From assembly GCF_006494655.1 (NCBI RefSeq), contig NZ_VHIM01000001.1:372001-436000 (forward strand): DNA of 64,000 nucleotides. The letters are read 5' to 3'. The position numbers and the translations under genes are program-made. The DNA is from Arthrobacter agilis. Its GTDB lineage: Bacteria > Actinomycetota > Actinomycetes > Actinomycetales > Micrococcaceae. This document shows positions 1 to 64,000 of this stretch, piece after piece (position 1 is the stretch's first letter; every line of letters starts with the position of its first letter). The notes under the pieces were generated by a model. That model did not search any database and was not told the origin of the DNA. It was given only the letters and a program-made list of their open reading frames with translations.

Positions 1-560
1 TGGGGGACGTCCGCTGGATCCAGGCCGATCTCGGCTTCTCCGCTCCGGACGATCCGACGAGCCGCCTGTGGGATCCGGCCGCCGGCGGCGGCGCCCTGCT
101 GGATCTCACCGTCTATCCCCTCACGTGGGCGCTCGGCTCACTCGGCTTCCCGGATTCCGTCTCGGCCGTCGGCACCCTGAACGACGACGGCGTCGACCTC
201 CAGACCGCCGTCACGCTGACGTACGAGCACGGCGCCTATGCGCAGCTGTCGTCCTCGTTCATCGCCTCCTGCCCGGGGCAGGCCACCGTCAGCGGGTCGA
301 AGGGCTGGCTGAAGACCGGCGGCGGTCCCCTCCACAATCCGAAGGAGCTGACCGTCAGCACGGGCCAGGGCGACCCGCGTGTGGAGCACTTCGAGCAGGT
401 CGGAGCCGGCTACACGTACGAGCTGCGCGAGGTGACGCGCTGCATCCAGGCGGGACTCACGGAGAGCCCGACCATGCCGGTCGCGGACACGGTGAGGACC
501 ATGCGCCTGCTCGACGGCGTCCGCGCCCAGATCGGGCTGCGGTACGCCAACGACGCCTGA
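1..560 (+). CDS. Gfo/Idh/MocA-family oxidoreductase, C-terminal part (cut by window start)
   Basis: The reading frame is open from base 3 and ends at TGA 558-560, leaving about 185 C-terminal residues. It contains GGGALLDLTVYPLTWALG, which matches the substrate-side motif of this family (GGG-x-L-D-x-G/T-x-Y-P). Members are NAD(P)-dependent dehydrogenases of sugars, inositols and related compounds, with an N-terminal Rossmann fold that here lies outside the window. The last residues (TVRTMRLLDGVRAQIGLRY) fit the usual C-terminal helix. Substrate cannot be told. A hairpin follows the stop directly and separates this gene from the convergent icd. Confidence 0.8.
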   Translation, partial: GDVRWIQADLGFSAPDDPTSRLWDPAAGGGALLDLTVYPLTWALGSLGFPDSVSAVGTLNDDGVDLQTAVTLTYEHGAYAQLSSSFIASCPGQATVSGSKGWLKTGGGPLHNPKELTVSTGQGDPRVEHFEQVGAGYTYELREVTRCIQAGLTESPTMPVADTVRTMRLLDGVRAQIGLRYANDA

Positions 561-586
561 GCCGACCCGGCGCGGGTCGCCGCGAC

Positions 587-630
587 GCAGAAAGCCGACG
601 GACCGCTTCCGCGGGCCGTCGGCTTTCTGC
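587..630. terminator. Bidirectional terminator hairpin
   Basis: A perfect 15-bp inverted repeat (arms 587-601 and 616-630, GCAGAAAGCCGACGG and its complement) encloses a 14-nt loop. It lies between the convergent ends of the oxidoreductase and icd. The AGAAA/TTTCT ends give short A/T tracts on either strand. Confidence 0.85.
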
Positions 631-640
631 TGCGGTACGG

Positions 641-2863
<2,223 letters not shown>

Positions 2864-2924
2864 GGGTGGCGTCTCCCTGGTGGTTCTGCGGTCTGTGGTC
2901 GGTTGGGGCTAGCCCATCGGCTCT

Positions 2925-2930
2925 AACTTA
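2925..2930 (-). promoter_or_regulatory. Candidate -10 box for icd
   Basis: On the minus strand TAAGTT lies seven bases before ATGGGCTAG, which would be the 5' end of an icd leader of about 54 nt. The leader carries the GGGAG ribosome site. If transcription starts at that A, the message begins with a two-codon start-stop (ATG GGC TAG), possibly by chance. Confidence 0.4.
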
Positions 2931-3007
2931 CCGAGGTCCTTCCGCCAACACCTAACGGTGCGTACCCCGGAACGACGGCGTTGACGGGCTGTGGAGCGCG
3001 GGCTGCC

Positions 3008-3026
3008 GGCCGTCCTCGGGACGGCC
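3008..3026 (-). terminator. Candidate terminator downstream of purH
   Basis: An 8-bp perfect stem (GGCCGTCC / GGACGGCC) with a TCG loop lies 16 nt beyond the purH stop on the minus strand. No T tract follows, so it may be a weak terminator or a 3' stabiliser. Confidence 0.45.
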
Positions 3027-3041
3027 TTCCCGTGCTGACGA

Positions 3042-4661
3042 TCAGTGGAAGAAGTGGCGGGCTCCGGTCAGGTAGAGCGTGGCGCCGGCGGCATTCGCGG
3101 CGTCGATGACCTCCTGGTCGCGCACCGACCCACCGGGCTGGACGATGGCGCGCACTCCGGCGTCGAGCAGGATCTGCAGACCGTCCGCGAAGGGGAAGAA
3201 GGCATCGGATGCGGCGACGGCGCCGCGCGCACGCTCGGAGTCGGCGAGGGAGTTGGCGCGCTCCACGGCGAGGCGGCAGGAATCCACCCGGTTGACCTGC
3301 CCCATGCCCACGCCCACGGACGCGCCGTCGGACGCGAGCAGGATGGCGTTGGACTTCGCGGCGCGGCAGGCCTTCCAGGCGAAGGCGAGATCCGCGAGGG
3401 TGGCGGCGTCGGCGGCCTCACCCGCGGCCAGGGTCCAGCCGGAGGGGTCGTCGCCGTCGGCGTCGAGCGTGTCCGCGACCTGCATGAGCACTCCCCCGGA
3501 CACCTGCCGGAACTCGACGGGATTGCGCCCGTAGCCCTCGGGGAGCGTCAGGAGGCGGATGTTCTTCTTCTGCGTGAGGATCTCCACCGCTTCGGCCGAG
3601 AACGAGGGGGCGATGACGACCTCCGTGAAGATGTCCCTGACGGTCGCCGCCATGCCCGCGGTGACTTCGCGGTTCGCGGCGATCACGCCGCCGAAGGCGG
3701 AGACGGGGTCGCAGGCGTGCGCCTTCGCGTGGGCGTCCGCGATCGGGTCCGCCGCGTCCGCGGAGCCGACGGCGACACCGCACGGGTTGGCGTGCTTGAT
3801 GATCGCGACGGCGGGCTCGTCGAAGTCGAAGGCAGCCCGGAGGGCGGCATCCGCGTCCACGAAGTTGTTGTAGCTCATGGACTTGCCGTGGAGCTGGTCC
3901 GCCTGGGCGATGCCCGGTGTCGCGCCCTTCTCCACGTAGAGCGCGGCCTGCTGGTGCGGGTTCTCGCCGTAGCGCAGCACCTCGGAACGCTCGAGGGCGA
4001 GGCCCGCGTAGCCGGGGAAGGCGAAGGCGCCGTCGTCCGTCTCGAACTGCTCCGCTGTCCAGGCGGCGACGGCGGTGTCGTACGCCGCGGTGTGGGCGAA
4101 GGCGAGTGCCGCCAGCCGGCGCCGTGCCACGAGGTCGAAGCCACCCTCGGCGGCTGCGTCGACGACGTCCGCGTAGCGCGCCGGGTCCACCACGATGGCG
4201 ACGGACGGGTGGTTCTTGGCCGCCGAGCGGACCATGGCCGGGCCGCCGATGTCGATCTGCTCGACGACGGCGTCCGGTTCGGCACCCGAACGCACGGTCT
4301 CCACGAAGGGGTACAGATTGACGACGACGAGGTCGAATGCCTCGATGTCGAGCTCGGCCAGCTGGTCGATGTGCTCCTGGCGGCGACGGTCGGCGAGGAT
4401 GCCGGCGTGGACCTTGGGGTGCAGGGTCTTCACCCGCCCGTCGAGGGTCTCGGAGAAGCCGGTGACCTCGGAGACCTCGGTGACCGGGACGCCCGCGGCG
4501 GCGATGCGCTGCGCCGTCGACCCGGTGGACACGATGGCGACGCCGGCGCGGTGCAGGCCCTGCGCCAGTTCCTCCAGACCGGTCTTGTCGAACACCGAGA
4601 TCAGGGCTCGGCGGATGGGGACACGGTCAAGGTGGGTCAGGCTCACGCAGATCTCCGTCAT
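3042..4661 (-). CDS. purH: Bifunctional AICAR transformylase / IMP cyclohydrolase
   Basis: PurH carries out the last two steps of IMP synthesis: formylation of AICAR and ring closure. The N-terminal cyclohydrolase domain shows [27 protein letters not shown] and [14 protein letters not shown]. The transformylase domain shows [11 protein letters not shown] and DSDAFFPF-like segments, and the protein ends [14 protein letters not shown], typical of the family. I chose the ATG at 4661 (539 residues) because GGAG precedes it by four bases; the frame stays open upstream to 4757, but that extension matches nothing and runs into the palindromic repeat at 4725. In mycobacteria purH follows purN directly; here purN is about 7.4 kb away. 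Confidence 0.95.
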
Positions 4662-4724
4662 TTTGCTCCGCTGGGGGTCGGCCACAAGTCTATAGGCGTC
4701 CGATGCGGGGGCCGGCTCGGGCCT

Positions 4725-4781
4725 CGAGAGGACAGAAATAACCGGCGAACGCGTCATCTTCCGGTTTTTTCTGTCCTCTCG
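4725..4781. repeat. 57-bp palindromic element, copy A
   Basis: Arms of 21 bp (4725-4745 and 4761-4781) pair with one mismatch around a 15-bp centre. The left arm reads CGAGAGGACAGAAATAACCGG, less its last base in quotation limits; the right arm is its complement with a T run (GGTTTTTTCTG). Copy B at 5806 has the same arms, the same total length and an unrelated centre. Copy A lies between the end of the DUF559-like gene and the purH leader. Confidence 0.9.
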
Positions 4782-4792
4782 TCCCAGGCCGG

Positions 4793-5737
4793 TCAGGGAC
4801 GGAGCGCCAGAGCGTGCCGAATCCGCGCCAACCCGTCGTCACGGCCGGCCCCCAGATGCCTCTTCGTGAAGCGCAGCACGATCCAGCCGAGTGCCCGCAG
4901 GCGGTCGTCCCGCTCGATGTCCCGCGCCCACTGGCGAGGGTCGGTGAGGTGGTGCTCGCCTTCGTACTCGAGCGCGATGCGCCGCGCGCGGTACTGCAGA
5001 TCCGGTCGCGACACCCGGCGCCCGGCGCTGTCCAGGATCCACTGGTTCACCTCCGGTTCGGGCAGGCCCGCATCGACGATGAGCAGCCGGAGCAGGCTCT
5101 CCGGCGCCGAGTCGACTCCCGACCGGAGCAGCGGCAGCGCTGCACGCGCGGTGGCCGCACCCCGCGCGCCCGATCTCCGGGCCGGGGCTGCCGCCAGCGC
5201 CTCGACGCTGCTGAGAGGGTCCGGTTCGTTGATGGCCGCGGGCCGTCGTGGAGCATCCCATCGGCGAAGCAGCGCGTCACCCAGCGCAACGAGTTCCGGA
5301 CGTGAGAGCGTCGCGGCCAGGTCGCACCAGGTGCGTTCGGGCGAGGTGAGCGGCACCCCGTACGCCGTGACGACGTCGCCCGCGCCCAGCCTCGAGACAT
5401 GGCCCACGACGCCGGACCTGCGCGGCCTCGAGCATCCCGTCGATCGGGTGAGGTGCAGCAGTCCATCCGCCGATCGGAGTGGGAGCGGCAGCCCCCACAG
5501 GACCGCAGCCGTCTGGTGGCTCGCGACCGTGCCCGGCGTCAGCGATCCGAGGCAGGCGACGACGTCGGACAGGTCGGCGGGTGCAGCGTCGAGGACACGG
5601 AGGCTCCGTGTTGCCCGCCGGTAGCGGGCGCGGCGGAGCACCCGGGCGGGGATACCGAGGTCACGGGCAGCCTCCACGGAGAAGCACCGCTTCAAGGCCA
5701 GGTTCAGCAGGGCCGTGGCGTAGGGGTCGGTCGGCAT
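4793..5737 (-). CDS. DUF559 / AbiEi-like protein with Vsr-type endonuclease fold
   Basis: The 314-residue protein has an N-terminal part like AbiEi antitoxin-type winged helices in actinobacteria ([23 protein letters not shown], then [16 protein letters not shown]). Its C-terminal part resembles the DUF559/Vsr endonuclease fold: [21 protein letters not shown], then [20 protein letters not shown]. The Asp, Glu and Glu-His in the first stretch are candidate metal ligands of a PD-(D/E)xK-type site. No toxin gene is next to it. ATG 5737 is preferred; the frame is open to GTG 5782 and neither start has a good ribosome site. The gene is bracketed by the two 57-bp palindromes at 4725 and 5806. Function is unknown; such genes are common singletons in this group. 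Confidence 0.7.
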
Positions 5738-5805
5738 CGACCCATCGTGTGCCCGCGCACCGGAGCCGAGGACGTTCTCCACAGGGTTGGCGCAATGAAC
5801 GTCGT

Positions 5806-5862
5806 CGAGAGGACAGAAATAACCGGTGGAGGGGGCCGTCGCCGGTCATTTCTGTCCTCTCG
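5806..5862. repeat. 57-bp palindromic element, copy B
   Basis: Arms of 21 bp (5806-5826 and 5842-5862) pair with one mismatch around a 15-bp GC-rich centre that differs from that of copy A. It lies upstream of the DUF559-like gene start and before the MFS gene. Matching arms and length with an unmatched centre imply pairing (compensatory) constraint or a mobile terminal repeat, not chance. Confidence 0.9.
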
Positions 5863-5981
5863 GCCCGGCCGCGGGGACGGACGGCACCCACGCCGGGCAG
5901 GGAACGACGTCGGCCGCCGGCGGCCGCTCCCACCGGCGGCGGTACAGTTTCCGGGAGTACCGGCCCCTCCACGAAGGCATC

Positions 5982-7334
5982 ATGAGCATCAACACACAGC
6001 TCCCCACCGGCGACCAGGTGGTCCAGGACCTCCCCTGGCGCTGGAAGGTCCAGGGGAAGATCTTCCTCATCGGCGGCCTCGGCTTCATGTTCGACGCCTG
6101 GGACGTCACCCTGAACGCCTACCTGATCCCGCTGCTGATCGCGGACTGGGGCCTGGTGCCCGGGCAGGCCGCCTGGATCGCGACGTCGAACCTGATCGGC
6201 ATGGCGGTCGGGGCCTTCGTCTGGGGATCGGTCGCGGATCTCATCGGCCGGAAGAAGGCGTTCACGCTCACCCTCCTGGTCTTCTCGATCTTCACGGTCC
6301 TCGGGGCCTTCTCCCCCGACATCGTATGGTTCTGCGTCTTCCGCTTCCTGGCAGGTTTCGGGCTGGGTGGGTGCATCCCGGTCGACTACGCCCTCGTCGG
6401 CGAATTCACGCCGCGCCGGCAGCGCGGCCGTGTCCTGACGGCCATGGACGCCTGGTGGCCCGTCGGTGCGTTCCTCTGCGGAGTGGTGACGACGCTTGTC
6501 GTCGCGCAGACCGGCGACTGGCGGTACGCGATGCTCGTCATGGTGCTTCCCGCGCTGCTGGTCTTCTGGGTGCGGCGCGGCGTCCCGGAGTCTCCGCTCT
6601 ACCTCGTGCAACGCGGCCGTGGCGAGGAGGCGCGGGCGGTGATCGACGGTCTGGTCGCACGGACCGGGGGCGAGCAGCGGGCCTGGCGCCTGCCCGAGCC
6701 GGAAGAGACGCCGAAGCTCTCGCTCGGCAGCATCTCGGGTCAGCTGACGGGCCTGTGGCGCTTCAACTGGCGCATCACCCTCACGGCCTGGAGCCTCTTC
6801 CTGACGATCCTCCTCGTGTACTACGGCGCCCTGACCTGGATGCCGCGCATCCTCATCGCCTCCGGCTATGCACAGTCCGTCGCGTTCATCACCACCACGT
6901 TCATGACCGGTGTGGGTTTCCTCGGCGTCGTCGCGGCAGCCCTGCTGGTGGAGCGCGTGGGCCGGAAGTGGCTGCTGGCCATCACGGGTCCGGGGTCCGC
7001 GGTGCTGCTCGTGGTCTTCGCCCTGACGCTCGACCTGCCCGCCGTCGCGACCGCGTGGCTGCTGGCCTTCGGCTTCGTGGTGCAGATCGCCATCCCCGTG
7101 CTCTACACCTATGTGTCCGAGCTGTATCCGACCGAACTCCGCGGCAGCGGGTTCGGCTGGGCGTCCACCATTTCGCGCATCGGCGCGGGCCTCGTACCGC
7201 TGATCTTCGGCAGCCTCCTGTGGCCCTACCTCGGCCTGCCGCTCACGTTCGCCCTCATCGGCGCGCTGGTGGTGCTCGCGGTCGTGTTCATGGCGTTCAA
7301 CGCTCCGGAGACACGGGCGGCGAAGCTCCGCTGA
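5982..7334 (+). CDS. MFS transporter, sugar/aromatic-acid porter type
   Basis: The 450-residue protein has about 12 hydrophobic segments. It shows the MFS motif between helices 2 and 3 (SVADLIGRKKAF), the helix 4-5 region FRFLAGFGLGGCIPVDYALVGEFTPRRQRG, and the second-half copy LLVERVGRKWLLA. The SELYPTELRGSGFGWASTISRIGA stretch is typical of metabolite:H+ symporters related to the sugar and aromatic-acid families. Substrate is not clear. The start at ATG 5982 has GAAGG five bases upstream; the frame continues upstream but without recognisable protein. It is transcribed alone and ends at the very strong hairpin at 7477. Confidence 0.85.
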   Translation: MSINTQLPTGDQVVQDLPWRWKVQGKIFLIGGLGFMFDAWDVTLNAYLIPLLIADWGLVPGQAAWIATSNLIGMAVGAFVWGSVADLIGRKKAFTLTLLVFSIFTVLGAFSPDIVWFCVFRFLAGFGLGGCIPVDYALVGEFTPRRQRGRVLTAMDAWWPVGAFLCGVVTTLVVAQTGDWRYAMLVMVLPALLVFWVRRGVPESPLYLVQRGRGEEARAVIDGLVARTGGEQRAWRLPEPEETPKLSLGSISGQLTGLWRFNWRITLTAWSLFLTILLVYYGALTWMPRILIASGYAQSVAFITTTFMTGVGFLGVVAAALLVERVGRKWLLAITGPGSAVLLVVFALTLDLPAVATAWLLAFGFVVQIAIPVLYTYVSELYPTELRGSGFGWASTISRIGAGLVPLIFGSLLWPYLGLPLTFALIGALVVLAVVFMAFNAPETRAAKLR

Positions 7335-7347
7335 TACGCGCCACGGT

Positions 7348-7476
7348 CCCTGACCGTCGGGAGGTCGGCAGGAGCAGACCTGCACGTGGTCAACGACCCT
7401 GACCTCCACGCGGTCCACGCCCCCTGACCTGCGGGAGGTCGGCAGGAGCTGACCTGCAGGCTGCCCAGAAGCCCCT
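7348..7476. repeat. Degenerate direct repeats before a terminator
   Basis: The block CCCTGACC starts four similar units at about 7348, 7397, 7421 and 7472. Two of them share GGGAGGTCGGCAGGAGC followed by GACCTGCA. The last unit runs into the stem of the terminator at 7477. It looks like local duplication of a terminator-flanking sequence; no coding signal is seen. Confidence 0.6.
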
Positions 7477-7524
7477 GACCTGCGACAGGGCGCCACCCGC
7501 ACGGGTGGCGCCCTGTCGCAGGTC
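7477..7524. terminator. Strong bidirectional terminator
   Basis: A perfect 22-bp stem (7477-7498 with 7503-7524) closes a GCAC tetraloop. It lies between the convergent MFS gene and the DUF6318 lipoprotein gene, whose stop is only four bases away. Confidence 0.92.
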
Positions 7525-7527
7525 GAC

Positions 7528-8130
7528 TCAGGCCTCCGGCAGCTCGGCGTCCGGCGTCTCCTCGAGCGACGCGAGCTTCCAGGCGCCGTCGGAGTACCGC
7601 ACGGTCGCGCTGTAGACGGTGCCGTCCGGCGAGAAGGGCCGCTGCTCCGTGATCGCACCGTCCGCCGAGAACTCGGTGTAGGCATCGGGGTTCACGGGGA
7701 TCACGGCGGTGACGTCGACGCCCTCGGCGATCTCGTCCTCGGGCGTGGTGAGGAGGACGTTCTTCACCTTGGGCTGGCCGCCCAGCACCCACCCGCCGTC
7801 GTCGTACACCGCCTGCAGGCGGGCGGCCTCGGCCTCCTCGGCCTCGGCGCCGTCGGTGAGCTCCACCAGTGCCGCGGCGTCGCCGGTCTGCAGGACGTAG
7901 GCCTTCAGCTCGAAGTAGTGGTAGAGGAAGGCCCGGGCACCCTCCGGGGACGCATCGTCCACGAGGTCGTTCGTGGCGGGGCGCTCGATGTTCGCCGCCG
8001 GGGCGGAGGAGCTCGCGGGTGACGGAGTCGTGTCCGCCGGAGTGGCGGGGGCCTGCTCGGACGTGCCGGCGCAGCCGGTGAGAGCCAGTAGCGTGACGGC
8101 CGCACCGGCTGCGATGCGCGTGAGATTCAT
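7528..8130 (-). CDS. DUF6318-family lipoprotein
   Basis: The 200-residue product starts MNLTRIAAGAAVTLLALTGCAG, a signal peptide with lipobox LTGC; the mature protein should begin at Cys20. A Pro/Ser/Ala-rich linker to about residue 50 leads to a compact domain (EGARAFLYHYFELKAYVLQTGD, then WVLGGQPKVKNVLLTTP), similar to DUF6318 proteins of Micrococcaceae. It is expected on the outer face of the membrane. Function is unknown. It is a single gene divergent from the amylase. Confidence 0.75.
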   Translation of the reverse strand: MNLTRIAAGAAVTLLALTGCAGTSEQAPATPADTTPSPASSSAPAANIERPATNDLVDDASPEGARAFLYHYFELKAYVLQTGDAAALVELTDGAEAEEAEAARLQAVYDDGGWVLGGQPKVKNVLLTTPEDEIAEGVDVTAVIPVNPDAYTEFSADGAITEQRPFSPDGTVYSATVRYSDGAWKLASLEETPDAELPEA

Positions 8131-8207
8131 GGTGATCCTGACGATGGGGAGAGGGCAGAAAGTAGCCTGAGGACACCTTATCGCGTCGGAGCCCTCAGAA
8201 AGTTTTC

Positions 8208-8235
8208 ACGCAATTTGCGTCGAGTCATTGACTCG
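8208..8235. promoter_or_regulatory. Two abutting palindromes upstream of the amylase gene
   Basis: ACGCAA-T-TTGCGT (8208-8220) is immediately followed by CGAGTCA-T-TGACTCG (8221-8235). Both are perfect with a single central T. They lie 47-74 bp before the amylase start. The first resembles LacI-family operators in its CGCAA/TTGCG arms. The second contains TTGACT, which could be a -35 box. Regulator binding is inferred. Confidence 0.5.
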
Positions 8236-8281
8236 CTCCGTGCCGTGGGACACGCTGGTTCGACCCCACGAAGGAGACCCT

Positions 8282-10999
8282 GTGAGACCCCGCCACGCCA
8301 CCGTCGTCGTGCTGACCGCCCTTGTCGCCGGTTCCATGACCTCCCTGCCCGCGCATGCCGGCCCCGACAAGCCCGGGTCCGCCCCACCGACGACGGCGAA
8401 GCATTCGCTCCGCTCGGCCGTGACCGACGAGAACTTCTACTTCGTCATGGCGGACCGCTTCCAGAACGGCGACCCGGCGAACGACGACGGCGGGCTGGGC
8501 CCCGATCCGTCGGTGTCCGGGTTCGACCCCACGAGCAAGGGCTACTACAACGGCGGTGACCTGGCCGGGCTGCTGCAGGAGCTGGACTACATCCAGGGCA
8601 TGGGCACCACGTCGATCTGGCTCACCCCGAGCTTCAAGAACCGTGCGGTCCAGCCGGAGGACAACTCCGCCGGCTACCACGGCTACTGGATCACCGACTT
8701 CACGCAGATCGACCCGCACCTCGGGACCAACGAGGACCTGCGGACCCTGATCGACGCGGCCCACGCGCGCGGCATGAAGGTCTACTTCGACATCATCACG
8801 AACCACACCGCCGACGTGATCGCGTACGACGCCGGCGAGCGCGCACCGTACGTCTCCAAGGACGAGGAACCGTACCGGGACGCCGAGGGGAACGCCTTCG
8901 ACGACCGCGACGTCGCCGGCACCGGGGCCTTCCCGGAGCTGGATGCGGCGACGTCCTTCCCCTACGTCCCGGTGGTCCCCGCGGCGGACCGGGACCTCAA
9001 GGTCCCGGACTGGCTGAACGATCCCACGCTCTACCACAACCGCGGTGACACGACCTTCGCCGGCGAGGACTCCTTCTACGGCGACTTCTTCGGTCTCGAC
9101 GACCTCTTCACCGAACACCCGAGAGTCGTCGACGGCATGATCGACATCTACAAGACGTGGATCGCCGACTTCGGTGTGGACGGTTTCCGGATCGACACCA
9201 TGAAGCACGTCAATGACGAGTTCTGGCAGCAGTTCGGTCCCGAGGTGCTCTCCTACGCCCGGGCGCAGGGCAAGGACGAGTTCTTCATGTTCGGCGAGGT
9301 CTTCGACACCAGCAAGGCCTTCACCTCGCAGTTCACCACCCGCAACCGGATGCAGTCCGTCCTCGACTTCCCCTTCCAGGCAGCTGCGCGCGGCTACGCC
9401 TCCCAGGGAGCCCCCGCCTCGGAGCTCGAGACCTTCTTCGCGGGCGACGACTGGTACACCGACGCCGATTCCAACGCCTACAGCCTGCCGACGTTCCTCG
9501 GGAACCACGACATGGGGCGGATCGGCGGCTTCATCACGGCGGACAATCCGGGCGCGTCCGACGACGAACTGCTGGCACGGGACACGCTCGCCCACGAGCT
9601 GATGTACTTCTCGCGCGGCAACCCGGTGATCTACTACGGCGACGAACAGGGCTTCACCGGGCCGGGCGGCGACCAGGACGCACGGCAGACCCTCTTCGCC
9701 AGCCAGGTCCCGGACTACCTCGACGACGACCTCCTCGGCACCGATGCGACCCATGCCGAGGACACCTTCGACGTCGATCATCCGCTGTACCGGGGCATTG
9801 CGTCCCTGGCCGGGGTGACCGCCGAGCACCCTGCCCTCCGGAACGGCGCCCACCAGCACCGCTACGCGTCGGAGGGACCGGGCATCTATGCGTTCTCCCG
9901 CACCGATGCGACTGATCAGCGCGAGTACGTGGTGGCGCTCAACAACAGCACCGAACCGCAGACGGCCGCCATCCCGACCTACGCCGCCAAGCGGAGCTTC
10001 GGCCTCGTCTACGGGGACGCGTCGCAGCGGGCGAAGTCGGCGGCCGACGGGACCCTCACCGTGACGGTCCCGGCCCTCTCGACCGTGGTCTACGAACTCT
10101 CGGGCCGGGTCCCCCCCTCGAAGGCCGCGCCGGCCGTCTCGCTGCAGGCCCCGACCCCCGCGGCCGAGGACAACGGGCGCATGAGGATCGCGGCGGACGT
10201 CGCCGGGTCCTCGTTCTACGAGGTCACGTTCGAGGCCCGGACGGCCGGCGCGGAGTGGACGGGCATCGGCACGGACGACAACGCGCCCTACAGCGTCTAC
10301 CACGACACCAGCGCCCTGCCGGCGGGCACGGCCGTCGAGTACCGGGCCGTGGTGCTCGACAACGGTCGCCACTCCCGGACGTCCGCGACGGCGTCGGCCG
10401 CCGTCCCCGCCCCGAAGCCCACCATGGGGCTCCCGGCCGAGGGCACCCAGGTGCAGGGCGCCGTCGACGTGACGGCCACCGTGAGCCCCGAACGGTCCGA
10501 CTACGCCGTCACGCTGGAACGCAGCGTCGCGGGCGGCACCTGGACCGCCATCGGGACGGACGAGTCCTCACCGACGTACAGCGCCGTGGACGATCTCACC
10601 GCACTGGAGCTCGCCGACGGCACGCAGGTCCGCTACCGTGCGGTCCTCGGCACGTCCGTCAGCGACGTGAGAACCGTGACCGTCGGCTCCATCGTCGACC
10701 AGCCCGGCACCGTGGCCGTCGCCGGGAGCCTCGATTCCGAGCTCGGCTGCGGCGGTGACTGGGACCCCGCCTGCGACGCGGCCCAGATGACGTTCGACGA
10801 CGCCTCGCAGGCGTGGCTCCTCGAGGTGCAGGACCTGCCCGCCGGGAGCTACGAGTACAAGGCCGCGCTGAACCGGGCATGGACCGAGAACTACGGGGCG
10901 GGCGGAGCGCCCGACGGCGCAAACATCGTGCTGAACCACCCCGGTGGCGCGATCACCTTCGTCTACGACCACCGGACGAAGGTGATCGGCACGCGCTGA
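8282..10999 (+). CDS. Secreted GH13 alpha-amylase with C-terminal starch-binding-like module
   Basis: The GTG start at 8282 follows AAGGAG by five bases and gives 905 residues with a signal peptide ending ...MTSLPAHA. The GH13 barrel spans roughly residues 38-560: DVITNHTAD-like region I, nucleophile Asp305 in GFRIDT, acid/base Glu339 in FGEVFD, and Asp410 in LGNHD. Two Ig/Fn3-like modules follow (about 620-810). The last 90 residues (AGSLDSELGCGGDWDPACDAAQMTFDD) match the X25-type domain of pullulanases. It should cleave starch or glycogen-type glucans outside the cell. No maltose transporter lies nearby. The paired palindromes upstream suggest specific control. Confidence 0.9.
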   Translation: MRPRHATVVVLTALVAGSMTSLPAHAGPDKPGSAPPTTAKHSLRSAVTDENFYFVMADRFQNGDPANDDGGLGPDPSVSGFDPTSKGYYNGGDLAGLLQELDYIQGMGTTSIWLTPSFKNRAVQPEDNSAGYHGYWITDFTQIDPHLGTNEDLRTLIDAAHARGMKVYFDIITNHTADVIAYDAGERAPYVSKDEEPYRDAEGNAFDDRDVAGTGAFPELDAATSFPYVPVVPAADRDLKVPDWLNDPTLYHNRGDTTFAGEDSFYGDFFGLDDLFTEHPRVVDGMIDIYKTWIADFGVDGFRIDTMKHVNDEFWQQFGPEVLSYARAQGKDEFFMFGEVFDTSKAFTSQFTTRNRMQSVLDFPFQAAARGYASQGAPASELETFFAGDDWYTDADSNAYSLPTFLGNHDMGRIGGFITADNPGASDDELLARDTLAHELMYFSRGNPVIYYGDEQGFTGPGGDQDARQTLFASQVPDYLDDDLLGTDATHAEDTFDVDHPLYRGIASLAGVTAEHPALRNGAHQHRYASEGPGIYAFSRTDATDQREYVVALNNSTEPQTAAIPTYAAKRSFGLVYGDASQRAKSAADGTLTVTVPALSTVVYELSGRVPPSKAAPAVSLQAPTPAAEDNGRMRIAADVAGSSFYEVTFEARTAGAEWTGIGTDDNAPYSVYHDTSALPAGTAVEYRAVVLDNGRHSRTSATASAAVPAPKPTMGLPAEGTQVQGAVDVTATVSPERSDYAVTLERSVAGGTWTAIGTDESSPTYSAVDDLTALELADGTQVRYRAVLGTSVSDVRTVTVGSIVDQPGTVAVAGSLDSELGCGGDWDPACDAAQMTFDDASQAWLLEVQDLPAGSYEYKAALNRAWTENYGAGGAPDGANIVLNHPGGAITFVYDHRTKVIGTR

Positions 11000-11019
11000 C
11001 GCGCGGCCGCTCCGGACGG

Positions 11020-11051
11020 CGGCGGCCGGGACCCCGAGGTCCCGGCCGCCG
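11020..11051. terminator. Bidirectional terminator between amylase and corA
   Basis: A 14-bp stem (11020-11033 with 11038-11051) closes a CCGA tetraloop between two convergent genes. Confidence 0.85.
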
Positions 11052-11062
11052 TTGCCGGACCA

Positions 11063-12079
11063 CTACAGCCAGTCGTTGCGCCGGAAGGTCCACCAGAGGC
11101 CGACCCCCATGCCGAGCATGAGCAGCAGCGCGAAGGGGTAGCCGATCGCCCAGTGCAGTTCCGGCATGACGTCGAAGTTCATGCCGTAGATCGAGGCGAT
11201 GAGGGTCGGGGCGAAGAGGATGGCCGCCCAGGAGGAGATGCGCTTGACCTCCTCCCCCTGCGACAGGGAGGTCTCGGTGAGGCGCGTCATCTCCTCGTTC
11301 TGCCGCTGCGCCACCAGGGTCGAGTGCACCGTCAACGCGTTCTGCAGGAGGGCGCGGAAGGTGTTCACGCGCTCGACGACGCGGATCACGTGATCCTGCA
11401 CGTCGCGCAGGTTGCGGCTCAGCTCCGCCTCCAGCTGGTACTTCTCGGACCCCCGGAGGAGGGACTCCATCATGGTCTGCAGCGGCTGCGTGGCCCGCTG
11501 GAACTGGATGACCTCGCGGTGCAGCTCGTAGATGCGCCGCGAGACGTCGGGGGCACCGCCGAAGAGTTCATTCTCGATCTCGTCGATGTCGTTCTCGAGG
11601 CCCAGCACCACCGGCTCGTACTCGTCCACCACCTGGTCCAGCAGGGCGTAGAGCACGGCCTGCGGACCGGTGCCGAGCAACTCCGGATCCGCTTCGAGCC
11701 TGCGCCGGACGATCCCGAGGTCCGGTGACTCGGCGTGCCGGATGGTCACCACGAAGTCGTGACCGATGAAGAGGTGCAGCTCACCGAACTCCACCTTCTC
11801 CTCGACGTCGAGGTAGCGGGCGGGGCGCAGGACGAGGAAGAGCGTCTCGCCGTAGCGTTCCAGCTTGGCGCGCTGGTGGCCGTTGGTGGCGTCCTCCACG
11901 GCGAGGGGGTGCAGGCCGAACTCGGCCGCCACGGCGCTGATCTCCTCGGCGGACGGCCGGTACAGCCCGATCCAGCCCATGCCGCCGCTGGTCCGCATCA
12001 GCTCGAACGTCGTCTCGAGCGTGTCGGGGTCGATGCGCTTCTTCCCGTCCACGTAGACGGCGTTGGCAACGAGGGACAT
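11063..12079 (-). CDS. corA: CorA-family magnesium/cobalt channel
   Basis: The 338-residue protein has a long cytosolic N-terminal domain with helices rich in charged residues, then two transmembrane helices near the C-terminus. The selectivity motif is YGMNFDVMPEL, matching the family GMN loop. It should carry Mg2+ (or Co2+/Ni2+) across the membrane as a pentamer. The start overlaps the purN stop by one base (TGATG on the minus strand), so translation is probably coupled to purN. The frame continues upstream through purN in another phase; that part is not real protein. Confidence 0.9.
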   Translation of the reverse strand: MSLVANAVYVDGKKRIDPDTLETTFELMRTSGGMGWIGLYRPSAEEISAVAAEFGLHPLAVEDATNGHQRAKLERYGETLFLVLRPARYLDVEEKVEFGELHLFIGHDFVVTIRHAESPDLGIVRRRLEADPELLGTGPQAVLYALLDQVVDEYEPVVLGLENDIDEIENELFGGAPDVSRRIYELHREVIQFQRATQPLQTMMESLLRGSEKYQLEAELSRNLRDVQDHVIRVVERVNTFRALLQNALTVHSTLVAQRQNEEMTRLTETSLSQGEEVKRISSWAAILFAPTLIASIYGMNFDVMPELHWAIGYPFALLLMLGMGVGLWWTFRRNDWL

Positions 12080-12672
12080 CACGCGTCCGCAGTGCCGGAG
12101 GCGGGCAGGAGCCGTGCGGCGAGGTTCTGCAGGGTCTCGATCAGGAGCCGCCGCTCCTCGATCTTGATGCGCTCGTGCAGGCTGTCCTCGGTGTCGTCCG
12201 GCCGCACCTCCACGGCCGCCTGGGCGAGGATGGGTCCGGTGTCCACGCCGGCGTCCGCGATCATGACGGTGCAGCCGGTCACCTTGACGCCGTACGCGAG
12301 CGCGTCCCGGACGCCGTGCGCGCCGGGGAAGCTCGGCAGGAGCGCCGGGTGGGTGTTGAGGTAGCGGTCGGGGAACCGGTCGAGGAACTGCTGGTCGAGG
12401 ATGCGCATGAACCCCGAGGACACCACGTAGTCCGGCTCGTGGGCGGCTGCGGCCTCCGTCAGCGCCCGGTTCCACGCGGCGCGGTCCGCGAACGCTCGGA
12501 AGTCCACCTCGAAGGTCTCGATCCCGGCCGCTGCGGCGCGCCGGACTCCGCCGGTGCCTGGCCGGTCCGCGCCGACGGCCGCGATGGTGACGGGCAGGGA
12601 GCCGTCCTCGACGGCGTCCATCACGGCCTGCAGGTTGGAGCCGGTACCGGAGACGAGGACCACGATGCGCAT
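12079..12672 (-). CDS. purN: Phosphoribosylglycinamide formyltransferase
   Basis: The 197-residue protein opens MRIVVLVSGTGSNLQA and contains VVSSGFMRILDQQFLDRFPDRYLNTHPALLPSFPG, with the catalytic Asn-Thr-His-Pro, and VTGCTVMIADAGVDTGPILAQ with the Asp of the formyl-transfer site. It uses 10-formyltetrahydrofolate to formylate GAR, the third step of purine synthesis. It is first in a two-gene unit with corA. A TAAGGT box ends six bases before the ATG and no ribosome site is seen, so the message may be leaderless. Confidence 0.95.
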   Translation of the reverse strand: MRIVVLVSGTGSNLQAVMDAVEDGSLPVTIAAVGADRPGTGGVRRAAAAGIETFEVDFRAFADRAAWNRALTEAAAAHEPDYVVSSGFMRILDQQFLDRFPDRYLNTHPALLPSFPGAHGVRDALAYGVKVTGCTVMIADAGVDTGPILAQAAVEVRPDDTEDSLHERIKIEERRLLIETLQNLAARLLPASGTADA

Positions 12673-12678
12673 GGCTCA

Positions 12679-12705
12679 ACCTTAGGGTCTGTCCTCGCCT
12701 AGGGT
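12679..12705. promoter_or_regulatory. Divergent -10 boxes for purN and the small membrane-protein gene
   Basis: Minus strand: TAAGGT at 12679-12684, six bases before the purN ATG. Plus strand: TAGGGT at 12700-12705, six bases before ATG 12712. The boxes are 15 bp apart and their flanks are nearly complementary (TTGAGCC and TTGAACC precede the ATGs). ATG 12712 opens a six-codon frame whose TGA overlaps ATG 12729 of the next gene. Confidence 0.6.
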
Positions 12706-12728
12706 TGAACCATGCCGACGGACACACG

Positions 12729-13169
12729 ATGACTCAGCGGGATACCGGACCAGTGGACGCCGGGCGCGGACGGACCGATGGTCCGGGCCGTGGCGAGGAC
12801 GGGCGCACCCGTGCGGCGGCGTCCGCGCGGCGGTGGCTGAGGCTCTTCCTGCTGGCACTGGTCGGAGCACTGCTGACCACCGGCCTCGTACTGCCGTGGA
12901 AGGTCATTGCGCTCGTCCTGTCACTGTTCGCCCTGACCGCCGGCGTGGTGGCCCTGGTGAAGGCCCTCGCCGCGAAGATGCCGCGGCTCGTGGTCCTGAC
13001 CACCTCGATCGGGCTGGTGGGAGCCCTCTTCCTCGCGGTCGGCACGGGCGCCTCGGTGCTCCTCTGGCCGGTCACCAAGACCTACGAGGACTGCATGGCG
13101 CGCGCCCTGACGCTCAGGGCCGAGAGCGACTGCCGGGACGGGCTGACCCGACTCGACGGGCTCGGCTAG
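12729..13169 (+). CDS. Small membrane protein of unknown function
   Basis: The 146-residue protein has a charged N-terminus (about 40 residues rich in Gly, Arg and Asp) and three hydrophobic segments: LRLFLLALVGALLTTGLVL, VIALVLSLFALTAGVVALV and LVVLTTSIGLVGALFLAVG. A C-terminal tail with two Cys follows (YEDCMARALTLRAESDCRD). The family was not recognised. A six-codon leaderless frame (MPTDTR) ends in ATGA overlap with the chosen ATG 12729, which would couple translation; TTG 12705 is an alternative in-frame start. The gene sits between purN and the PerM-like gene. Confidence 0.65.
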   Translation: MTQRDTGPVDAGRGRTDGPGRGEDGRTRAAASARRWLRLFLLALVGALLTTGLVLPWKVIALVLSLFALTAGVVALVKALAAKMPRLVVLTTSIGLVGALFLAVGTGASVLLWPVTKTYEDCMARALTLRAESDCRDGLTRLDGLG

Positions 13170-13215
13170 CTGCTCTCTGTCAGTGCCTCTGGGTCATGGC
13201 CTCTGTCTCAGGGCC

Positions 13216-14505
13216 TCAGCGGCGGCTGGGGTCCCGTTCCAGCAGGGGCCCGACGGCGTGCCCGAGGACGGCGCCGACGGCGACTTCGAGCGCGAGCCAG
13301 CCGCCCACGACCAGCGGGTCCGGACCGAGGTCCGTGAATCGCCCGAGTCCCACGGACGCCCGGGACACGAGGGCCGTGAACGCCCCGCCGAGCCCTGCCG
13401 CCAGCCCGATCAGCACGGCCAGGGAGAACGTGGAGGCCGTCCAGGTCAGCCACCGGCGCGGGCTGTGGAGGACGAGCCACTCGTCGAGGTGGTTCTCGCC
13501 CTCCCGGAAGAACCACCACCCTGCGAGCAGCCCGGCGAGGACCGGGATGGCGAGGGCAGCGTACCCGTACTCGAGGGTCCCCGCGGGGAGTGCGCCGAAG
13601 ATCGGCAGGGCGGGCAGGGGCCCGACGGCGCTGCCGAGGGGTGTGAGGGAGCTACCCGTCCCGAGGGCGAAGCCCGCCCCCGAGGACCACGACATGGTCC
13701 AGACCGCCAGGTTGGGCAGGAGCCCCAGCTGGAACAGGGTCACCACCGAGGCGCCGGCGATCCCGCCGTCGAGCCGCTCGTAGATGGCCGCGATGCCCGC
13801 CCAGTTCAGGCCGATGGCCACCGCGAGCAGGACCGCCGAGAGGGACAGCGCCACCAGTACCGCGAGGAAGCCCGACCGGAGGACCGACCAGGCGTAGGAC
13901 CCCGCCCAGCGGGAATGCTGGCTGGTCCGCCCCACCCAGGCCGCGAAATCCACGCCGACGAGGCGGCTCCAGGCCCCCGCTTCCCGGTAGGCCCCGGTGA
14001 TGAGCCCGATACCGGCGGACACGGGGGGGACGAGCGCTCCGGTGACGACGTGCGCGGACGCATCCGCCGTGACGGAGAGATAGGCGATACCCGCGCCGAT
14101 CAGGGCGTACGTCACGAGGGCCCCGAGCAGGGCCTGCCAGAGCTGGTCCGTGTAGGAGGCCCGCGCGAGCCGCCGACCGGCCCGCCACGCGAGCAGCAGC
14201 GGTATGAGCACCAGGCCGAGCGGGATGACGTGCAGGACGCCGGACGCGGGCTCCTCACCGGCGACTCCCGGCGGGAACTGCAGCACCAGTGGCACGCCGT
14301 GCATCACGAGCCAGCCCTGGCCCGCGAGGCGTGCGGCTGACTCCGGGGTGCGGTCCGCGAAGCCGCCCGTCAGCCAGACCGCGGCGACGGGGAGCAGGAC
14401 GAGGAGGGCCGAGATCACGGCGGCCTGCCCGAGTTCCACCACTCCCTGCAGCCACAGGGGCATGGGAAGGGCACGGGGCTTGCTGGGGAGTTTCATCACC
14501 TCCAT
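13216..14505 (-). CDS. DUF6350 / PerM-like integral membrane protein
   Basis: The protein of about 429 residues has eight to ten hydrophobic segments and family-like stretches: SALLVLLPVAAVWLTGGFADR, LGLVLIPLLLAWRAGRRLARAS and GAYREAGAW. In mycobacteria the related PerM (Rv0955) lies directly before purN-purH and supports cell division and persistence; that function is known there and only inferred here. The ATG at 14505 follows GGTGG; ATG 14496 is also possible. The open frame to 14604 has no family-like residues. One foreign-strand gene now lies between this gene and purN. Confidence 0.75.
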   Translation of the reverse strand: MEVMKLPSKPRALPMPLWLQGVVELGQAAVISALLVLLPVAAVWLTGGFADRTPESAARLAGQGWLVMHGVPLVLQFPPGVAGEEPASGVLHVIPLGLVLIPLLLAWRAGRRLARASYTDQLWQALLGALVTYALIGAGIAYLSVTADASAHVVTGALVPPVSAGIGLITGAYREAGAWSRLVGVDFAAWVGRTSQHSRWAGSYAWSVLRSGFLAVLVALSLSAVLLAVAIGLNWAGIAAIYERLDGGIAGASVVTLFQLGLLPNLAVWTMSWSSGAGFALGTGSSLTPLGSAVGPLPALPIFGALPAGTLEYGYAALAIPVLAGLLAGWWFFREGENHLDEWLVLHSPRRWLTWTASTFSLAVLIGLAAGLGGAFTALVSRASVGLGRFTDLGPDPLVVGGWLALEVAVGAVLGHAVGPLLERDPSRR

Positions 14506-14613
14506 GGTGCCACCGGCTCGCACCGACGACGGCGAGCGACGCGTCCGGGCAGGCCCTCCGTCCCTGCCGGTCGCCCGGACGGAAGGGGCGCCCGCCCGGT
14601 GCACGGCGGCGCG

Positions 14614-15366
14614 TCAGCCCAGGATGTCGACGAGTCCCTTGACCACGGCGAGGCCGGCACCGATGAAGGCGATCACGATCACGAACAGGCGGGCCTGGTC
14701 GTCGCGGACGAAGCGTGAGAGCTTCTCGCCGGTGAAGATCCCGGCGACGATGGCGACACCGATGGCCACCCACATCCACGCTGCGAGGACGGGTGCCTGC
14801 GACGGGTCGAGGAGCAACTTCACGACGAGCGTGACCGAGCCGATGCAGACGAAGAATGGCTGCAGGGTCGCCGCGAAGGGACGCTGCGGCCAGCGCGAGA
14901 GGAGCGCGTAGGCGCTGACCGCCGGACCGCCCACGCCGGCCATGGAATTCGTGACGCCTGCGGTGAAGCCGGCCACCACCTTCGGCACGCTGCCCCGGAC
15001 CACCACGGCAGAACGCTGCAGCATGAGGGAGACGGTGAGCGCCACGAGCACCACCGAGCCCACCGTGACGGACAGGGGCGCGGAGGGGACGGCGACCGCG
15101 AGGAAGGACCCGGGGACCGAACCGAAGAGGGAGGGCACCACCAGCCACCGGAACATGCTCCAGTCGATGTCCTTCCAGACCCTGCCCACGATGATCGACG
15201 AGGACACCACACCGCAGATGTTGACCAGGAGGACACCCTCGTGGGGGCCGAGGATGATCACGAGGAAGGGCGCGATCAGGAGGGCGAACCCGAGGCCCGC
15301 GATGCGCTGCGCAACGGCCCCCACGAGGATGGAGGCCAGCACGATGCAGAAGATGCCCAGGGTCAC
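14614..15366 (-). CDS. TauE/SafE-family anion permease
   Basis: The predicted 250 residues contain seven to eight hydrophobic segments and two TauE-like half repeats: GLGFALLIAPFLVIILGPHEGVLLVN and AGVTNSMAGVGGPAVSAYALL, the second being the family signature around helix 5. Family members export sulfite, sulfoacetate or other organosulfonates; no sulfur gene is nearby to narrow this. I chose GTG 15366 because a TACTGT box ends seven bases upstream; TTG and ATG codons further upstream in frame (to 15456) remain possible. Confidence 0.75.
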   Translation of the reverse strand: MTLGIFCIVLASILVGAVAQRIAGLGFALLIAPFLVIILGPHEGVLLVNICGVVSSSIIVGRVWKDIDWSMFRWLVVPSLFGSVPGSFLAVAVPSAPLSVTVGSVVLVALTVSLMLQRSAVVVRGSVPKVVAGFTAGVTNSMAGVGGPAVSAYALLSRWPQRPFAATLQPFFVCIGSVTLVVKLLLDPSQAPVLAAWMWVAIGVAIVAGIFTGEKLSRFVRDDQARLFVIVIAFIGAGLAVVKGLVDILG

Positions 15367-15373
15367 CCGAGCC

Positions 15374-15379
15374 ACAGTA
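15374..15379 (-). promoter_or_regulatory. Candidate -10 box for the TauE-like gene
   Basis: TACTGT on the minus strand ends seven bases before GTG 15366, which has no Shine-Dalgarno sequence. A leaderless transcript is inferred. Confidence 0.35.
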
Positions 15380-15434
15380 CGCCCGGGCAACAACTTCTTC
15401 CCTGCCAGGAGCCCCTGTGACACCCCGACGCCGG

Positions 15435-15440
15435 TAGCCT
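15435..15440 (+). promoter_or_regulatory. -10 box of a leaderless transcript for the DUF1684 gene
   Basis: TAGCCT is followed by six bases (GACACC) and then ATG 15447, with no ribosome site. This spacing puts the transcription start on the A of ATG. Confidence 0.5.
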
Positions 15441-15446
15441 GACACC

Positions 15447-16082
15447 ATGACGGCACTCACCACGACACTCGCGACGGCGGACTGGCGGCGCCGCGTCTTC
15501 GGTCTCTACGAGGACGTCCGCCGGTGCGCGGCCGAGGACTCGCCCGAAGCCGCCCACGGCCTGTGGCAGCGGGGACGCAACGATCTCCTCCGCGACCATC
15601 CGGCCTCGGCCCTGCACGCCGGGGCACGCACGGGCTTCACGGGTCTCGAGGTCGCGGCGTACGATCCCACGTTCCGCTTCGAGGTCGCGGTGGACGACGC
15701 CGGCGCGGGCGAGGTGATGGACGTCGCGACCGGGACGGACGGCGTCGTCCCCTTCCGGCGCCTCGGCACCCTGGTGCTGCCCGGACTCGGGACCCTGGCG
15801 CTCTGGAAGCTCGCCTCCTACGGCGGTGGCCTCTTCCTGCCGCTGCGGGACGCGACCGCGGGCACTCCCGGCGGCACGTACGGTGGCGGGCGCTACGTCC
15901 TGGACACGGTGAAGGGCGCACACCTGGGCGAGGGACGGACCCCGGGGAGCCTCGTGGTGGACCTCAACTTCGCCTACAACCCGTCCTGCGCCTACGACGA
16001 GCAGTGGGCCTGCCCGCTTCCCGGGCCGGACAACCGCCTCACCGCCGAGGTACCCGTCGGCGAGCTGTACCGCACCTACTGA
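15447..16082 (+). CDS. DUF1684-domain protein
   Basis: The 211-residue protein carries the DUF1684 hallmark near the C-terminus: YGGGLFLPLRDATAGT, YGGGRYVLDTVKGAHLG, LNFAYNPSCAYDEQWACPLPGPDNRL. The N-terminal part (LYEDVRRCAAEDSPEAAHGLWQRGRNDLLRDHPAS) also fits this family. No signal peptide is seen, so it should be cytosolic. The biochemical role is unknown. It stands alone, divergent from the permease gene. Confidence 0.88.
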   Translation: MTALTTTLATADWRRRVFGLYEDVRRCAAEDSPEAAHGLWQRGRNDLLRDHPASALHAGARTGFTGLEVAAYDPTFRFEVAVDDAGAGEVMDVATGTDGVVPFRRLGTLVLPGLGTLALWKLASYGGGLFLPLRDATAGTPGGTYGGGRYVLDTVKGAHLGEGRTPGSLVVDLNFAYNPSCAYDEQWACPLPGPDNRLTAEVPVGELYRTY

Positions 16083-16208
16083 CCGGGGACGGATTCCGCA
16101 GCGCGCGGCAGCCGGTGAATCCCCTGATCCGGTGCCGGGTCTGGACTGTGTGCGCCCAGGAGCGGTAAGGTGCCCCTTTGCCGTCGGGGATCCTCGTCAG
16201 GCCCTATC

Positions 16209-17834
16209 ATGAGAGCAAAACCACTCCCGGAGGTTCCGATTACAGACACTGCTGCCCAACACGACATTTATTTCGGTGCACCCGAGCCGGAGAATGAAGC
16301 CGAGATCCTCGAGTCGGCGTCTCGCGCGGCGGTAGCCCGTTTCGAAGGACGATCCGACATCACGACGGTCAAGCGTCGCTTCACCCTCGTCAACTCGGAC
16401 CGCACCCCGCACCAGGCCATGGTCGAGGATCTGCTGTTCATCCGCGCGGCGCTCGACGACGCCGGGATCGACTTCCTCCTGGTCCGCGGCAACGACCAGC
16501 GTCCGGTCATCGCGGTCGATCTCGCCGATCGCGACCGGCTGCGCACGGCGCTCGTGGAGGCCTGCCGGGACGAGCCGTTCTACTCCCGCACCGTGGACAC
16601 GAAGCGCCGCACCACCCTGCTCGTGAGCGACGGCGAGCTCTCCAAGAGCGGCAAGGCACGGATCTTCCGGCTCTTCCGGCCACGCATCGAGCCGCTCGGC
16701 GGGCTCGCGTACGGCCCCTCCGCCGGTGTGCAGATCGAGCTCTGGTCGCTCGGTGACACGGCCATCGAGCTCCCCGTGGAGAACTCCCTGACCCGCCGCA
16801 CCCTGCCCGCCGCCGAAGTGGTGCGCGGCGAGGTGGAGCGCCACGGCCACACCTGGCCCACGATCGACAACATGTTCGCCGACCACGCGACGGACATCGA
16901 CTTCGACATCGACCTCGTCTTCTCCTGGGTGGACGGCAGCAGCCCCGAGTACCAGGCAGCCCGGGCAGCACGCATGCAGGGCGTGGTGGTGGGCGAGGGC
17001 GACGACCACGAGGCCCGCTTCCGCCAGATCGACGAACTCAAGTACGCGCTGCGCTCGGTCTACATGTTCGCGCCCTGGGTCCGTCGCATCTTCATCGCCA
17101 CCGACTCGGACCGCCCGGCATGGCTCGCGGACCACCCCTCCGTCACCTTCGTCCCGTCCGAGGAACACTTCAGGGACCCATCCGTCCTTCCCACACACAA
17201 CTCGCAGGCCGTCGAGGCCCAGCTGCAGCACATCCCCGGCCTCTCCGAGTACTTCCTCTACTCGAACGACGACATGTTCTTCGGCCGGCCCGTGGCACCG
17301 GACATGTTCTTCTCCCCCGGCGGCGTCACGAAGTTCATCGAGGCTGACACGCGGATCGGCCTCGGCGACAACGACCCGGAGCGCAGCGGGTTCGAGAACG
17401 CAGCCCGCGTCAACCGTCGACTCCTGCACGAGCGCTTCGGACGCATCACGACGCGCCACCTGGAGCACACCGCCGCACCGCTGCGGAAGAGCGTCCTGCT
17501 CGAGATGGAGAACGAGTTCGCAGCGGAGTTCGCGGCCACGGCCGCATCCCGCTTCCGGGCCAAGGACAACATCTCGGTGACCAATTCCCTCTACCACTAC
17601 TACGCGCTCCTGACCGGGCGTGCCGTCACACAGGAATCGGCCCGCGTCGCGTACGTCGACACCACGCAGCGTTCCGGCCTGAAGAGCCTCAACAAGATGC
17701 TCGACAAGCGCAATCACGATTTCTTCTGCCTGAACGACGGCAGTTTCCCCGAGGTGCCGGCGGAGGAGCGCGCTCGGCTCGTCACCGACTTCCTCGAGAA
17801 GTACTTCCCGGTCAAGGCCCCCTGGGAGATCTAG
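16209..17834 (+). CDS. Stealth-family sugar-phosphate transferase
   Basis: The product of about 541 residues shows the conserved Stealth regions: DLVFSWVDGSSPEY near residue 235 (CR1), ELKYALRSVYMFAPWVRRIFIATDS (CR2), THNSQAVEAQLQHIPGLSEYFLYSNDDMFFGRPV (CR2/3), and the C-terminal VTNSLYHYYALLTGR region (CR4). Characterised members transfer hexose-1-phosphate to build capsules or similar phosphopolymers. The first 230 residues are less conserved. No capsule or wall-glycopolymer genes adjoin it. ATG 16209 has AGG seven bases before it; the frame is open to GTG 16170. A TAAGGT box at 16166 may be its promoter. Confidence 0.88.
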   Translation: MRAKPLPEVPITDTAAQHDIYFGAPEPENEAEILESASRAAVARFEGRSDITTVKRRFTLVNSDRTPHQAMVEDLLFIRAALDDAGIDFLLVRGNDQRPVIAVDLADRDRLRTALVEACRDEPFYSRTVDTKRRTTLLVSDGELSKSGKARIFRLFRPRIEPLGGLAYGPSAGVQIELWSLGDTAIELPVENSLTRRTLPAAEVVRGEVERHGHTWPTIDNMFADHATDIDFDIDLVFSWVDGSSPEYQAARAARMQGVVVGEGDDHEARFRQIDELKYALRSVYMFAPWVRRIFIATDSDRPAWLADHPSVTFVPSEEHFRDPSVLPTHNSQAVEAQLQHIPGLSEYFLYSNDDMFFGRPVAPDMFFSPGGVTKFIEADTRIGLGDNDPERSGFENAARVNRRLLHERFGRITTRHLEHTAAPLRKSVLLEMENEFAAEFAATAASRFRAKDNISVTNSLYHYYALLTGRAVTQESARVAYVDTTQRSGLKSLNKMLDKRNHDFFCLNDGSFPEVPAEERARLVTDFLEKYFPVKAPWEI

Positions 17835-17874
17835 GCGCCCTGCCCGTCTCGGCGTCGCGTGCAAAACTGGCGCC

Positions 17875-18678
17875 ATGCAGACCTTCCTGCCGTACCCGGA
17901 CTTCGAGGCGAGCGCGCGCGTCCTCGATCAGGCGCGGCTGGGCAAGCAGCGGGTCGAGACCCTGCAGGTACTGCGCGCGCTCGTCATCCCCGACTACGGG
18001 TGGCGGCAGCACCCGGCCATCCGCATGTGGATGGGGTACGTACCGGCACTGACGGTCTACGGGCTCGCCATGGTCTCGGAGTGGGTCTCGCGCGGTCATG
18101 CCGACTCGACCCACCGCCAGATCCTCGAGTTCGCTCCCGAGGTCCTCGACACGGCCGCGGTGCCGATGCCACCCTGGCTCGGCGACCCGGCACTGCACCT
18201 GAGCCACCGCTCCAACCTGGTCCAGAAGGCGCCGGAGGTCTATCGCGACAGATTCCCCGGCGTCCCGGAGGACCTGCCGTACGTCTGGCCGGAGCCGGAG
18301 GAGGAGCGCATCCCCGCTGAACCGGAGGGCAGACGCCTGTGGGTGTGGCGGGCGTCTGCCCTCCCGTCCGACGGCGACGACGCCACGACGCTCCTCATGC
18401 CGCCCGATCCGCCCGGCGGACGTGCGGCACCGAAATGGGAGCGCCAGCTCCGGGTGTTCGAGGAGACCGTGCAGGACGGCGACGCCGTCGCCATCGCGGA
18501 CCCCGGGGGCGAGCACTTCCGTGCCGGGCAGCTCGGGCCCGTCCTGATGCACGAGGACGGCCTCGTCCGCCGCGCGCGGCTGCACGGCTGCGTGCGGCGC
18601 TCGGACATCCACCCGTCGGCCCTGCTGCAGGACCCGCGGACGCTGTTCAGCGTCGGGCTGCCCGAGTCGCTGGCCTGA
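17875..18678 (+). CDS. MSMEG_6728-family protein, pyrimidine-dimer-glycosylase-like
   Basis: The 267-residue protein begins MQTFLPYPDFEASARVLDQARLGKQRVET, the signature of the MSMEG_6728 family, with relatives in the endonuclease V (pyrimidine dimer DNA glycosylase) group. YGWRQHPAIRMWMGY and HADSTHRQILEF continue that match up to about residue 130. The rest (from PEEERIPAEPEGRRLWVW) is more variable. DNA-repair activity has not been shown for this family as far as I know and is only suggested by homology. No ribosome site is seen at ATG 17875, 40 bases after the Stealth gene. Confidence 0.72.
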   Translation: MQTFLPYPDFEASARVLDQARLGKQRVETLQVLRALVIPDYGWRQHPAIRMWMGYVPALTVYGLAMVSEWVSRGHADSTHRQILEFAPEVLDTAAVPMPPWLGDPALHLSHRSNLVQKAPEVYRDRFPGVPEDLPYVWPEPEEERIPAEPEGRRLWVWRASALPSDGDDATTLLMPPDPPGGRAAPKWERQLRVFEETVQDGDAVAIADPGGEHFRAGQLGPVLMHEDGLVRRARLHGCVRRSDIHPSALLQDPRTLFSVGLPESLA

Positions 18679-18729
18679 CGCGCGAGCTCCCCTGCAGGTG
18701 CGGGACCCCCGAGGCGCGCCTCCCGCCGA

Positions 18730-19653
18730 TCAGGCGGACGTCAGCACGCGGGACCTCGTCCCGTCGGCGATGACCACGCCGTGCGCCTCCAGCCGGCGCC
18801 GCGTCTCCTCACGCGGGACCACCTCGCCCACCGAGGCGTGCCGGCCGGCCGGCACCACCGAGTGGACGATCGTCTCCTCGTACACGTGCACGAGGTTGTA
18901 GGACTGCGCGCCGTCGCGGCCGCGCGACCCGCCGCCGTCGAACAGGAGATCCTGTGTGTAGCAGGTGGCGCTCGCCACCGAGACGGGCACGCCCGCGAAC
19001 ATCGCGGTCGTCGAGTAGTGCAGGTGCCCGGCGAGGATGGTGCGGACGTCGGAGCCACGGACGACGTCGGCCAGCGAGCGTTGGTCGCGCAGTTCCACGA
19101 GGACGGCGAGATCCTGGACGCTGGGGACGGGCGGGTGGTGCAGCGCGAGGATGGTGCCGTGCGGGGCGGGAACCGCGAGCTCGTGCTCGAGCCAGCGGAG
19201 CTGCTCGAGGGAGACCTCCCCGTGGTGGTGGCCGGGGACGGTCGAGTCCAGCGTGATGATCCGGAGCCCGTCGACGAAGTGGACGGCGTCCACCGGTGCG
19301 GCCGCCTGCGCGGGCGTCGGTGTTTCGTCGAGCAGGCCCTCGCGGAAGGCAGCCCTGTCGTCGTGGTTCCCCATCGCCCAGATGACCGTGGCACCGAGCC
19401 TGGCCGCTGCGGGGTCCACGATGGCCCGGAGCTTCGCGTAGGCACCCGGCTCGCCCTTGTCCGCGAGGTCCCCGGTGAACACGATCGCCTGCGGGCGCAC
19501 TCCGGACGCCTCGAGATCCTCGAACACCTCCTGCAGGCGCAGCTCGCTGTCCACCGCCCCGTAGAGGGGGCCCTCCCCACCGAGCAGGTGCGTGTCGCTC
19601 ATGTGCAGGATGAAGTGCTGATGCCGGGGGTGTTCTGCTGTCCGGGGGACCAT
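18730..19653 (-). CDS. Metallophosphoesterase, 3',5'-cyclic-nucleotide phosphodiesterase type
   Basis: The 307-residue protein carries all five calcineurin-like metal motifs in order: SDTHL (Asp20, His22), GDLAD, GNHDD, a histidine in ALHHPP and GHLHYST. This layout matches CpdA-type class III phosphodiesterases that hydrolyse cAMP or phosphodiesters with two metal ions. No signal peptide is seen. Start ATG 19653 follows GGAG by eight bases. It stands alone, convergent with the previous gene and divergent from the sigma operon. Confidence 0.86.
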
Positions 19654-19712
19654 GAAACCTACTCCGATAGCCGATGGGGTCGCGCTAGCTGTCTGTCATC
19701 AAACCAGAGGAG

Positions 19713-19737
19713 GCGGGGAAGTTCGTGAACTCCCCGC
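19713..19737. promoter_or_regulatory. Hairpin or operator in the leader before the sigma-factor operon
   Basis: GCGGGGA-a-GTTC-gt-GAAC-TCCCCGC forms an 11-bp stem with one bulged A. It lies about 125 bp before the sigma gene and about 60 bp upstream of the phosphodiesterase start. It could be an operator, or an attenuator if transcribed. No T tract follows. Confidence 0.4.
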
Positions 19738-19861
19738 GGCAGGTCGAGAAACATTCCGGAAACATGCCCGGATCCCCTGATCCGAGTTTGAGCTTCCCCC
19801 GATGTGCTGTTCACTGAGCAGACGGCGCGCAGCGCAACGACGGTCGAGGAGGTTGCCCGGC

Positions 19862-20428
19862 ATGACCCCTCCGCCACGGGACGTCGGGCTCGACGCGCTG
19901 CCCGACGTCGTCCTCTGCGAGCGCGCGACCGACGGCGACACGGCGGCCTTCGAAGTCCTCGCCCGGCGCTACGGCCCGATGATGCGGGGTTACGCGATGC
20001 GCCTGACGGGCTCGACGGCGGATGCCGACGACGCCGTCCAGGAGACCCTGATCCACGCCTGGGACCACCTCGCCGATCTGCGGGACGGCTCCGTGGTGAA
20101 GTCCTGGCTCATGCGGATCTGCGGGCGGCGGAGCATCGACATCGTCCGGCGGCGGCGCGAGCACGCCGACGCGGACACCCTGGCCGGGGTGCCCGATCAC
20201 CGCCCCACTCCGGAGAGCGCCACCATCGCCGGCTCCGGACTCGACTCGCTCGCGCGGTCGCTCGAGGCCCTCCCCGCCGAGCAGCGCCAGTGCTGGGTGC
20301 TCAAGGAGATGGGCGGGCTGTCCTACGAGGAGATCGCGGAGCAGCTGCGCATCAGCAGTGAAAGCGTCCGGGGACGCCTCGCGCGGGCCCGCGCTACCCT
20401 GATGAAGGACATGGAGGGGTGGCGATGA
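19862..20428 (+). CDS. ECF-type RNA polymerase sigma factor
   Basis: The 188-residue protein has sigma region 2 (DTAAFEVLARRYGPMMRGYAMRLTGSTADADDAVQETLIHAWDHL), a short linker, and region 4 with the helix-turn-helix (LEALPAEQRQCWVLKEMGGLSYEEIAEQLRISSESVRGRLARAR). Regions 1 and 3 are absent, as in ECF sigmas. ATG 19862 has GGAGG nine bases upstream; the frame runs up to 19802 without conserved residues. Its stop overlaps the next gene by four bases (ATGA), tying it to a protein with an anti-sigma-type zinc motif, so release-type regulation is likely. Confidence 0.9.
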   Translation: MTPPPRDVGLDALPDVVLCERATDGDTAAFEVLARRYGPMMRGYAMRLTGSTADADDAVQETLIHAWDHLADLRDGSVVKSWLMRICGRRSIDIVRRRREHADADTLAGVPDHRPTPESATIAGSGLDSLARSLEALPAEQRQCWVLKEMGGLSYEEIAEQLRISSESVRGRLARARATLMKDMEGWR

Positions 20429-21069
20429 CCGACGAGACGAACGGCACGGACGCCCCGCGCCCGGCCCGCGCCGACTCCCCCGCCGACGACTGCGGCCATT
20501 CCCTCGAGGAACTGGGCGAGTACCTCGAGACGGGCTCGTCCCCCTACGCCGCGCACTTCGGCCAGTGCCCGCAGTGCCAGGCCGGCCTGGCGAGCCTGCG
20601 CGTCCTCGGCGACCTGACACGGAGGCTCGCCGAGGAGGACACGCAGGCTGCTGCGGCGTCCGACGGCTGGCTCCAGGACATCCTGTCCAACCTGCGGCTG
20701 GAGACACGCGCGGGCAGATCGATCCCGGTGGCGTCAGAGAACCCCGACGACGGCCTGTCGGAGACCGAAGGCGCCGTCGTCGCCCTCATCCGCAGCGCAG
20801 GTGACGCGATCGACGGCGTGACCATCGGCAAGTGCCGCCTGCACGGCGACATCACCCGACCGGGCGCGCCGACCCGCGTGGAGCTGAGCGTCACGGCCCT
20901 GCACGGGTATCGCCTGCCGGCGCTCGTCGACGCCCTCCGGACCAGTGTCGGCGAGGTGTTCGGCCTGCACACGGAGCTGCACCTCGACGGTGTGGACATC
21001 ACCGTGGCCGACATCGTCCAGGACGGGCAGGGGACCGCCCCGGGGCCAGGCCTGGAGGAGCACCCGTGA
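20425..21069 (+). CDS. ZAS zinc-finger / Asp23-Gls24-like protein, putative anti-sigma factor
   Basis: The 214-residue protein combines two parts. Residues 23-51 hold C23-G-H25 ... H44-x3-C48-x2-C51, the H-x3-C-x2-C pattern of zinc-binding anti-sigma domains. Residues about 110-205 (LSETEGAVVALIRSAGDAIDGVTIGKCRLHG, then VELSVTALHGYRLPALVDALRTSVGEVFGLHTELHLDGVDITVADIV) fit Asp23/Gls24 domains of envelope-stress proteins. No transmembrane segment is seen. Overlap with the sigma gene suggests they act as a pair. That it inhibits the sigma factor is inference from motif and position. GTG 20419 is an alternative start. Confidence 0.78.
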   Translation: MTDETNGTDAPRPARADSPADDCGHSLEELGEYLETGSSPYAAHFGQCPQCQAGLASLRVLGDLTRRLAEEDTQAAAASDGWLQDILSNLRLETRAGRSIPVASENPDDGLSETEGAVVALIRSAGDAIDGVTIGKCRLHGDITRPGAPTRVELSVTALHGYRLPALVDALRTSVGEVFGLHTELHLDGVDITVADIVQDGQGTAPGPGLEEHP

Positions 21070-21434
21070 GCCCGGACACCGTCGGCCTCGCACGGGAGAT
21101 CGAGGCCGCCGTTGCGGCAGTGGAGGGCGTGGTGGGCCTGTACCCACCGCACTCCGCTCTCCGCTCGGTCCTCAGCGCCGGCCGCTCCCGCATCCTGGCG
21201 ACCGACGGCGAAGGGCTGGCGGGCCTGCGGGAGGAGGCCGGTGTCCTCGTGGTGCATGTGCGCTTCGCGGGCACCTCGGACCATCCCGGCCCGTCCCTGG
21301 TGCGTCGCGTCGCGCACACGGTGAGGACCACCCTAGGCGAGCGGGCTGCCGGCGCCGAGGTCCGGGTGCAGCTCTGCGCGATCGTGGCGCCCGCCGATCT
21401 GCCCCGCGTCATGGATGCCGCGGACCAGGACTAG
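21066..21434 (+). CDS. Small Asp23-like partner protein
   Basis: The 122-residue product starts at GTG 21066, overlapping the previous stop (GTGA), with GGAGGAG five bases before it. It has an alpha/beta pattern (IEAAVAAVEGVVGLYPP, then GVLVVHVRFAGTS, then LVRRVAHTVRTTLGERAAGAEVRVQLCAIV) like the amphipathic helix and strand order of Asp23-type domains. No signal or membrane segment is seen. It is the third cistron of the sigma unit. Exact role is unknown. Confidence 0.65.
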   Translation: MSPDTVGLAREIEAAVAAVEGVVGLYPPHSALRSVLSAGRSRILATDGEGLAGLREEAGVLVVHVRFAGTSDHPGPSLVRRVAHTVRTTLGERAAGAEVRVQLCAIVAPADLPRVMDAADQD

Positions 21435-21499
21435 CGGCCTGCAGACGGCCCCCGTAGGCTCGGCAACGGACCAGTTCTCCTTCATCGAAAGGCACCACC

Positions 21500-21910
21500 A
21501 TGGGTTTCCGCCCCAGCCACATCCCCCTGCGTCTTGCAACGGGAGCGTTCATCCTCAATTCCGGCCTGGGCAAGACCGCCCTGGACGAGGGCACCGCAGG
21601 CTACCTGCAGTCGATGGCGGCCAGGGCCATCCCCCAGGTCAGCCAGATCGAGCCACAGCAGTTCGGCAAGGCCCTCGCGGCGTCCGAGATCGCCCTCGGG
21701 TCCGCACTGCTCGCCCCCTTCGTGCCGAGCAGGCTCGCCGGGCTGGGGCTGCTCGCGTTCTCGGTGGGCATGATCACCATGTACCTCCGCACGCCGGGCC
21801 TCACCGAGGAGGACGGCATCCGGCCCACCCAGGAGGGCACGGCCGTGGCGAAGGACATCTGGATGGTCGGGATCGCGCTCTCCCTCCTGCTGGACCGCAA
21901 GAAGAAGTAG
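21500..21910 (+). CDS. DoxX-like small membrane protein
   Basis: The 136-residue protein has three to four hydrophobic segments (PLRLATGAFILNSGLGK, FGKALAASEIALGSALLAPFV, LAGLGLLAFSVGMITMYLRTP, VAKDIWMVGIALSLLL). This layout and the first-helix motif RLATGAFILNSG recall DoxX/DoxD-like proteins. It ends in DRKKK, likely cytosolic. GAAAGG lies seven bases before the ATG. It follows the sigma unit by 65 bp and may belong to its regulon; that is inference. Confidence 0.6.
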   Translation: MGFRPSHIPLRLATGAFILNSGLGKTALDEGTAGYLQSMAARAIPQVSQIEPQQFGKALAASEIALGSALLAPFVPSRLAGLGLLAFSVGMITMYLRTPGLTEEDGIRPTQEGTAVAKDIWMVGIALSLLLDRKKK

Positions 21911-21935
21911 GTCCCACCGGAGGGGATGCGGAGCC

Positions 21936-22703
21936 ATGTGCGGACGGTTCGTGATCGCCGGCAACAGGGCCGACCTGATCGACGCCTTCGAAGTGGACGA
22001 GTCGGTCGGCGACGAGGTCCGGCCGTCCTGGAACGTGGCGCCGACCGACACCGTGCAGCTCGTCGTCGAACGGCTGGACCCGGACACCGGGGAACTGACC
22101 CGACGGCTCGAACCGGCACGCTGGGGCCTCATCCCCTCCTGGGCCACGTCCGCCTCCGTGGGCTCGCGCATGATCAACGCACGCAGCGAGACCCTGCTGG
22201 AGAAGCCGTCCTTCCGGTCGGCGGCCCTCAAGCGCCGCGGGCTCGTCCCCGCGGACGGCTACTACGAATGGCGGAAGAACGACGACGGCTCGAAGACCCC
22301 GATCTACCTGCACGGGCAGGACGCCGCCCACCTCGGTTTCGCCGCGATCTACGAGTTCTGGCGGGACCCGGCCACGGCCACCGAGGAACAGCCCAGGGGC
22401 AGCTGGGTGGTCAGCTGCAGCATCATCACCCGTCCCGCGAGCGACACCCTGGGCGAGATCCACGACCGCACGCCCGTGATCGTGCCGCCCGGGCTGCGGA
22501 GCGACTGGCTGGATCCCCGGAACGCATCCCGTCCGGTGGTCCAGGAACTGCTCGACGCGATCCCCGACCCGCAGCTGGTTCCACGCCTCGTCGGCCCGCG
22601 GGTGGGCTCCGTCCGCAACGACGGTCCGGAGCTCATCGAGCCCCTGCCGGATGCCGGGGCGGATGTCCCGTCCGCGCCCGACGGGCAGCAGACCCTCCTG
22701 TAG
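21936..22703 (+). CDS. SOS response-associated peptidase / abasic-site shield (YedK/HMCES)
   Basis: The 255-residue protein begins MCGRFVI, with the catalytic Cys2 that forms a thiazolidine link to abasic sites in single-stranded DNA. Other conserved elements are SWNVAPTD, ARWGLIPSWA, MINARSETL (Asn and Glu), VPADGYYEW (Glu) and EIHDRTPVI (His). All catalytic residues are present. The C-terminal 50 residues (VGPRVGSVRNDGPELIEPL) fit actinobacterial members. GGAG precedes the ATG. No SOS box was identified by eye. Confidence 0.94.
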   Translation: MCGRFVIAGNRADLIDAFEVDESVGDEVRPSWNVAPTDTVQLVVERLDPDTGELTRRLEPARWGLIPSWATSASVGSRMINARSETLLEKPSFRSAALKRRGLVPADGYYEWRKNDDGSKTPIYLHGQDAAHLGFAAIYEFWRDPATATEEQPRGSWVVSCSIITRPASDTLGEIHDRTPVIVPPGLRSDWLDPRNASRPVVQELLDAIPDPQLVPRLVGPRVGSVRNDGPELIEPLPDAGADVPSAPDGQQTLL

Positions 22704-22727
22704 CCCGGACTCCCATGGCCGGCCCGG

Positions 22728-23078
22728 TCACTCCGGGCGGGCCGGGCTGTCCGGGCCGTCGCGCTCCCCGCACTGGCGCCCGGTCCCGCCCGGGTGCCCG
22801 CCCGGCTCCTTCCGATGTGGACCCTCCATGCCGCCGTAGGGTGCGCGGGGCAGGGGCGGCTGGTCCGCGATGAACTCGTTGACCGCCAGGGCGAGGATGT
22901 CGCGGTCGAAGGGCGGCAGGAGCAGGGAACTGTAAAGGTAGGCGTCGATCTCCTCCTCGCCGGCATTGCCGCCGAGGCTGAAGTACCGGAGCCACAACTC
23001 GTAGGTGGACAGCGCCGTCGAGCGGAAGGCCGCGCACGTCCGTCGCTGCTGCTCCTGCTGGCTCATGCCCGTCGTCAT
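22728..23078 (-). CDS. Small protein with a W-L-x-Y ... RDIL-A-x-NE module, unknown function
   Basis: The 116-residue protein starts at ATG 23078 with GGAGG seven bases upstream. Its core, ELWLRYFSLGGNAGEEEIDAYL to RDILALAVNEFIADQ, resembles residues about 15-75 of the GAF protein encoded at 52553-53362 (QVWLHYCGNGGRASEAHLALFL to RDILAHAINEMLWDR). The shared module looks all-helical. The tail after residue 80 is Gly/Pro/charged and likely disordered. I do not recognise a named family. Its stop is 24 bases from the convergent YedK stop. Confidence 0.72.
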   Translation of the reverse strand: MTTGMSQQEQQRRTCAAFRSTALSTYELWLRYFSLGGNAGEEEIDAYLYSSLLLPPFDRDILALAVNEFIADQPPLPRAPYGGMEGPHRKEPGGHPGGTGRQCGERDGPDSPARPE

Positions 23079-23258
23079 CCCGAAACCTCCCGGGTGCGGC
23101 CGCCGGATGCACGGGCGCATCCGGGGGTCGCGCCGTCGTCCTGCACCGCGCTGATCACCCCACCGTATCGCCGACCCGTCCCGGACCGGGCGTCGGCTCA
23201 TCCTCAACGTAGCGACGGGGCCGGGATATGGGAACCCCGCGGGGCCGGGAGGATTCGC

Positions 23259-23287
23259 TTGTTGCCGCCGCGCGGCGTGCCTAGGGT
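23259..23287 (+). promoter_or_regulatory. Promoter of the MBL-fold gene
   Basis: TTGTTG (23259-23264) and TAGGGT (23282-23287) are 17 bp apart, in good -35/-10 spacing. The start would be near 23294, giving a leader of about 55 nt that ends in GGGAGG before ATG 23349. Confidence 0.5.
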
Positions 23288-23348
23288 CGAAAGCGCAGAG
23301 GATGCATCCACGAGGACACGGCAGGCACGGCGCGCGGGAGGCAGACGC

Positions 23349-24092
23349 ATGATCAGGACGGACATGGCACCGGGTATCCACTTCGTGGAGCATGCGAGGA
23401 CCAACGTCTACCTCGTGGAGGACGACGACGGCGTGCTGCTGGTGGACACCGGCCTGCCGCGCTCCAGGGGCCTGCTGCGGGAGGCCCTCCAGCGGATCGG
23501 CCGATCGGTCGAGGACATCAGGGCGGTGGTCCTGACCCACGGGCACTTCGACCATGTGGGAACGGCCGAGTACCTTCGGTCGCGGCACGGGATCCCCGTG
23601 TACTGCCACCCGGACGACGCCCACCTGGCCGCGCACCCCTACAGCTACGAGCGGGAGCGGACACCCCTCCTGTACCCGCTCCGCTACCCCCGTGCCATCC
23701 CGGGGCTCGCCCGGATGACCGCGGCGGGCGCGCTGGCCGTCAGGGGCGTGGCGGACACCCTCCCCCTCACGCCCGAGGCGGCCGCGGCGCTGCCCGGCGC
23801 CCCCCGGCTCGTCCCGACGCCCGGGCACACGAAAGGCCACTGCGGTCTGCACTTCCCGGATCGCGACGCGGTGGTCAGCGGTGACGCCCTCGTGACCCTC
23901 GATCCGTACACCGGCCATCCGGGTCCGCAGGTGGTGGCCCGCGCGGCGACGGCGGACACCGCGACCGCCCTCCGGTCCCTCGAGGCGCTGCGGGCGACGT
24001 CGGCGAGGACGGTACTGCCGGGCCACGGATTCCCCTGGCGTGCGGGTGTGGACACCGCTGTCGCGCAGGCCCTCGAGGTCGGCGGGCACTAG
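23349..24092 (+). CDS. MBL-fold metallo-hydrolase
   Basis: The 247-residue protein shows the metallo-beta-lactamase metal motif VVLTHGHFDHVG at about residue 60, PTPGHTKGHCGLHF, VVSGDALVT and a final TVLPGHGFPW. The layout matches glyoxalase II-like or lactonase-like hydrolases, and substrate cannot be told. Start ATG 23349 has GGGAGG seven bases upstream; the open frame further upstream to 22794 is antisense noise. It precedes the PLD gene by 46 bp. Confidence 0.85.
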   Translation: MIRTDMAPGIHFVEHARTNVYLVEDDDGVLLVDTGLPRSRGLLREALQRIGRSVEDIRAVVLTHGHFDHVGTAEYLRSRHGIPVYCHPDDAHLAAHPYSYERERTPLLYPLRYPRAIPGLARMTAAGALAVRGVADTLPLTPEAAAALPGAPRLVPTPGHTKGHCGLHFPDRDAVVSGDALVTLDPYTGHPGPQVVARAATADTATALRSLEALRATSARTVLPGHGFPWRAGVDTAVAQALEVGGH

Positions 24093-24126
24093 TCCGGCGG
24101 CCACCGAACCCGTGCTGACGAGGGGA

Positions 24127-24132
24127 TACGCT
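24127..24132 (+). promoter_or_regulatory. -10 box of a leaderless transcript for the PLD gene
   Basis: TACGCT is followed by six bases (GGGCCC) and ATG 24139, with no ribosome site. The start is therefore expected on the A of ATG. Confidence 0.5.
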
Positions 24133-24138
24133 GGGCCC

Positions 24139-25395
24139 ATGGGCTGGTTCACGCAGAAGACGATCATGGGGTACGCCGGCGTCACGGTGAGACGGGCCGC
24201 TCTCGGTCTGTTCTCGGCGCAGGCTGTCGTGATCGGTGGCCTGGTCGCCGTGGACGCCTACCAGAAGCGCCAGCGCCGCAAGCGCCCTGGCTTCCCCCAG
24301 CCGGGGACGTTCCACACGAGGATCGCCGAGACCGACACCACCGTCTACACGTACGGCGAGGACCTCTTCGACGCGATGATCGCGGCGATCGACCGCGCCG
24401 AGCACCAGGTACTCCTCGAGACGTACATCTGGAAGGGCGATGAGGTCGGCGCGCGTTTCCGTGATGCCGTGAACCGGGCCGCCGAGCGCGGCGTGAAGGT
24501 CTTCGTGATCTACGACGGCTTCGCCAATCTCGTGGTCAATCCGTTCTTCTACTCCTGGCACCCCCTGGTGAACGCGTACCGCTTCCCCGTCCTGCGCCCG
24601 TCCATCGTGTTCACGAACATCCGCGGAACGGGTTTCGACCACCGCAAGGTCCTCGTGGTCGACGACGAGGTGGGCTTCGTGGGCGGCTACAACATCGGAT
24701 CGCTGTACGCGACGAAATGGCGTGACACCCACCTGGAGATCCGCGGGCCGTCCGTCTGGGAGCTCCGCGAGGCCTTCGCCAGCTTCTGGAATCTCCGGGC
24801 CATCCCCCGCAGGCCCGAGCTCCCCGATCTCAGTGCGACCTTCTGGGAGCCCCGTATCCGTGCGGTGAACAACATCCCGGCCTATCTCGTGTTCCCCATC
24901 CGCGGTGTCTATCTCGACGCGATCAACCGCGCGCAGCACCACATCTTCATCACCACCGCCTACTTCATCCCCGACCGGCAGATCCTCGACGCGCTGCTGC
25001 GGGCCAGCCGCCGCGGCGTGGACGTCCGCGTGATCCTGCCCGAGGACTCCAACCATGTGGTCTCCGACTGGCTCTCCCGCGGTTTCTACTCGTCGCTCAT
25101 CAGCGCGGGCGTGCAGATCCTGCTGTACCAGCACTCGATGATCCATGCGAAGACAGCAACCATCGACGGCGAGTGGAGCACCGTGGGCACCGCGAACATC
25201 GACCGCCTGAGCCTGACCGGCAACTACGAGATCAACCTCGAGATCTTCGATCGTGCCCTTGCGAAGACCATGGAGCGGATCTTCGACGTCGACTCCTCCA
25301 ACAGCCGGGTCCTGACCCAGGAGGAGTGGGACAGCCGGCACGTGGTGGCGCGCGCGAGCGAGCTCATCCTCGCCCCGTTGCGTCCCTTCCTGTAG
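24139..25395 (+). CDS. Phospholipase D-superfamily protein, cardiolipin-synthase-like
   Basis: The 418-residue protein has an N-terminal hydrophobic segment (AALGLFSAQAVVIGGLVAV) and two HKD catalytic motifs: FDHRKVLVVDDEVGFVGGYN near residue 168 and IHAKTATIDGEWSTVGTANID near residue 336. LETYIWKGDEVGARFRDAVNRAAERGVKVFVIYDG is the usual cardiolipin-synthase stretch. It should transfer phosphatidyl groups between phosphatidylglycerol molecules at the membrane. Its 3' end overlaps the convergent regulator gene by 32 bases. Confidence 0.88.
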   Translation: MGWFTQKTIMGYAGVTVRRAALGLFSAQAVVIGGLVAVDAYQKRQRRKRPGFPQPGTFHTRIAETDTTVYTYGEDLFDAMIAAIDRAEHQVLLETYIWKGDEVGARFRDAVNRAAERGVKVFVIYDGFANLVVNPFFYSWHPLVNAYRFPVLRPSIVFTNIRGTGFDHRKVLVVDDEVGFVGGYNIGSLYATKWRDTHLEIRGPSVWELREAFASFWNLRAIPRRPELPDLSATFWEPRIRAVNNIPAYLVFPIRGVYLDAINRAQHHIFITTAYFIPDRQILDALLRASRRGVDVRVILPEDSNHVVSDWLSRGFYSSLISAGVQILLYQHSMIHAKTATIDGEWSTVGTANIDRLSLTGNYEINLEIFDRALAKTMERIFDVDSSNSRVLTQEEWDSRHVVARASELILAPLRPFL

Positions 25396-26155
25396 GCCCG
25401 GACTCCCGGAGCGACGAGAAACGCTCCATGTAGCCACGCTGCGAGGCCTCCACATGGCGGGCCATGAGGCGTTCGGCCTCCGCCTCGCTCCCGGCATCGA
25501 TGGCCGCCATGACCAGCCGGTGCTCGCCCCACGACTGCTTGCCGCGGTGATCGACGTCGGCCGCATACAGCCACTCGATCTTGCCCGAGATCTGGCGGAG
25601 CAGAGCTGCGAGCGAGGAACTGCCGCTCAGCTCCGCGACACCGAGGTGGAAGCGGATGTTGAGGTCGGGGAGCTCGGTGAGGTCGTCGGCGGACACGGCG
25701 CGGTCACCGTCGTCGAGGATCTCCGCGAGCCCCCGCCTGGCCGACCACCATCCCGGGTCGGGGGCGTCCGCGGCGAACTGCGCAGCGGCGCGGCGGGCAG
25801 CCCGGCGGGCGATGGTGGATTCGATGACGCCACGCACGGCGAAGAGGTCCTCGGCGTCCTCGAGGGGGATCGCCGCCACGGTGGACCCGGCGTAGGGCCT
25901 CGAGTCGACGAACCCCTCGGCCTCGAGCGCCCGCAGCGCCTCCCGCACGGGGACGCGCGAGACACCGTACTTCGTGGCCAGAGCCGCCTCCGTCACCCGG
26001 ACGCCCGGCAGCAGGGAACCGCGGATGATGTCGCGCCGGATCGCGTCGAGAACGCGCTGCGGGGCCGCGGCATCCTGCTCAGGCCGCAAGCGCTGCACCC
26101 CGGACGGCGTCGGGAGCTCGTGTCGTGGACTCCGCGCGGGGAGACGCGGTGCCAC
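25364..26155 (-). CDS. GntR-family regulator, FCD subfamily
   Basis: The 263-residue protein has an N-terminal winged helix (RVLDAIRRDIIRGSLLPGVRVTEAALATKYGVSRVPVREALRALEAEGFVDSRPYAGSTVA) and an FCD ligand-binding domain with metal-site residues in DLNIRFHLGVAELSG and EHRLVMAAIDAG. It follows the gamma-glutamyltransferase gene by 26 bases on the same strand and so is probably co-transcribed. Two FCD-type operator-like sites upstream of that gene (28007 and 28038) suggest self-control. The GTG start at 26155 lacks a ribosome site and is uncertain. Confidence 0.86.
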   Translation of the reverse strand: MAPRLPARSPRHELPTPSGVQRLRPEQDAAAPQRVLDAIRRDIIRGSLLPGVRVTEAALATKYGVSRVPVREALRALEAEGFVDSRPYAGSTVAAIPLEDAEDLFAVRGVIESTIARRAARRAAAQFAADAPDPGWWSARRGLAEILDDGDRAVSADDLTELPDLNIRFHLGVAELSGSSSLAALLRQISGKIEWLYAADVDHRGKQSWGEHRLVMAAIDAGSEAEAERLMARHVEASQRGYMERFSSLRESGPTGRDATGRG

Positions 26156-26181
26156 TTGCGATCCCGCTCACGGTCCCGCCG

Positions 26182-27990
26182 TCAGCGCCCTGCAGCATAG
26201 CCCTGCGCTCCGCGCGGGTTCGCGGCGGCGGAGAGCACGCCTGTCTCGTGGTCCTTCGTGACAGAGGAGAGGCGGCCGAGCGACCAGTCCCCCGCCCGGG
26301 TGACGACGTGGCCCCGGCGTTCGAGGTCCGCGATCACGTCCTCGCCCAGCCGGTCCTCCACGACGGCGCCGCCCGGCTCCCAGGTGCGCGGCCAGAAGGA
26401 CCCGGGGATGGACGTGGTGTGCAGGGACGGTGCGTCGATGGCCTGTTGCGGCGTGTAGCCGCCCACGATGGTGCGGAGGATGTAGAGCAGCTGCCACTGG
26501 TCCTGCTGGTCGCCGCCGGGAGAACCGAGCGCGACGACGGGCCTGCCGTCCTTCAGGATGAGCGTCGGCGTGAGCGTGGTGCGGGGGCGTCTGCCTGCCT
26601 CGAGGGTGGACGGCCCGCCCTCCTCGAGCCAGGTCATCTGCAGCCGCGAGCCGAGGCAGAATCCGAGCTCGGGGATGGTCGGCGAGGACTGCAGCCAGCC
26701 GCCGCTCGGCGTCGCGGAGACCATGTTGCCATGCGCGTCGACGACGTCGATGTGGCACGTGTCGCCGCGCGTCTCACCGCTGCGGGACACCGTGGGCTCC
26801 CCGACCCCGGCGAAGCCGCTGCCGTCCGCGAGGGCGGGCGGCGTGTAGCCGGTACGCAGCGGCGGCGTGAAGGGCGTGAACCCGGGGACGGCCCCCGGCC
26901 GGAAGTCGTGCGAGGCCGCGTCGGTGATCAACGCGCGCCGTTCGGCAGCGTACTCCGGCGAGAGCAGGTGTTCCATCGGCACGTCGGCGTCGCCGTAGTA
27001 GGCCTCGCGGTCGGCGATGGCGAGCTTCTGCGCCTCGAGGATGGTGTGGGCGCCGAGGGCCGTCGATGGGTCGAGGTGCTCGTCGTCGAACCCGTCGAGG
27101 ATGGCGAGGGTCTGCAGCAGGGCCGGCCCCTGGCCCCACGGGCCGGTCTTGGCGATGGTGTACCCGCGGAACTCGAGCGTCGTCGCCTCCTCGTAGCCCG
27201 CCTCGAAGCCCGCGAAGTCCTCTACGGTGATCACGCCGGCGTGGTCGAGCCCGGAGGAGTGCCGGTGCGGGGTCCGCACGAACTCCGCCGCGGCCTGCGC
27301 CACGAGGCCCGTACGCCACTCGAGCCGGGCCGCGTCGATGCGCTCCTCCCGCGTGCCGCCCCCCACTGTGGCGCCGACCAGCGAGTCCAGGACCCGCGCG
27401 TACGCCTCGTTGCGGACGACGTCCCCCTCACGAGGCGGCTTGCCCTCGGGCAGCCACAGTGCTGCCGAGGTGGGCCAGTGCTCGGTGAACAGCTCGGCGA
27501 CGGCGGCGATGGTCGCACCGACCCGGCCGACGATCGGGTGGCCGTCACGGGCGTACCCGATGGCGAAGGCGAGCACGTCCTCCAGTTCCCAGGTGCCGTG
27601 GTCCCGCAGAAGCACGAGCCAGGCGTCGACGGCGGCGGGGACCGCCGCGGCGAGCGCTCCGGCGCCGGGCACGAGTTCGAGTCCCTCGGCGAGGTAGTGC
27701 TCCCGGGTGGCGGCCGCGGGTGCCGGCCCCTGGCCCATGAGGACCACGGGCCTGCCCGGCTCCCCCGCGGTCGCGAAGACGCCGGTCATGTCCCCGCCGG
27801 GACCGTTGAGGTGCGGCTCGACGACGTGCAGGACGAAGGCCCCGGCGACCGCGGCGTCGAACGCGTTGCCGCCGCGTTCGAGCACGGCCTGGGCTGACGC
27901 CGTCGCGAGCCAGTGCGTCGACGCACTCATACCGAAGGTGCCCTGCAGGGTGGGCCGCGTGGTGAACGAGGGAGGGGGCGTGTACGTCAT
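26182..27990 (-). CDS. Gamma-glutamyltransferase-family protein
   Basis: The 602-residue protein starts at ATG 27990, with GGAAG eight bases before it. The N-terminal part shows ASAQAVLERGGNAFDAAVAGAFVLHVVEPHLNGPGGDM, and the maturation site is GDTCHIDVVDAHGNMVSATPSGGW with a candidate nucleophile Thr. GSPGGDQQDQWQLLYILRTIVGG closes the small subunit. Family members cleave gamma-glutamyl amides (glutathione) or related acyl bonds, including cephalosporin-type acylases. No signal peptide is visible, so cytosolic use of an imported amide is likely. It heads a unit with the FCD regulator. Confidence 0.88.
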   Translation of the reverse strand: MTYTPPPSFTTRPTLQGTFGMSASTHWLATASAQAVLERGGNAFDAAVAGAFVLHVVEPHLNGPGGDMTGVFATAGEPGRPVVLMGQGPAPAAATREHYLAEGLELVPGAGALAAAVPAAVDAWLVLLRDHGTWELEDVLAFAIGYARDGHPIVGRVGATIAAVAELFTEHWPTSAALWLPEGKPPREGDVVRNEAYARVLDSLVGATVGGGTREERIDAARLEWRTGLVAQAAAEFVRTPHRHSSGLDHAGVITVEDFAGFEAGYEEATTLEFRGYTIAKTGPWGQGPALLQTLAILDGFDDEHLDPSTALGAHTILEAQKLAIADREAYYGDADVPMEHLLSPEYAAERRALITDAASHDFRPGAVPGFTPFTPPLRTGYTPPALADGSGFAGVGEPTVSRSGETRGDTCHIDVVDAHGNMVSATPSGGWLQSSPTIPELGFCLGSRLQMTWLEEGGPSTLEAGRRPRTTLTPTLILKDGRPVVALGSPGGDQQDQWQLLYILRTIVGGYTPQQAIDAPSLHTTSIPGSFWPRTWEPGGAVVEDRLGEDVIADLERRGHVVTRAGDWSLGRLSSVTKDHETGVLSAAANPRGAQGYAAGR

Positions 27991-28006
27991 CGGGGTCACT
28001 TCCGGA

Positions 28007-28049
28007 ATTGAATACAATGGCTGCTCCGACGATAGGCTTCGTATACATT
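28007..28049. promoter_or_regulatory. Two operator-like sites for the FCD regulator
   Basis: Site 1 (28007-28018) reads ATTGTATTCAAT on the minus strand, one base off the ATTGTATACAAT palindrome bound by many FCD regulators. Site 2 (28038-28049) is TTCGTATACATT with a perfect GTATAC core. Their centres are 31 bp apart (three helical turns) in the 87-bp divergent region between the transferase and DUF1275 genes. Confidence 0.6.
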
Positions 28050-28077
28050 CATTTCAAGGTCGTTGCCGGAGGAAATC

Positions 28078-28803
28078 ATGGTGAAGAAGTACCGGGTGGC
28101 GACGGACCGCCTCCATCTCTGGCTCATGCTCGTCCTCACGTTCTCCACCGGGGTGATCGACGCCGTCGGCTATCTCGGGCTCGACCGCGTCTTCACCGGC
28201 AACATGACGGGCAACGTCGTCCTCCTGGGCATGGCCTTCGCGGGCGGAGCCGACCTCCCGATCCTGCGGCCGGCCCTCGCGCTCGCCTTCTTCATGGTGG
28301 GGGCGGCCCTGGCGGGTCGCGTGCTGAGGAAAGGACCGGTGGGGTGGTCCGGTCATACCTCGAGCTCGCTCCTGACCGTCACTCTCGGCCTCACCGCGCT
28401 CGCCGTCTACGTGGCCCTCGTCGACGTCCATGCGGAGGAGATCCTCGGCAGCATCACGACGTCGGGCCTGGCCACCATGATGGGCATCCAGGCCGCGACG
28501 GCCAAGCGCCTCAAGGTCGCCGAGATCACCACCGTCGTCGTCACCTCGACCATCACCGGGCTCGCCTCGGACTCCCGGCTCGCGGGGGGCAAGAGTCCCT
28601 TCTGGGCGCGGCGCTTCTCGGCCATCGCCCTCATCCTGGCCGGCGCCGTCGCAGGGGCACTCACCCTCAAGGTGGACCTGTGGCTCGGCATCGCGGTGTC
28701 GGCGCTCCTGTCCGCCGTCGTCACCCTCCTCGGGCATCTGCGGCACCGCCGGGACCTCCGGCAGGAGGCGGAGGAGAGCGCCGCGGAAACCGCACTACGG
28801 TAG
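28078..28803 (+). CDS. DUF1275 (YoaK-like) membrane protein
   Basis: The 241-residue protein has six hydrophobic segments and the family motif STGVIDAVGYLGLDRVFTGNMTGNVVLLGMAFAGG in the first two helices, plus MMGIQAATAKRLKVAEITTVVVTSTITGLASDS. GGAGGAAATC precedes ATG 28078. The function of the family is unknown; members are thought to be small transporters. It shares its divergent promoter region and two operator-like sites with the gamma-glutamyltransferase gene, so the two may respond to the same signal. Confidence 0.86.
   Translation: MVKKYRVATDRLHLWLMLVLTFSTGVIDAVGYLGLDRVFTGNMTGNVVLLGMAFAGGADLPILRPALALAFFMVGAALAGRVLRKGPVGWSGHTSSSLLTVTLGLTALAVYVALVDVHAEEILGSITTSGLATMMGIQAATAKRLKVAEITTVVVTSTITGLASDSRLAGGKSPFWARRFSAIALILAGAVAGALTLKVDLWLGIAVSALLSAVVTLLGHLRHRRDLRQEAEESAAETALR
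28796..28801 (+). promoter_or_regulatory. -10 box for the CPBP gene, inside the end of DUF1275
   Basis: TACGGT overlaps the last codons of DUF1275 and its TAG stop. Six bases (AGAAGC) separate it from ATG 28808. Leaderless transcription is inferred. Confidence 0.45.
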
Positions 28804-28807
28804 AAGC

Positions 28808-30274
28808 ATGGACCCGGCAGACCAGCAGTACGCATTCCACCGCCTCGCCCGCTCGTGGCCGCAGTACCGGTGGTGGAAGCCCCTCCTCACCGCCCTCCTC
28901 GGGGTCGCGTTCTACCTGGCCTTCACGGTCATCCTGCTGCTCGTGGCCGTGGTCGCTGTCCTGGCGACGTCCGCCGACGTCCAGCCCTACCTGGACGCCG
29001 CCGAAGCGATCGATCTGAGCGATCCGGTGATCTTCGCCTTCACCCTGGCATCCTTGATCATTCTGATCCCGGCCCTCGCGCTCGCCACCCTGATCACCGG
29101 GCCGCGACCCATCGGGATGCTGTCGTCGGTGGCCGGGCGAATCCGCTGGCGCTGGCTGGGTGTCTGCGTGATCGCCGCGGTCGTGGTCTTCGGCGTGAGC
29201 CTGGGCGTCTCGAGCGTGATCGAGCTCTTCCTCCCGGGGCAGCCCGCGGCCGAGCTACCGGGCCGGCCGGACACCTCGGTGCTGCTGGTCCTGCTCGCGC
29301 TGACCATCCTCGCGGTCCCGTTCCAGGCCGCCGCAGAGGAGTACGTCTTCCGCGGCTTCCTGATGCAGGTGATCGGAGGCTGGCTGAAGCATCCGGCCTT
29401 CGCCATCCTGCTGCCGGTCCCCCTCTTCGTGCTGGGCCACCTCTACGACCCGCTCGGGCAGGCCGACGTCGCGATCTTCGCCGTCTTCGCGGGCTGGATC
29501 ACCTGGCGGACGGGTGGGCTGGAGGCGGCAATCGCCGTGCATGCGATCAACAACATGACCATCTTCGCTCTCGGCGCGTTCGGACTCGTGGACGTCAACG
29601 CCACCGAGGGGTCGGCGGGCGGCCTCGTCGTCTCGGTGCTGACCACTGCGGTGACGGCCGTGGTCATCGTCCGCCTGGCCGATCGCCGCGGCATCGACCG
29701 CACGCGCACGGGCGCTCCGGCTCCGCAGGAGACGGCAGGGGTGCAGGGGCAGCCACCGGCCTACGCGGTAGGACGTGGCGGCCGGACGAACGACCCCCTC
29801 GGGTGGGACCCCACCCAGTACGACGACGTCCGCTACAGCACTCCGGGAACCGGGGCGTACCCGGGAACCACCCCCGGGGGCGGCCCGGCGGCGGGTCCGT
29901 CCCCGAGCCCGGGGCCGTCCCCCACCGCCGTCCAGCAGAACGGTCGGCAGGACGGTCGGCCGGACCGGTCCGGCCCTCCACGGGCTGACGCGCCGTTTTC
30001 CGACATTCCTCCCGGCGGCGCTCATGCCGTCGGCACTCCTCCCGAGCATGCCCCGTCGCACGCACCATCAGCTGCTCCCCGGGCGGACCGCGCACTCCCG
30101 TCCCGCGCCCCCTCCGCTGCTCCCTCCGCCATTCGGGAAGCGGACCACTCCTCGGATCGGCACCCCGCGGGGCCCGCCCACCCGTCAGGGCCGGGCTACC
30201 CCTCAGGCCCGGGCTACCCCGCCGGTCCCGGCTTCCCCGCCGGGACGTCCCCGGACAGTACGCCTGGAGAGTAG
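28808..30274 (+). CDS. CPBP-family intramembrane protease with disordered C-terminal tail
   Basis: The 488-residue protein has about eight transmembrane segments in the first 300 residues. They carry the Abi/CPBP motifs AAAEEYVFRGFLMQ (Glu-Glu-x3-Arg), FVLGHLYDP (His) and AVHAINNM (His-x3-Asn), the glutamic-protease active site of the Rce1/CPBP superfamily. Residues about 310-488 are Pro/Ser/Gly/Ala-rich, with repeated G-Y-P-S/A-G-P blocks near the end, and look disordered. Family members process prenylated proteins or peptide bacteriocins or give immunity; no bacteriocin gene is nearby. Confidence 0.87.
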   Translation: MDPADQQYAFHRLARSWPQYRWWKPLLTALLGVAFYLAFTVILLLVAVVAVLATSADVQPYLDAAEAIDLSDPVIFAFTLASLIILIPALALATLITGPRPIGMLSSVAGRIRWRWLGVCVIAAVVVFGVSLGVSSVIELFLPGQPAAELPGRPDTSVLLVLLALTILAVPFQAAAEEYVFRGFLMQVIGGWLKHPAFAILLPVPLFVLGHLYDPLGQADVAIFAVFAGWITWRTGGLEAAIAVHAINNMTIFALGAFGLVDVNATEGSAGGLVVSVLTTAVTAVVIVRLADRRGIDRTRTGAPAPQETAGVQGQPPAYAVGRGGRTNDPLGWDPTQYDDVRYSTPGTGAYPGTTPGGGPAAGPSPSPGPSPTAVQQNGRQDGRPDRSGPPRADAPFSDIPPGGAHAVGTPPEHAPSHAPSAAPRADRALPSRAPSAAPSAIREADHSSDRHPAGPAHPSGPGYPSGPGYPAGPGFPAGTSPDSTPGE

Positions 30275-30276
30275 AC

Positions 30277-30648
30277 CTAGCGGTCGCTGCTCCCGCCCAG
30301 GATCCGCCCCCGGGCCGCAGCGAGTTCGTCCGCCGTGATGGTGCCGTCCTCGTGCAGTGACTGGAGTTCGGCGAGCCTGTCCGCCGTGGATCGTCGGGGG
30401 CCGAGCATCTCGCTGTCGAGAGCACGCACGGCCAGATCGGTCTGGAGGGTAAGGGGATCGTGTCCCGCTCTCCGGGCCCGCCCGGCATTGCGGACGATGG
30501 ACACGATCACGAAGACGAAGACGGCCAGCACGAGCACCAGGATGATGGTGAAGGCGGCGTCGAACGCCCCCGTGGCGCCGGGATCGAGGCTCGGGTCAGG
30601 GATGATGTCCTCCTGCGTCGTGCTGCCGATGATCCCATCACCCTCCAC
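30277..30648 (-). CDS. SHOCT-domain small membrane protein
   Basis: The 123-residue protein has one transmembrane segment (AAFTIILVLVLAVFVFVIVSIV) and a C-terminal SHOCT module, RLAELQSLHEDGTITADELAAARGRILG. SHOCT domains occur at protein ends and are thought to mediate oligomerisation or membrane association. The stop is two bases from the convergent CPBP stop. The GTG start at 30648 has only weak ribosome-site support. Confidence 0.75.
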   Translation of the reverse strand: MEGDGIIGSTTQEDIIPDPSLDPGATGAFDAAFTIILVLVLAVFVFVIVSIVRNAGRARRAGHDPLTLQTDLAVRALDSEMLGPRRSTADRLAELQSLHEDGTITADELAAARGRILGGSSDR

Positions 30649-30723
30649 CGAGGAACACCTGCGGTCAACCCCGAAACGCTCCGTACGGCAGACCGGGACG
30701 CCGAATGCCGCAGGGGCCTCGGC

Positions 30724-31395
30724 TCACCCCTCGACGCGGAGACCCATGCTCTCCGCCAGGAACGGCGCCAGTAGTTGCAGCTGCTGGTCGTCGATGGTCG
30801 CACCGCGCAGCCCGTCGAGTCCGTGGATCCCGCGGAAGCTGCTGGAGCGCAAGTCCACGTCCTTCAGCCGTGCGCCATCGAGCGTCAGAGTCCCGACCGT
30901 GCAGTCGCGGAGCGCCACGCGGGTGGCCGTGACCCCGCTCAGGTCGAGTTCGCCGATGATGCAGCCACTGACGAGGACGTCGGTGAGCCGGGCACCGCGG
31001 AGGTTCACGTAGTCGAGCTTGCCGCCGTCCAGGTGGACGCCGTCGAGCCGGCTGTCGTACAGCTCCGCGGAGCCCCAGCGTGTGCTGTGCAGTGCGGTCT
31101 CGCGCCAGCTGCTGCGGGAGGCCCGGAAGACCGGGGCGAAGAGGTCCTCGAAGGAGCACTCGATGAAGCGAGCACCCCTCAACTCGGTGTCGTTCAGGGA
31201 CACACCCTCGAGCAGGCACTCCTGGAGTGTGATGCCGCCGAGCTCGGCGCCGTCGAACACTGTCCGCTCGTAGTGCTCGGCTTCGCGGTGCTCGCCGTCC
31301 AGCAACTGCGGCTCGGCTCGCCACTCCAGTCCGCGCGGCGCCTGCAGGGACAGCCGTGGCCCGATCGTCGAACTGCGGGGGGATCGCGCTGGCAT
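30724..31395 (-). CDS. Pentapeptide-repeat protein
   Basis: The protein of about 223 residues has many A(D/N)LxX-type repeats, for example FDGAELGGITLQECLLEGVSL, ELYDSRLDGVHLDGG and YVNLRGARLTDVLVSG, with Leu/Phe at the central position of successive five-residue turns. Such proteins fold as a right-handed quadrilateral beta-helix; some mimic DNA and protect gyrase, but most have no known role. No signal peptide is seen. ATG 31395 is chosen; GTG 31431 is an alternative with GGAAGG three bases upstream. Confidence 0.85.
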   Translation of the reverse strand: MPARSPRSSTIGPRLSLQAPRGLEWRAEPQLLDGEHREAEHYERTVFDGAELGGITLQECLLEGVSLNDTELRGARFIECSFEDLFAPVFRASRSSWRETALHSTRWGSAELYDSRLDGVHLDGGKLDYVNLRGARLTDVLVSGCIIGELDLSGVTATRVALRDCTVGTLTLDGARLKDVDLRSSSFRGIHGLDGLRGATIDDQQLQLLAPFLAESMGLRVEG

Positions 31396-31542
31396 GGTGT
31401 CCGTCCAATCATGGTCTGTTCCGCCCGTCACGGGCCTTCCCTCATTCCATCACCCGGGGGTGTCGGAACACCTGCCGGCGTCACGGGCGAGCCGTGCATC
31501 GACATACGCGGCCGAACTGTTCTCCCCACGCAGGGCATCCCC

Positions 31543-31548
31543 TACAGT
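31543..31548 (+). promoter_or_regulatory. Candidate -10 box for the APC permease gene
   Basis: TACAGT lies 44 bases before ATG 31593. No clear -35 box is seen. Leader length would be about 38 nt with GGAG before the start. Confidence 0.35.
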
Positions 31549-31592
31549 GGACCAACCCCGACCGGGAGCCGACCACACAGGATGGAGCCGCC

Positions 31593-33026
31593 ATGTCGAC
31601 CAGGAACAGCACGCGAGGCGCAGGAAACGGACAGGACGCCTCACTCCTGAAGGTCCTCGGCAACTGGGACGCCCTGGCGCTGGGCTTCGGGGCGATGATC
31701 GGGTTCGGCTGGGTCGTCCTCACGGGAGGCTGGATCGCGTCCGCGGGCACGGGCGGCGCCGTCCTGGCGATGGTGACGGGCGGCGTCATCATGGGGGTCG
31801 TCGGTCTCACCTACGCGGAGCTCACGGCGGCGATGCCCAAGGCCGGCGGCGAGCACAACTTCCTGCTGCGCGGTATGGGACCGCGCTGGTCCTTCGTGGG
31901 TTCCTGGGCGATCACCGGCGGCTACGTGACCATCGTGGCCTTCGAGGCGGTCGCCCTCCCCCGCACCGCCGAGTACATCTTCCCGAACCTCAGCCAGGTC
32001 CCGCTCTGGACGGTCGCCGGCGATCAGGTGCACCTCACCTGGGCCCTCGTGGGCGCTGTCGCCGCCGTCGTCATCACGCTCGTCAACATCCGGGGCGTCA
32101 AGATCGCGGGCTCGGCGCAGTCCTTCGTGGTCGTGTTCCTGCTGATCCTCGGCAGCTTCACGGGCGGTTCCACCACGAACATGCAGCCGTTCTTCACGGG
32201 CGGTTCGGCGGGGTTCTTCGCGGTCCTCGTCGTGGTGCCGTTCCTGTTCGTCGGCTTCGACGTCATCCCGCAATCGGCGGAGGAGGTCGACATCCCCGCA
32301 CGGCAGATCGGCCGGCTCGTGGTGGTCGCCGTCATCCTCGCCACCATCTGGTACGTGATGACGATCCTGACCACGTCCGCCGCCATGCCGGCCGCCGATC
32401 TCGCGGCCGCGGACATCGCCACCGCGGACGCGATGGGAGCGATGTTCGGCTCCGACGCCATGGCGAAGGTCCTGATCGCCGGAGGGATCGCGGGCATCCT
32501 GACCTCCTGGAACTCGCTCCTGCTCGGTGCCTCCCGGCTCATGTACTCCATGTCGCGGTCCGGCATGCTGCCGCGGTGGTTCGGTGTGCTCCATCCCCGC
32601 TACCGCACCCCGGTGAACGCCCTCATCTTCATCGGGGCCCTCTCCTTCGCCGCCCCCTTCTTCGGAACGCAGATGCTCGGCTGGCTCGTGGACTCCGGGG
32701 CGCCGAGCATCGTGCTGGCCTACATCCTCGTGTCGCTGGTCTTCGTGATCCTGCGCCGCCGCGATCCCGGCATGGACCGTCCGCTGCGCATCGGCGGGGC
32801 GGGTAACGGAGGCGTGGTGATCGGCTGGGTGGCGGTGGTCCTGTGCGTGGCCCTGCTCAGCCTGTACCTCCCGGGCATGCCGGCGGCGCTCACTCCGCCG
32901 CCCTGGATCCTCTTCGGTCTGTGGTGGGTCCTCGGGATCGTCTTCCTGCTGCGGATCCCGAGCGGGATAGCGCCCGGGCACGACGCCGAGGAGCGCCTCC
33001 TCGAGCGGCTGGCGGAACGCCGGTGA
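31593..33026 (+). CDS. APC-superfamily amino acid/amine permease
   Basis: The 477-residue protein has about 12 transmembrane segments. The first carries the substrate-binding bend ALGFGAMIGFGWVVLTGGW, and GLTYAELTAAMPKAGGEHNFLLRGMG is the usual helix 2-3 loop. GFDVIPQSAEEVDIPARQIGR fits helix 6 to 7. It should import an amino acid or amine by H+ or Na+ coupling. Substrate is unclear. GGAG lies five bases before the ATG. The next genes are on the same strand but 68 bp away. Confidence 0.87.
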   Translation: MSTRNSTRGAGNGQDASLLKVLGNWDALALGFGAMIGFGWVVLTGGWIASAGTGGAVLAMVTGGVIMGVVGLTYAELTAAMPKAGGEHNFLLRGMGPRWSFVGSWAITGGYVTIVAFEAVALPRTAEYIFPNLSQVPLWTVAGDQVHLTWALVGAVAAVVITLVNIRGVKIAGSAQSFVVVFLLILGSFTGGSTTNMQPFFTGGSAGFFAVLVVVPFLFVGFDVIPQSAEEVDIPARQIGRLVVVAVILATIWYVMTILTTSAAMPAADLAAADIATADAMGAMFGSDAMAKVLIAGGIAGILTSWNSLLLGASRLMYSMSRSGMLPRWFGVLHPRYRTPVNALIFIGALSFAAPFFGTQMLGWLVDSGAPSIVLAYILVSLVFVILRRRDPGMDRPLRIGGAGNGGVVIGWVAVVLCVALLSLYLPGMPAALTPPPWILFGLWWVLGIVFLLRIPSGIAPGHDAEERLLERLAERR

Positions 33027-33094
33027 CGGCGGGGCGGAACGCGTAGGCCCGTGCTTTACTGGGGAGCATCGTCAGTCCAGGGGGAGGCAGCGTC

Positions 33095-33562
33095 ATGAGC
33101 AGCGACCGCATGCAGGGCATTTACGACACGCGCTACGACGGCATCTACCAGCGCGGCGGCGCGGCCGAACCGGGAGTGCGGGCCGCTGTGGCGGAGCCGG
33201 CCCGCTTCCCCGTCCAGCAGCACGCGGACCGCCCCGACGACGCCCCGGCCGGGTCCTCCGTCATCCGGGAGGTGGGTGCCGAGCCCGAGACGCAGCACGA
33301 GCCCGCGCCCCGGCAGGGGAACCCCTTCGATGTCTGGTTGTGGGTGGTCTCGGCCGTCCTCGTGGCACTCGGCGTGTTCTTCGTCTCGGCGCCCATGCTG
33401 TACGCGGAGCGTGCCGAGGTGATCGCTTCCACCACCTACTACAGCAGTCCGTGGTTCAACTACACGGTGATGCTCGCCCCGGCCCTGATCCTCCTCGGCG
33501 CGGCCACCGCCGTCGTCCAGCTCTTCGTGCTCTCGATCCGGCACACCCTGCGCACGCGCTGA
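33095..33562 (+). CDS. Two-helix membrane protein of unknown function
   Basis: The 155-residue protein has a hydrophilic N-terminal half (75 residues, Pro/Glu/Ala-rich) and two transmembrane segments (VWLWVVSAVLVALGVFFVSAP and MLAPALILLGAATAVVQLFVLSI). The Asp-Gly-Ile-Tyr-Gln repeat near the start (IYDTRYDGIYQRGG) is distinctive. No family was recognised. GGGAGG precedes the ATG. Confidence 0.7.
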   Translation: MSSDRMQGIYDTRYDGIYQRGGAAEPGVRAAVAEPARFPVQQHADRPDDAPAGSSVIREVGAEPETQHEPAPRQGNPFDVWLWVVSAVLVALGVFFVSAPMLYAERAEVIASTTYYSSPWFNYTVMLAPALILLGAATAVVQLFVLSIRHTLRTR

Positions 33563-33591
33563 CGAGGGACGGGACCCGTGCGCTCCGCCCG

Positions 33592-33597
33592 TAGGGT
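33592..33597 (+). promoter_or_regulatory. -10 box of a leaderless transcript for the glutaminase gene
   Basis: TAGGGT is followed by seven bases (GGGATAC) and then ATG 33605. No ribosome site is seen. Confidence 0.45.
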
Positions 33598-33604
33598 GGG
33601 ATAC

Positions 33605-35419
33605 ATGGAATCGCCGATCGAGACGTACCTCAGGACCATCCACCGGGAGATCTCGGAGTTGCGTGACGGCAAGGTGCACAGCACCATCCCGGCCATGGCC
33701 AACGTGAACCCGGACAACTTCGGCATCTGCCTGACCACGGTGGACGGCTACATGTACGAGGTCGGGGACACCCGCGAGGAATTCACCATCCAGTCGATCT
33801 CGAAGCCCTTCACCTACGGCCTCGCCCTGACGGATCTCGGGATGGACGCGGTGGACGCGAAGGTCGACGTCGAGCCGTCGGGCGATTCCTTCAACGAGAT
33901 CTCCCTCGCCGAGGGGACGGGCCGCCCGTCCAACGCCATGATCAACGCCGGAGCCCTCACGGCCACGTCGCTCGTGCAGTCCCGCGGCGGGAACAGGCGC
34001 TTCAAGCGCATCGTGAACTCCTACTCCCAGTTCGCCGGGCGACAGCTCGGCGTCAACGAGGAGGTGTTCCGCTCCGAACTCGAGCACGGCCATCGGAACC
34101 GTGCCCTTGCCTACCTCCTCCGGTCCTTCGACATCATCGAAGACGATCCCACGCCGGTCGTGGAGGACTACTTCCGGCAGTGCTCGGTCATGGTCAACTG
34201 CATGGACCTCTCCGTCATGGCCGCCACCCTCGCGAACTCGGGACGCAACCCGCTCACCGGCGTCGAGGCCATGGATCTCCTCGCGGTCGAGCGCGTACTG
34301 TCCGTCATGACCACGTGCGGCATGTACGACGACGCCGGGTCCTGGATCAGCACCGTCGGCATGCCGGCGAAGAGCGGCGTGGGAGGCGGCACCATCGCCG
34401 TCCTCCCCGGCCAGGTGGGGCTGGCCGTCTACTCCCCGCCCCTGGACGAGCACGGCAGCAGCGTGCGCGGTATCGCGACCAGCCAGCGCCTGTCCCGCGA
34501 CATGGAACTGCACTTCGTCCGGGCCGCGCGCGCCGGGCGCTCGGCCATCCGCGCCACGTACGACATCACGGCGGCCCCGTCCGGTATCCGGCGCACGGAC
34601 GAGGCGATGGAGGTGCTCCGCGACCAGGGACACCGCGCCGTGGTGATCGAGCTCAACGGTGACCTGCTGTTCGCCGGGACGGAATCGATGGTCCGTGCGC
34701 TGAGCAGCCTCGACGACGACATCGACTTCGTGATCCTCGACCTCCGCCGGGTCGACGAGGTGGCGGACGTGTCGCTCCGCCTGCTGGGAGAGGTGCGGGA
34801 GAACCTCGCCACCGTCGACCGCGATCTCGTGCTGATCGACGGCGAGGGGACCCTCGCGGAGACCTTCAGGGACGTGGACCGGGCCGTCCCGACCTTCGAC
34901 ACCCGCACCGCCGCCGTGGAGTACTGCGAGAACGAACTGATCACGCGCTACGGGCGGGACCTGATCCTCCCGTCCGAGGTGGAGGTCGCCCAGTGTCCCG
35001 CACTGAGTCCGCTGTCCCCGGAATCGGTCGAGGCCCTGACGCTCCGCATGGAGGACCGCACCTACGAGAAGGGCCACGTGGTGCGGCGTGTCGGCCAGAA
35101 CTTCGGGGGCGTCTTCTTCATCCTCTCCGGGAAGATCGTCACCTCGGTCCCCGGGCCGTCCGGCGAGCGCCTGAAGCTCACGACCCTCAGCGCGGGCATG
35201 ACCTTCGGGGAACTGGCCCTCGGCAGCGACGACCGGCAGGAGACCACGGTGAAGGCCCTCGAGGACGTCCATGTGAAGGTCCTCACGGCACAGGCGATCC
35301 GGAGCATCGAGCAGGAGGATCCGCCCCTCGCCGTCGAGCTGTGGAAGGCCCTGACCCGTGACGCGTACACGCGGGTGGACCTGTACCTGCGGGAGACCGC
35401 GGTCCGCGTCCGCGACTAG
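33605..35419 (+). CDS. glsA: Glutaminase fused to STAS and cyclic-nucleotide-binding domains
   Basis: The 604-residue protein has a glutaminase domain at about residues 1-310, with the serine-hydrolase-like pair Ser64 and Lys67 in QSISKPF, AMINAGALTAT and STVGMPAKSGVGGG. A STAS domain at about 325-440 includes VIELNGDLLFAGTE and FVILDLRRVDEVADVSLRLL. A CRP-type cNMP-binding domain at about 475-600 includes FGGVFFILSGKI and MTFGELALGSDDRQETTVKA. It hydrolyses glutamine to glutamate and ammonia. The added domains suggest control by a partner and a ligand; similar fusions occur in actinobacteria. Confidence 0.93.
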   Translation: MESPIETYLRTIHREISELRDGKVHSTIPAMANVNPDNFGICLTTVDGYMYEVGDTREEFTIQSISKPFTYGLALTDLGMDAVDAKVDVEPSGDSFNEISLAEGTGRPSNAMINAGALTATSLVQSRGGNRRFKRIVNSYSQFAGRQLGVNEEVFRSELEHGHRNRALAYLLRSFDIIEDDPTPVVEDYFRQCSVMVNCMDLSVMAATLANSGRNPLTGVEAMDLLAVERVLSVMTTCGMYDDAGSWISTVGMPAKSGVGGGTIAVLPGQVGLAVYSPPLDEHGSSVRGIATSQRLSRDMELHFVRAARAGRSAIRATYDITAAPSGIRRTDEAMEVLRDQGHRAVVIELNGDLLFAGTESMVRALSSLDDDIDFVILDLRRVDEVADVSLRLLGEVRENLATVDRDLVLIDGEGTLAETFRDVDRAVPTFDTRTAAVEYCENELITRYGRDLILPSEVEVAQCPALSPLSPESVEALTLRMEDRTYEKGHVVRRVGQNFGGVFFILSGKIVTSVPGPSGERLKLTTLSAGMTFGELALGSDDRQETTVKALEDVHVKVLTAQAIRSIEQEDPPLAVELWKALTRDAYTRVDLYLRETAVRVRD

Positions 35420-35451
35420 CGGCTTCGCCCGACCCTCACCCCCACCGCCCC

Positions 35452-35958
35452 TCAGCGTCCGGTATCGGTCTCCGCCGCCGCCTTCAGCGTCCGCAGCGTC
35501 CGCAGGATGTTCCCGCGCTGGAACGCCGCGATGGTGGACCCGCCCGTGGCGAGGTAGTCGAAGGCCCGGGCGGCGGCGTCGTGCCAGCGCCTGTCGTCCG
35601 TCCAAGCCTCGGTGACGAGCGTGCCGCCGTCGTGCTCCTCGAAGGTGTAGCGCCAGGTGGCGATCCTCGCCGGGAGTCGCCGGGTCGGGCTTCCGATGGC
35701 GTGGACGCGGAAGGCGAACTCGCGCCCCGGATCCGCGGCGGTCACCGTGCAGCGCGTCGTCCAGCTGACGCGACCGCGCGTGTTTGCGCCGTCGAAGACC
35801 GCGCCCACTCGCACGCCCTCGTGCGGCGAGGCCAGCACGGCTCCCCTGTTCTCCGGGCTCCACTCGCCCATCCTCGTCACGTCACTGACCATGCCGTAGA
35901 GCACCTGCGGCGACTGCGCGATCACCACGCTGTCCTCCACCGAGATCACCCGTCCCAT
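35452..35958 (-). CDS. SRPBCC-family protein
   Basis: The 168-residue protein fits the polyketide-cyclase/START-like fold. The first strand and helix (RVISVEDSVVIAQSPQVLYGMVSDVTRMGEWSPEN) and the turn ADPGREFAFRVHA are typical, as is the long C-terminal helix ending NILRTLRTLKAAAE. Such proteins bind hydrophobic ligands in a deep cavity. No catalytic residue is clear. A TAGACT-type -10 box on the minus strand lies about 55 bases upstream. Confidence 0.8.
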   Translation of the reverse strand: MGRVISVEDSVVIAQSPQVLYGMVSDVTRMGEWSPENRGAVLASPHEGVRVGAVFDGANTRGRVSWTTRCTVTAADPGREFAFRVHAIGSPTRRLPARIATWRYTFEEHDGGTLVTEAWTDDRRWHDAAARAFDYLATGGSTIAAFQRGNILRTLRTLKAAAETDTGR

Positions 35959-36013
35959 GCTTCCCCCTCGCTGCTGTTGCGCGCTCGGCCCACCCCGGGC
36001 GTCGCCGCCCGCC

Positions 36014-36042
36014 AGTCTACGGCGCCGCTCCGGCCCTAGACT
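36014..36042. promoter_or_regulatory. Divergent symmetric -10 boxes
   Basis: AGTCTA (36014-36019; TAGACT on minus) faces TAGACT (36037-36042) across 17 bp. The minus box serves the SRPBCC gene and the plus box the epimerase gene. The identical inverse hexamers suggest a shared divergent promoter. Confidence 0.5.
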
Positions 36043-36094
36043 GACGGACGGACGTGGCCCGCGGGGCCACCGGCAGCAGGAGGACGGACGGGCG

Positions 36095-36946
36095 ATGACC
36101 ATACTGATAGCGGGCTGCGGCGATCTCGGCACCGAGGTGGGCCTGCGTTTTGCGGCCCGCGGTGAGCGCGTGGTCGGCTGGCGCCGCTCCCCTGGGCGCC
36201 TCCCGGCTGGCATCGAAGGCGTGGCGGCGGACCTCACCCGGTCCCTGCCGCCGGTCCCTGCGGACACCGACGTCGTCGTCATCGCGACCGCCGCGGGCGC
36301 CAGGACCGAGGACGCGTACCGCAGCGCCTACGTGGACGCGACCGCCAATGTGCTGGACGCCCTCGAGCGCGACGGCGTCGTGCCGCGCCGCATCCTCTTC
36401 GTCTCCTCCACCGCCGTCTACGGGGACGCCGACGGCGCCTGGGTCACGGAGGACTCGCCGGCGGAGAACCCGGCGCCGACCGCGCGGCTGGTCAAGGAGG
36501 CCGAGGACGTCCTCCTCGGGCGGACGGACCGTGGAACGGTCCTGCGCCTGTCGGGCATCTACGGCCCGGGGCGCACACGCCTGATCGACCAGGTGACGGG
36601 CGGCAGCGCGGCACTGCCACCGCAGGTGCAGTGGACCAACCGCATCCATCGGGACGACGCCGCGGCTGCGATCGTGCACCTCGTCACGGAGGTCCCCACG
36701 CCCGAGCGGATCTACCTCGGCAGCGACGAACTGCCCGTCGACCTGGGCGAGGTCCTGCGGTTCCTGGCCGCCGAACTCGATCTGCCGGAGCCGCCCCTCG
36801 CGGACGGGTCGGGCGGCCCGGCCCGGGGTGGCGCGCGCCGCGTAGACAGCGGGCGCCTGCGCTCCACCGGCTTCTCGTTCACCTACCCGACCTATCGGGA
36901 GGGCTATCGCGCGGTGCTCGCCGGGAAGGGCGTCAGGCACCCGTGA
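36095..36946 (+). CDS. NAD(P)-dependent epimerase/dehydratase-family protein
   Basis: The 283-residue protein starts with a glycine-rich nucleotide motif, ILIAGCGDLGTEVGLRFAARG, rather than the plain GxxGxxG. VSSTAVYGDADGAWVTEDSPAEN and LRLSGIYGPGR are typical of the extended SDR subgroup, but the usual Tyr-x3-Lys pair is not obvious: position ARLVKEAEDVLL has Lys but no Tyr in register. It may be non-catalytic or atypical. GGAGG lies 11 bases before ATG. Its end overlaps the convergent GT87 gene by 14 bases. Confidence 0.82.
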   Translation: MTILIAGCGDLGTEVGLRFAARGERVVGWRRSPGRLPAGIEGVAADLTRSLPPVPADTDVVVIATAAGARTEDAYRSAYVDATANVLDALERDGVVPRRILFVSSTAVYGDADGAWVTEDSPAENPAPTARLVKEAEDVLLGRTDRGTVLRLSGIYGPGRTRLIDQVTGGSAALPPQVQWTNRIHRDDAAAAIVHLVTEVPTPERIYLGSDELPVDLGEVLRFLAAELDLPEPPLADGSGGPARGGARRVDSGRLRSTGFSFTYPTYREGYRAVLAGKGVRHP

Positions 36947-38192
36947 CGGACGGCTGCGCCGGCGCGGGGCGACCCCGGACCGCCAGGCGGCCGAGGCGCA
37001 CCAGGGACCAGACGAAGATGCTCACCACGAGCAGGTTGCGCAGCGTGAGCAGGACGGCGACGGCCGGTTCGAGCTCGTACCGCAGGGCGTCGTAGAACAC
37101 CGGGTAGACGAGCGTGGTCAGGGCCGCGGTGGCCAGCATCGCCAGGGCCGGGTACCGCCACTCGGCGGCGCTGTCCAGGACCAGGCCCGCCGCGACGACT
37201 GCTGCGATCCACAGCATGAACTGCGGAGAGCCCACCTTGTTGAACACCACGAGCGTGGCCACGAGCGCCAGCGATCCGGTGGCGAGCAGGCCGGCCGGTG
37301 CAGCCCCGCGGTGGAGGGCGACGGCGAGGAACACGGCCACCGCGGCGACGGTGAGGACCAGGAGCGGCGTCATGAGGTCCCCCACGACCCCGCTCAGCGC
37401 GCCGCGCACCTCCATGGTGTTGATCACCTCGTCCTCGAAGAAGTAGGCGCCGGAGGATCCCGTGATCGCCTGCCACACGCCGGGCGTGCTGAGCGGCGCC
37501 TCGAGCTGCATTCCGCGGGCGCCCTGGGCGGTGAGGAAGCCCGTGAGGTTCCGGAGGTCACCGAAGGCAGCGACCACGGCGGCGATCCCTGCGGTCAGCG
37601 CGACACCCGCGCCGAGGATCCTCAGCCGCCCTCCGCGGACGGCGACGAGCGCGGCGAGCACGACCGCCGCAGGCCAGACCTTCATCCACGTGGCGGCGCT
37701 GAGCAGCAGCGAGGCGATGAAGGGGCGCGCGGCGACGAGGAGGATCCCCGTGATGACGAGCGGTGCGGTCAGGCCGTCGATCCTGCCGACGGCTACCGGG
37801 CCCAGCAGGGCCGTCGCGGTGAGCCACCAGTACGCCGCGGTGTACGACGACGGCGTGCCGCGCCGCAGCAGTGCCGCCGTCCCGAGGGCGTTGAGCCCGG
37901 CGAAAAGCACGAACCACGCCAGCTGGTAGAGGTGGGGACCGAAGGCCGTCGCGAGGACCATCGGGGCGAGCGCCCCGACGGGGTAGACCCACGCCGTGTC
38001 GATGCCCTCCCACACGCCGTCGTTCAGGGCGCTGTAGGCCCACTCGCGGTAGAAGCGGATGTCACTGAGCACTCCCCCACCGATGATGAACGGCAGCAGG
38101 CGGGCGAGGAAGCCGAGGTGGACCGCCGCGAAGAACAGCCAGACCCAGCGGGAGGTGTTGCGGGTTTCCGGGCGGGGCAGGCGGATGCGCAC
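36933..38192 (-). CDS. GT87 / DUF2029 polyprenol-phosphate glycosyltransferase
   Basis: The 419-residue protein has about ten transmembrane segments. The first periplasmic loop (GVLSDIRFYREWAYSALNDGVWEGIDTAWVYPVGALAPM) holds the Asp-x-x-x-Tyr and Trp-x-Tyr-Pro features of GT-C enzymes such as PimE-type mannosyltransferases. Such enzymes use a lipid-linked sugar on the outer face. The GTG start at 38192 has GGAG seven bases upstream. Lipomannan-type or wall-glycan work is inferred. Confidence 0.82.
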   Translation of the reverse strand: MRIRLPRPETRNTSRWVWLFFAAVHLGFLARLLPFIIGGGVLSDIRFYREWAYSALNDGVWEGIDTAWVYPVGALAPMVLATAFGPHLYQLAWFVLFAGLNALGTAALLRRGTPSSYTAAYWWLTATALLGPVAVGRIDGLTAPLVITGILLVAARPFIASLLLSAATWMKVWPAAVVLAALVAVRGGRLRILGAGVALTAGIAAVVAAFGDLRNLTGFLTAQGARGMQLEAPLSTPGVWQAITGSSGAYFFEDEVINTMEVRGALSGVVGDLMTPLLVLTVAAVAVFLAVALHRGAAPAGLLATGSLALVATLVVFNKVGSPQFMLWIAAVVAAGLVLDSAAEWRYPALAMLATAALTTLVYPVFYDALRYELEPAVAVLLTLRNLLVVSIFVWSLVRLGRLAVRGRPAPAQPSVTGA

Positions 38193-38323
38193 GGGATTGC
38201 TCCTGGTCTGCGGGGGTTGCGGCAGCGCCCAGTCTCCCACCCGCCGAGGGGCCCGCGCCAATCTTCGTTCCCGCCGCCGGGCCCGTGGCGGTGGAGTTCC
38301 GGACGTGGCGGAGCCCGGGGAGC

Positions 38324-39298
38324 CTAGGCCGTTCCGGACGGGACGTACCCGAGGTCCTTGTCGACCACGCCGGGCAGCTGCTCCCCCGCGATCCACAGCA
38401 GGAAGTTCCGTTCGAACTGCGCGGCGAGGTCGTCCAGCCAGGAGTCGGCGTTGCTCGCCAGGTGCGGGGTCACGAGCACCGAGGGCAGAGACCACAGCGG
38501 GTGCGCGGCGGGCAGGGGTTCGACGGCGAACGTGTCGAGCACGGCCCCGGCCAGCGTGCCCGCGGTGAGTCGCCGGACGAGGGCCTGCTCGTCCAGGAGC
38601 CGCCCTCGCCCCGCGTTGACGAGCACCGCGGTGGGTGGCAGGGCATCGATCACCCCCGCGTGCACGAGGTTCTCGGTGGCCGGGGTCAGGGGTGCGAGGA
38701 GCACGAGCCAGTCGACGTCGCCGACCAGCCGTTTCAGCGCCGACGACGAATGGACGCGCCCGAAGTCGGCGTCGTGCTCCCGCGCGGTACGGCCCACGCC
38801 CTCGACCTGCACGCCCACCGCGCGGAGCAGCCGCGCGGTGTGGCGGCCGATGCTGCCGGTCCCCACGATCAACGCGCGCGTCCCGGCGATGTTCCTGCCC
38901 TCCCGCCAGGCCCAAATGCCCTCGTTCTGCCGGTCGCGGAGCGGGCCGAACCCCTTGGCCGCGTGGAGCATCCCGGCGAGCACGTACTCGGCCATCGGCT
39001 GGTCGAAGATGCCGTGGGCGTTGGTCACCACGACGTTCGACGCCACCAGCTCCGGGAACAGGAGCCTGTCCACTCCTGCGGCCGCCACGTGCAGCCACCG
39101 GAGCGACCCGGCGGCGTGCCACGCCGCGGGCAGGGCTCCCGAGAAATAGTCCCAGAGGTACAGCACGTCGGCGCCGTCGAGCGCCCGGTGGAGCTCGGCG
39201 GCCTGCACGGTCCGCACCTCGGCGAGCTCGGCCACCCGCCCGAGGCCACGCACCGGGCGGGACCCCTCGAGAACGGCGACGACCGGCCGCTCAGCCAT
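38324..39298 (-). CDS. D-2-hydroxyacid dehydrogenase
   Basis: The 324-residue protein has the NAD-binding motif GTRALIVGTGSIGRHTARLLRAVG, VLVNAGRGRLLDEQAL (Arg), the Glu in FAVEPLPAAHPLWSLP and VLVTPHLA (His), the catalytic triad positions of the lactate/glycerate dehydrogenase superfamily. HVAAAGVDRLLFPEL lies in the substrate domain. It should reduce a 2-keto acid with NAD(P)H. ATG 39298 overlaps the end of the AI-2E gene by eight bases, so translation is probably coupled. Confidence 0.88.
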   Translation of the reverse strand: MAERPVVAVLEGSRPVRGLGRVAELAEVRTVQAAELHRALDGADVLYLWDYFSGALPAAWHAAGSLRWLHVAAAGVDRLLFPELVASNVVVTNAHGIFDQPMAEYVLAGMLHAAKGFGPLRDRQNEGIWAWREGRNIAGTRALIVGTGSIGRHTARLLRAVGVQVEGVGRTAREHDADFGRVHSSSALKRLVGDVDWLVLLAPLTPATENLVHAGVIDALPPTAVLVNAGRGRLLDEQALVRRLTAGTLAGAVLDTFAVEPLPAAHPLWSLPSVLVTPHLASNADSWLDDLAAQFERNFLLWIAGEQLPGVVDKDLGYVPSGTA

Positions 39299-40556
39299 CG
39301 GGCTGCTCGGCGCGGGGTGCCGAGGCAACGCCTGTCTCGGGCCGGTTCTCGATGGAGAGATCGCGCAGGTACCTCAGCACCACGATGGCCACGGCCGTCG
39401 CCGGGACCGCGAGGAAGGCCCCGACGATGCCGAAGAGCGTGCCGCCCGCGGTGACCGAGGCGAGGACGACGGCCGGGTGGATCTCGAGCGTCCGACCGAC
39501 GAGCAGGGGCTGGATGAAGTTGCTCTCGAGCTGCTGCACCAGGATGACGATGCCCAGCACGATCAGCGCCGTCACCCAGCCGTAGGCGAGGAAGGCCACG
39601 AGCGTGGCGATGAGTCCGGAGACGACGGCGCCCACCACCGGGATGAACCCGGCGAAGAAGACGAGCACTGCGAGGGGGATGGCGAGCGGGATGTCCAGCA
39701 GCACGAGCCCCAGACCGATGAACACGGCGTCCACCATGGCCACCGTGGCCTGAGCGAAGATGTAGGAGGACAGCGTCCGCCAGCTGTTCTCCGCCACCCG
39801 CGCCGCGTGCTGGAAGGTGCTCGAGTTGGTCCAGCGTCCGGCCCAGGGCAGGAAGCGGTCGCCGTCCTTGAGGCAGAAGAAGGTGAAGACGAGCGTCAGC
39901 ACCACGACGATCGTGCCCGAGGTCAGTTCGCTCAGCCCGGCCGTGATGCCGCTGACGATGTTGCCGGCATTCGACTGCAGCTGCTCGAGTCCGGTCGCCA
40001 CCACGCGGTCGAGGTCCGGTACCTCCAGGTTCAGGGGCGGCCCGGTGACGAAGTCGGTGAGGTCCATGATGTTGTCGCGCGCCAGACCGGACAGCTCCGT
40101 GATCCCGCCGGCAATCGAGGGAATGGTCAGGGCACCGATGCCGACTACCGCACCGAGGAACCCGAAGAGCGTGAGCAGGGCCGCGAGGATCTTCGGGAGG
40201 ATGCGGCGCAGGAGCCTGTTGAGGGGCCAGAGGACGGAGGCGAGGAGGAGCGCGAACAGCGTGGGCAGCACGATCGACCACAGCGCCTTCGTGAGGTACC
40301 AGACGATCACGAGCCCGGCGAGGACCACGATGCTGCGTCCGGTCCAGGCGGCGCTCACCCTCAGGCCGTCGGCGAACGCACGGGGACGGAATCGTCGGGC
40401 CACGGTGGAGCCGTGCGGCTCGGATGGGTGCGGCTCGGGGGCGTGCGGCTCGGGCGCGTGCGGCTCGGGTGCCTGCGGCGCGGGCTGTCGACGTCGGGGC
40501 GGGCGGCGTCGGGGCGGCTGCGGCGTGTCCGGCGGGCCGGCGTCGGGTTCTGTCAC
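39291..40556 (-). CDS. AI-2E-family transporter
   Basis: The 421-residue protein has seven to eight transmembrane segments and the family stretches TLVFTFFCLKDGDRFLPW, FAGFIPVVGAVVSGLIATLVAFL and VILVQQLESNFIQPLLVGRTLEIHPAVVLASVTAGGTLFGIVGAFLAVP. Members export AI-2 or act as Na+/H+ antiporters; none of the autoinducer genes is here. The N-terminal 70 residues are Pro/His/Glu-rich with a repeated EPHAP unit. GTG 40556 has AGGA seven bases upstream. It is upstream partner of the hydroxyacid dehydrogenase. Confidence 0.86.
   Translation of the reverse strand: MTEPDAGPPDTPQPPRRRPPRRRQPAPQAPEPHAPEPHAPEPHPSEPHGSTVARRFRPRAFADGLRVSAAWTGRSIVVLAGLVIVWYLTKALWSIVLPTLFALLLASVLWPLNRLLRRILPKILAALLTLFGFLGAVVGIGALTIPSIAGGITELSGLARDNIMDLTDFVTGPPLNLEVPDLDRVVATGLEQLQSNAGNIVSGITAGLSELTSGTIVVVLTLVFTFFCLKDGDRFLPWAGRWTNSSTFQHAARVAENSWRTLSSYIFAQATVAMVDAVFIGLGLVLLDIPLAIPLAVLVFFAGFIPVVGAVVSGLIATLVAFLAYGWVTALIVLGIVILVQQLESNFIQPLLVGRTLEIHPAVVLASVTAGGTLFGIVGAFLAVPATAVAIVVLRYLRDLSIENRPETGVASAPRAEQPDG
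40413..40485. repeat. 15-bp tandem repeat inside the AI-2E gene
   Basis: About five copies of a 15-bp unit (GTGCGGCTCGGGYGC type) encode the EPHAP repeats of the N-terminal tail on the minus strand. Copies begin at 40413, 40428, 40443, 40458 and, degenerate, 40473. Confidence 0.8.
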
Positions 40557-40720
40557 ATAGCCATCCTGCCCTAGTCGGGAGTGCCGGCCCCGGCAGGATG
40601 TGGCCTGCGCGTCGGCGCGATGCGTGATCTCCGCCACCGTGCCCGTCACCCTGAGGTCCGGCACAGCAGGAGCTCCGCGGGGGAAGCGACCCGCCCTTAT
40701 CGGGGTGGCACTCCCGGGAC

Positions 40721-40726
40721 TAGGGT
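40721..40726 (+). promoter_or_regulatory. Candidate -10 box for the aldo/keto reductase gene
   Basis: TAGGGT lies 35 bases before ATG 40762. The leader contains CAGAAAG before the start. Confidence 0.3.
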
Positions 40727-40761
40727 GGAGAAACATCCCCGACGTCGGCAGAAAGTGACCC

Positions 40762-41736
40762 ATGCGCTCCGTGAAACTCGGCTCCACAGGCCTCGACATC
40801 TCCCCGATCGCCCTCGGCTGCATGAGCTACGGCGAGCCGGACCGCGGGAACCACGCGTGGACGCTGCCGGAAGACGAGAGCAGGCCCCTCATCCGGGCAG
40901 CCGTCGACGCCGGCATCACGTTCTTCGACACCGCCAACGTCTACTCGGACGGCTCGAGCGAGGAGATCGTGGGCCGTGCGCTGGCCGAGTTCACGCGCCG
41001 GGAGGACATCGTCATCGCCACGAAGGTCCACGGGCGCATGCACGAGGGACCCAACGGCGCGGGCCTGTCCCGCAAGGCGATCCTGGCGGAACTCGACAAC
41101 AGCCTCCGGCGCCTCGGCACGGACTACGTGGATCTCTACCAGATCCACCGATTCGACCCGGCCACTCCGCTCGAGGAGACCCTCGAGGTGCTGCACGACG
41201 TCGTGAAGGCCGGCAAGGTGCGCTATCTCGGCGCATCGTCCATGTATGCGTGGCAGTTCTCCAAGGCCCTGTACCTGCAGCGCATCAACGGCTGGACGTC
41301 CTTCGTCTCCATGCAGGACCACTACAACCTGATCAACCGCGAGGAGGAGCGCGAGATGTACGGGCTCTGCGCGGACCAGGGTATCGGGGTCCTCCCGTGG
41401 AGCCCCCTCGCCCGCGGGAAGCTCACGCGACCGTGGGACGAGACGACCTCGCGCTCCGAGTCCGACCAGTTCGGCAAGACCCTGTACGGGACGCTCGACT
41501 CCGACCGCCGCGTCTCGGACGCCGTCGGCGCGGTCGCGGACGATCGCGGCGTCCCGCGGGCGCAGGTGGCCCTCGCCTGGGTGTCACGGAACCCCGTGGT
41601 CTCCGCGCCCATCGTCGGCGTCGGGAAGCCGAAGCATCTCGAGGACGCGATCGCATCCCTGGATCTCGAGCTCACCGAAGACGAGGTCCGCGCGCTCGAG
41701 GAGCACTACGTCCCGCATCCGCTCGTCGGGTTCTAG
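40762..41736 (+). CDS. Aldo/keto reductase
   Basis: The 324-residue protein shows the AKR signatures: GITFFDTANVYSDGSSEEIVG with catalytic Asp and Tyr, IVIATKVHG with Lys, and DLYQIHRFDPATPLEETLEVL with His. YLGASSMYAWQF and GVLPWSPLARGKL complete the barrel. It should reduce aldehydes or ketones with NADPH in the cytosol. It resembles the general stress YajO/IolS-like group. It stands alone and is followed by the remains of an amidohydrolase gene. Confidence 0.92.
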   Translation: MRSVKLGSTGLDISPIALGCMSYGEPDRGNHAWTLPEDESRPLIRAAVDAGITFFDTANVYSDGSSEEIVGRALAEFTRREDIVIATKVHGRMHEGPNGAGLSRKAILAELDNSLRRLGTDYVDLYQIHRFDPATPLEETLEVLHDVVKAGKVRYLGASSMYAWQFSKALYLQRINGWTSFVSMQDHYNLINREEEREMYGLCADQGIGVLPWSPLARGKLTRPWDETTSRSESDQFGKTLYGTLDSDRRVSDAVGAVADDRGVPRAQVALAWVSRNPVVSAPIVGVGKPKHLEDAIASLDLELTEDEVRALEEHYVPHPLVGF

Positions 41737-41780
41737 CCGGACGCCTGTGCTCCCGCAGCCTCCGATCGGCGGGCAGCCCG

Positions 41781-41947
41781 ATGCCGGCTGACCTCGTCCT
41801 GCGGCGCGGGCTGATGTGGCAGTGCTGTCCACCGATCCGGTCGGGGATCCGGTCGGGGATCCGGCCGCGGCCCTGCACGCCACGCGTGTCGATCTGACCG
41901 TGGTCGGCGGGCGAGTGGTGTTCGAGCGGACCGGCGCGGGCGCATAG
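41781..41947 (+). pseudogene. Remnant of an amidohydrolase gene (both ends, middle lost)
   Basis: ATG 41781 opens MPADLVLRRG, the usual start of a YtcJ-like amidohydrolase. Some 20 bases later a different frame (from about 41813 to TAG 41945-41947) reads ADVAVLSTDPVGDPVGDPAAALHATRVDLTVVGGRVVFERTG, the usual C-terminal strand pair of that family; only short parts are quoted here. About 450-500 central codons are missing. A tandem GATCCGGTCGGG lies in the joint. I read this as a large internal deletion plus frameshift. Confidence 0.55.
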
Positions 41948-42032
41948 CGCAGCGACCCGTGCCCGACAAGGGGGCGTGTGATGTCGGAGGCGTGTTGTAC
42001 GTTGTGACCAACTTCACGCGGAAGGCATGACG

Positions 42033-43355
42033 ATGACCATTTCCAGACGGCAGATCCTCGGCGGAGCAGGCTTCCTCGCGGCCGCGGCAGCACTCAACGG
42101 CTGCGCCGGTTTCTCGGGCGGTGGTGGCAACGGAGGCGGCGGTGGTGACGGTGGTGACGGTGGTCAGAACACCCTCACCTTCACCACGTGGGGCAGCCCT
42201 GCCGAGGAGGAGGGCTTCCGTCGCGGCATCGATGCCTTCAAGGCAGCCAACTCCGGCGTCGACGTCCAACTCAATCTCGTGCCCTACGAGCAGATCTTCA
42301 CCAACATCGATGCCCAGCTGCAGGCGGGCACCGCGCCGGACCTCTTCCGGGTGGACTACGGCACCATCGGCGCCTACAGCAGCCAGGACCAGCTGCTGGA
42401 CCTCAGCAGCTACGTCGACACCGCAGCCGCCGAGGAATTCCTCCCTGCCATGTGGCAGGCCGTGCAGTATGACGGGAAGCCCTACGGCGTCCCCCACCAG
42501 ACGGACACTTCGGCGCTCGTCTACCGCACGGACCTCTTCGAGCAGGCCGGAATCACGAACGTGCCGGACAGCCTTGCCTCCGCCTGGACCTGGGACGAGT
42601 TCCGACAGGTGGCCGAACAGCTGCGCGGCTCCATCCCGGGCGATCTCTACCCCTTCGTGTACAACTGGCAACTCGGAGGCTCCACCCGCTGGCTGAGCTG
42701 GCTGTTCCAGGCCGGCGGCAGGCTCTTCGACGAGGACCTCACGGGTTCCGCGATCGAGTCCGACGCCGGCAGGAAAGCACTCGAGTTCACGCAGGGCTTC
42801 TTCACCGACGGCCTCGTGCCGCCGAGCAGTTCCGTCAAGTCCTCGACCTACGCCGACGATGCCTTCTCGGCCGGCACCACCGCGATGGCCTTCGTCGGCA
42901 ATTTCGTGCTTCCCGGTCTCGACGAGAACATCACGGACTTCGAGTGGAGCGCCACCTATCTGCCGCGTGACGAACGCGGTGCCTGCGACCTGGGCGGCAA
43001 CGCCCTCGTGGCCACGAAGAACGCCCGCAACCCCGAGCTGGCGGCGGAGTTCCTGAAGTTCATGACCCGACCGGATCAGATGTCCGACTTCTGCGCGCGC
43101 GCCATGGAGCTTCCAACGCTGAACAGCCTGGTCGGTACCGAACTGGACTACCAGACCCGGCCGGACATCGCGGGCATCTTCGTCGAGCAGGCGACCACGC
43201 TGGAGCCGTCCGACGTCGAACAGCTCACCTCCCCTGCCATGGCGACCATCAACCCGAAGCTCCGCGACGAGCTCGAGGCCGCCTTCACGCAGGGCCGGCC
43301 GGTGGAGGAAACCCTGGCGAACATCGCGGCAGCCGTCGACGAGGCCGCCGGCTGA
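42033..43355 (+). CDS. ABC sugar transporter, substrate-binding lipoprotein
   Basis: The 440-residue protein starts with a twin-arginine leader and lipobox, SRRQILGGAGFLAAAAALNGC, then a Gly-rich linker. The family-1 solute-binding fold follows: LTFTTWGSPAEEEGFRRGI, FTNIDAQLQAGTAPDLFRVDYG, KPYGVPHQTDTSALVYRTDLFEQAG. It should deliver a carbohydrate to the two permeases that follow. ATG 42033 is preferred since GGAAGG lies seven bases before it; ATG 42027 is also possible. Its stop overlaps the permease ATG by one base. Confidence 0.9.
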   Translation: MTISRRQILGGAGFLAAAAALNGCAGFSGGGGNGGGGGDGGDGGQNTLTFTTWGSPAEEEGFRRGIDAFKAANSGVDVQLNLVPYEQIFTNIDAQLQAGTAPDLFRVDYGTIGAYSSQDQLLDLSSYVDTAAAEEFLPAMWQAVQYDGKPYGVPHQTDTSALVYRTDLFEQAGITNVPDSLASAWTWDEFRQVAEQLRGSIPGDLYPFVYNWQLGGSTRWLSWLFQAGGRLFDEDLTGSAIESDAGRKALEFTQGFFTDGLVPPSSSVKSSTYADDAFSAGTTAMAFVGNFVLPGLDENITDFEWSATYLPRDERGACDLGGNALVATKNARNPELAAEFLKFMTRPDQMSDFCARAMELPTLNSLVGTELDYQTRPDIAGIFVEQATTLEPSDVEQLTSPAMATINPKLRDELEAAFTQGRPVEETLANIAAAVDEAAG

Positions 43356-44338
43356 TGTCCGCCGACACCTCGGCGCGCGAGGAGTCGACCGGCGAGGCAG
43401 CCGACGAAGGCGGTGACCCGCCGGCCTTCCCGGCGCGGACCTACACCGCCGGTGCCGGCCGGGCACCGGCGCGGCAGCGTTCCACCTGTGCCGCGGCGGG
43501 GTTCCTCGGCCCGAACCTGATCCTGCTCGGCGTCTTCCTCTTCCTCCCGCTGGGCTGGGCGCTGCTCATCAGTTTCCAGGAGTCGAACGGTTTCGGGGCG
43601 AGCGGCTGGGTGGGGCTCGCGAACTACCAGCGTCTCGTGACGGACCCCACCTTCTGGCAGTCGGCCCTCAACACCGCGGTGTTCACCGTCATCACCGTCC
43701 CGTTGAGCCTGGCCCTCGGGCTGGGTCTCGCCGTGCTGATGAACTCCGTACTTCCCGGCCGCCGGATCTTCCGCACCCTGGTCTACCTGCCCATGGTCAT
43801 CTCGGGGATCGCGACCGCCCTCATGGGCGTGCTGCTGTTCGACGAAGTCACGGGGATCCTCAACAAGCTGCTGCGCGAGGGCGGGCTCGCCACCATCCCC
43901 TGGCAGTCGCAGGGCACGGCGGCGTTCGCCTCCATCATCCTGGTGACGCTGTGGATCCGGGTCGGCTTCAACATGGTCATCTACCTCGCCGGGCTCCAGA
44001 GCATCTCCCCCGAGCTGTACGAGGCCGCGCGCCTCGAAGGTGCGAGCAGCTGGCAGCAGTTCCGCTACCTCACCGTGCCGCTCGTGGGGCCGTCCACGTT
44101 CTTCCTCCTGATCATGAACGTCATCTACTCGTTCCAGGTCTTCGACACGATCTTCGTGATGACCGGCGGGGGGCCCGGGAGGTCGACCTCGGTACTCGTC
44201 ACCTACGCGTACGAGAACGGCTTCGTGACGAGGGACCAGAGCTACGCAGCGGCCATCGGGATCGTCATCTTCCTGATCACACTGATCTTCACGGCCGTCC
44301 AGTGGAAGGGCAACCGATCCCGGGACGATGTCGGGTAG
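43355..44338 (+). CDS. ABC sugar transporter permease 1 (MalF-type)
   Basis: The 327-residue protein has six transmembrane segments after a 45-residue hydrophilic tail. It shows the MalF/UgpA features FLGPNLILLGVFLFLPLGWALLISFQES and the EAA loop YEAARLEGASSWQQFRYLTVPLVGPSTFF, which contacts the ATPase. Start ATG 43355 shares one base with the binding-protein stop. The ATPase is not encoded here, so a shared MsiK-type ATPase elsewhere is likely, as in other actinobacteria. Confidence 0.92.
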   Translation: MSADTSAREESTGEAADEGGDPPAFPARTYTAGAGRAPARQRSTCAAAGFLGPNLILLGVFLFLPLGWALLISFQESNGFGASGWVGLANYQRLVTDPTFWQSALNTAVFTVITVPLSLALGLGLAVLMNSVLPGRRIFRTLVYLPMVISGIATALMGVLLFDEVTGILNKLLREGGLATIPWQSQGTAAFASIILVTLWIRVGFNMVIYLAGLQSISPELYEAARLEGASSWQQFRYLTVPLVGPSTFFLLIMNVIYSFQVFDTIFVMTGGGPGRSTSVLVTYAYENGFVTRDQSYAAAIGIVIFLITLIFTAVQWKGNRSRDDVG

Positions 44339-44344
44339 CTCCCT

Positions 44345-44372
44345 CCAGCACCAGCACCAGCACCAGCACCAG
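44345..44372 (+). repeat. Hexanucleotide tandem repeat between permease genes
   Basis: Four copies of CCAGCA plus a partial fifth lie between the permease 1 stop and the ribosome site of permease 2. The repeat is 6 bp, so copy-number change would keep any frame. Confidence 0.85.
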
Positions 44373-44384
44373 ACAAGGAACACG

Positions 44385-45299
44385 ATGGCTCATCCAGTGA
44401 CAGCCCGGGGTGGCAGTGCGACGGCCTCCGACGGCGGCGACGGCGGGCCCGCCTTCGTGCCCCGCGTGAAGAAGGTGTCCCGCGCCCAGCGCGCCTCGTC
44501 GATCGCGCGGCTCGTGACGGCGATCGCGGTGGGCCTCGTGATGATGTTCCCGCTGTACTGGATGATCACCATCGCCTTCTCGCCGAGCTCCGACGTCGTC
44601 AACCGTGACCTGAACATCTGGCCGTCCACCTGGACCCTCGAGAACTTCCGCACCATCTTCGACAACTTCCCGGCCGCCACCTGGTTCGGCAATTCCCTGG
44701 TCATCACGTCGATCGTCACGGTGCTCACCGTGTCGGTGAACCTGCTCGCCGGCTACGCCTTCGCGAAGCTGGACTTCAAGGGCAAGGGAGCGGTGTTCCT
44801 GCTGGTGCTCAGCACGATGATGGTGCCCGTGCAGGTACTCATGGTGGCGCAGTTCCGGCTCGTCACCGAACTCGGTATCTACGGCACCTTCTGGGCCGTC
44901 ATCTTCCCCTCGGCGGCCTCGGCCTTCGGGATCTTCCTGGCCCGGCAGTTCATCATCGCCATTCCCGACGAGCTGATGGAGGCCGCGAAGATGGACGGCG
45001 CGGGAACACTGCGGATCTTCTTCCAGATCGTGCTGCCACTGTGCAAGCCGCTCATCGCCGTCCTGATGCTCCTGACCGTGATGTACCAATGGAACGATTT
45101 CGCGTGGCCGCTGATCGCCCTCAAGGACAGTCAGCTCTTCACGCTACCCATCGGCCTGCTGTACCTGCGTGGTCAGTACGGGGCGGACTACGGGGCCATC
45201 ATGGCCCTGGCACTCATCTCGATCCTGCCGATCGTCGTCATGTTCCTCGCGTTCCAGAAGTACTTCGTGCAAGGGCTGGCTCGCAGCGGTATCCGCTGA
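44385..45299 (+). CDS. ABC sugar transporter permease 2 (MalG-type)
   Basis: The 304-residue protein has six transmembrane segments and the EAA loop MEAAKMDGAGTLRIFFQIVLPLCKPLIAV. FPLYWMITIAFSPSSDVV and NSLVITSIVTVLTVSVNLLAGYAFA fit MalG. It pairs with permease 1. ATG 44385 has AAGGA five bases upstream. The frame also runs upstream through the hexanucleotide repeat, but that part lacks a ribosome site. Confidence 0.93.
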   Translation: MAHPVTARGGSATASDGGDGGPAFVPRVKKVSRAQRASSIARLVTAIAVGLVMMFPLYWMITIAFSPSSDVVNRDLNIWPSTWTLENFRTIFDNFPAATWFGNSLVITSIVTVLTVSVNLLAGYAFAKLDFKGKGAVFLLVLSTMMVPVQVLMVAQFRLVTELGIYGTFWAVIFPSAASAFGIFLARQFIIAIPDELMEAAKMDGAGTLRIFFQIVLPLCKPLIAVLMLLTVMYQWNDFAWPLIALKDSQLFTLPIGLLYLRGQYGADYGAIMALALISILPIVVMFLAFQKYFVQGLARSGIR

Positions 45300-45316
45300 T
45301 GGTCGGGAACCGGCCT

Positions 45317-45334
45317 TGCCGGACCATTCCGGCA
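45317..45334. terminator. Candidate terminator after the ABC importer
   Basis: A 7-bp stem TGCCGGA/TCCGGCA with a CCAT loop lies between the convergent permease and SDR genes. It has no T tract. Confidence 0.4.
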
Positions 45335-45351
45335 GCGGCCCGGGCTGGCTG

Positions 45352-46164
45352 TCACCATCGCCGGAATCCTCCCTCGGAACTGAGCACCTGCCCCACCATC
45401 CACCGACCCTCGTCGCTCACCAGCCAGGCGATGAGCCGCGCGGGGTCGTCGGGCTCACCGAAACGCCCGCCGGGAAAGTGCGCGAGCACGGCGTCGAGGA
45501 TCTCGGGAGACCGGTCGGCGGTCGCCGCGTCCAGATAGCCCGTGTTCACCGGCCCGGGGTTGACGGTGTTGAGGAGGATGCCCTGCTCGACCAGGTCGTC
45601 GGCGACGGATGCCGTCAGTCCCGCCAGCACCGCCTTCGACGCCGCGTAGGCGATCTCCGTGGGCATGGGCCCCGCGTGCTGCCCGGACGTCATCCAGATG
45701 ACCCGTCCGCCCTCCCTGCCGTCGTGCTGCTCGGCGAAATACTTCGTCGCCAGGAGGGTGGACCGTGCGTTGACCTGCCAGTGGGCGTCGAGCTCGCGCC
45801 ACGAGATCTCACCGAGCCTCCCGTCGCTGCCGGACCGCGCATGGTTGCAGACCAGTCCGTCGAGGTGGCCCGACGCCGCGCGCGCCTCCCGGATGAGCTG
45901 TTCGGCGCCGTCGGGGTTCGAGAGGTCGATGCTGCCGTGGGCCAGCGAAGCGCCAGGGACCTGACGACGGCGCACGGCGTCCACGACGTCCTCGATGCGA
46001 TCGGCACCCCACGGTTGCTCCGAGTCGTGCCGGGAGTAGTGGTGCAGGTACAGGGATGCGCCCATGTCCGCGAGACGCGAGGCGACCGCGAACCCGATGC
46101 CCCTGCGGCGGCTGACCCCGGTCACGACGACGGTGCGGCCCGACAGCTGATGCGTGGATTCCAT
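45352..46164 (-). CDS. Short-chain dehydrogenase/reductase
   Basis: The 270-residue protein has VVVTGVSRRRGIGFAVASRLADMGA (nucleotide motif, with three Arg), LVCNHARSGSDG, WMTSGQHAG (Ser) and the catalytic pair in AYAASKAVLAG (Tyr-x3-Lys). NTVNPGPVNTGYLD and the C-terminal VGQVLSSEGGFRRW are typical. It should act on an alcohol or ketone with NAD(P). Its message appears leaderless: TAGGCT ends six bases before the ATG. Confidence 0.9.
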   Translation of the reverse strand: MESTHQLSGRTVVVTGVSRRRGIGFAVASRLADMGASLYLHHYSRHDSEQPWGADRIEDVVDAVRRRQVPGASLAHGSIDLSNPDGAEQLIREARAASGHLDGLVCNHARSGSDGRLGEISWRELDAHWQVNARSTLLATKYFAEQHDGREGGRVIWMTSGQHAGPMPTEIAYAASKAVLAGLTASVADDLVEQGILLNTVNPGPVNTGYLDAATADRSPEILDAVLAHFPGGRFGEPDDPARLIAWLVSDEGRWMVGQVLSSEGGFRRW

Positions 46165-46170
46165 GCTCCC

Positions 46171-46198
46171 AGCCTAGGTTGGTGCGCTTCGCTAGGCT
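46171..46198. promoter_or_regulatory. Divergent symmetric -10 boxes
   Basis: AGCCTA (46171-46176; TAGGCT on minus, six bases before the SDR ATG) faces TAGGCT (46193-46198) across 16 bp. The plus box would start a leader of about 34 nt for the lipoprotein gene. Confidence 0.55.
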
Positions 46199-46238
46199 GG
46201 GAGAACCACCAGCCCCCCGCGTTCCCGCCAGGAGATCC

Positions 46239-46682
46239 ATGCGCCGACCGCTCGTCCGCCCGCTCGTCCTGGTTGCGGGCGCCCTCGTGCTCCTCGGACT
46301 CGCCGGGTGCGCGGGACCCGTGCTCGGGGTGCTCGAGCAGGAACAGACGGAACAGGACCAGCTGACCATCCGCACCGATCTCGACGGCGTTGACCTCGAG
46401 AGCACGCGCTTCCTCGCCGAGCGCGACGGCGTGGAGTACTTCGTCGCACGGCCCGTTGCCGGAACGGGCACGGAGGACACCGTCTGCCTGCTCGTCGAGG
46501 AGGGTATCGGCGTGGGCCTCGAGTGCGCTCCGCTCACGCGTGGCGAGGTGGGTGCCACCATCCGCGACAGCAGGGTGACCGCGGTGCTGCTGCCGGACGA
46601 CATCGATCGCAACGACCTGGCCGACGAGGGCTTCGAGCTCCTCCACCCCAATCTGGCCGTGCGTCCGGCCGGCGCCGACTGA
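46239..46682 (+). CDS. Small lipoprotein of unknown function
   Basis: The 147-residue protein starts MRRPLVRPLVLVAGALVLLGLAGCAG, with lipobox LAGC at Cys24. The mature part is acidic (EQEQTEQDQL) and ends with VTAVLLPDDIDRNDLADEGFELLHPNLAV. It should be anchored on the outer membrane face of the cell. No named family was recognised. GGAG precedes ATG 46239 by four bases; the frame upstream to 46179 overlaps the divergent promoter and is not coding. Confidence 0.72.
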   Translation: MRRPLVRPLVLVAGALVLLGLAGCAGPVLGVLEQEQTEQDQLTIRTDLDGVDLESTRFLAERDGVEYFVARPVAGTGTEDTVCLLVEEGIGVGLECAPLTRGEVGATIRDSRVTAVLLPDDIDRNDLADEGFELLHPNLAVRPAGAD

Positions 46683-46793
46683 CGCCACCTGCTCCGGTAG
46701 AACCCCGCGTGGCTCCGAAACAGTGGACACGAGCCGTCCCGCCGCGCCTAGCATGGAGCAGGAGTACGAGGCGGACCGGACCGGGAGGGCAGC

Positions 46794-47024
46794 ATGGCGG
46801 TAGCAGAGGACGACGGCGGCGAACTGATCGTCGGAGACGTGACGCGGACCCATGGCAGGGCGCTCGCCGTCGGGCTGGCACGCTCGACGGACGAGCACGG
46901 GAAGCCGATGATCGGTATCGGGTGGGTGGAGCAGGACCAGCTGCTCGAGATCACGGTCGACGAGGCCACCGCACTGCGGGACGAGCTGACCCGCATCATC
47001 GACGACGCAGCAGCGGCAGGCTGA
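46794..47024 (+). CDS. Small acidic protein of unknown function
   Basis: The 76-residue protein starts at ATG 46794 with GGAGGG four bases before it. It reads like a single alpha/beta unit (ELIVGDVTRTHGRALAVGLA, then MIGIGWVEQDQLLEITVDEATALRDELTRIIDDA). A TAGCAT box at 46749 could be its -10 site. No family was recognised. It is convergent with the zinc-ribbon gene, three bases away. Confidence 0.62.
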   Translation: MAVAEDDGGELIVGDVTRTHGRALAVGLARSTDEHGKPMIGIGWVEQDQLLEITVDEATALRDELTRIIDDAAAAG

Positions 47025-47027
47025 CCG

Positions 47028-47183
47028 TCAGGCCGAGACCTGGGTCTCCCCGACGGTCACGCGGTGGTTCTGCTCGCACTGGAAGACGGCGAGCGTCCCC
47101 GCAGGAACCGGCCCTTCGGCGGGCCATTGGTCCTCGGCGACCTCGATCAGGGCGGAACCGCACCTGGGGCATCGTGCGTCCAT
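47028..47183 (-). CDS. Small zinc-ribbon protein
   Basis: The 51-residue product begins MDARCPRCGSALIEVAED and ends with FQCEQNHRVTVGE, so Cys5-x2-Cys8 and a later Cys-x3-His could bind one zinc ion. GAGG lies seven bases before the ATG at 47183. The protein is too short for standard gene lists. Function is unknown; small ribbons often bind RNA polymerase or nucleic acid. Confidence 0.7.
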   Translation of the reverse strand: MDARCPRCGSALIEVAEDQWPAEGPVPAGTLAVFQCEQNHRVTVGETQVSA

Positions 47184-47320
47184 CGGTTGTCCTCTCTTCC
47201 TGGTCGGCGTACTGCGCGCGGACCATCTCTCCGGCCCTGAGGGCCAGTACACACCCCGCCTCCCCCGAGCGCCACCGGTTCGGCCTCGCCGTGCGCACTG
47301 GACGGAGCGAGCATCGGGGA

Positions 47321-48142
47321 CTAGCCCGAATCGCGGCGCCGCCTCCGCGCGATCCCGACCACCTCCGCGCGCACCAGGGAGCCCGCTGCGGCAGCGACCA
47401 GCGCCGCACCCCAGGATACGGGCGGCCGTCCCGCCACGAGCCGGGTGGAGGAATGCTCTCCTGATCGCATGATCGGCAGCAGTTCGACGGCGTGCGACGC
47501 CCCGGCGAGCGCAGAGCTGACACGGTGGAGTGCCGGCACCAGCCGCTCCGGCGCCGACAGCAGGACGCGGTCCAGCACGTCGCGTCCCCGATCCAGCACG
47601 GAGAGCGGCAGCGCGGCCACCACGTTGCCCGGCGGCCGCCGGGCCACCACGGGATGGGCACGGGTGGGCGCGACGAGTCGAACGGCTTCCCACAGCACAC
47701 CGAGCACCTGCAGCTCGCGCCGGGACACACGCTCCTGAAGGCGCGGGAACAGGGCGTCCTCCTCGTCCCGGACGTCGTCGTCGAGCACTTCGCTGAGCCG
47801 TCCGAGCACGTCGGCCCGCTCCGGCGTACCGTCGTCGAGGCCCTCGAGCTTCTGCACCAGCTCGTTGACCTCCTGGTGTTCGCGCTCCACCGCGAGGGTG
47901 AGCTCCCCTCCGTCCGGGAGGACACGCCGCATCACGGGCCAGAGGACGGATTCCTCGGCGAAGGCGTGCGGGAACACGAGGCGGTAGACGGCGAGGAGCA
48001 CGGCGGCCTGATCCTCCCCCGTGGTGCCCCTGAGCTGTCCGATGAGCCCGTTCAGCCGCACGTGGTCGCGCTTCTGCCGCACGAGCACGCTGAGCGGCCC
48101 GCCGAGCTGGTCGGTGGTCTGGTCTGCGACCGAGGTGTACAC
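47321..48142 (-). CDS. Hemerythrin-domain protein
   Basis: The 273-residue protein has an N-terminal hemerythrin-like four-helix bundle at about residues 10-160: RDHVRLNGLIGQL, FPHAFAEESVLWPVM, EREHQEVNELVQKL, RDEEDALFPRL. These supply His and Glu candidates for a diiron site that binds oxygen or iron. Residues 170-273 are less conserved, with a hydrophobic stretch (WGAALVAAAAGSLV) near the end. GTG 48142 has GGAGAGG five bases upstream; the open frame to 48205 is not needed. Confidence 0.84.
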   Translation of the reverse strand: MYTSVADQTTDQLGGPLSVLVRQKRDHVRLNGLIGQLRGTTGEDQAAVLLAVYRLVFPHAFAEESVLWPVMRRVLPDGGELTLAVEREHQEVNELVQKLEGLDDGTPERADVLGRLSEVLDDDVRDEEDALFPRLQERVSRRELQVLGVLWEAVRLVAPTRAHPVVARRPPGNVVAALPLSVLDRGRDVLDRVLLSAPERLVPALHRVSSALAGASHAVELLPIMRSGEHSSTRLVAGRPPVSWGAALVAAAAGSLVRAEVVGIARRRRRDSG

Positions 48143-48246
48143 GGGGTCCTCTCCTGGATCAAAGATGCAAGGGTCCATCCATCTGACTCCGCGCCCCGCC
48201 CCCACCGCACCTGCCGATGCGTGTGGCGGGTACCGCTGCCGCTGCC

Positions 48247-48252
48247 TATAAT
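48247..48252 (+). promoter_or_regulatory. Consensus -10 box of a leaderless transcript for the DUF429 gene
   Basis: TATAAT is followed by six bases (CGCCGG) and ATG 48259, the clearest such case here. No ribosome site is seen. Confidence 0.65.
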
Positions 48253-48258
48253 CGCCGG

Positions 48259-49002
48259 ATGCTCACAGCCGGAGTGGACCTCGCCGCCGAGACGAAGGGT
48301 ACGGCCCTCGCCGTCCTCGACTGGTCGGCGGTCCCGGTCACGGTCGACGTCGGCCTGGGGGTGACGGACACCGAGATCGCCGCGGTGGCGCCGACCGTGG
48401 GGAAGCTCGGGATCGACTGCGCCTTCGGCTGGCCGGACGACTTCGTCTCCTTCGTCACGCGCCACTCTTCGTGTCAGCGGGTGGAGGCCTCCGGGGACCA
48501 GGGACTGGCATGGCGTCGGCGCCTGTCCTACCGTGCCACCGACCGGGCCACGCGCGAGATCACCGGCCGCTGGCCCCTCAGCGTGGCGACGGACCGGCTC
48601 GGCCTGACCGCCATGCACTGCGCCGTGCTGCTCGACGAGATCGGCGACGCCCTCGGAGCCCCCGTGGACCGGTCCGGGGGAGGAACGGCCGTCGAGGTCT
48701 ATCCCTCCGCCACGCTCCGCGGCTGGGGTTTCGGGACGAGGGGCTACAAGAACGACGCCGGCATCCGCGCGGCCCTCCTGGAGTCCCTGCAGGATCGTGC
48801 GCCCTGGCTTCGCCTCACGAGCGCGGACCGGGCCCTCCTCGTGTCCTCCGACGACACCTTCGACGCCGTCATCGCGGCGCTCGCGGCCCGGGCCCATGCG
48901 CTGGGACTGACCCATCCCGTTCCGGCCGGGTTCCGGGAGCAGGCGCGCCGGGAAGGCTGGATCGCGTTGCCCATGGCACCGTTGGAGGACCTCGCACCCT
49001 AG
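48259..49002 (+). CDS. DUF429-domain protein
   Basis: The 247-residue protein begins MLTAGVDLAAETKGTALAVLDWS and contains GIDCAFGWPDDFVSFV, RATDRATREITG, VEVYPSATLRGWGF and DDTFDAVIAALAARA, the conserved Asp/Glu positions of DUF429, a fold related to RNase H-like nucleases. No activity is known. The frame upstream to 48217 lies before the promoter and is not expressed as protein. Confidence 0.85.
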   Translation: MLTAGVDLAAETKGTALAVLDWSAVPVTVDVGLGVTDTEIAAVAPTVGKLGIDCAFGWPDDFVSFVTRHSSCQRVEASGDQGLAWRRRLSYRATDRATREITGRWPLSVATDRLGLTAMHCAVLLDEIGDALGAPVDRSGGGTAVEVYPSATLRGWGFGTRGYKNDAGIRAALLESLQDRAPWLRLTSADRALLVSSDDTFDAVIAALAARAHALGLTHPVPAGFREQARREGWIALPMAPLEDLAP

Positions 49003-49046
49003 CGGGGCCACCAGACCACCAGACCACCGGGAAGGCGGGGCGCACC

Positions 49047-49994
49047 GTGGACCTCGAGGACAGGGCCGCAGCCCTCTACGCACTGCCCCTGGACGCCTTC
49101 GTCGGAGCGCGGAACGCGGCGGCCAAGGAGGCGACGGCGGCCGGCGAGACGGAACTCGCGCGTGCTCTGAAGGCCCTGCCGAAGCCGTCGTCCGCCGCCT
49201 GGCTCGTCAACATGCTGGTGACGCGCAGGCGCGACGAGGTGGAGCAGGTGCTCGAGCTCGGAGCCTCCCTGCGGGAGGCGCAGGACGGTCTCGACCGTGC
49301 CCAGCTCCACGCACTCGGTCAGCAGCGGCAGCGGCTCCTCGCCGCCGTCGCCGGTCAGTCGCTCGAGGCCGCGGCGGAGGCAGGGCACGACGTCGGCCGG
49401 GCCGCCCTGCCCGGTGTGGAACAGACCCTGCGGGCGGCCCTGGCCGATCCCTCCGCTGCCGGCGCCGTCCTGACGGGGCGGCTCGTGCGGACGCTGGAGG
49501 CCACCGGGTGGGACGCCGTCGACCTGGCGGGCGCTGTGGGCGGCCCTCACCCTCCGGAGGCAGACCGGCCGGCGGCGTCTGAGCCGGTGGGCGACGGCGC
49601 CCGTCCGGCTGGGGACACCCGCCGGGACGGCGCCCGTTCGGCTGGGGACACCCGCAGGGCAGGCACCCGGACGGCGGAGGAAGCCGCGGAAGTTGAGCGG
49701 CTCCGCGACGCCGAGAAGCGCGTCGACGCCGCGCGGACCCGGCGGGAGGACGCGGAGGAAGCCGGCAGGCAGCAGCACCGAGCGGCAGAGCGGCTCCGTG
49801 TGCGGCGCGACGGCCTGACGGCGTCGATCGAGGACCTCGAGGAACGGCTCGAAGGTCTGCGGAGGGAACTCGCCGAGGTGGAGTCCGCGTCGGTGAACGG
49901 ACAGCGGGAGGCGACCGCCGCCGAGGAGACGCTCGAGCGTGCGAGGAAGGAGGAACAGGCGGCCCAGGCGGTCCTCGACGGGCTGGAGCACTGA
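49047..49994 (+). CDS. Coiled-coil protein of unknown function
   Basis: The 315-residue protein starts at GTG 49047. Its N-terminal half (DRAAALYALPLDAFVGARNAAAKEATAAG, then LPKPSSAAWLVNMLVTRR) is Ala-rich helical. Residues about 185-220 hold two near-identical 11-residue units (GARPAGDTRRD and GARSAGDTRRA). The rest is a long heptad-like helix with Glu/Arg/Ala (EVERLRDAEKRVDAARTRRE, then IEDLEERLEGLRRELAEVES). No catalytic motif is seen. It follows the DUF429 gene by 44 bp on the same strand. Confidence 0.7.
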   Translation: MDLEDRAAALYALPLDAFVGARNAAAKEATAAGETELARALKALPKPSSAAWLVNMLVTRRRDEVEQVLELGASLREAQDGLDRAQLHALGQQRQRLLAAVAGQSLEAAAEAGHDVGRAALPGVEQTLRAALADPSAAGAVLTGRLVRTLEATGWDAVDLAGAVGGPHPPEADRPAASEPVGDGARPAGDTRRDGARSAGDTRRAGTRTAEEAAEVERLRDAEKRVDAARTRREDAEEAGRQQHRAAERLRVRRDGLTASIEDLEERLEGLRRELAEVESASVNGQREATAAEETLERARKEEQAAQAVLDGLEH

Positions 49995-50060
49995 TCGTCC
50001 CTGACGACGGCGTAGAGTGACGTGCGTCAGCGCCACCCATCCAAGCCCGAGGGACTCTTC

Positions 50061-50777
50061 GTGACCGAGCAGGAAGTACTGACAGAGGTCAATGATCAGC
50101 TCTTCGCACTGCTGACCGGGGCCGAAGGTTTCCAGGAGTTCCTGGACGAGCTCGCCGTCATGGCCGCACGCAGATTGTCCGTCACCAGCGAGGTCTCGTG
50201 CGCCGTCACGCTGGTCCGTCTGAAGAAGGCCGGGACGCTCGCGACCAGCGACGAGCTCGCGCGGACGGCCGACGAGTTCCAGAACCGTTCCCACGAGGGC
50301 CCGTGCCTGGAAGCTGCGGAAAGGAGACTGTCCGTCTACTGCGCCGACACCATGACGGACCCGCGCTGGCCCACCTATCTCCGCAAGGTGCGGGCCACTC
50401 CCATCCGGTCCATTCTCGGTGTGTCCTTCGCCCTCGGGGACAGCGGTCGCGCCGCGCTCAATCTCTACTCGACAGTGCCCTCCTCCTTCGATCCCGGAGC
50501 CATCGCCGCGGCCGAAGCGCTCGCCGAGGCGGCGTCGTCCTCTCTGACCTTTGCTGCGCGGGCGGCGGCCGCGGATGACGAGCGACACGACCTCGAGGCA
50601 GCCCTGGAGTCACGCCAGACCATCAATACGGCGATCGGCATCATCATGTTCCAGAACTCCTGCTCCCATGCGGAGGCACTGACCATCCTGCAGCGGGCAT
50701 CGAACAGCCGGAACCTCAAACTGCGGGTGGTGGCCGAACGGGTGATCACCTCCATCGCCGACGCCGAGAAGCACTGA
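50061..50777 (+). CDS. GAF and ANTAR domain protein 1
   Basis: The 238-residue protein has an N-terminal GAF domain (SCAVTLVRLKKAGTLATSDELARTADEFQ, HEGPCLEAA, DPRWPTYLRKVRA, LGVSFALGDSGRAALNLYS) and an ANTAR domain at its end (ALESRQTINTAIGIIMFQNSCSHAEALTILQRAS). ANTAR domains bind RNA stem-loops and act as antiterminators; the GAF domain is the likely ligand switch. GTG 50061 has GAGGG seven bases before it. It is convergent with GAF/ANTAR 2, which ends 12 bases later. Confidence 0.88.
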   Translation: MTEQEVLTEVNDQLFALLTGAEGFQEFLDELAVMAARRLSVTSEVSCAVTLVRLKKAGTLATSDELARTADEFQNRSHEGPCLEAAERRLSVYCADTMTDPRWPTYLRKVRATPIRSILGVSFALGDSGRAALNLYSTVPSSFDPGAIAAAEALAEAASSSLTFAARAAAADDERHDLEAALESRQTINTAIGIIMFQNSCSHAEALTILQRASNSRNLKLRVVAERVITSIADAEKH

Positions 50778-50789
50778 CCCCGGCCCGCG

Positions 50790-51530
50790 CTAGTCGAAAT
50801 GCGTGCTGACCGGCGCGTCGACCGTGCTCCTGAGCACGTTCCCCGCGAGATCGCGGAGCTTGAGGTTGCGTGCACTCGACGCCGCCCGCAGGATCTCGAT
50901 CGCGTCATCCTGACTGCAGCGGTTCTGCGCCATGACGACTCCGGCGGCGAGATCGATGGTGGTCCGTGACTCCATGGCTGCCGTCAGGTTCTCGACCTTC
51001 TCCGTCAGCCGTGCCACGCGAAGCGCGAGTTTCAGCGGTGTGGACACGGCGCGTGCGAACTCCTCGGACGCAAGGACGGCGTCCTTCCCGAAGGCACCGG
51101 AGTTCCGCGAGAAGTAGGTGACCGTGGCCCGCTCGAGCCCGCCCGTGTCGACGGGAACACTGAGCACCGAACGGATTCCACTGCCTGCCAGCACCGATCG
51201 GCACAGAGGGAAGCCGGGATCCATCTCGAGGTCGTCCACCACCACCGTCTTGCGAGACTGCGCCGCCCGGACACCGGGACCGTCGTCGAACCGTTGTTGG
51301 AGGTCTGCGAGCCGCCGGGCCGTGCGACTGGACCCGGCCACCGCGGGGTGCCTGCGTGGCCTGAGGAGCGTGACGCTCGCGAGGGTCCTGCACGCCTCCA
51401 TGCGGGTTATCGAGGACGCGAGTGCCGCAAGACCCTCGAGGAAGGCGCCCAGACCGGTACCCACAACCGCCAGGTCCACCAGGATGTCCCTGATATCGCA
51501 CGGGGTGTCGAGGACGAGCCGATCGGTCAT
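50790..51530 (-). CDS. GAF and ANTAR domain protein 2
   Basis: The 246-residue protein has GAF features (SVTLLRPRRHPAVAGSS, DDGPGVRAAQSRKTVVVDDLEMDPGFP, RSVLSVPVDTGGLERATVTYFS) and a C-terminal ANTAR domain (AMESRTTIDLAAGVVMAQNRCSQDDAIEILRAASSARNLKLR). It is clearly a paralogue of protein 1, sharing the SxRNLKLR end. ATG 51530 is chosen; the frame to 51620 has no conserved residues. It is divergent from GAF/ANTAR 3. Confidence 0.87.
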   Translation of the reverse strand: MTDRLVLDTPCDIRDILVDLAVVGTGLGAFLEGLAALASSITRMEACRTLASVTLLRPRRHPAVAGSSRTARRLADLQQRFDDGPGVRAAQSRKTVVVDDLEMDPGFPLCRSVLAGSGIRSVLSVPVDTGGLERATVTYFSRNSGAFGKDAVLASEEFARAVSTPLKLALRVARLTEKVENLTAAMESRTTIDLAAGVVMAQNRCSQDDAIEILRAASSARNLKLRDLAGNVLRSTVDAPVSTHFD

Positions 51531-51797
51531 TGCGCACCACCCCCGGAACGTGCTCCGACGGGGAGCACGACGAACACCAAAGCTGCTTGCTGCTGAACAA
51601 CTTCCTCCCATGCTAGTCACGGGTCGGCCGGAGGACCAGACGTCACGGAAGCGGGCAACTTCGGCGTAACACTCCGCAACGGCCTCACCGGCGGCCTCCC
51701 CCCGGCGCAGCGATTTGCCACCACTCCAGGAGTTGACTATCTTGAACCGGGTCTAGAAGTGGGCGCCGATGACAGCCGGTATGACCGGCGCCAGGAC

Positions 51798-52532
51798 ATG
51801 TCGAGGCCTCCCGTGGACTCTGAGCCCAATCTCAACGAACTCGCCGTAGTTTTCGGCCGCGTACGCGGCCTTCTCCTCACCGAAGAAACGGTGCAGCACG
51901 CCGTCGATCTGCTCGCCGAAGCTGCCCGGGACCTCATCCCCGGCGCCACCGGGGCCGGTGTCTCACTCATCCACCACGGCAGAAGGACGAGTACCGGGGC
52001 CACCGACACCCTGGTTCGTCGTGCCGATGAACTCCAGTACGAGCTGTCCGAGGGCCCCTGCCTCAGCGCGTGGTCCACCTCGGCTCCTGTCAGGACCGAC
52101 GACACGGAGGCGGTGGATCAGCGCTGGCCGCGATGGGCAGCCGCAGCCGCGTCGATGTCCGTACGCTCCTGCCAGAGCGTGCCCCTCATCCAGGGGCGTA
52201 CCACCATCGGAGCCATGAAGGTCTACTCGACCAGGGCGTACGCCTTCGACGAAGCCACCGAACGGGCACTCCTGCGGTTCGCCGTGCCCGCCGCGGCACT
52301 GTTGAGCCATGTCCAGACCACCGAGACACCGCAGCAGATCAGAACCGAACTGACGGCCGCCCTGCAGGTGCGCGACCGCATCGGGATGGCCAAGGGCATC
52401 CTGATGGCGCAACTCGGGATCGACGATCGCAGTGCGTTCCGTGAGCTGGTCGCACGCGCGGAGGACGGCGGACGGTCGATCGCGGACATCGCACGCGAGC
52501 TGACCGAGGGACCCGGACCGGTGGAGGCCTGA
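51798..52532 (+). CDS. GAF and ANTAR domain protein 3
   Basis: The 244-residue protein has a GAF domain (TGAGVSLIHHGRRTSTGATDTLVRRADELQYELSEGPC, VDQRWPRWAAAAASMSVRSCQSVPLIQGRTTIGAMKVYST) and an ANTAR domain (ALQVRDRIGMAKGILMAQLGIDDRSAFRELVARA). GEGPC-like SEGPC and VRSC(Q)SVPL are usual for this group. Start ATG 51798 is weakly supported; GTG 51759 is possible. A TTGACT at 51733 may be part of its promoter. Confidence 0.87.
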   Translation: MSRPPVDSEPNLNELAVVFGRVRGLLLTEETVQHAVDLLAEAARDLIPGATGAGVSLIHHGRRTSTGATDTLVRRADELQYELSEGPCLSAWSTSAPVRTDDTEAVDQRWPRWAAAAASMSVRSCQSVPLIQGRTTIGAMKVYSTRAYAFDEATERALLRFAVPAAALLSHVQTTETPQQIRTELTAALQVRDRIGMAKGILMAQLGIDDRSAFRELVARAEDGGRSIADIARELTEGPGPVEA

Positions 52533-52552
52533 GCCGCTCCCCCGCGCCCGTC

Positions 52553-53362
52553 TCAGTTCCGCTCCGCGCTCCGGTGGCGTGTCTCCTCCGTATGCCGTGA
52601 GCGGGAGATCTCCTGCTGCGCTCGGCGGGCGAAGCGGCGGAACGTGAGCCGCTCGGCTGCAGGGAAGGCGTGCGGGCGCTGGTCGAGGATGCAGAATGCG
52701 CCGATGTTCCACCCACCGGGCCCCCTCAGGGGGTGTGCGGCGTAGAAGCGTAGGTACGGCTCCTGCACCACGAGCGGATGGTTCGCGAACCGGGGGTCCC
52801 GGCGCGTGTCGGTGATGACGAACGTCGCGGCCGTCCTGATCGCTTCGTCACAGAATGCCTCGCGTCGCGGCGCATGACGGGGCAAGGGACCCCTGGCGGC
52901 CTTGAGATACTGGCTGTCCGCGTCGATGAGGGAGACGGTCGCCGAACTGACGTCGAAGGCTGCTCGTGCCTCGCTCACGAGCTCGTCGAGGACGGTCGCC
53001 GGGCCCGAGTGCATCAGGCCCGTCGAGGACAGCGACCTGAGCCGCTCGTCCTCTGCTTCCGTATCCGTGAGCAGCCAGGCCGCGGCCGCGCTGATCCGGG
53101 GCCCTTCGAGTGCCTGCGCCGCCGGGGTCGTGGCGTACGGCACCATGCTCTCGTGCCGCCTGTCCCACAGCATCTCGTTGATCGCGTGAGCGAGGATATC
53201 CCGCTCGAGTTCCGTCAGCGATTCGGCGCCCTGCAGGAACAGCGCGAGGTGAGCCTCGGAGGCGCGCCCGCCATTGCCGCAATAGTGCAGCCAGACCTGA
53301 CCAGGGGTCAGGCCGCACCGGCTCATCGCCTCGAGCATCAGCCGTCGCTGGGCCTGCTTCAC
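52553..53362 (-). CDS. GAF protein with an N-terminal module shared with the 22.7-kb protein
   Basis: The 269-residue protein starts at GTG 53362, with GAGGAG five bases before it. Residues about 15-75 match the small protein at 22728-23078 (W-L-x-Y, G-G, RDIL-A-x-NE). Residues about 105-250 form a GAF domain with AFCDEAI, DTRRDPRFANHPLVVQEPYLRFYAAHPLRGPGGWNIGAFCILD (parts), typical of one-domain GAF proteins. It lacks ANTAR, kinase or GGDEF parts. Ligand unknown. Confidence 0.82.
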   Translation of the reverse strand: MKQAQRRLMLEAMSRCGLTPGQVWLHYCGNGGRASEAHLALFLQGAESLTELERDILAHAINEMLWDRRHESMVPYATTPAAQALEGPRISAAAAWLLTDTEAEDERLRSLSSTGLMHSGPATVLDELVSEARAAFDVSSATVSLIDADSQYLKAARGPLPRHAPRREAFCDEAIRTAATFVITDTRRDPRFANHPLVVQEPYLRFYAAHPLRGPGGWNIGAFCILDQRPHAFPAAERLTFRRFARRAQQEISRSRHTEETRHRSAERN

Positions 53363-53566
53363 TGCGTCTCCTCGGGCTAGCCACGTGCTCTACCGACGAA
53401 AATAGTCAGCATGCTTAGTTCTTGACGCTACCGGACGCACGACCACAACGGAAGCCCGCCTCGGTGCAGGACCCGTCGTTGGCGGGAGATCGCGGACTGA
53501 TAACTATTCGACGCGCCCCGGTTCCTTCCCGGAGCGGCGGTCTGTCGTTTCCGTGGCCCGGCTGCT

Positions 53567-53572
53567 TACGCT
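53567..53572 (+). promoter_or_regulatory. Candidate -10 box in the 300-bp gap before the small gene
   Basis: TACGCT lies 90 bases before ATG 53663. The gap 53363-53662 holds no gene. Its first 60 bases are AT-richer and contain AGCATGCT; on the minus strand TATTTT with an upstream GTCAAG could serve the GAF gene. Confidence 0.3.
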
Positions 53573-53662
53573 GGGGCAACGGCGCTCCGGCGCACAACCA
53601 TTCGCACCGAAGCACAGCCCGTGCTGGAAGGACCGGCGCACACAGCGCCGGTGAGGTCTCCC

Positions 53663-53953
53663 ATGTACTCCGAGAACAACGGTCCGGTACCGGACCTCCG
53701 GCTCCTCCGCTCCCTCGAGGACTCACGCGCGCAACTCCTCGACACCATGCTCTCCCTGCGCTGCGACTGCGCGGAGGTGTTCGCGGACTCGCGGCGCAGC
53801 GAGGACGAGCGCGACGGCGCCGCGTGGGAACTGGCCCGCGCGGTCGGCGACATCAGGCGGTGCGACGAGGAACTGCACACCCTGCGCGAGCTCTTTCGTC
53901 GGCAGGAGAATGGTTCGACGGGACGCCTGATCGGCACCGGCTCGCGTCGGTGA
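53663..53953 (+). CDS. Small helical protein of unknown function
   Basis: The 96-residue protein starts at ATG 53663 with GAGG six bases before it. It reads as two long helices (LRLLRSLEDSRAQLLDTMLSLRCDCAEVFADSRRSED, then ELARAVGDIRRCDEELHTLRELFRRQ). It has two Cys in RCDC and no membrane segment. No family was recognised. It sits inside the GAF cluster but its role is unknown. Confidence 0.6.
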   Translation: MYSENNGPVPDLRLLRSLEDSRAQLLDTMLSLRCDCAEVFADSRRSEDERDGAAWELARAVGDIRRCDEELHTLRELFRRQENGSTGRLIGTGSRR

Positions 53954-54059
53954 CCCTTCCCTGTCAGCACCCGTCCACTTCCGGGTAACAGCCGGTCACG
54001 GCTGCATCACAGGATGAAACCCAGGCCCTGACGCGGTGGCACGGACCGACGCCGGCGAG

Positions 54060-55079
54060 CTACCTGAGGCCGGCTGCCGGTCCAACCAGCGTCACGATGT
54101 TCTCGAGAAGCGCCGCATTGAAGTCGACACCGAGCTGGTTCGGTATGGTCACCAGCACCGTGTCCGCGGACTGCACCGCCGCATCAGCGGCGAGCTGCTC
54201 CGCCAGGACGTCCGGCGCACCGACGTAGCTCTTGCCGAAGCGTGATCGGGCTCCGTCGAGAATTCCCACCTGATCGTGGGATCCCCGCTGCGCCTGCAGA
54301 CCGAAGTAGTACTCGTCCGCCTCACTGACGATCGGCAGGATGCTGCGGCTCACGGACACCCGCGGCGTCCCGGCATGCCCTGCCTCTGCCCAGGCCTTGC
54401 GGAAAAGATCGATCTGCTCCGCCTGCAGTTCGTCGAAGGGCACGCCCGTATCCTCTGTGAGCAGGGTGGAGCTCATCAGGTTCATGCCCTGCTCCCCTGC
54501 CCACCGGGCGGTTGCCCGCGTGCCCGAGCCCCACCAGATGCGCTCGTCCAGTCCGGGCGAGAGCGGATCGATCGACAGGCGATCGGCGCTGCGCGTCATG
54601 CGCGGATTCGGATCAGCGACGCCCTGGCCGGCGATGGCGCGCCTGAACAACGCTGCCTTGTCGCGGGCGAGGTCGGCGTCCGTGGACCCCTCGTCCGGCA
54701 GGTAGCCGAACGAGCGCGAGCCGTCGAGTGCAGTCTCGGGTGAACCCCGGCTGATGCCCAGTTGCAGCCGACCGTTACTGATGAGATCGGTGACGGCAGC
54801 TTCCTCTGCCATGTACAGGGGATTCTCATAGCGCATGTCGATCACGCCGGTGCCCAGCTCGATGGTGCTCGTGCGTGCAGCCATCGCCGCGAGCAGCGGG
54901 AACGGCGCAGAGTACTGGGGCGCGAAGTGGTGCACACGCATGTAGGCTCCGTCGACGCCGAGTTCCTCGGCAGCCACCGCCAGCTCGACGGCCTGCACCA
55001 ACGCCTCACGGGCTGTGGGGACACGCGAGCCCTGCACGTCCTGATAGTGGCCGAAGGACAGGAATCCGATCTTCTTCAT
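54060..55079 (-). CDS. LLM-class flavin-dependent oxidoreductase
   Basis: The 339-residue protein begins MKKIGFLSFGHYQDVQGSRVPTA and shows the luciferase-like barrel features: AEELGVDGAYMRVHHFAPQYSAPFPLLAAMAARTSTIELGTGVIDMRYENPLYMAEEAAVTDLISNGRLQLGISRGSPE (quoted in parts here) and GTRATARWAGEQGMN. It should use reduced FMN or F420 to oxidise an organic substrate. The start at 55079 lacks a clear ribosome site; the frame runs on to 55238 through two short repeats but without conserved protein. Confidence 0.85.
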   Translation of the reverse strand: MKKIGFLSFGHYQDVQGSRVPTAREALVQAVELAVAAEELGVDGAYMRVHHFAPQYSAPFPLLAAMAARTSTIELGTGVIDMRYENPLYMAEEAAVTDLISNGRLQLGISRGSPETALDGSRSFGYLPDEGSTDADLARDKAALFRRAIAGQGVADPNPRMTRSADRLSIDPLSPGLDERIWWGSGTRATARWAGEQGMNLMSSTLLTEDTGVPFDELQAEQIDLFRKAWAEAGHAGTPRVSVSRSILPIVSEADEYYFGLQAQRGSHDQVGILDGARSRFGKSYVGAPDVLAEQLAADAAVQSADTVLVTIPNQLGVDFNAALLENIVTLVGPAAGLR

Positions 55080-55098
55080 GCACGGTGCAGCGCTCGGA

Positions 55099-55227
55099 GG
55101 CGCCTGCGCATTCCCGCGCGCAAGGCCGCTCTCCTGTGCGTCGGGGGCGAGCGCGCCTTCCGCGCGCAGTACCGAGAACGGCCGCGGGATCTGGTGCGTC
55201 AGGGGCGCCTGTGCATTCCCGCGCGCA
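55099..55227. repeat. Pair of 24-bp direct repeats before the LLM gene
   Basis: GGCGCCTGYGCATTCCCGCG plus CGCA occurs at 55099-55122 and 55204-55227, differing at one base, 105 bp apart. The stretch between them is GC-rich with further CGCGCGCAG copies. The 215-bp intergenic region (55080-55294) holds no other gene. Confidence 0.75.
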
Positions 55228-55294
55228 GCGCCGAGCACAGCCGCGTCCCCGGTCCGTCGGGGCTCGTTTCAGCCCGGCGGAACCGCGTCGACCC

Positions 55295-55909
55295 TTACGC
55301 TCCTGTGTTGACCTCGATCTCGGCGAGGGCGGCCAGCCTGCGGAGGTGCCCTCGTTCCTCGGCGCTGAGGTCGCGGGGACTGGTGCCGACGAGGCACAGG
55401 CTGCCGACGAACCAGCCGCTGGGCCCGCGGAGCGGCACGCCTGCATAGAAGCGGACAAAGGGGTCCTGCACCACGAAGGGATGGGATCTGAAGCGCGCAT
55501 CCGTTCGCATGTCCGGCACCACCAGGGTCTCCTCCTGCCCGATGGTGGTGTTGCAGAAGGCCAGCTCGCGGGGGATGTTGCGGGGCAGGTCACCCACGAA
55601 GGACTTGAGGAACTGACGGTCCTCGGAGATGAAGGAGATGATCGCCGTGTGAACACCGAAGCGGGTCTGCGCCTCCCGGGTGAGGTGATTGAACCGCTCC
55701 TCCTCCGGCGAATCGAGGAGGCCGGTACGGAGCAGGGAGCGGAGGCGTTGGCGCTCCGACTCGCGGCTGGGCGGGACGACCGTCGGCGAGACCGGCGTAG
55801 TGGACGCCCCTAGGGGCGAGGGAGAAGGCAAAGCGTGGTTCCGCTCGATGGGTGAGACCAGTTCCCGTTCGTAGCGACGGATACCTCTATCTTGCCTGCT
55901 CCACCTCAA
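55295..55909 (-). CDS. GAF-domain protein, single domain
   Basis: The protein of up to 204 residues has one GAF domain at about residues 55-195: RFGVHTAIISFISEDRQFLKSFVG, LAFCNTTI, VVPDMRTDARFRSHPFVVQDPFVRFYAGVPLRGPSGWFVGSLCLVGT. It resembles the GAF half of the protein at 52553-53362 but lacks the N-terminal module. The first 50 residues are low complexity. The TTG start at 55909 is weak; a start nearer residue 28 is possible. Confidence 0.75.
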   Translation of the reverse strand: MRWSRQDRGIRRYERELVSPIERNHALPSPSPLGASTTPVSPTVVPPSRESERQRLRSLLRTGLLDSPEEERFNHLTREAQTRFGVHTAIISFISEDRQFLKSFVGDLPRNIPRELAFCNTTIGQEETLVVPDMRTDARFRSHPFVVQDPFVRFYAGVPLRGPSGWFVGSLCLVGTSPRDLSAEERGHLRRLAALAEIEVNTGA

Positions 55910-56268
55910 GCCCAGGCGGCCTCCGGTGGCCGGACGGCAGAAGCTTTGCCGAACATTTGCAGAAGCATCCGGGGCAGGACGGGCCTTGAGGGGGCGGTAG
56001 AACCCGTCCTGCTGGTACTAGGTCGGTTCCCGGGCCTCCGACCGCACGGCAACGGTGGTGTGAGTAATGCCACACCTAGGAGGGGTGCTGAGGGGGCGGC
56101 TGGCGCTCGCTGATGAGATCCAGAGGACCAATCGAAGCCGACCAAGGTCCACCGTGCGGGAGCGGCGGGACCTGGAGTGATGATGGGGCTCCTCGTCCTG
56201 CACCATATTCGACCGATGGCGGACGACACGCCCTGTCCGAGTTGTCCACATAGCACATCACCGTACGT
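55910..56268. other. Gene-poor region with inverted repeats
   Basis: I see no credible gene here. It holds a 10-bp inverted repeat (GCAGGACGGG at 55974-55983 and its complement at 56003-56012) and a short GTGTG/CACAC hairpin near 56055-56075. It is slightly AT-richer towards 56260 and ends in ACGTATG copies just before the HNH gene. It may contain promoters for the flanking genes. Confidence 0.5.
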
Positions 56269-58325
56269 ATGTACGAATTCAGGACGAGGACAATAGTACG
56301 TATGAACGACCAATCGGATGCAGCCTACGACGTCCTCACCCAGGGAGGACGACCCTGCGGTGAGGCCCGGGTTGATGCCGCACGAGTGCGGTCCTGGATC
56401 CACTCGCTGGCGCAGGAACTCTTCCCGTTCGCGTCTGCCCGCCCGATCGGCGGAGAGACGGGGGCGATGGTGGAGCCGCTGTCGGCCCCCGTTGATCCGC
56501 ACAGTTTCTCGCAGCCCATGACCGCGCTGTCCGGGCAGCCAAGCGCCGCCGCCCTGGCACAGGACTCCTCATGCCGCGGGTGCGCCGATGGCTACCGCGG
56601 GGGTCAGCGAAAGAGTCCCGAAGCACGGGCCCGAGTGAGCTCCTGCGTACGTCCGGCCGAGAGCTCCGACCCCTGCCTGAGGGAGAACTCCGGTGCACAT
56701 CCGAACGAGAGCGAGGAGCAGGCGCTCATCTCGCAGTTGACGGCTCTCGAAGATCTCAAGTCTGCGATCGCGGCAGCTCAGGTGCGGGTGGCGATGGCAC
56801 TGGACACCTCGAGGCGCCGTGCAGAGGCTGCAGCCGGCCTCCCCGCCGAGCAGCGTGGACGCGGCGTCGCAGCCGAGATAGCCCTGGCTCGGCGGAATCT
56901 CCCCATCAGGGCTCTCGGCTCCTCGGCCTGGCCCGCACACTCGTGACGGACATGCCCCATACGCTGGCTGCGCTGCAGTCCGGGCTGCTGAGTGAGTGGA
57001 GGGCGACAGTCCTCGTCCGCGAGACGATCTGCCTCGAGTCCGTGAACAGGCAGGCGGTGGACAGTGAACTGTCCGCCGACACCGGCGCGCTCGACGGCGT
57101 GGGGACCCAGCGCCTGAAGAACAGCGCCCGCACGATCGCGTATCGGCTGGAGCCCAGTGCCGCTGTAGCGAGGGCTCGCAAGGCAGCAGGTGAGCGGCAC
57201 GTGAGCTGCCGGCCGGCGCCTGACACGATGGCCTATCTCACCGCCCTGCTGCCCGCCGCTCAGGCTGTCGGCGCGCTGGCAGCCCTGTCCCGTCACGCCG
57301 ACGCGCAGATCGGCACGGGCACCGGTGGGGGCCGGGGGCGGGGGCAGATCATGGCGGACACCCTTGTGGAGCGTGTGACCGGGTCCGAGCAGGGCTACGG
57401 CCGCGTCGACGTCCACTTGGTCATGACCGACCGCACCTTCCTCGCGGCCGACAGCGAGGCCGCTGACCTCTCCGGCTATGGGCCTGTTCCGGCCCAGTAC
57501 GCAAGGGATCTTCTGACCGCCAGGGGCACCGCGCACCGAGAGGCTGTCCCGTCACCCTCGGGAGCTCCCGCACAGCCGTTCCGTGAAGCGTGGGCACCGG
57601 CGAACCAGGGTCACCGCGATGTTGCACCGGGAGCGGACCGTAAGGCCGAGGCCGCGTCGGTCCTACCGAGCGGGCCGGGCACAGACAACCACCGGACGCA
57701 GTGGGGCGTGTGGCTGCGAAGGCTGTACACCGCCCCCGAAACCGGGCGACTGGTAGCGATGGACTCTCGTGCCCGGCTTTTCCCTCCCGGCCTCCGGAGG
57801 TTCATCGCGATACGGGACACCACGTGCCGAACACCGTACTGCGATGCCCCCATCAGACACTTCGACCACATCGTGCCGTGGCGCATCTCTGCGTCGACCA
57901 GCGCCGACGGCGGTCAGGGTCTGTGCCAGACCTGCAATAACGTGAAGGAAGCCCCGGGATGGTCCAGCAGGGCCTGTCCCTCGGGGAGACATGCGGTCGA
58001 AGTACGGACACCAACCGGCCACACCTATATCTCCATCGCCCCACCGCTTCCCGGAACGACCGCCGTGAGTTTGCTTGATTGGACGTCCGGGCTGGAGGCG
58101 GTCGTGAACGAGGCACCATCCACCTGCGGCGTGATCGATCGGGGCATCTTCCGACCCTCGTCGAAACCCAGGTCCATGTCGATGCCCGAGGCCACGCCCG
58201 TGCCCGGGTCCGGGTCCGGGTCCGGGCTGGTCTCCAGGTCCGGGCCGGTCTCCAGGCCCGGGCCGGTCTCCAGGTCCATGCAGTGGAGCTCACCGCCGAA
58301 GCCCGACGTATTGCTGAAACCGTGA
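56269..58325 (+). pseudogene. DUF222/HNH-endonuclease gene (13E12-like), frameshifted
   Basis: The 5' frame (56269-56946) gives DUF222-like residues to AEIALARR, then loses the pattern. The next frame (from about 56894 to 58325) continues exactly as expected: ESPHQGSRLLGLARTLVTDMPHT, SEWRATVLVRETICL, and the HNH core CRTPYCDAPIRHFDHIVPW ... GLCQTCNNVKEAPGW. A one-base loss at 56893-56896 (CGGCGGAATC) explains the switch. These proteins are common multi-copy genes in actinobacteria with unknown role. The shift may be real or a sequencing error. A start at 56302 is also possible. The 277 bp after the stop hold no gene. Confidence 0.72.
58204..58276 (+). repeat. Short tandem repeats in the HNH tail
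   Basis: Four copies of a 6-bp unit (GTCCGG) are followed by three copies of an 18-bp unit (GGTCTCCAGGYCCGGGCC). They encode GSGSGSG and S-R-S/P-G-P-V repeats in the C-terminal tail. Confidence 0.8.
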
Positions 58326-58602
58326 CGAACCGCCGAAGCGTGAGGTACCGCTCGTCGAAGCCTCGAACCTCAGCGCCACGACGCGGGTCCGGACCGCTGC
58401 ACGGCAGATTCATCCCGCCCGTGGGAATCGCTCGGAGCGGGGCTCGAGGTAGTGCCCGCCTCGACACCTCGCTGAGCCACCGCGGGACGCGTCCTGCCCC
58501 GCCCACGAAGTCCTGCGGTCGACTCGCGAACGCGCAGATGGGCCGCACCTGGTGGCACGGCCCATCCTCGAAACACGTCAATCGCCGTCGTCGGCGCAGC
58601 CG

Positions 58603-58998
58603 TCAGGGCAGCTTGACCGCCAACACGTTGCAGCGTGCCGAGAGCAGGATGGTCTGCGCCGTCGAGCCCATGATCAGTTTGCCCACGGGCGTGCGGTGGC
58701 GCAGGCCGATGACGATCAACTCGGCGTCGAGCTCTTGCGCGACATCGACAACCTCCTCGGCGGCCGTCGCCTCGGAGATGCTGTGCCTGATCGAATAGGC
58801 CACCCCCGTCGACCGGAGCATTCCTTCGAGCTTCGAGACGTCGGCGTCGTCGGCGTAGGCCGGATTGACGAGGCGGTCCGCACGCGTGGTGTTGATGACC
58901 ACGAGCTCGGCATCACGCCGTCGCGCCTCCTCCACAGCCTGCGCGACGGCGGCCTCGCCCAGGGCATTGGGCACGTAGCCCACCACGATGCTGCTCAT
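58603..58998 (-). CDS. Universal stress protein, single UspA domain
   Basis: The 131-residue protein begins [18 protein letters not shown] and ends with VIGLRHRTPVGKLIMGSTAQTILLSARCNVLAVKLP, the ATP-binding G-x2-...-G-(S/T) segment of UspA. It should bind ATP. ATG 58998 overlaps the tctA stop by four bases (ATGA), so it is the fourth gene of the tct unit. USP genes next to transporter genes are often thought to modulate them. Confidence 0.88.
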   Translation of the reverse strand: MSSIVVGYVPNALGEAAVAQAVEEARRRDAELVVINTTRADRLVNPAYADDADVSKLEGMLRSTGVAYSIRHSISEATAAEEVVDVAQELDAELIVIGLRHRTPVGKLIMGSTAQTILLSARCNVLAVKLP

Positions 58999-60617
58999 CG
59001 GTCGGTGTCCTCTCGGGAGTCGGGGGTACGCGGCGCCGTCGGGACGACGGCGGTCTCCGGCTCGGCGGCCGACGCGCGGACGACGTCGGGAGCGTCCGCG
59101 TTCTCAGCCACCATCGACTCGAACTGACGCTGCCGGCGCTTGAGGAACATGGACAGGGCGAAGATCACGATGAGGACCACGTAGATGGTCGCGGCGACCG
59201 GCGACTGCACCAGCGCCACGGGGTCTCCTTGCGAGATCGCGAGGGACCGCCGCAGCTGGCTCTCGAAGATCGGCCCCAGGATGAGGCCCACCACCATCGG
59301 CGCGATCGGGTAGCCGAAGCGGCGCATGAAGAACCCGAGGATGCCGACGATCAGCAGGATGATCACGTCGATCGGGGTGAAGTTCACCGAGAAGGCGCCC
59401 AGCACGGCGAACACCAGGATGCCCGCGTACAGGTAGGGCCGCGGGATCTGGAGGATCTTGACCCAGATGCCGACGAGGGGCAGGTTGAGCACCAGCAGCA
59501 TCAGGTTACCGACGTACAGGCTCGCGATGAGTGCCCACACCAGCGCACTGTTCGACTCGAAGAGCTGCGGGCCCACGGGTATCTGGTACCGCTGGAACGC
59601 GACGAGCATCATGGCTGCGGTGGCCGTCGTCGGGATGCCGAGCGTCAGCAGCGGCACGAGCACGCCGGCGGCCGCTGCGTTGTTGGCCGCCTCCGGACCG
59701 GCGACGCCCTCGATGGCGCCCTTGCCGAACTGCTTCTTGTTCTCGCCCTTCGCGAGCTTGCGCTCCGAGGCGTAGGACAGGAAGGTCGCGACGTCGGCCC
59801 CGCCCGCCGGGATGGTCCCGACCGGGAAGCCGATGAAGGTACCGCGCAGCCAGGGCCGCCAGGAACGGCGGAGATCGTCCTTGCGCAGCCAGCTCGTCCA
59901 GCCGCCCGTCACGGGGATCACCTTGATGGGACCGTGGCGAAGGCGGGACCCGACGTACAGTGCCTCGCCGACCGCGAACAGCGCCACCGCCACGAGGACG
60001 ACGTCGATCCCATCCGCAAGGAAGGGGCTGCCGAAGGTGTAACGCTGCTGCGCCGTGAGGGAGTCGAAGCCGACCAGTGCGATGAACAGTCCGAGGCCGA
60101 GCGATGCGAGGCCGCGGAGCACGGACGATCCCAGCAGGGCGCCGACCGTGAGGAACGCGACCACCATGAGGGCCACGTACTCCACGGGACCGATCTGCAC
60201 GGCGAAGGCCGCCACGTATGGCGCCACGAAGCTCAGCAGCACGGTGGCGATGGTGCCGGCCACGAACGAGCCGACGGCCGCGGTGGCCAGTGCCGCCGCT
60301 CCCCTGCCGGCCTTCGCCATCTTGTTGCCCTCGAGGGCCGTGACGATCGACGCCGATTCCCCGGGAGTGTTCAGCAGGATCGACGTCGTCGACCCGCCGT
60401 ACATACCGCCGTAGTAGATACCGGCGAAGACGATGATCGCCGCTGTCGGCTCCAGGCTGTAGGTGATGGGCATGAGCAGGGCCACGGTCATGGCTGGACC
60501 GATACCCGGCAGCACACCGACGGCGGTGCCGACCAGCACGCCGCCGAGCGCGTAGAGCAGGTACATGGGTTGCATCGCCGTGGCGAAGCCCTCCATGAGC
60601 AGGAAGAAGTTATCCAC
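58995..60617 (-). CDS. tctA: Tripartite tricarboxylate transporter, large permease
   Basis: The 540-residue protein starts at GTG 60617 ([17 protein letters not shown] in translation), which matches TctA starts and overlaps tctB by eight bases. It has about 12 transmembrane segments and the conserved [40 protein letters not shown] (parts) and [11 protein letters not shown] stretches. It carries a citrate- or other carboxylate-type substrate with the binding protein TctC. GTG 60626 is an alternative. The C-terminal 60 residues are charged. Confidence 0.92.
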
Positions 60618-61152
60618 CGAAAACACCGAGCCCTTCGAGGAAGCCGGGAGGGAGGGAGACCCCGAGCAACCCGCCGAAGACGAACTGCAGGACGAGCGCC
60701 AGGACGATCGCGATGACGAGGTTCCGCCACCAGGGACGGGCTCCGAGTGACCAGGCGGCACCGAAGAAGAGGATCGCCGCCGCGATCGGCCACCCGAGCG
60801 GCACGATCAGGAAGGCGTGCAGCAGGACGAACCCGGCGAGCTTGACGACGGTCAGCCAGTCGGTCGTCGCGTCGAGGTCCACGTCCTCTCCCTCGTCTGC
60901 CGCCCCGCGCCGGCCGCGGAGGACCTGGAGAACCAGGCCAGCGCCGACCACCACGAGCATGGCGGACACTGCGAACGGGAAGGCGCGGGGGCCGATGTCG
61001 CTGGCCGACGGCGGCGTCTGGATACCCGCGCCCGCCACGAATCCGACGACGCCGAGGCTGACGATCAGGAGCGCGAAGATCAGCTCACCGATCGGCTTAC
61101 CGGGAGCGGCGGCCGTGCCGCTCCCGGGCGCGTTCTGGACAGAGGTACTCAT
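60610..61152 (-). CDS. tctB: Tripartite tricarboxylate transporter, small permease
   Basis: The 180-residue protein has four transmembrane segments (ELIFALLIVSLGVVGFVAGAG, FPFAVSAMLVVVGAGLVLQVL, WLTVVKLAGFVLLHAFLIVPLGWPIAAAILFFGAAW, NLVIAIVLALVLQFVFGGLLGV) and the TctB pattern of IGPRAFP. It follows the tctC stop by three bases and overlaps tctA by eight. It forms the membrane complex with TctA. Confidence 0.9.
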   Translation of the reverse strand: MSTSVQNAPGSGTAAAPGKPIGELIFALLIVSLGVVGFVAGAGIQTPPSASDIGPRAFPFAVSAMLVVVGAGLVLQVLRGRRGAADEGEDVDLDATTDWLTVVKLAGFVLLHAFLIVPLGWPIAAAILFFGAAWSLGARPWWRNLVIAIVLALVLQFVFGGLLGVSLPPGFLEGLGVFGG

Positions 61153-61155
61153 GGC

Positions 61156-62163
61156 CTAGAGCAGTCCGATGTCGGTGAGGGTCGTCTTGACGCTGGCGAT
61201 GTCCTCCTCGAGGAAGGCGTCGAACTCGTCGCCCGCCAGGAAAGCGTCCGACCAGTTGTTCTCCTCGAGGGTGGTCTGCCAGGTGTCCGTGTCGTGCAGG
61301 TCGGTGACGAGCTGCGTCAGCTTCTCGGCCTGTGCCTCGTCGATGTTCCCGGGGGCGACGACGCCGCGCCAGTTGGTGAGCACCAGGTCGATGCCCTCGT
61401 CGGTGAGGGTGGGGGTGTCGGGGAGCTGGGGGGCGGCTTCCTCACCGGACACGGCGAGGGCGCGCAGCTTGCCGGAGTTGACCTGCTCGGCGTACTCGCC
61501 GACACCCGAGATGCCTGCGTTCACCTTGTTGCCGAGGAGGGCTGCGAGGGATTCGCCCCCACCGGAGTAGGGGATGTAGTTGAGCTTGTCGGGCGTGATG
61601 CCGGCTTCCTTGAGGACGGAGCCGGCGAGAATGTGGTCCGCCCCGCCGGCGGAGCCGCCGGTGATGGAGACGCCTTGGCCCTTGGCCTCGATGTCGTCGA
61701 GGAGATCCTCGATGGTCTCGTACGGCGAGCTCTCCGGCACCACGATCACCAGAGGTTCCTCGGTGAGGCGCGCGATCGGCGTCGTGTCCTCGATGCGGTT
61801 GGCGGCGTTGTTGGTCTCGACCGCCCCGACCATGACGTATCCCATGACCATGAGGGTGTCGGGATCGGTCTCGGTGGCGAGCTGCGCGAGTCCGTTCGTG
61901 CCACCGGCGCCGCCCACGTTGACCACCGATGCACGGCCCACGAGGTCGTTCTCCGTCATGGTGGTTTCCATCGCACGGCCGGTCTGGTCCCATCCTCCAC
62001 CGGGATCGGCGGGGACCACGATGTTGAGTTTCTCGATGCTGCCTTCCGCCTCGCCCGCGGTGGTGCTCTCCGTCATGGAGCCGCATGCCGAGAGTGCGAG
62101 GGCGGAGACGAGGGCGAGGCCGGTGAGGGTCGAACGGCGCGCCGTTGTGCGATCGATCGTCAT
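61156..62163 (-). CDS. tctC: Tripartite tricarboxylate transporter, substrate-binding lipoprotein
   Basis: The 335-residue protein starts MTIDRTTARRSTLTGLALVSALALSACG, with lipobox LSAC. VPADPGGGWDQTGRAM, VNVGGAGGTNGLAQLA, SITGGSAGGADHILAG and YIPYSGGGESLAALLGNKVNAGISG are the carboxylate-binding loops of the Bug/TctC family. It captures the substrate outside the membrane. AAGGA lies ten bases before the ATG. It leads the tctCBA-usp unit. Confidence 0.92.
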   Translation of the reverse strand: MTIDRTTARRSTLTGLALVSALALSACGSMTESTTAGEAEGSIEKLNIVVPADPGGGWDQTGRAMETTMTENDLVGRASVVNVGGAGGTNGLAQLATETDPDTLMVMGYVMVGAVETNNAANRIEDTTPIARLTEEPLVIVVPESSPYETIEDLLDDIEAKGQGVSITGGSAGGADHILAGSVLKEAGITPDKLNYIPYSGGGESLAALLGNKVNAGISGVGEYAEQVNSGKLRALAVSGEEAAPQLPDTPTLTDEGIDLVLTNWRGVVAPGNIDEAQAEKLTQLVTDLHDTDTWQTTLEENNWSDAFLAGDEFDAFLEEDIASVKTTLTDIGLL

Positions 62164-62337
62164 GATGTTCTCTTCCTTGAGATGGGGTGCAGGAGGCCCT
62201 GCGAGATGTGATGCGGGTCACCACTGCTGTCCTCAGGGTAGGAAGCCCGTGGAGAGGCGGTAAAGCATGCGGTCGTAGTGCTCGTATTGGTCTTTGTGGT
62301 CACGGACCGACCCGTCCCCCACCGCCCTCCGCCCCGC

Positions 62338-62363
62338 GTGTGACGCGCCGCAGCGTGTCACAC
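62338..62363. promoter_or_regulatory. Inverted repeat at the kinase promoter
   Basis: GTGTGAC (62338-62344) and GTCACAC (62357-62363) face each other 12 bp apart, ending seven bases before ATG 62371. CACACT then six bases then ATG would fit a leaderless start, so a bound regulator would cover the promoter. Confidence 0.5.
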
Positions 62364-62370
62364 TGGACGG

Positions 62371-63975
62371 ATGATCAGGACGATGTCGCTTCGATCGCAG
62401 CTGTTCTTCCTGCAGCTGGCCATCGTGCTCGTCATCGTCGCCGTCGCCGGGTCCACCGCCGTCACGATGCAGCGCCTGCAGATCCGCGAGCAGTACGAGG
62501 ACCGCATGGTCGGCGTCGCGCAGTCGGTGGCACAGCTGCCCTCGGTGGTCGAGGCCTTCGACCAGGCGGATCCGAGCGCCGCCATCCAGCCCATTGCCGA
62601 TCTCATCCGGCAGTCCACGGGCGTCACCTACGTGGTGGTCACGGACGCGGACGGCATCCGGTACTCCCACCCCAATCCGGACCTCATCGGGCAACTCGTC
62701 TCCACCGATCCGTCGATCCCGCTCTCCGGCGCGATCTTCGTGGGCACGCAGACCGGCACGCTGGGTGAGTCGTGGCGCGTGAAGGTACCGATCCACGGTG
62801 ACGACGGCGACATCATCGGCACCGCGTCGGTGGGCACCCTCGAATCCGAGCTGGACGCCGATCTCTACGAGGACCTCCCCCGCCTCCTGGCCTGGCTGAT
62901 CGTCGCCGCCCTGGTCGGGTCCGCCGGCGCCATCTGGATCTCCCGGCTCGTGTGGCGCCGGATCTACCGGCTCGAACCCGAGCAGATCGCCTCCCTCCTC
63001 GAGACACGCGACGCCATGATCCACGGCATCAGCGAGGGCATGGTCGCGGTCGACGAGGACCACCGGATCGCCCTGGTCAACGACGAGGCCAAGCGCCTCC
63101 TGGACCTCGACGACGCCGCGACCGGTCAACGCGCCGACGACGTCATGGAGCCCGCCCTCGCGCGTCTCCTCACCGACCCCGCGGACACGGACGAGACGGT
63201 GCTCTCCGGCGAGCGCGTGCTCCTCGCCCGTACGTCGGATGCGACGGTCGACGGCACCCGGGTGGGCCGCGTCATGATCCTCCGCGATCGCACGGAGCTC
63301 TACCAGCTGCTCACCGACCTCGACGGCGAGCGTGACGCCACGCAGGCCCTGCGAGCGCAGGCCCACGAGTTCGCCAACCGCATGCACACCATCTCCGGGT
63401 TGCTCGAGCTCGGCCGCACGGAGCAGGCGGTGGACTTCATCTCGCGCTCCGGCCACGGCGGTTCGCTGGTGTCGGGGACCATCGCGCCGGGCATCCAGGA
63501 CCCGGACGCCGCGAGCCTGCTCATGACCAAGAGCACCATCGCCTCCGAGAAGGGCATCACGCTCTCCATCGATGACACCTCGACGCTCGAACCGGACGGC
63601 ACCACCGACGTCGTCACGGTGCTCGGCATCCTCATCGACAACGCGATGGAGGCCGTCACGGCGAGCGGGCGGACCGACGGGGCCATCGCCGTGCTCCTGC
63701 ACACCGGCCCCGACGGCGTGCGCATCGAGGTCTCGGACAACGGACCCGGCGTGCCGCAGGAGGACGTGGACGGCATCTTCTCCTCCGGCTACTCGACGAA
63801 GGACGGCGGCCATACGGGGACACGCGGGTTCGGCCTGGCACTGGTGGACCGGATCGCGCGGCGGCGTTCCGGTCACGTCGCCGTGGACGACGCCGAGCTC
63901 GGCGGCGCCGAGTTCACCGTCTGGCTGGCACCCTCGCTCGTCGAGGCGCCCCGATCCACCCTGCAGGTGCCGTGA
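62371..63975 (+). CDS. CitA/DcuS-type sensor histidine kinase
   Basis: The 534-residue protein has a first membrane helix (LFFLQLAIVLVIVAVAGST), a periplasmic PDC sensor of about 130 residues (YVVVTDADGIRYSHPNPDLIG), a second helix (LLAWLIVAALVGSAGAIWI), a PAS domain (GMVAVDEDHRIALVNDEAKRLLDL) and a transmitter with His332 in RAQAHEFANRMHTISGLLELG. The ATPase domain shows GILIDNAMEAV, DNGPGVP and GTRGFGLALV. Such kinases sense citrate, C4-dicarboxylates or related acids. It is divergent from tctCBA, so control of that transporter is likely. Confidence 0.93.
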   Translation: MIRTMSLRSQLFFLQLAIVLVIVAVAGSTAVTMQRLQIREQYEDRMVGVAQSVAQLPSVVEAFDQADPSAAIQPIADLIRQSTGVTYVVVTDADGIRYSHPNPDLIGQLVSTDPSIPLSGAIFVGTQTGTLGESWRVKVPIHGDDGDIIGTASVGTLESELDADLYEDLPRLLAWLIVAALVGSAGAIWISRLVWRRIYRLEPEQIASLLETRDAMIHGISEGMVAVDEDHRIALVNDEAKRLLDLDDAATGQRADDVMEPALARLLTDPADTDETVLSGERVLLARTSDATVDGTRVGRVMILRDRTELYQLLTDLDGERDATQALRAQAHEFANRMHTISGLLELGRTEQAVDFISRSGHGGSLVSGTIAPGIQDPDAASLLMTKSTIASEKGITLSIDDTSTLEPDGTTDVVTVLGILIDNAMEAVTASGRTDGAIAVLLHTGPDGVRIEVSDNGPGVPQEDVDGIFSSGYSTKDGGHTGTRGFGLALVDRIARRRSGHVAVDDAELGGAEFTVWLAPSLVEAPRSTLQVP

Positions 63976-64000
63976 GCCCGGCAGCGGGCGCCGCCCCGAT
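63972..64000 (+). CDS. Start of the downstream gene, probably the cognate response regulator (cut by window end)
   Basis: GTG 63972 overlaps the kinase stop (GTGA) and reads MSPAAGAAP to the window end. Only nine codons are visible, so the product itself cannot be recognised. A CitB/DcuR-type regulator is expected here because CitA-type kinases are normally encoded with one; that is inference. Confidence 0.35.

Follow-up and report, generated by a model that had tools for sequence, protein, structure and literature searches.

Proteins of the Asp23 family occur widely in the envelope of Gram-positive bacteria and are conserved there, and their molecular function is still unclear (PMC6954212). 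In S. aureus, Asp23 forms filaments and AmaP keeps it at the membrane, and the loss of either Asp23 or AmaP induces the cell-wall stress response (PMC6954212). asp23 is also a target of the sigma factor SigB in S. aureus (PMC11350273), so that the view of a first-pass annotation of the DNA studied here, which saw no known sigma link of this family in Firmicutes, does not hold on the target side. The Asp23-AmaP operon of S. aureus has the Asp23 family itself, AmaP-like neighbours, and sigma control of asp23 in common with the system proposed below. The controlling sigma factor there is, however, SigB, and no anti-sigma factor with an Asp23 domain is described in that species.

A 2022 review reports that the ECF sigma factors of groups ECF286 and ECF292 are encoded beside soluble Asp23-family proteins, which are predicted anti-sigma factors, and it gives no experiments on them (PMC8999054). 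Both groups come from the Casas-Pastor 2021 classification, which that review cites (PMC8999054). By this description they resemble the gene pair reported here, an ECF sigma factor beside a soluble Asp23-family predicted anti-sigma factor (PMC8999054). The pairing is already catalogued, and the idea is not wholly new, contrary to what the first-pass annotation had implied. The review entry is, however, one sentence long and includes no zinc domain, third gene, Asp23-AmaP linkage, or promoter (PMC8999054). A literature search found no paper on the zinc-Asp23 architecture, the third gene, the linkage to the AmaP operon, or the promoter, some of which the 2021 primary classification may cover; the search likewise found no experiment, in agreement with the first-pass annotation.

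Two soluble zinc anti-sigma factors are also similar. ChrR of Rhodobacter sphaeroides belongs to an ECF/anti-sigma pair and, like the fusion protein described below, has a soluble zinc anti-sigma domain and, C-terminal to it, a distinct sensor-like domain. While the sensor of ChrR is a cupin and its zinc site is of HHCC type, the fusion has an Asp23-like domain and a CHCC site. RsrA, the partner of SigR in Streptomyces coelicolor, has a CHCC-type zinc site, is soluble, and is encoded downstream of the ECF gene, as is the fusion, and RsrA-like proteins of relatives show profile similarity to the N-terminus of the fusion. RsrA is, however, a single-domain protein of about 100 residues, whereas the fusion has 214 residues with a second, Asp23-like domain. 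The distance from the first Cys to the His is 26 in RsrA (C11 to H37), 21 in the fusion of the window, and 18 in its divergent group of relatives.

The best explanation of the locus, which we consider fairly likely as a whole, is that a zinc anti-sigma factor (ZAS) carrying an Asp23 domain restrains an ECF sigma factor, and that this sigma factor transcribes the Asp23-AmaP operon.

Gene organization and the ECF sigma factor

The window, i.e., the whole stretch of 64,000 nucleotides that was analysed (G000:C11:372001-436000), is part of the 3.24-Mb genome of a soil bacterium. The closest named relatives of this genome are Arthrobacter sp. Leaf234 and A. bussei, and a contig scan for close relatives found two very near ones. 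The three genes of the module, and all the features described within them, are on the + strand. The first gene (19862..20428) encodes a protein of 188 aa with matches in Pfam to Sigma70_r2 (PF04542, E 5e-16, residues 33-99) and Sigma70_r4_2 (PF08281, E 2.4e-14, residues 128-180), which also matches the sigma superfamily TIGR02937. With sigma2 and sigma4 only, and without a larger sigma3 or N-terminal part, it is unambiguously an ECF (group IV) sigma factor. The second gene (20425..21069, 214 aa) encodes the ZAS-Asp23 fusion, a predicted soluble anti-sigma factor, and overlaps the sigma gene by 4 nt (ATGA). The third gene (21066..21434, 122 aa), which encodes a divergent Asp23-like protein, overlaps the fusion gene by another 4 nt (GTGA). 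Both overlaps lie exactly where the first-pass annotation had placed them.

Homologues of the fusion were found by homologue search in 34/120 genomes of the family. The 57 loci compared in this study were collected by homology to the fusion alone, and many of them are near relatives. The homologues form two groups, a colinear type with 39-53% identity and a divergent type with 24-33% identity. In 57/57 loci the fusion gene has an overlap with a sigma gene (4 nt in 37 and 10 nt in 20), so that the pairing is not due to chance. Similar gene sets, which had been suspected in other actinobacteria, are indeed widespread, with the sigma/fusion pair in all of the loci. The divergences of the sigma factor and the fusion are the best correlated among the sigma pairs (r 0.917), a Mantel value that ignores kinship and carries little weight.

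Domains of the fusion protein

The N-terminal part of the fusion (20485..20709, residues 21-95) is a predicted anti-sigma (ZAS) domain. With hhalign it matches ZAS/zf-HC2 anti-sigma factors at a probability of 95.4% (E 1.6e-8), and five unrelated control profiles gave at most 0.5% against the same N-terminus. The best two of 177,635 PDB sequences are the anti-sigma factors DdvA and RslA, both as weak matches (E 0.07 and 0.3). The AF2 model has helices at residues 27-36, 42-47, 49-78, and 81-94, mostly with high pLDDT, which are followed by an alpha/beta domain. The model and the hhalign match together give a four-helix anti-sigma domain. As expected for a ZAS gene, the fusion gene is directly downstream of the ECF gene in 57/57 loci.

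Residue conservation indicates a probable zinc site, C23 ... H44-x3-C48-x2-C51 (20491..20577). Among the 57 homologues C23 is conserved in 51, H44 in 50, C48 in 54, and C51 in 56, and the full C-n-H-x3-C-x2-C pattern is intact in 47. The H-x3-C-x2-C motif of soluble anti-sigma type, which the first-pass annotation had noted, is present as H44-C48-C51. The five zinc ligands that it proposed fare differently: C23, H44, C48, and C51 are likely, while H25 is probably not a ligand and is rejected, because this position has His in 13/57 proteins and Arg in 40/57. It is reported that the fourth ligand of ZAS proteins is a Cys or His located 23-26 residues upstream of H-x3-C-x2-C (PMC4960319). In the fusion of the window C23 precedes H44 by 21 residues, and in most relatives the spacing is 18, both distances being below this range.

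The C-terminal part (20737..21018, residues 105-198) is an Asp23-like domain by hhalign and by two arginines, R123 and R172, which are invariant in 57/57 homologues. The hhalign match of this half to canonical Asp23 has a probability of 97.6% (E 4e-12, 93 columns). Against PF03780 the window's protein scores 13.5 bits (E 0.098). This is below the Pfam gathering cut-off of 28, and the fusion is therefore termed 'Asp23-like' and not a formal Pfam member; an NCBIfam scan also gave no match for it. When the relatives were scanned singly, PF03780 matched 27/30 of them at E < 0.1 (best 4.7e-9), and the profile of the fusion family retrieves canonical Asp23 proteins across the phylum. The Asp23 domain read from the second gene at first pass is therefore weak on the window's sequence alone but is upheld by the profiles and the relatives. 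By these comparisons the protein is a ZAS-type domain joined to an Asp23-like domain, and we infer that it acts as an anti-sigma factor.

A CHCC-type zinc site such as that of the fusion is tied to disulfide sensing (PMC4960319), and C137 is conserved as well in 49/57 homologues. Both observations would suit an RsrA-like redox switch, in which oxidation of C23, C48, and C51 expels the zinc and frees the sigma factor, while the Asp23 domain merely positions the protein at the envelope. We consider this improbable, since the CHCC site is partly lost in 10/57 proteins (H44 is changed to Tyr in four) and seven loci with a damaged site (L045, L046, L048, L049, L105, L106, and L137) retain a linked asp23 operon. 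In the fusions of L105 and L106, C23, H44, and C48 are all lost, and these loci still have the linked operon with its promoter motif. The likely target operon also encodes an envelope scaffold and not a thiol regulon. Ten damaged zinc sites are thus set against two invariant arginines, and therefore zinc probably has a structural or modulatory role in some members of the family. The comparison suggests that the Asp23 part is what stays constant in the fusion family. L105 and L106 come from the same order as the window's species but from another family.

The third protein

The third gene is present in 55/57 loci. Its product has no match in Pfam, and hhalign compares it to Asp23 at a probability of 66.9% (E 5e-5); PF03780 matches 8/29 members of this protein family. 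Its AF2 model has a pLDDT of 80. The overlap with the fusion gene and this likeness agree with its description as Asp23-like at first pass, with values lower than those of the fusion. A Foldseek search of PDB with the AF2 models of both proteins gave nothing below E 1e-3; the similarities were generic alpha/beta ones (cation-transporter CTD-like) and are not used as evidence.

The third protein is weakly similar to the Asp23 half of the fusion itself and co-diverges with the fusion (Mantel r 0.87, which ignores kinship and carries little weight). Together with the coupling of the third gene in 55/57 loci, this could mean that the third protein is an anti-anti-sigma factor competing for the Asp23 domain of the fusion, so that the scaffold would be an output and not an input of the circuit. 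The sequence of the protein is, however, weak and fast-diverging, and its gene is absent from two loci, and such a role seems quite unlikely to us. In the favoured explanation the third protein would be a translationally coupled, Asp23-like partner of the anti-sigma factor.

Linkage to the Asp23-AmaP operon and a shared promoter motif

A canonical asp23 gene is found within about 6 kb of the sigma/fusion pair in 50/57 loci. It is located upstream on the same strand in 17 of these, divergently in 26, downstream in 5, and otherwise in 2. Since the fusion was the only query by which the loci were collected, this linkage is not a selection effect, although many of the loci come from near relatives. 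The linked asp23 is mostly accompanied by DUF2273-like, Asp23s, DUF6286-like, and AmaP-like genes and sometimes by CsbD. The labels DUF2273, DUF6286, AmaP, and CsbD are our assumptions from size, order, and general knowledge, with Pfam checks of the Asp23 members only. In two loci, L114 and L115, amaP and the sigma gene share at least 4 nt (4 nt at L114).

An ECF-type site, CGTGA(C/G)GATT-N12/13-CGTCTT, precedes asp23. In aligned form it reads [G/C]CGTGA[C/G]GATT-N12/13-CGTCTTTAC and is ECF-like, with CGTC at -10. When all 4+4 dyads were counted, the dyad GTGA-N17-CGTC was found in 24/53 asp23 upstream regions, where 0.4 is expected from shuffles. A scoring matrix was built from 28 linked boxes, so that its scores for the linked set are partly circular. 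Scores of at least 9 were obtained for 44/50 module-linked asp23 genes and for 0/19 asp23 genes that are unlinked or come from module-less genomes (best score -3.4). This circularity is weaker in the dyad count and in the genome-wide pattern, for which the regulon scan consisted of pattern searches over genomes. The strict pattern occurs at 13 sites in 38 genomes of the genus, 11 of them before asp23 or an asp23 remnant, and the reversed-pattern control at 3 sites. The linkage and the shared motif make the Asp23-AmaP operon the probable target of the sigma factor.

The spacer of the motif is 13 nt in 15/16 colinear loci and 12 nt in 23/23 divergent loci, a difference between the subgroups that bears on promoter specificity. 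In L107 and L108, which belong to two genomes from a different family of the class, it is the sigma gene that the site precedes. A further separation of module and operon, besides that in the species of the window, is seen in genome G514 (L118 and L119): the sigma module and an asp23 gene whose motif is perfect are about 44 kb apart, and the module itself adjoins an asp23 remnant that also retains the motif.

The module in the species of the window

In the species of the window, as in G517 and G529, the module is isolated, with a phosphoesterase gene on one side and a DoxX-like gene on the other. Three further modules (L044, L050, and L051) are unlinked to asp23 as well and count against the reading of the operon as a target. 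The genome of the window has one sigma/fusion module and two Asp23 operons, one at G000:C11:496.5-499.2 kb (L037), about 106 kb from the module, and one at G000:C44:88-90 kb (L038). Both operons are complete (Asp23-DUF2273-Asp23s-DUF6286-AmaP) and of different type, and only the first has the motif.

The site upstream of asp23 at C11:499 kb is GCGTGCGGATC-N13-CGACTTACC. This pattern has only 3 sites in 3.24 Mb, this one included, and both boxes are conserved in G517 and G529, where the spacer has diverged. The operon itself is of divergent type by protein similarity. The 13-nt spacer and the CGACTT box of the site are typical of the colinear group, which includes the sigma factor of the window. 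Counting against the site is its degenerate -35 box, which has CGTGCGG for CGTGACG. Most likely, the sigma factor of the window acts in trans on the operon at C11:496.5-499.2 kb. The second Asp23 operon, at C44, has no motif and is rejected as a target. No promoter motif was found upstream of the sigma gene of the window or those of L005 and L006, and autoregulation of the window's own sigma gene is rejected for this reason.

Proposed mechanism

In the proposed circuit, a soluble class I zinc anti-sigma factor (ZAS) would keep the ECF sigma factor inactive, and its C-terminal Asp23-like domain would serve as a sensor or as a tether to the Asp23-AmaP layer. Once freed, the sigma factor would use a CGTGAcGATT-N12/13-CGTCTT promoter, a motif whose recognition by this sigma factor we infer from its distribution, to transcribe Asp23-DUF2273-Asp23s-DUF6286-AmaP (often with CsbD). 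Positive autoregulation would also result at loci whose sigma gene is part of this operon. In the species of the window the module would have become separated from the operon and would work in trans on the one at C11:496.5-499.2 kb.

The circuit would most likely respond to the state of the Asp23/AmaP membrane layer, which would be read by homotypic contacts between Asp23 domains; that such contacts are the signal is a tentative suggestion, somewhat on the doubtful side. Asp23-type assembly at the envelope may draw the zinc domain off the sigma factor, as the first-pass annotation proposed, or may have the opposite effect. The circuit would then be a homeostatic loop acting on its own scaffold. 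Such a loop is plausible because loss of Asp23 or AmaP in S. aureus induces the cell-wall stress response (PMC6954212), and its feedback may be of either sign. A more elaborate version, which we regard as rather unlikely in all its parts, is that the anti-sigma factor senses the envelope by co-assembly into the Asp23/AmaP layer, that the sigma factor reports on this layer and rebuilds it, and that the loop of the window lost its own linkage and was rewired in trans onto an Asp23 operon of the second type with the right spacer length.

The anti-sigma likeness of the N-terminus is seen with profiles only and the PDB matches are weak, but it is very unlikely that the fusion is an accessory Asp23-like protein in the operon of a transcriptionally controlled sigma factor, given the profile match with controls near zero, the four-helix layout of the AF2 model, and the strict position downstream of the ECF gene in every locus.

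If the Asp23-domain anti-sigma factor does restrain the sigma factor, this sigma/anti-sigma circuit would be a regulatory handle on the Asp23-AmaP operon, and loss of the anti-sigma gene should turn the Asp23 regulon on. It would also bring one more sensor domain to the few soluble anti-sigma factors that are understood from experiments.

Other genes in the window

Directly downstream of the module and the DoxX-like gene is an SRAP (SOS response-associated peptidase) gene (21936-22703), which is also kept in Leaf234 and A. bussei. A Stealth-family (CR1-CR4) capsule-type phosphotransferase is encoded at 16170-17834. Four GAF-domain genes, three of them with ANTAR RNA-binding domains, are clustered on both strands at 50061-53362, and another GAF gene is found at 55295-55831.
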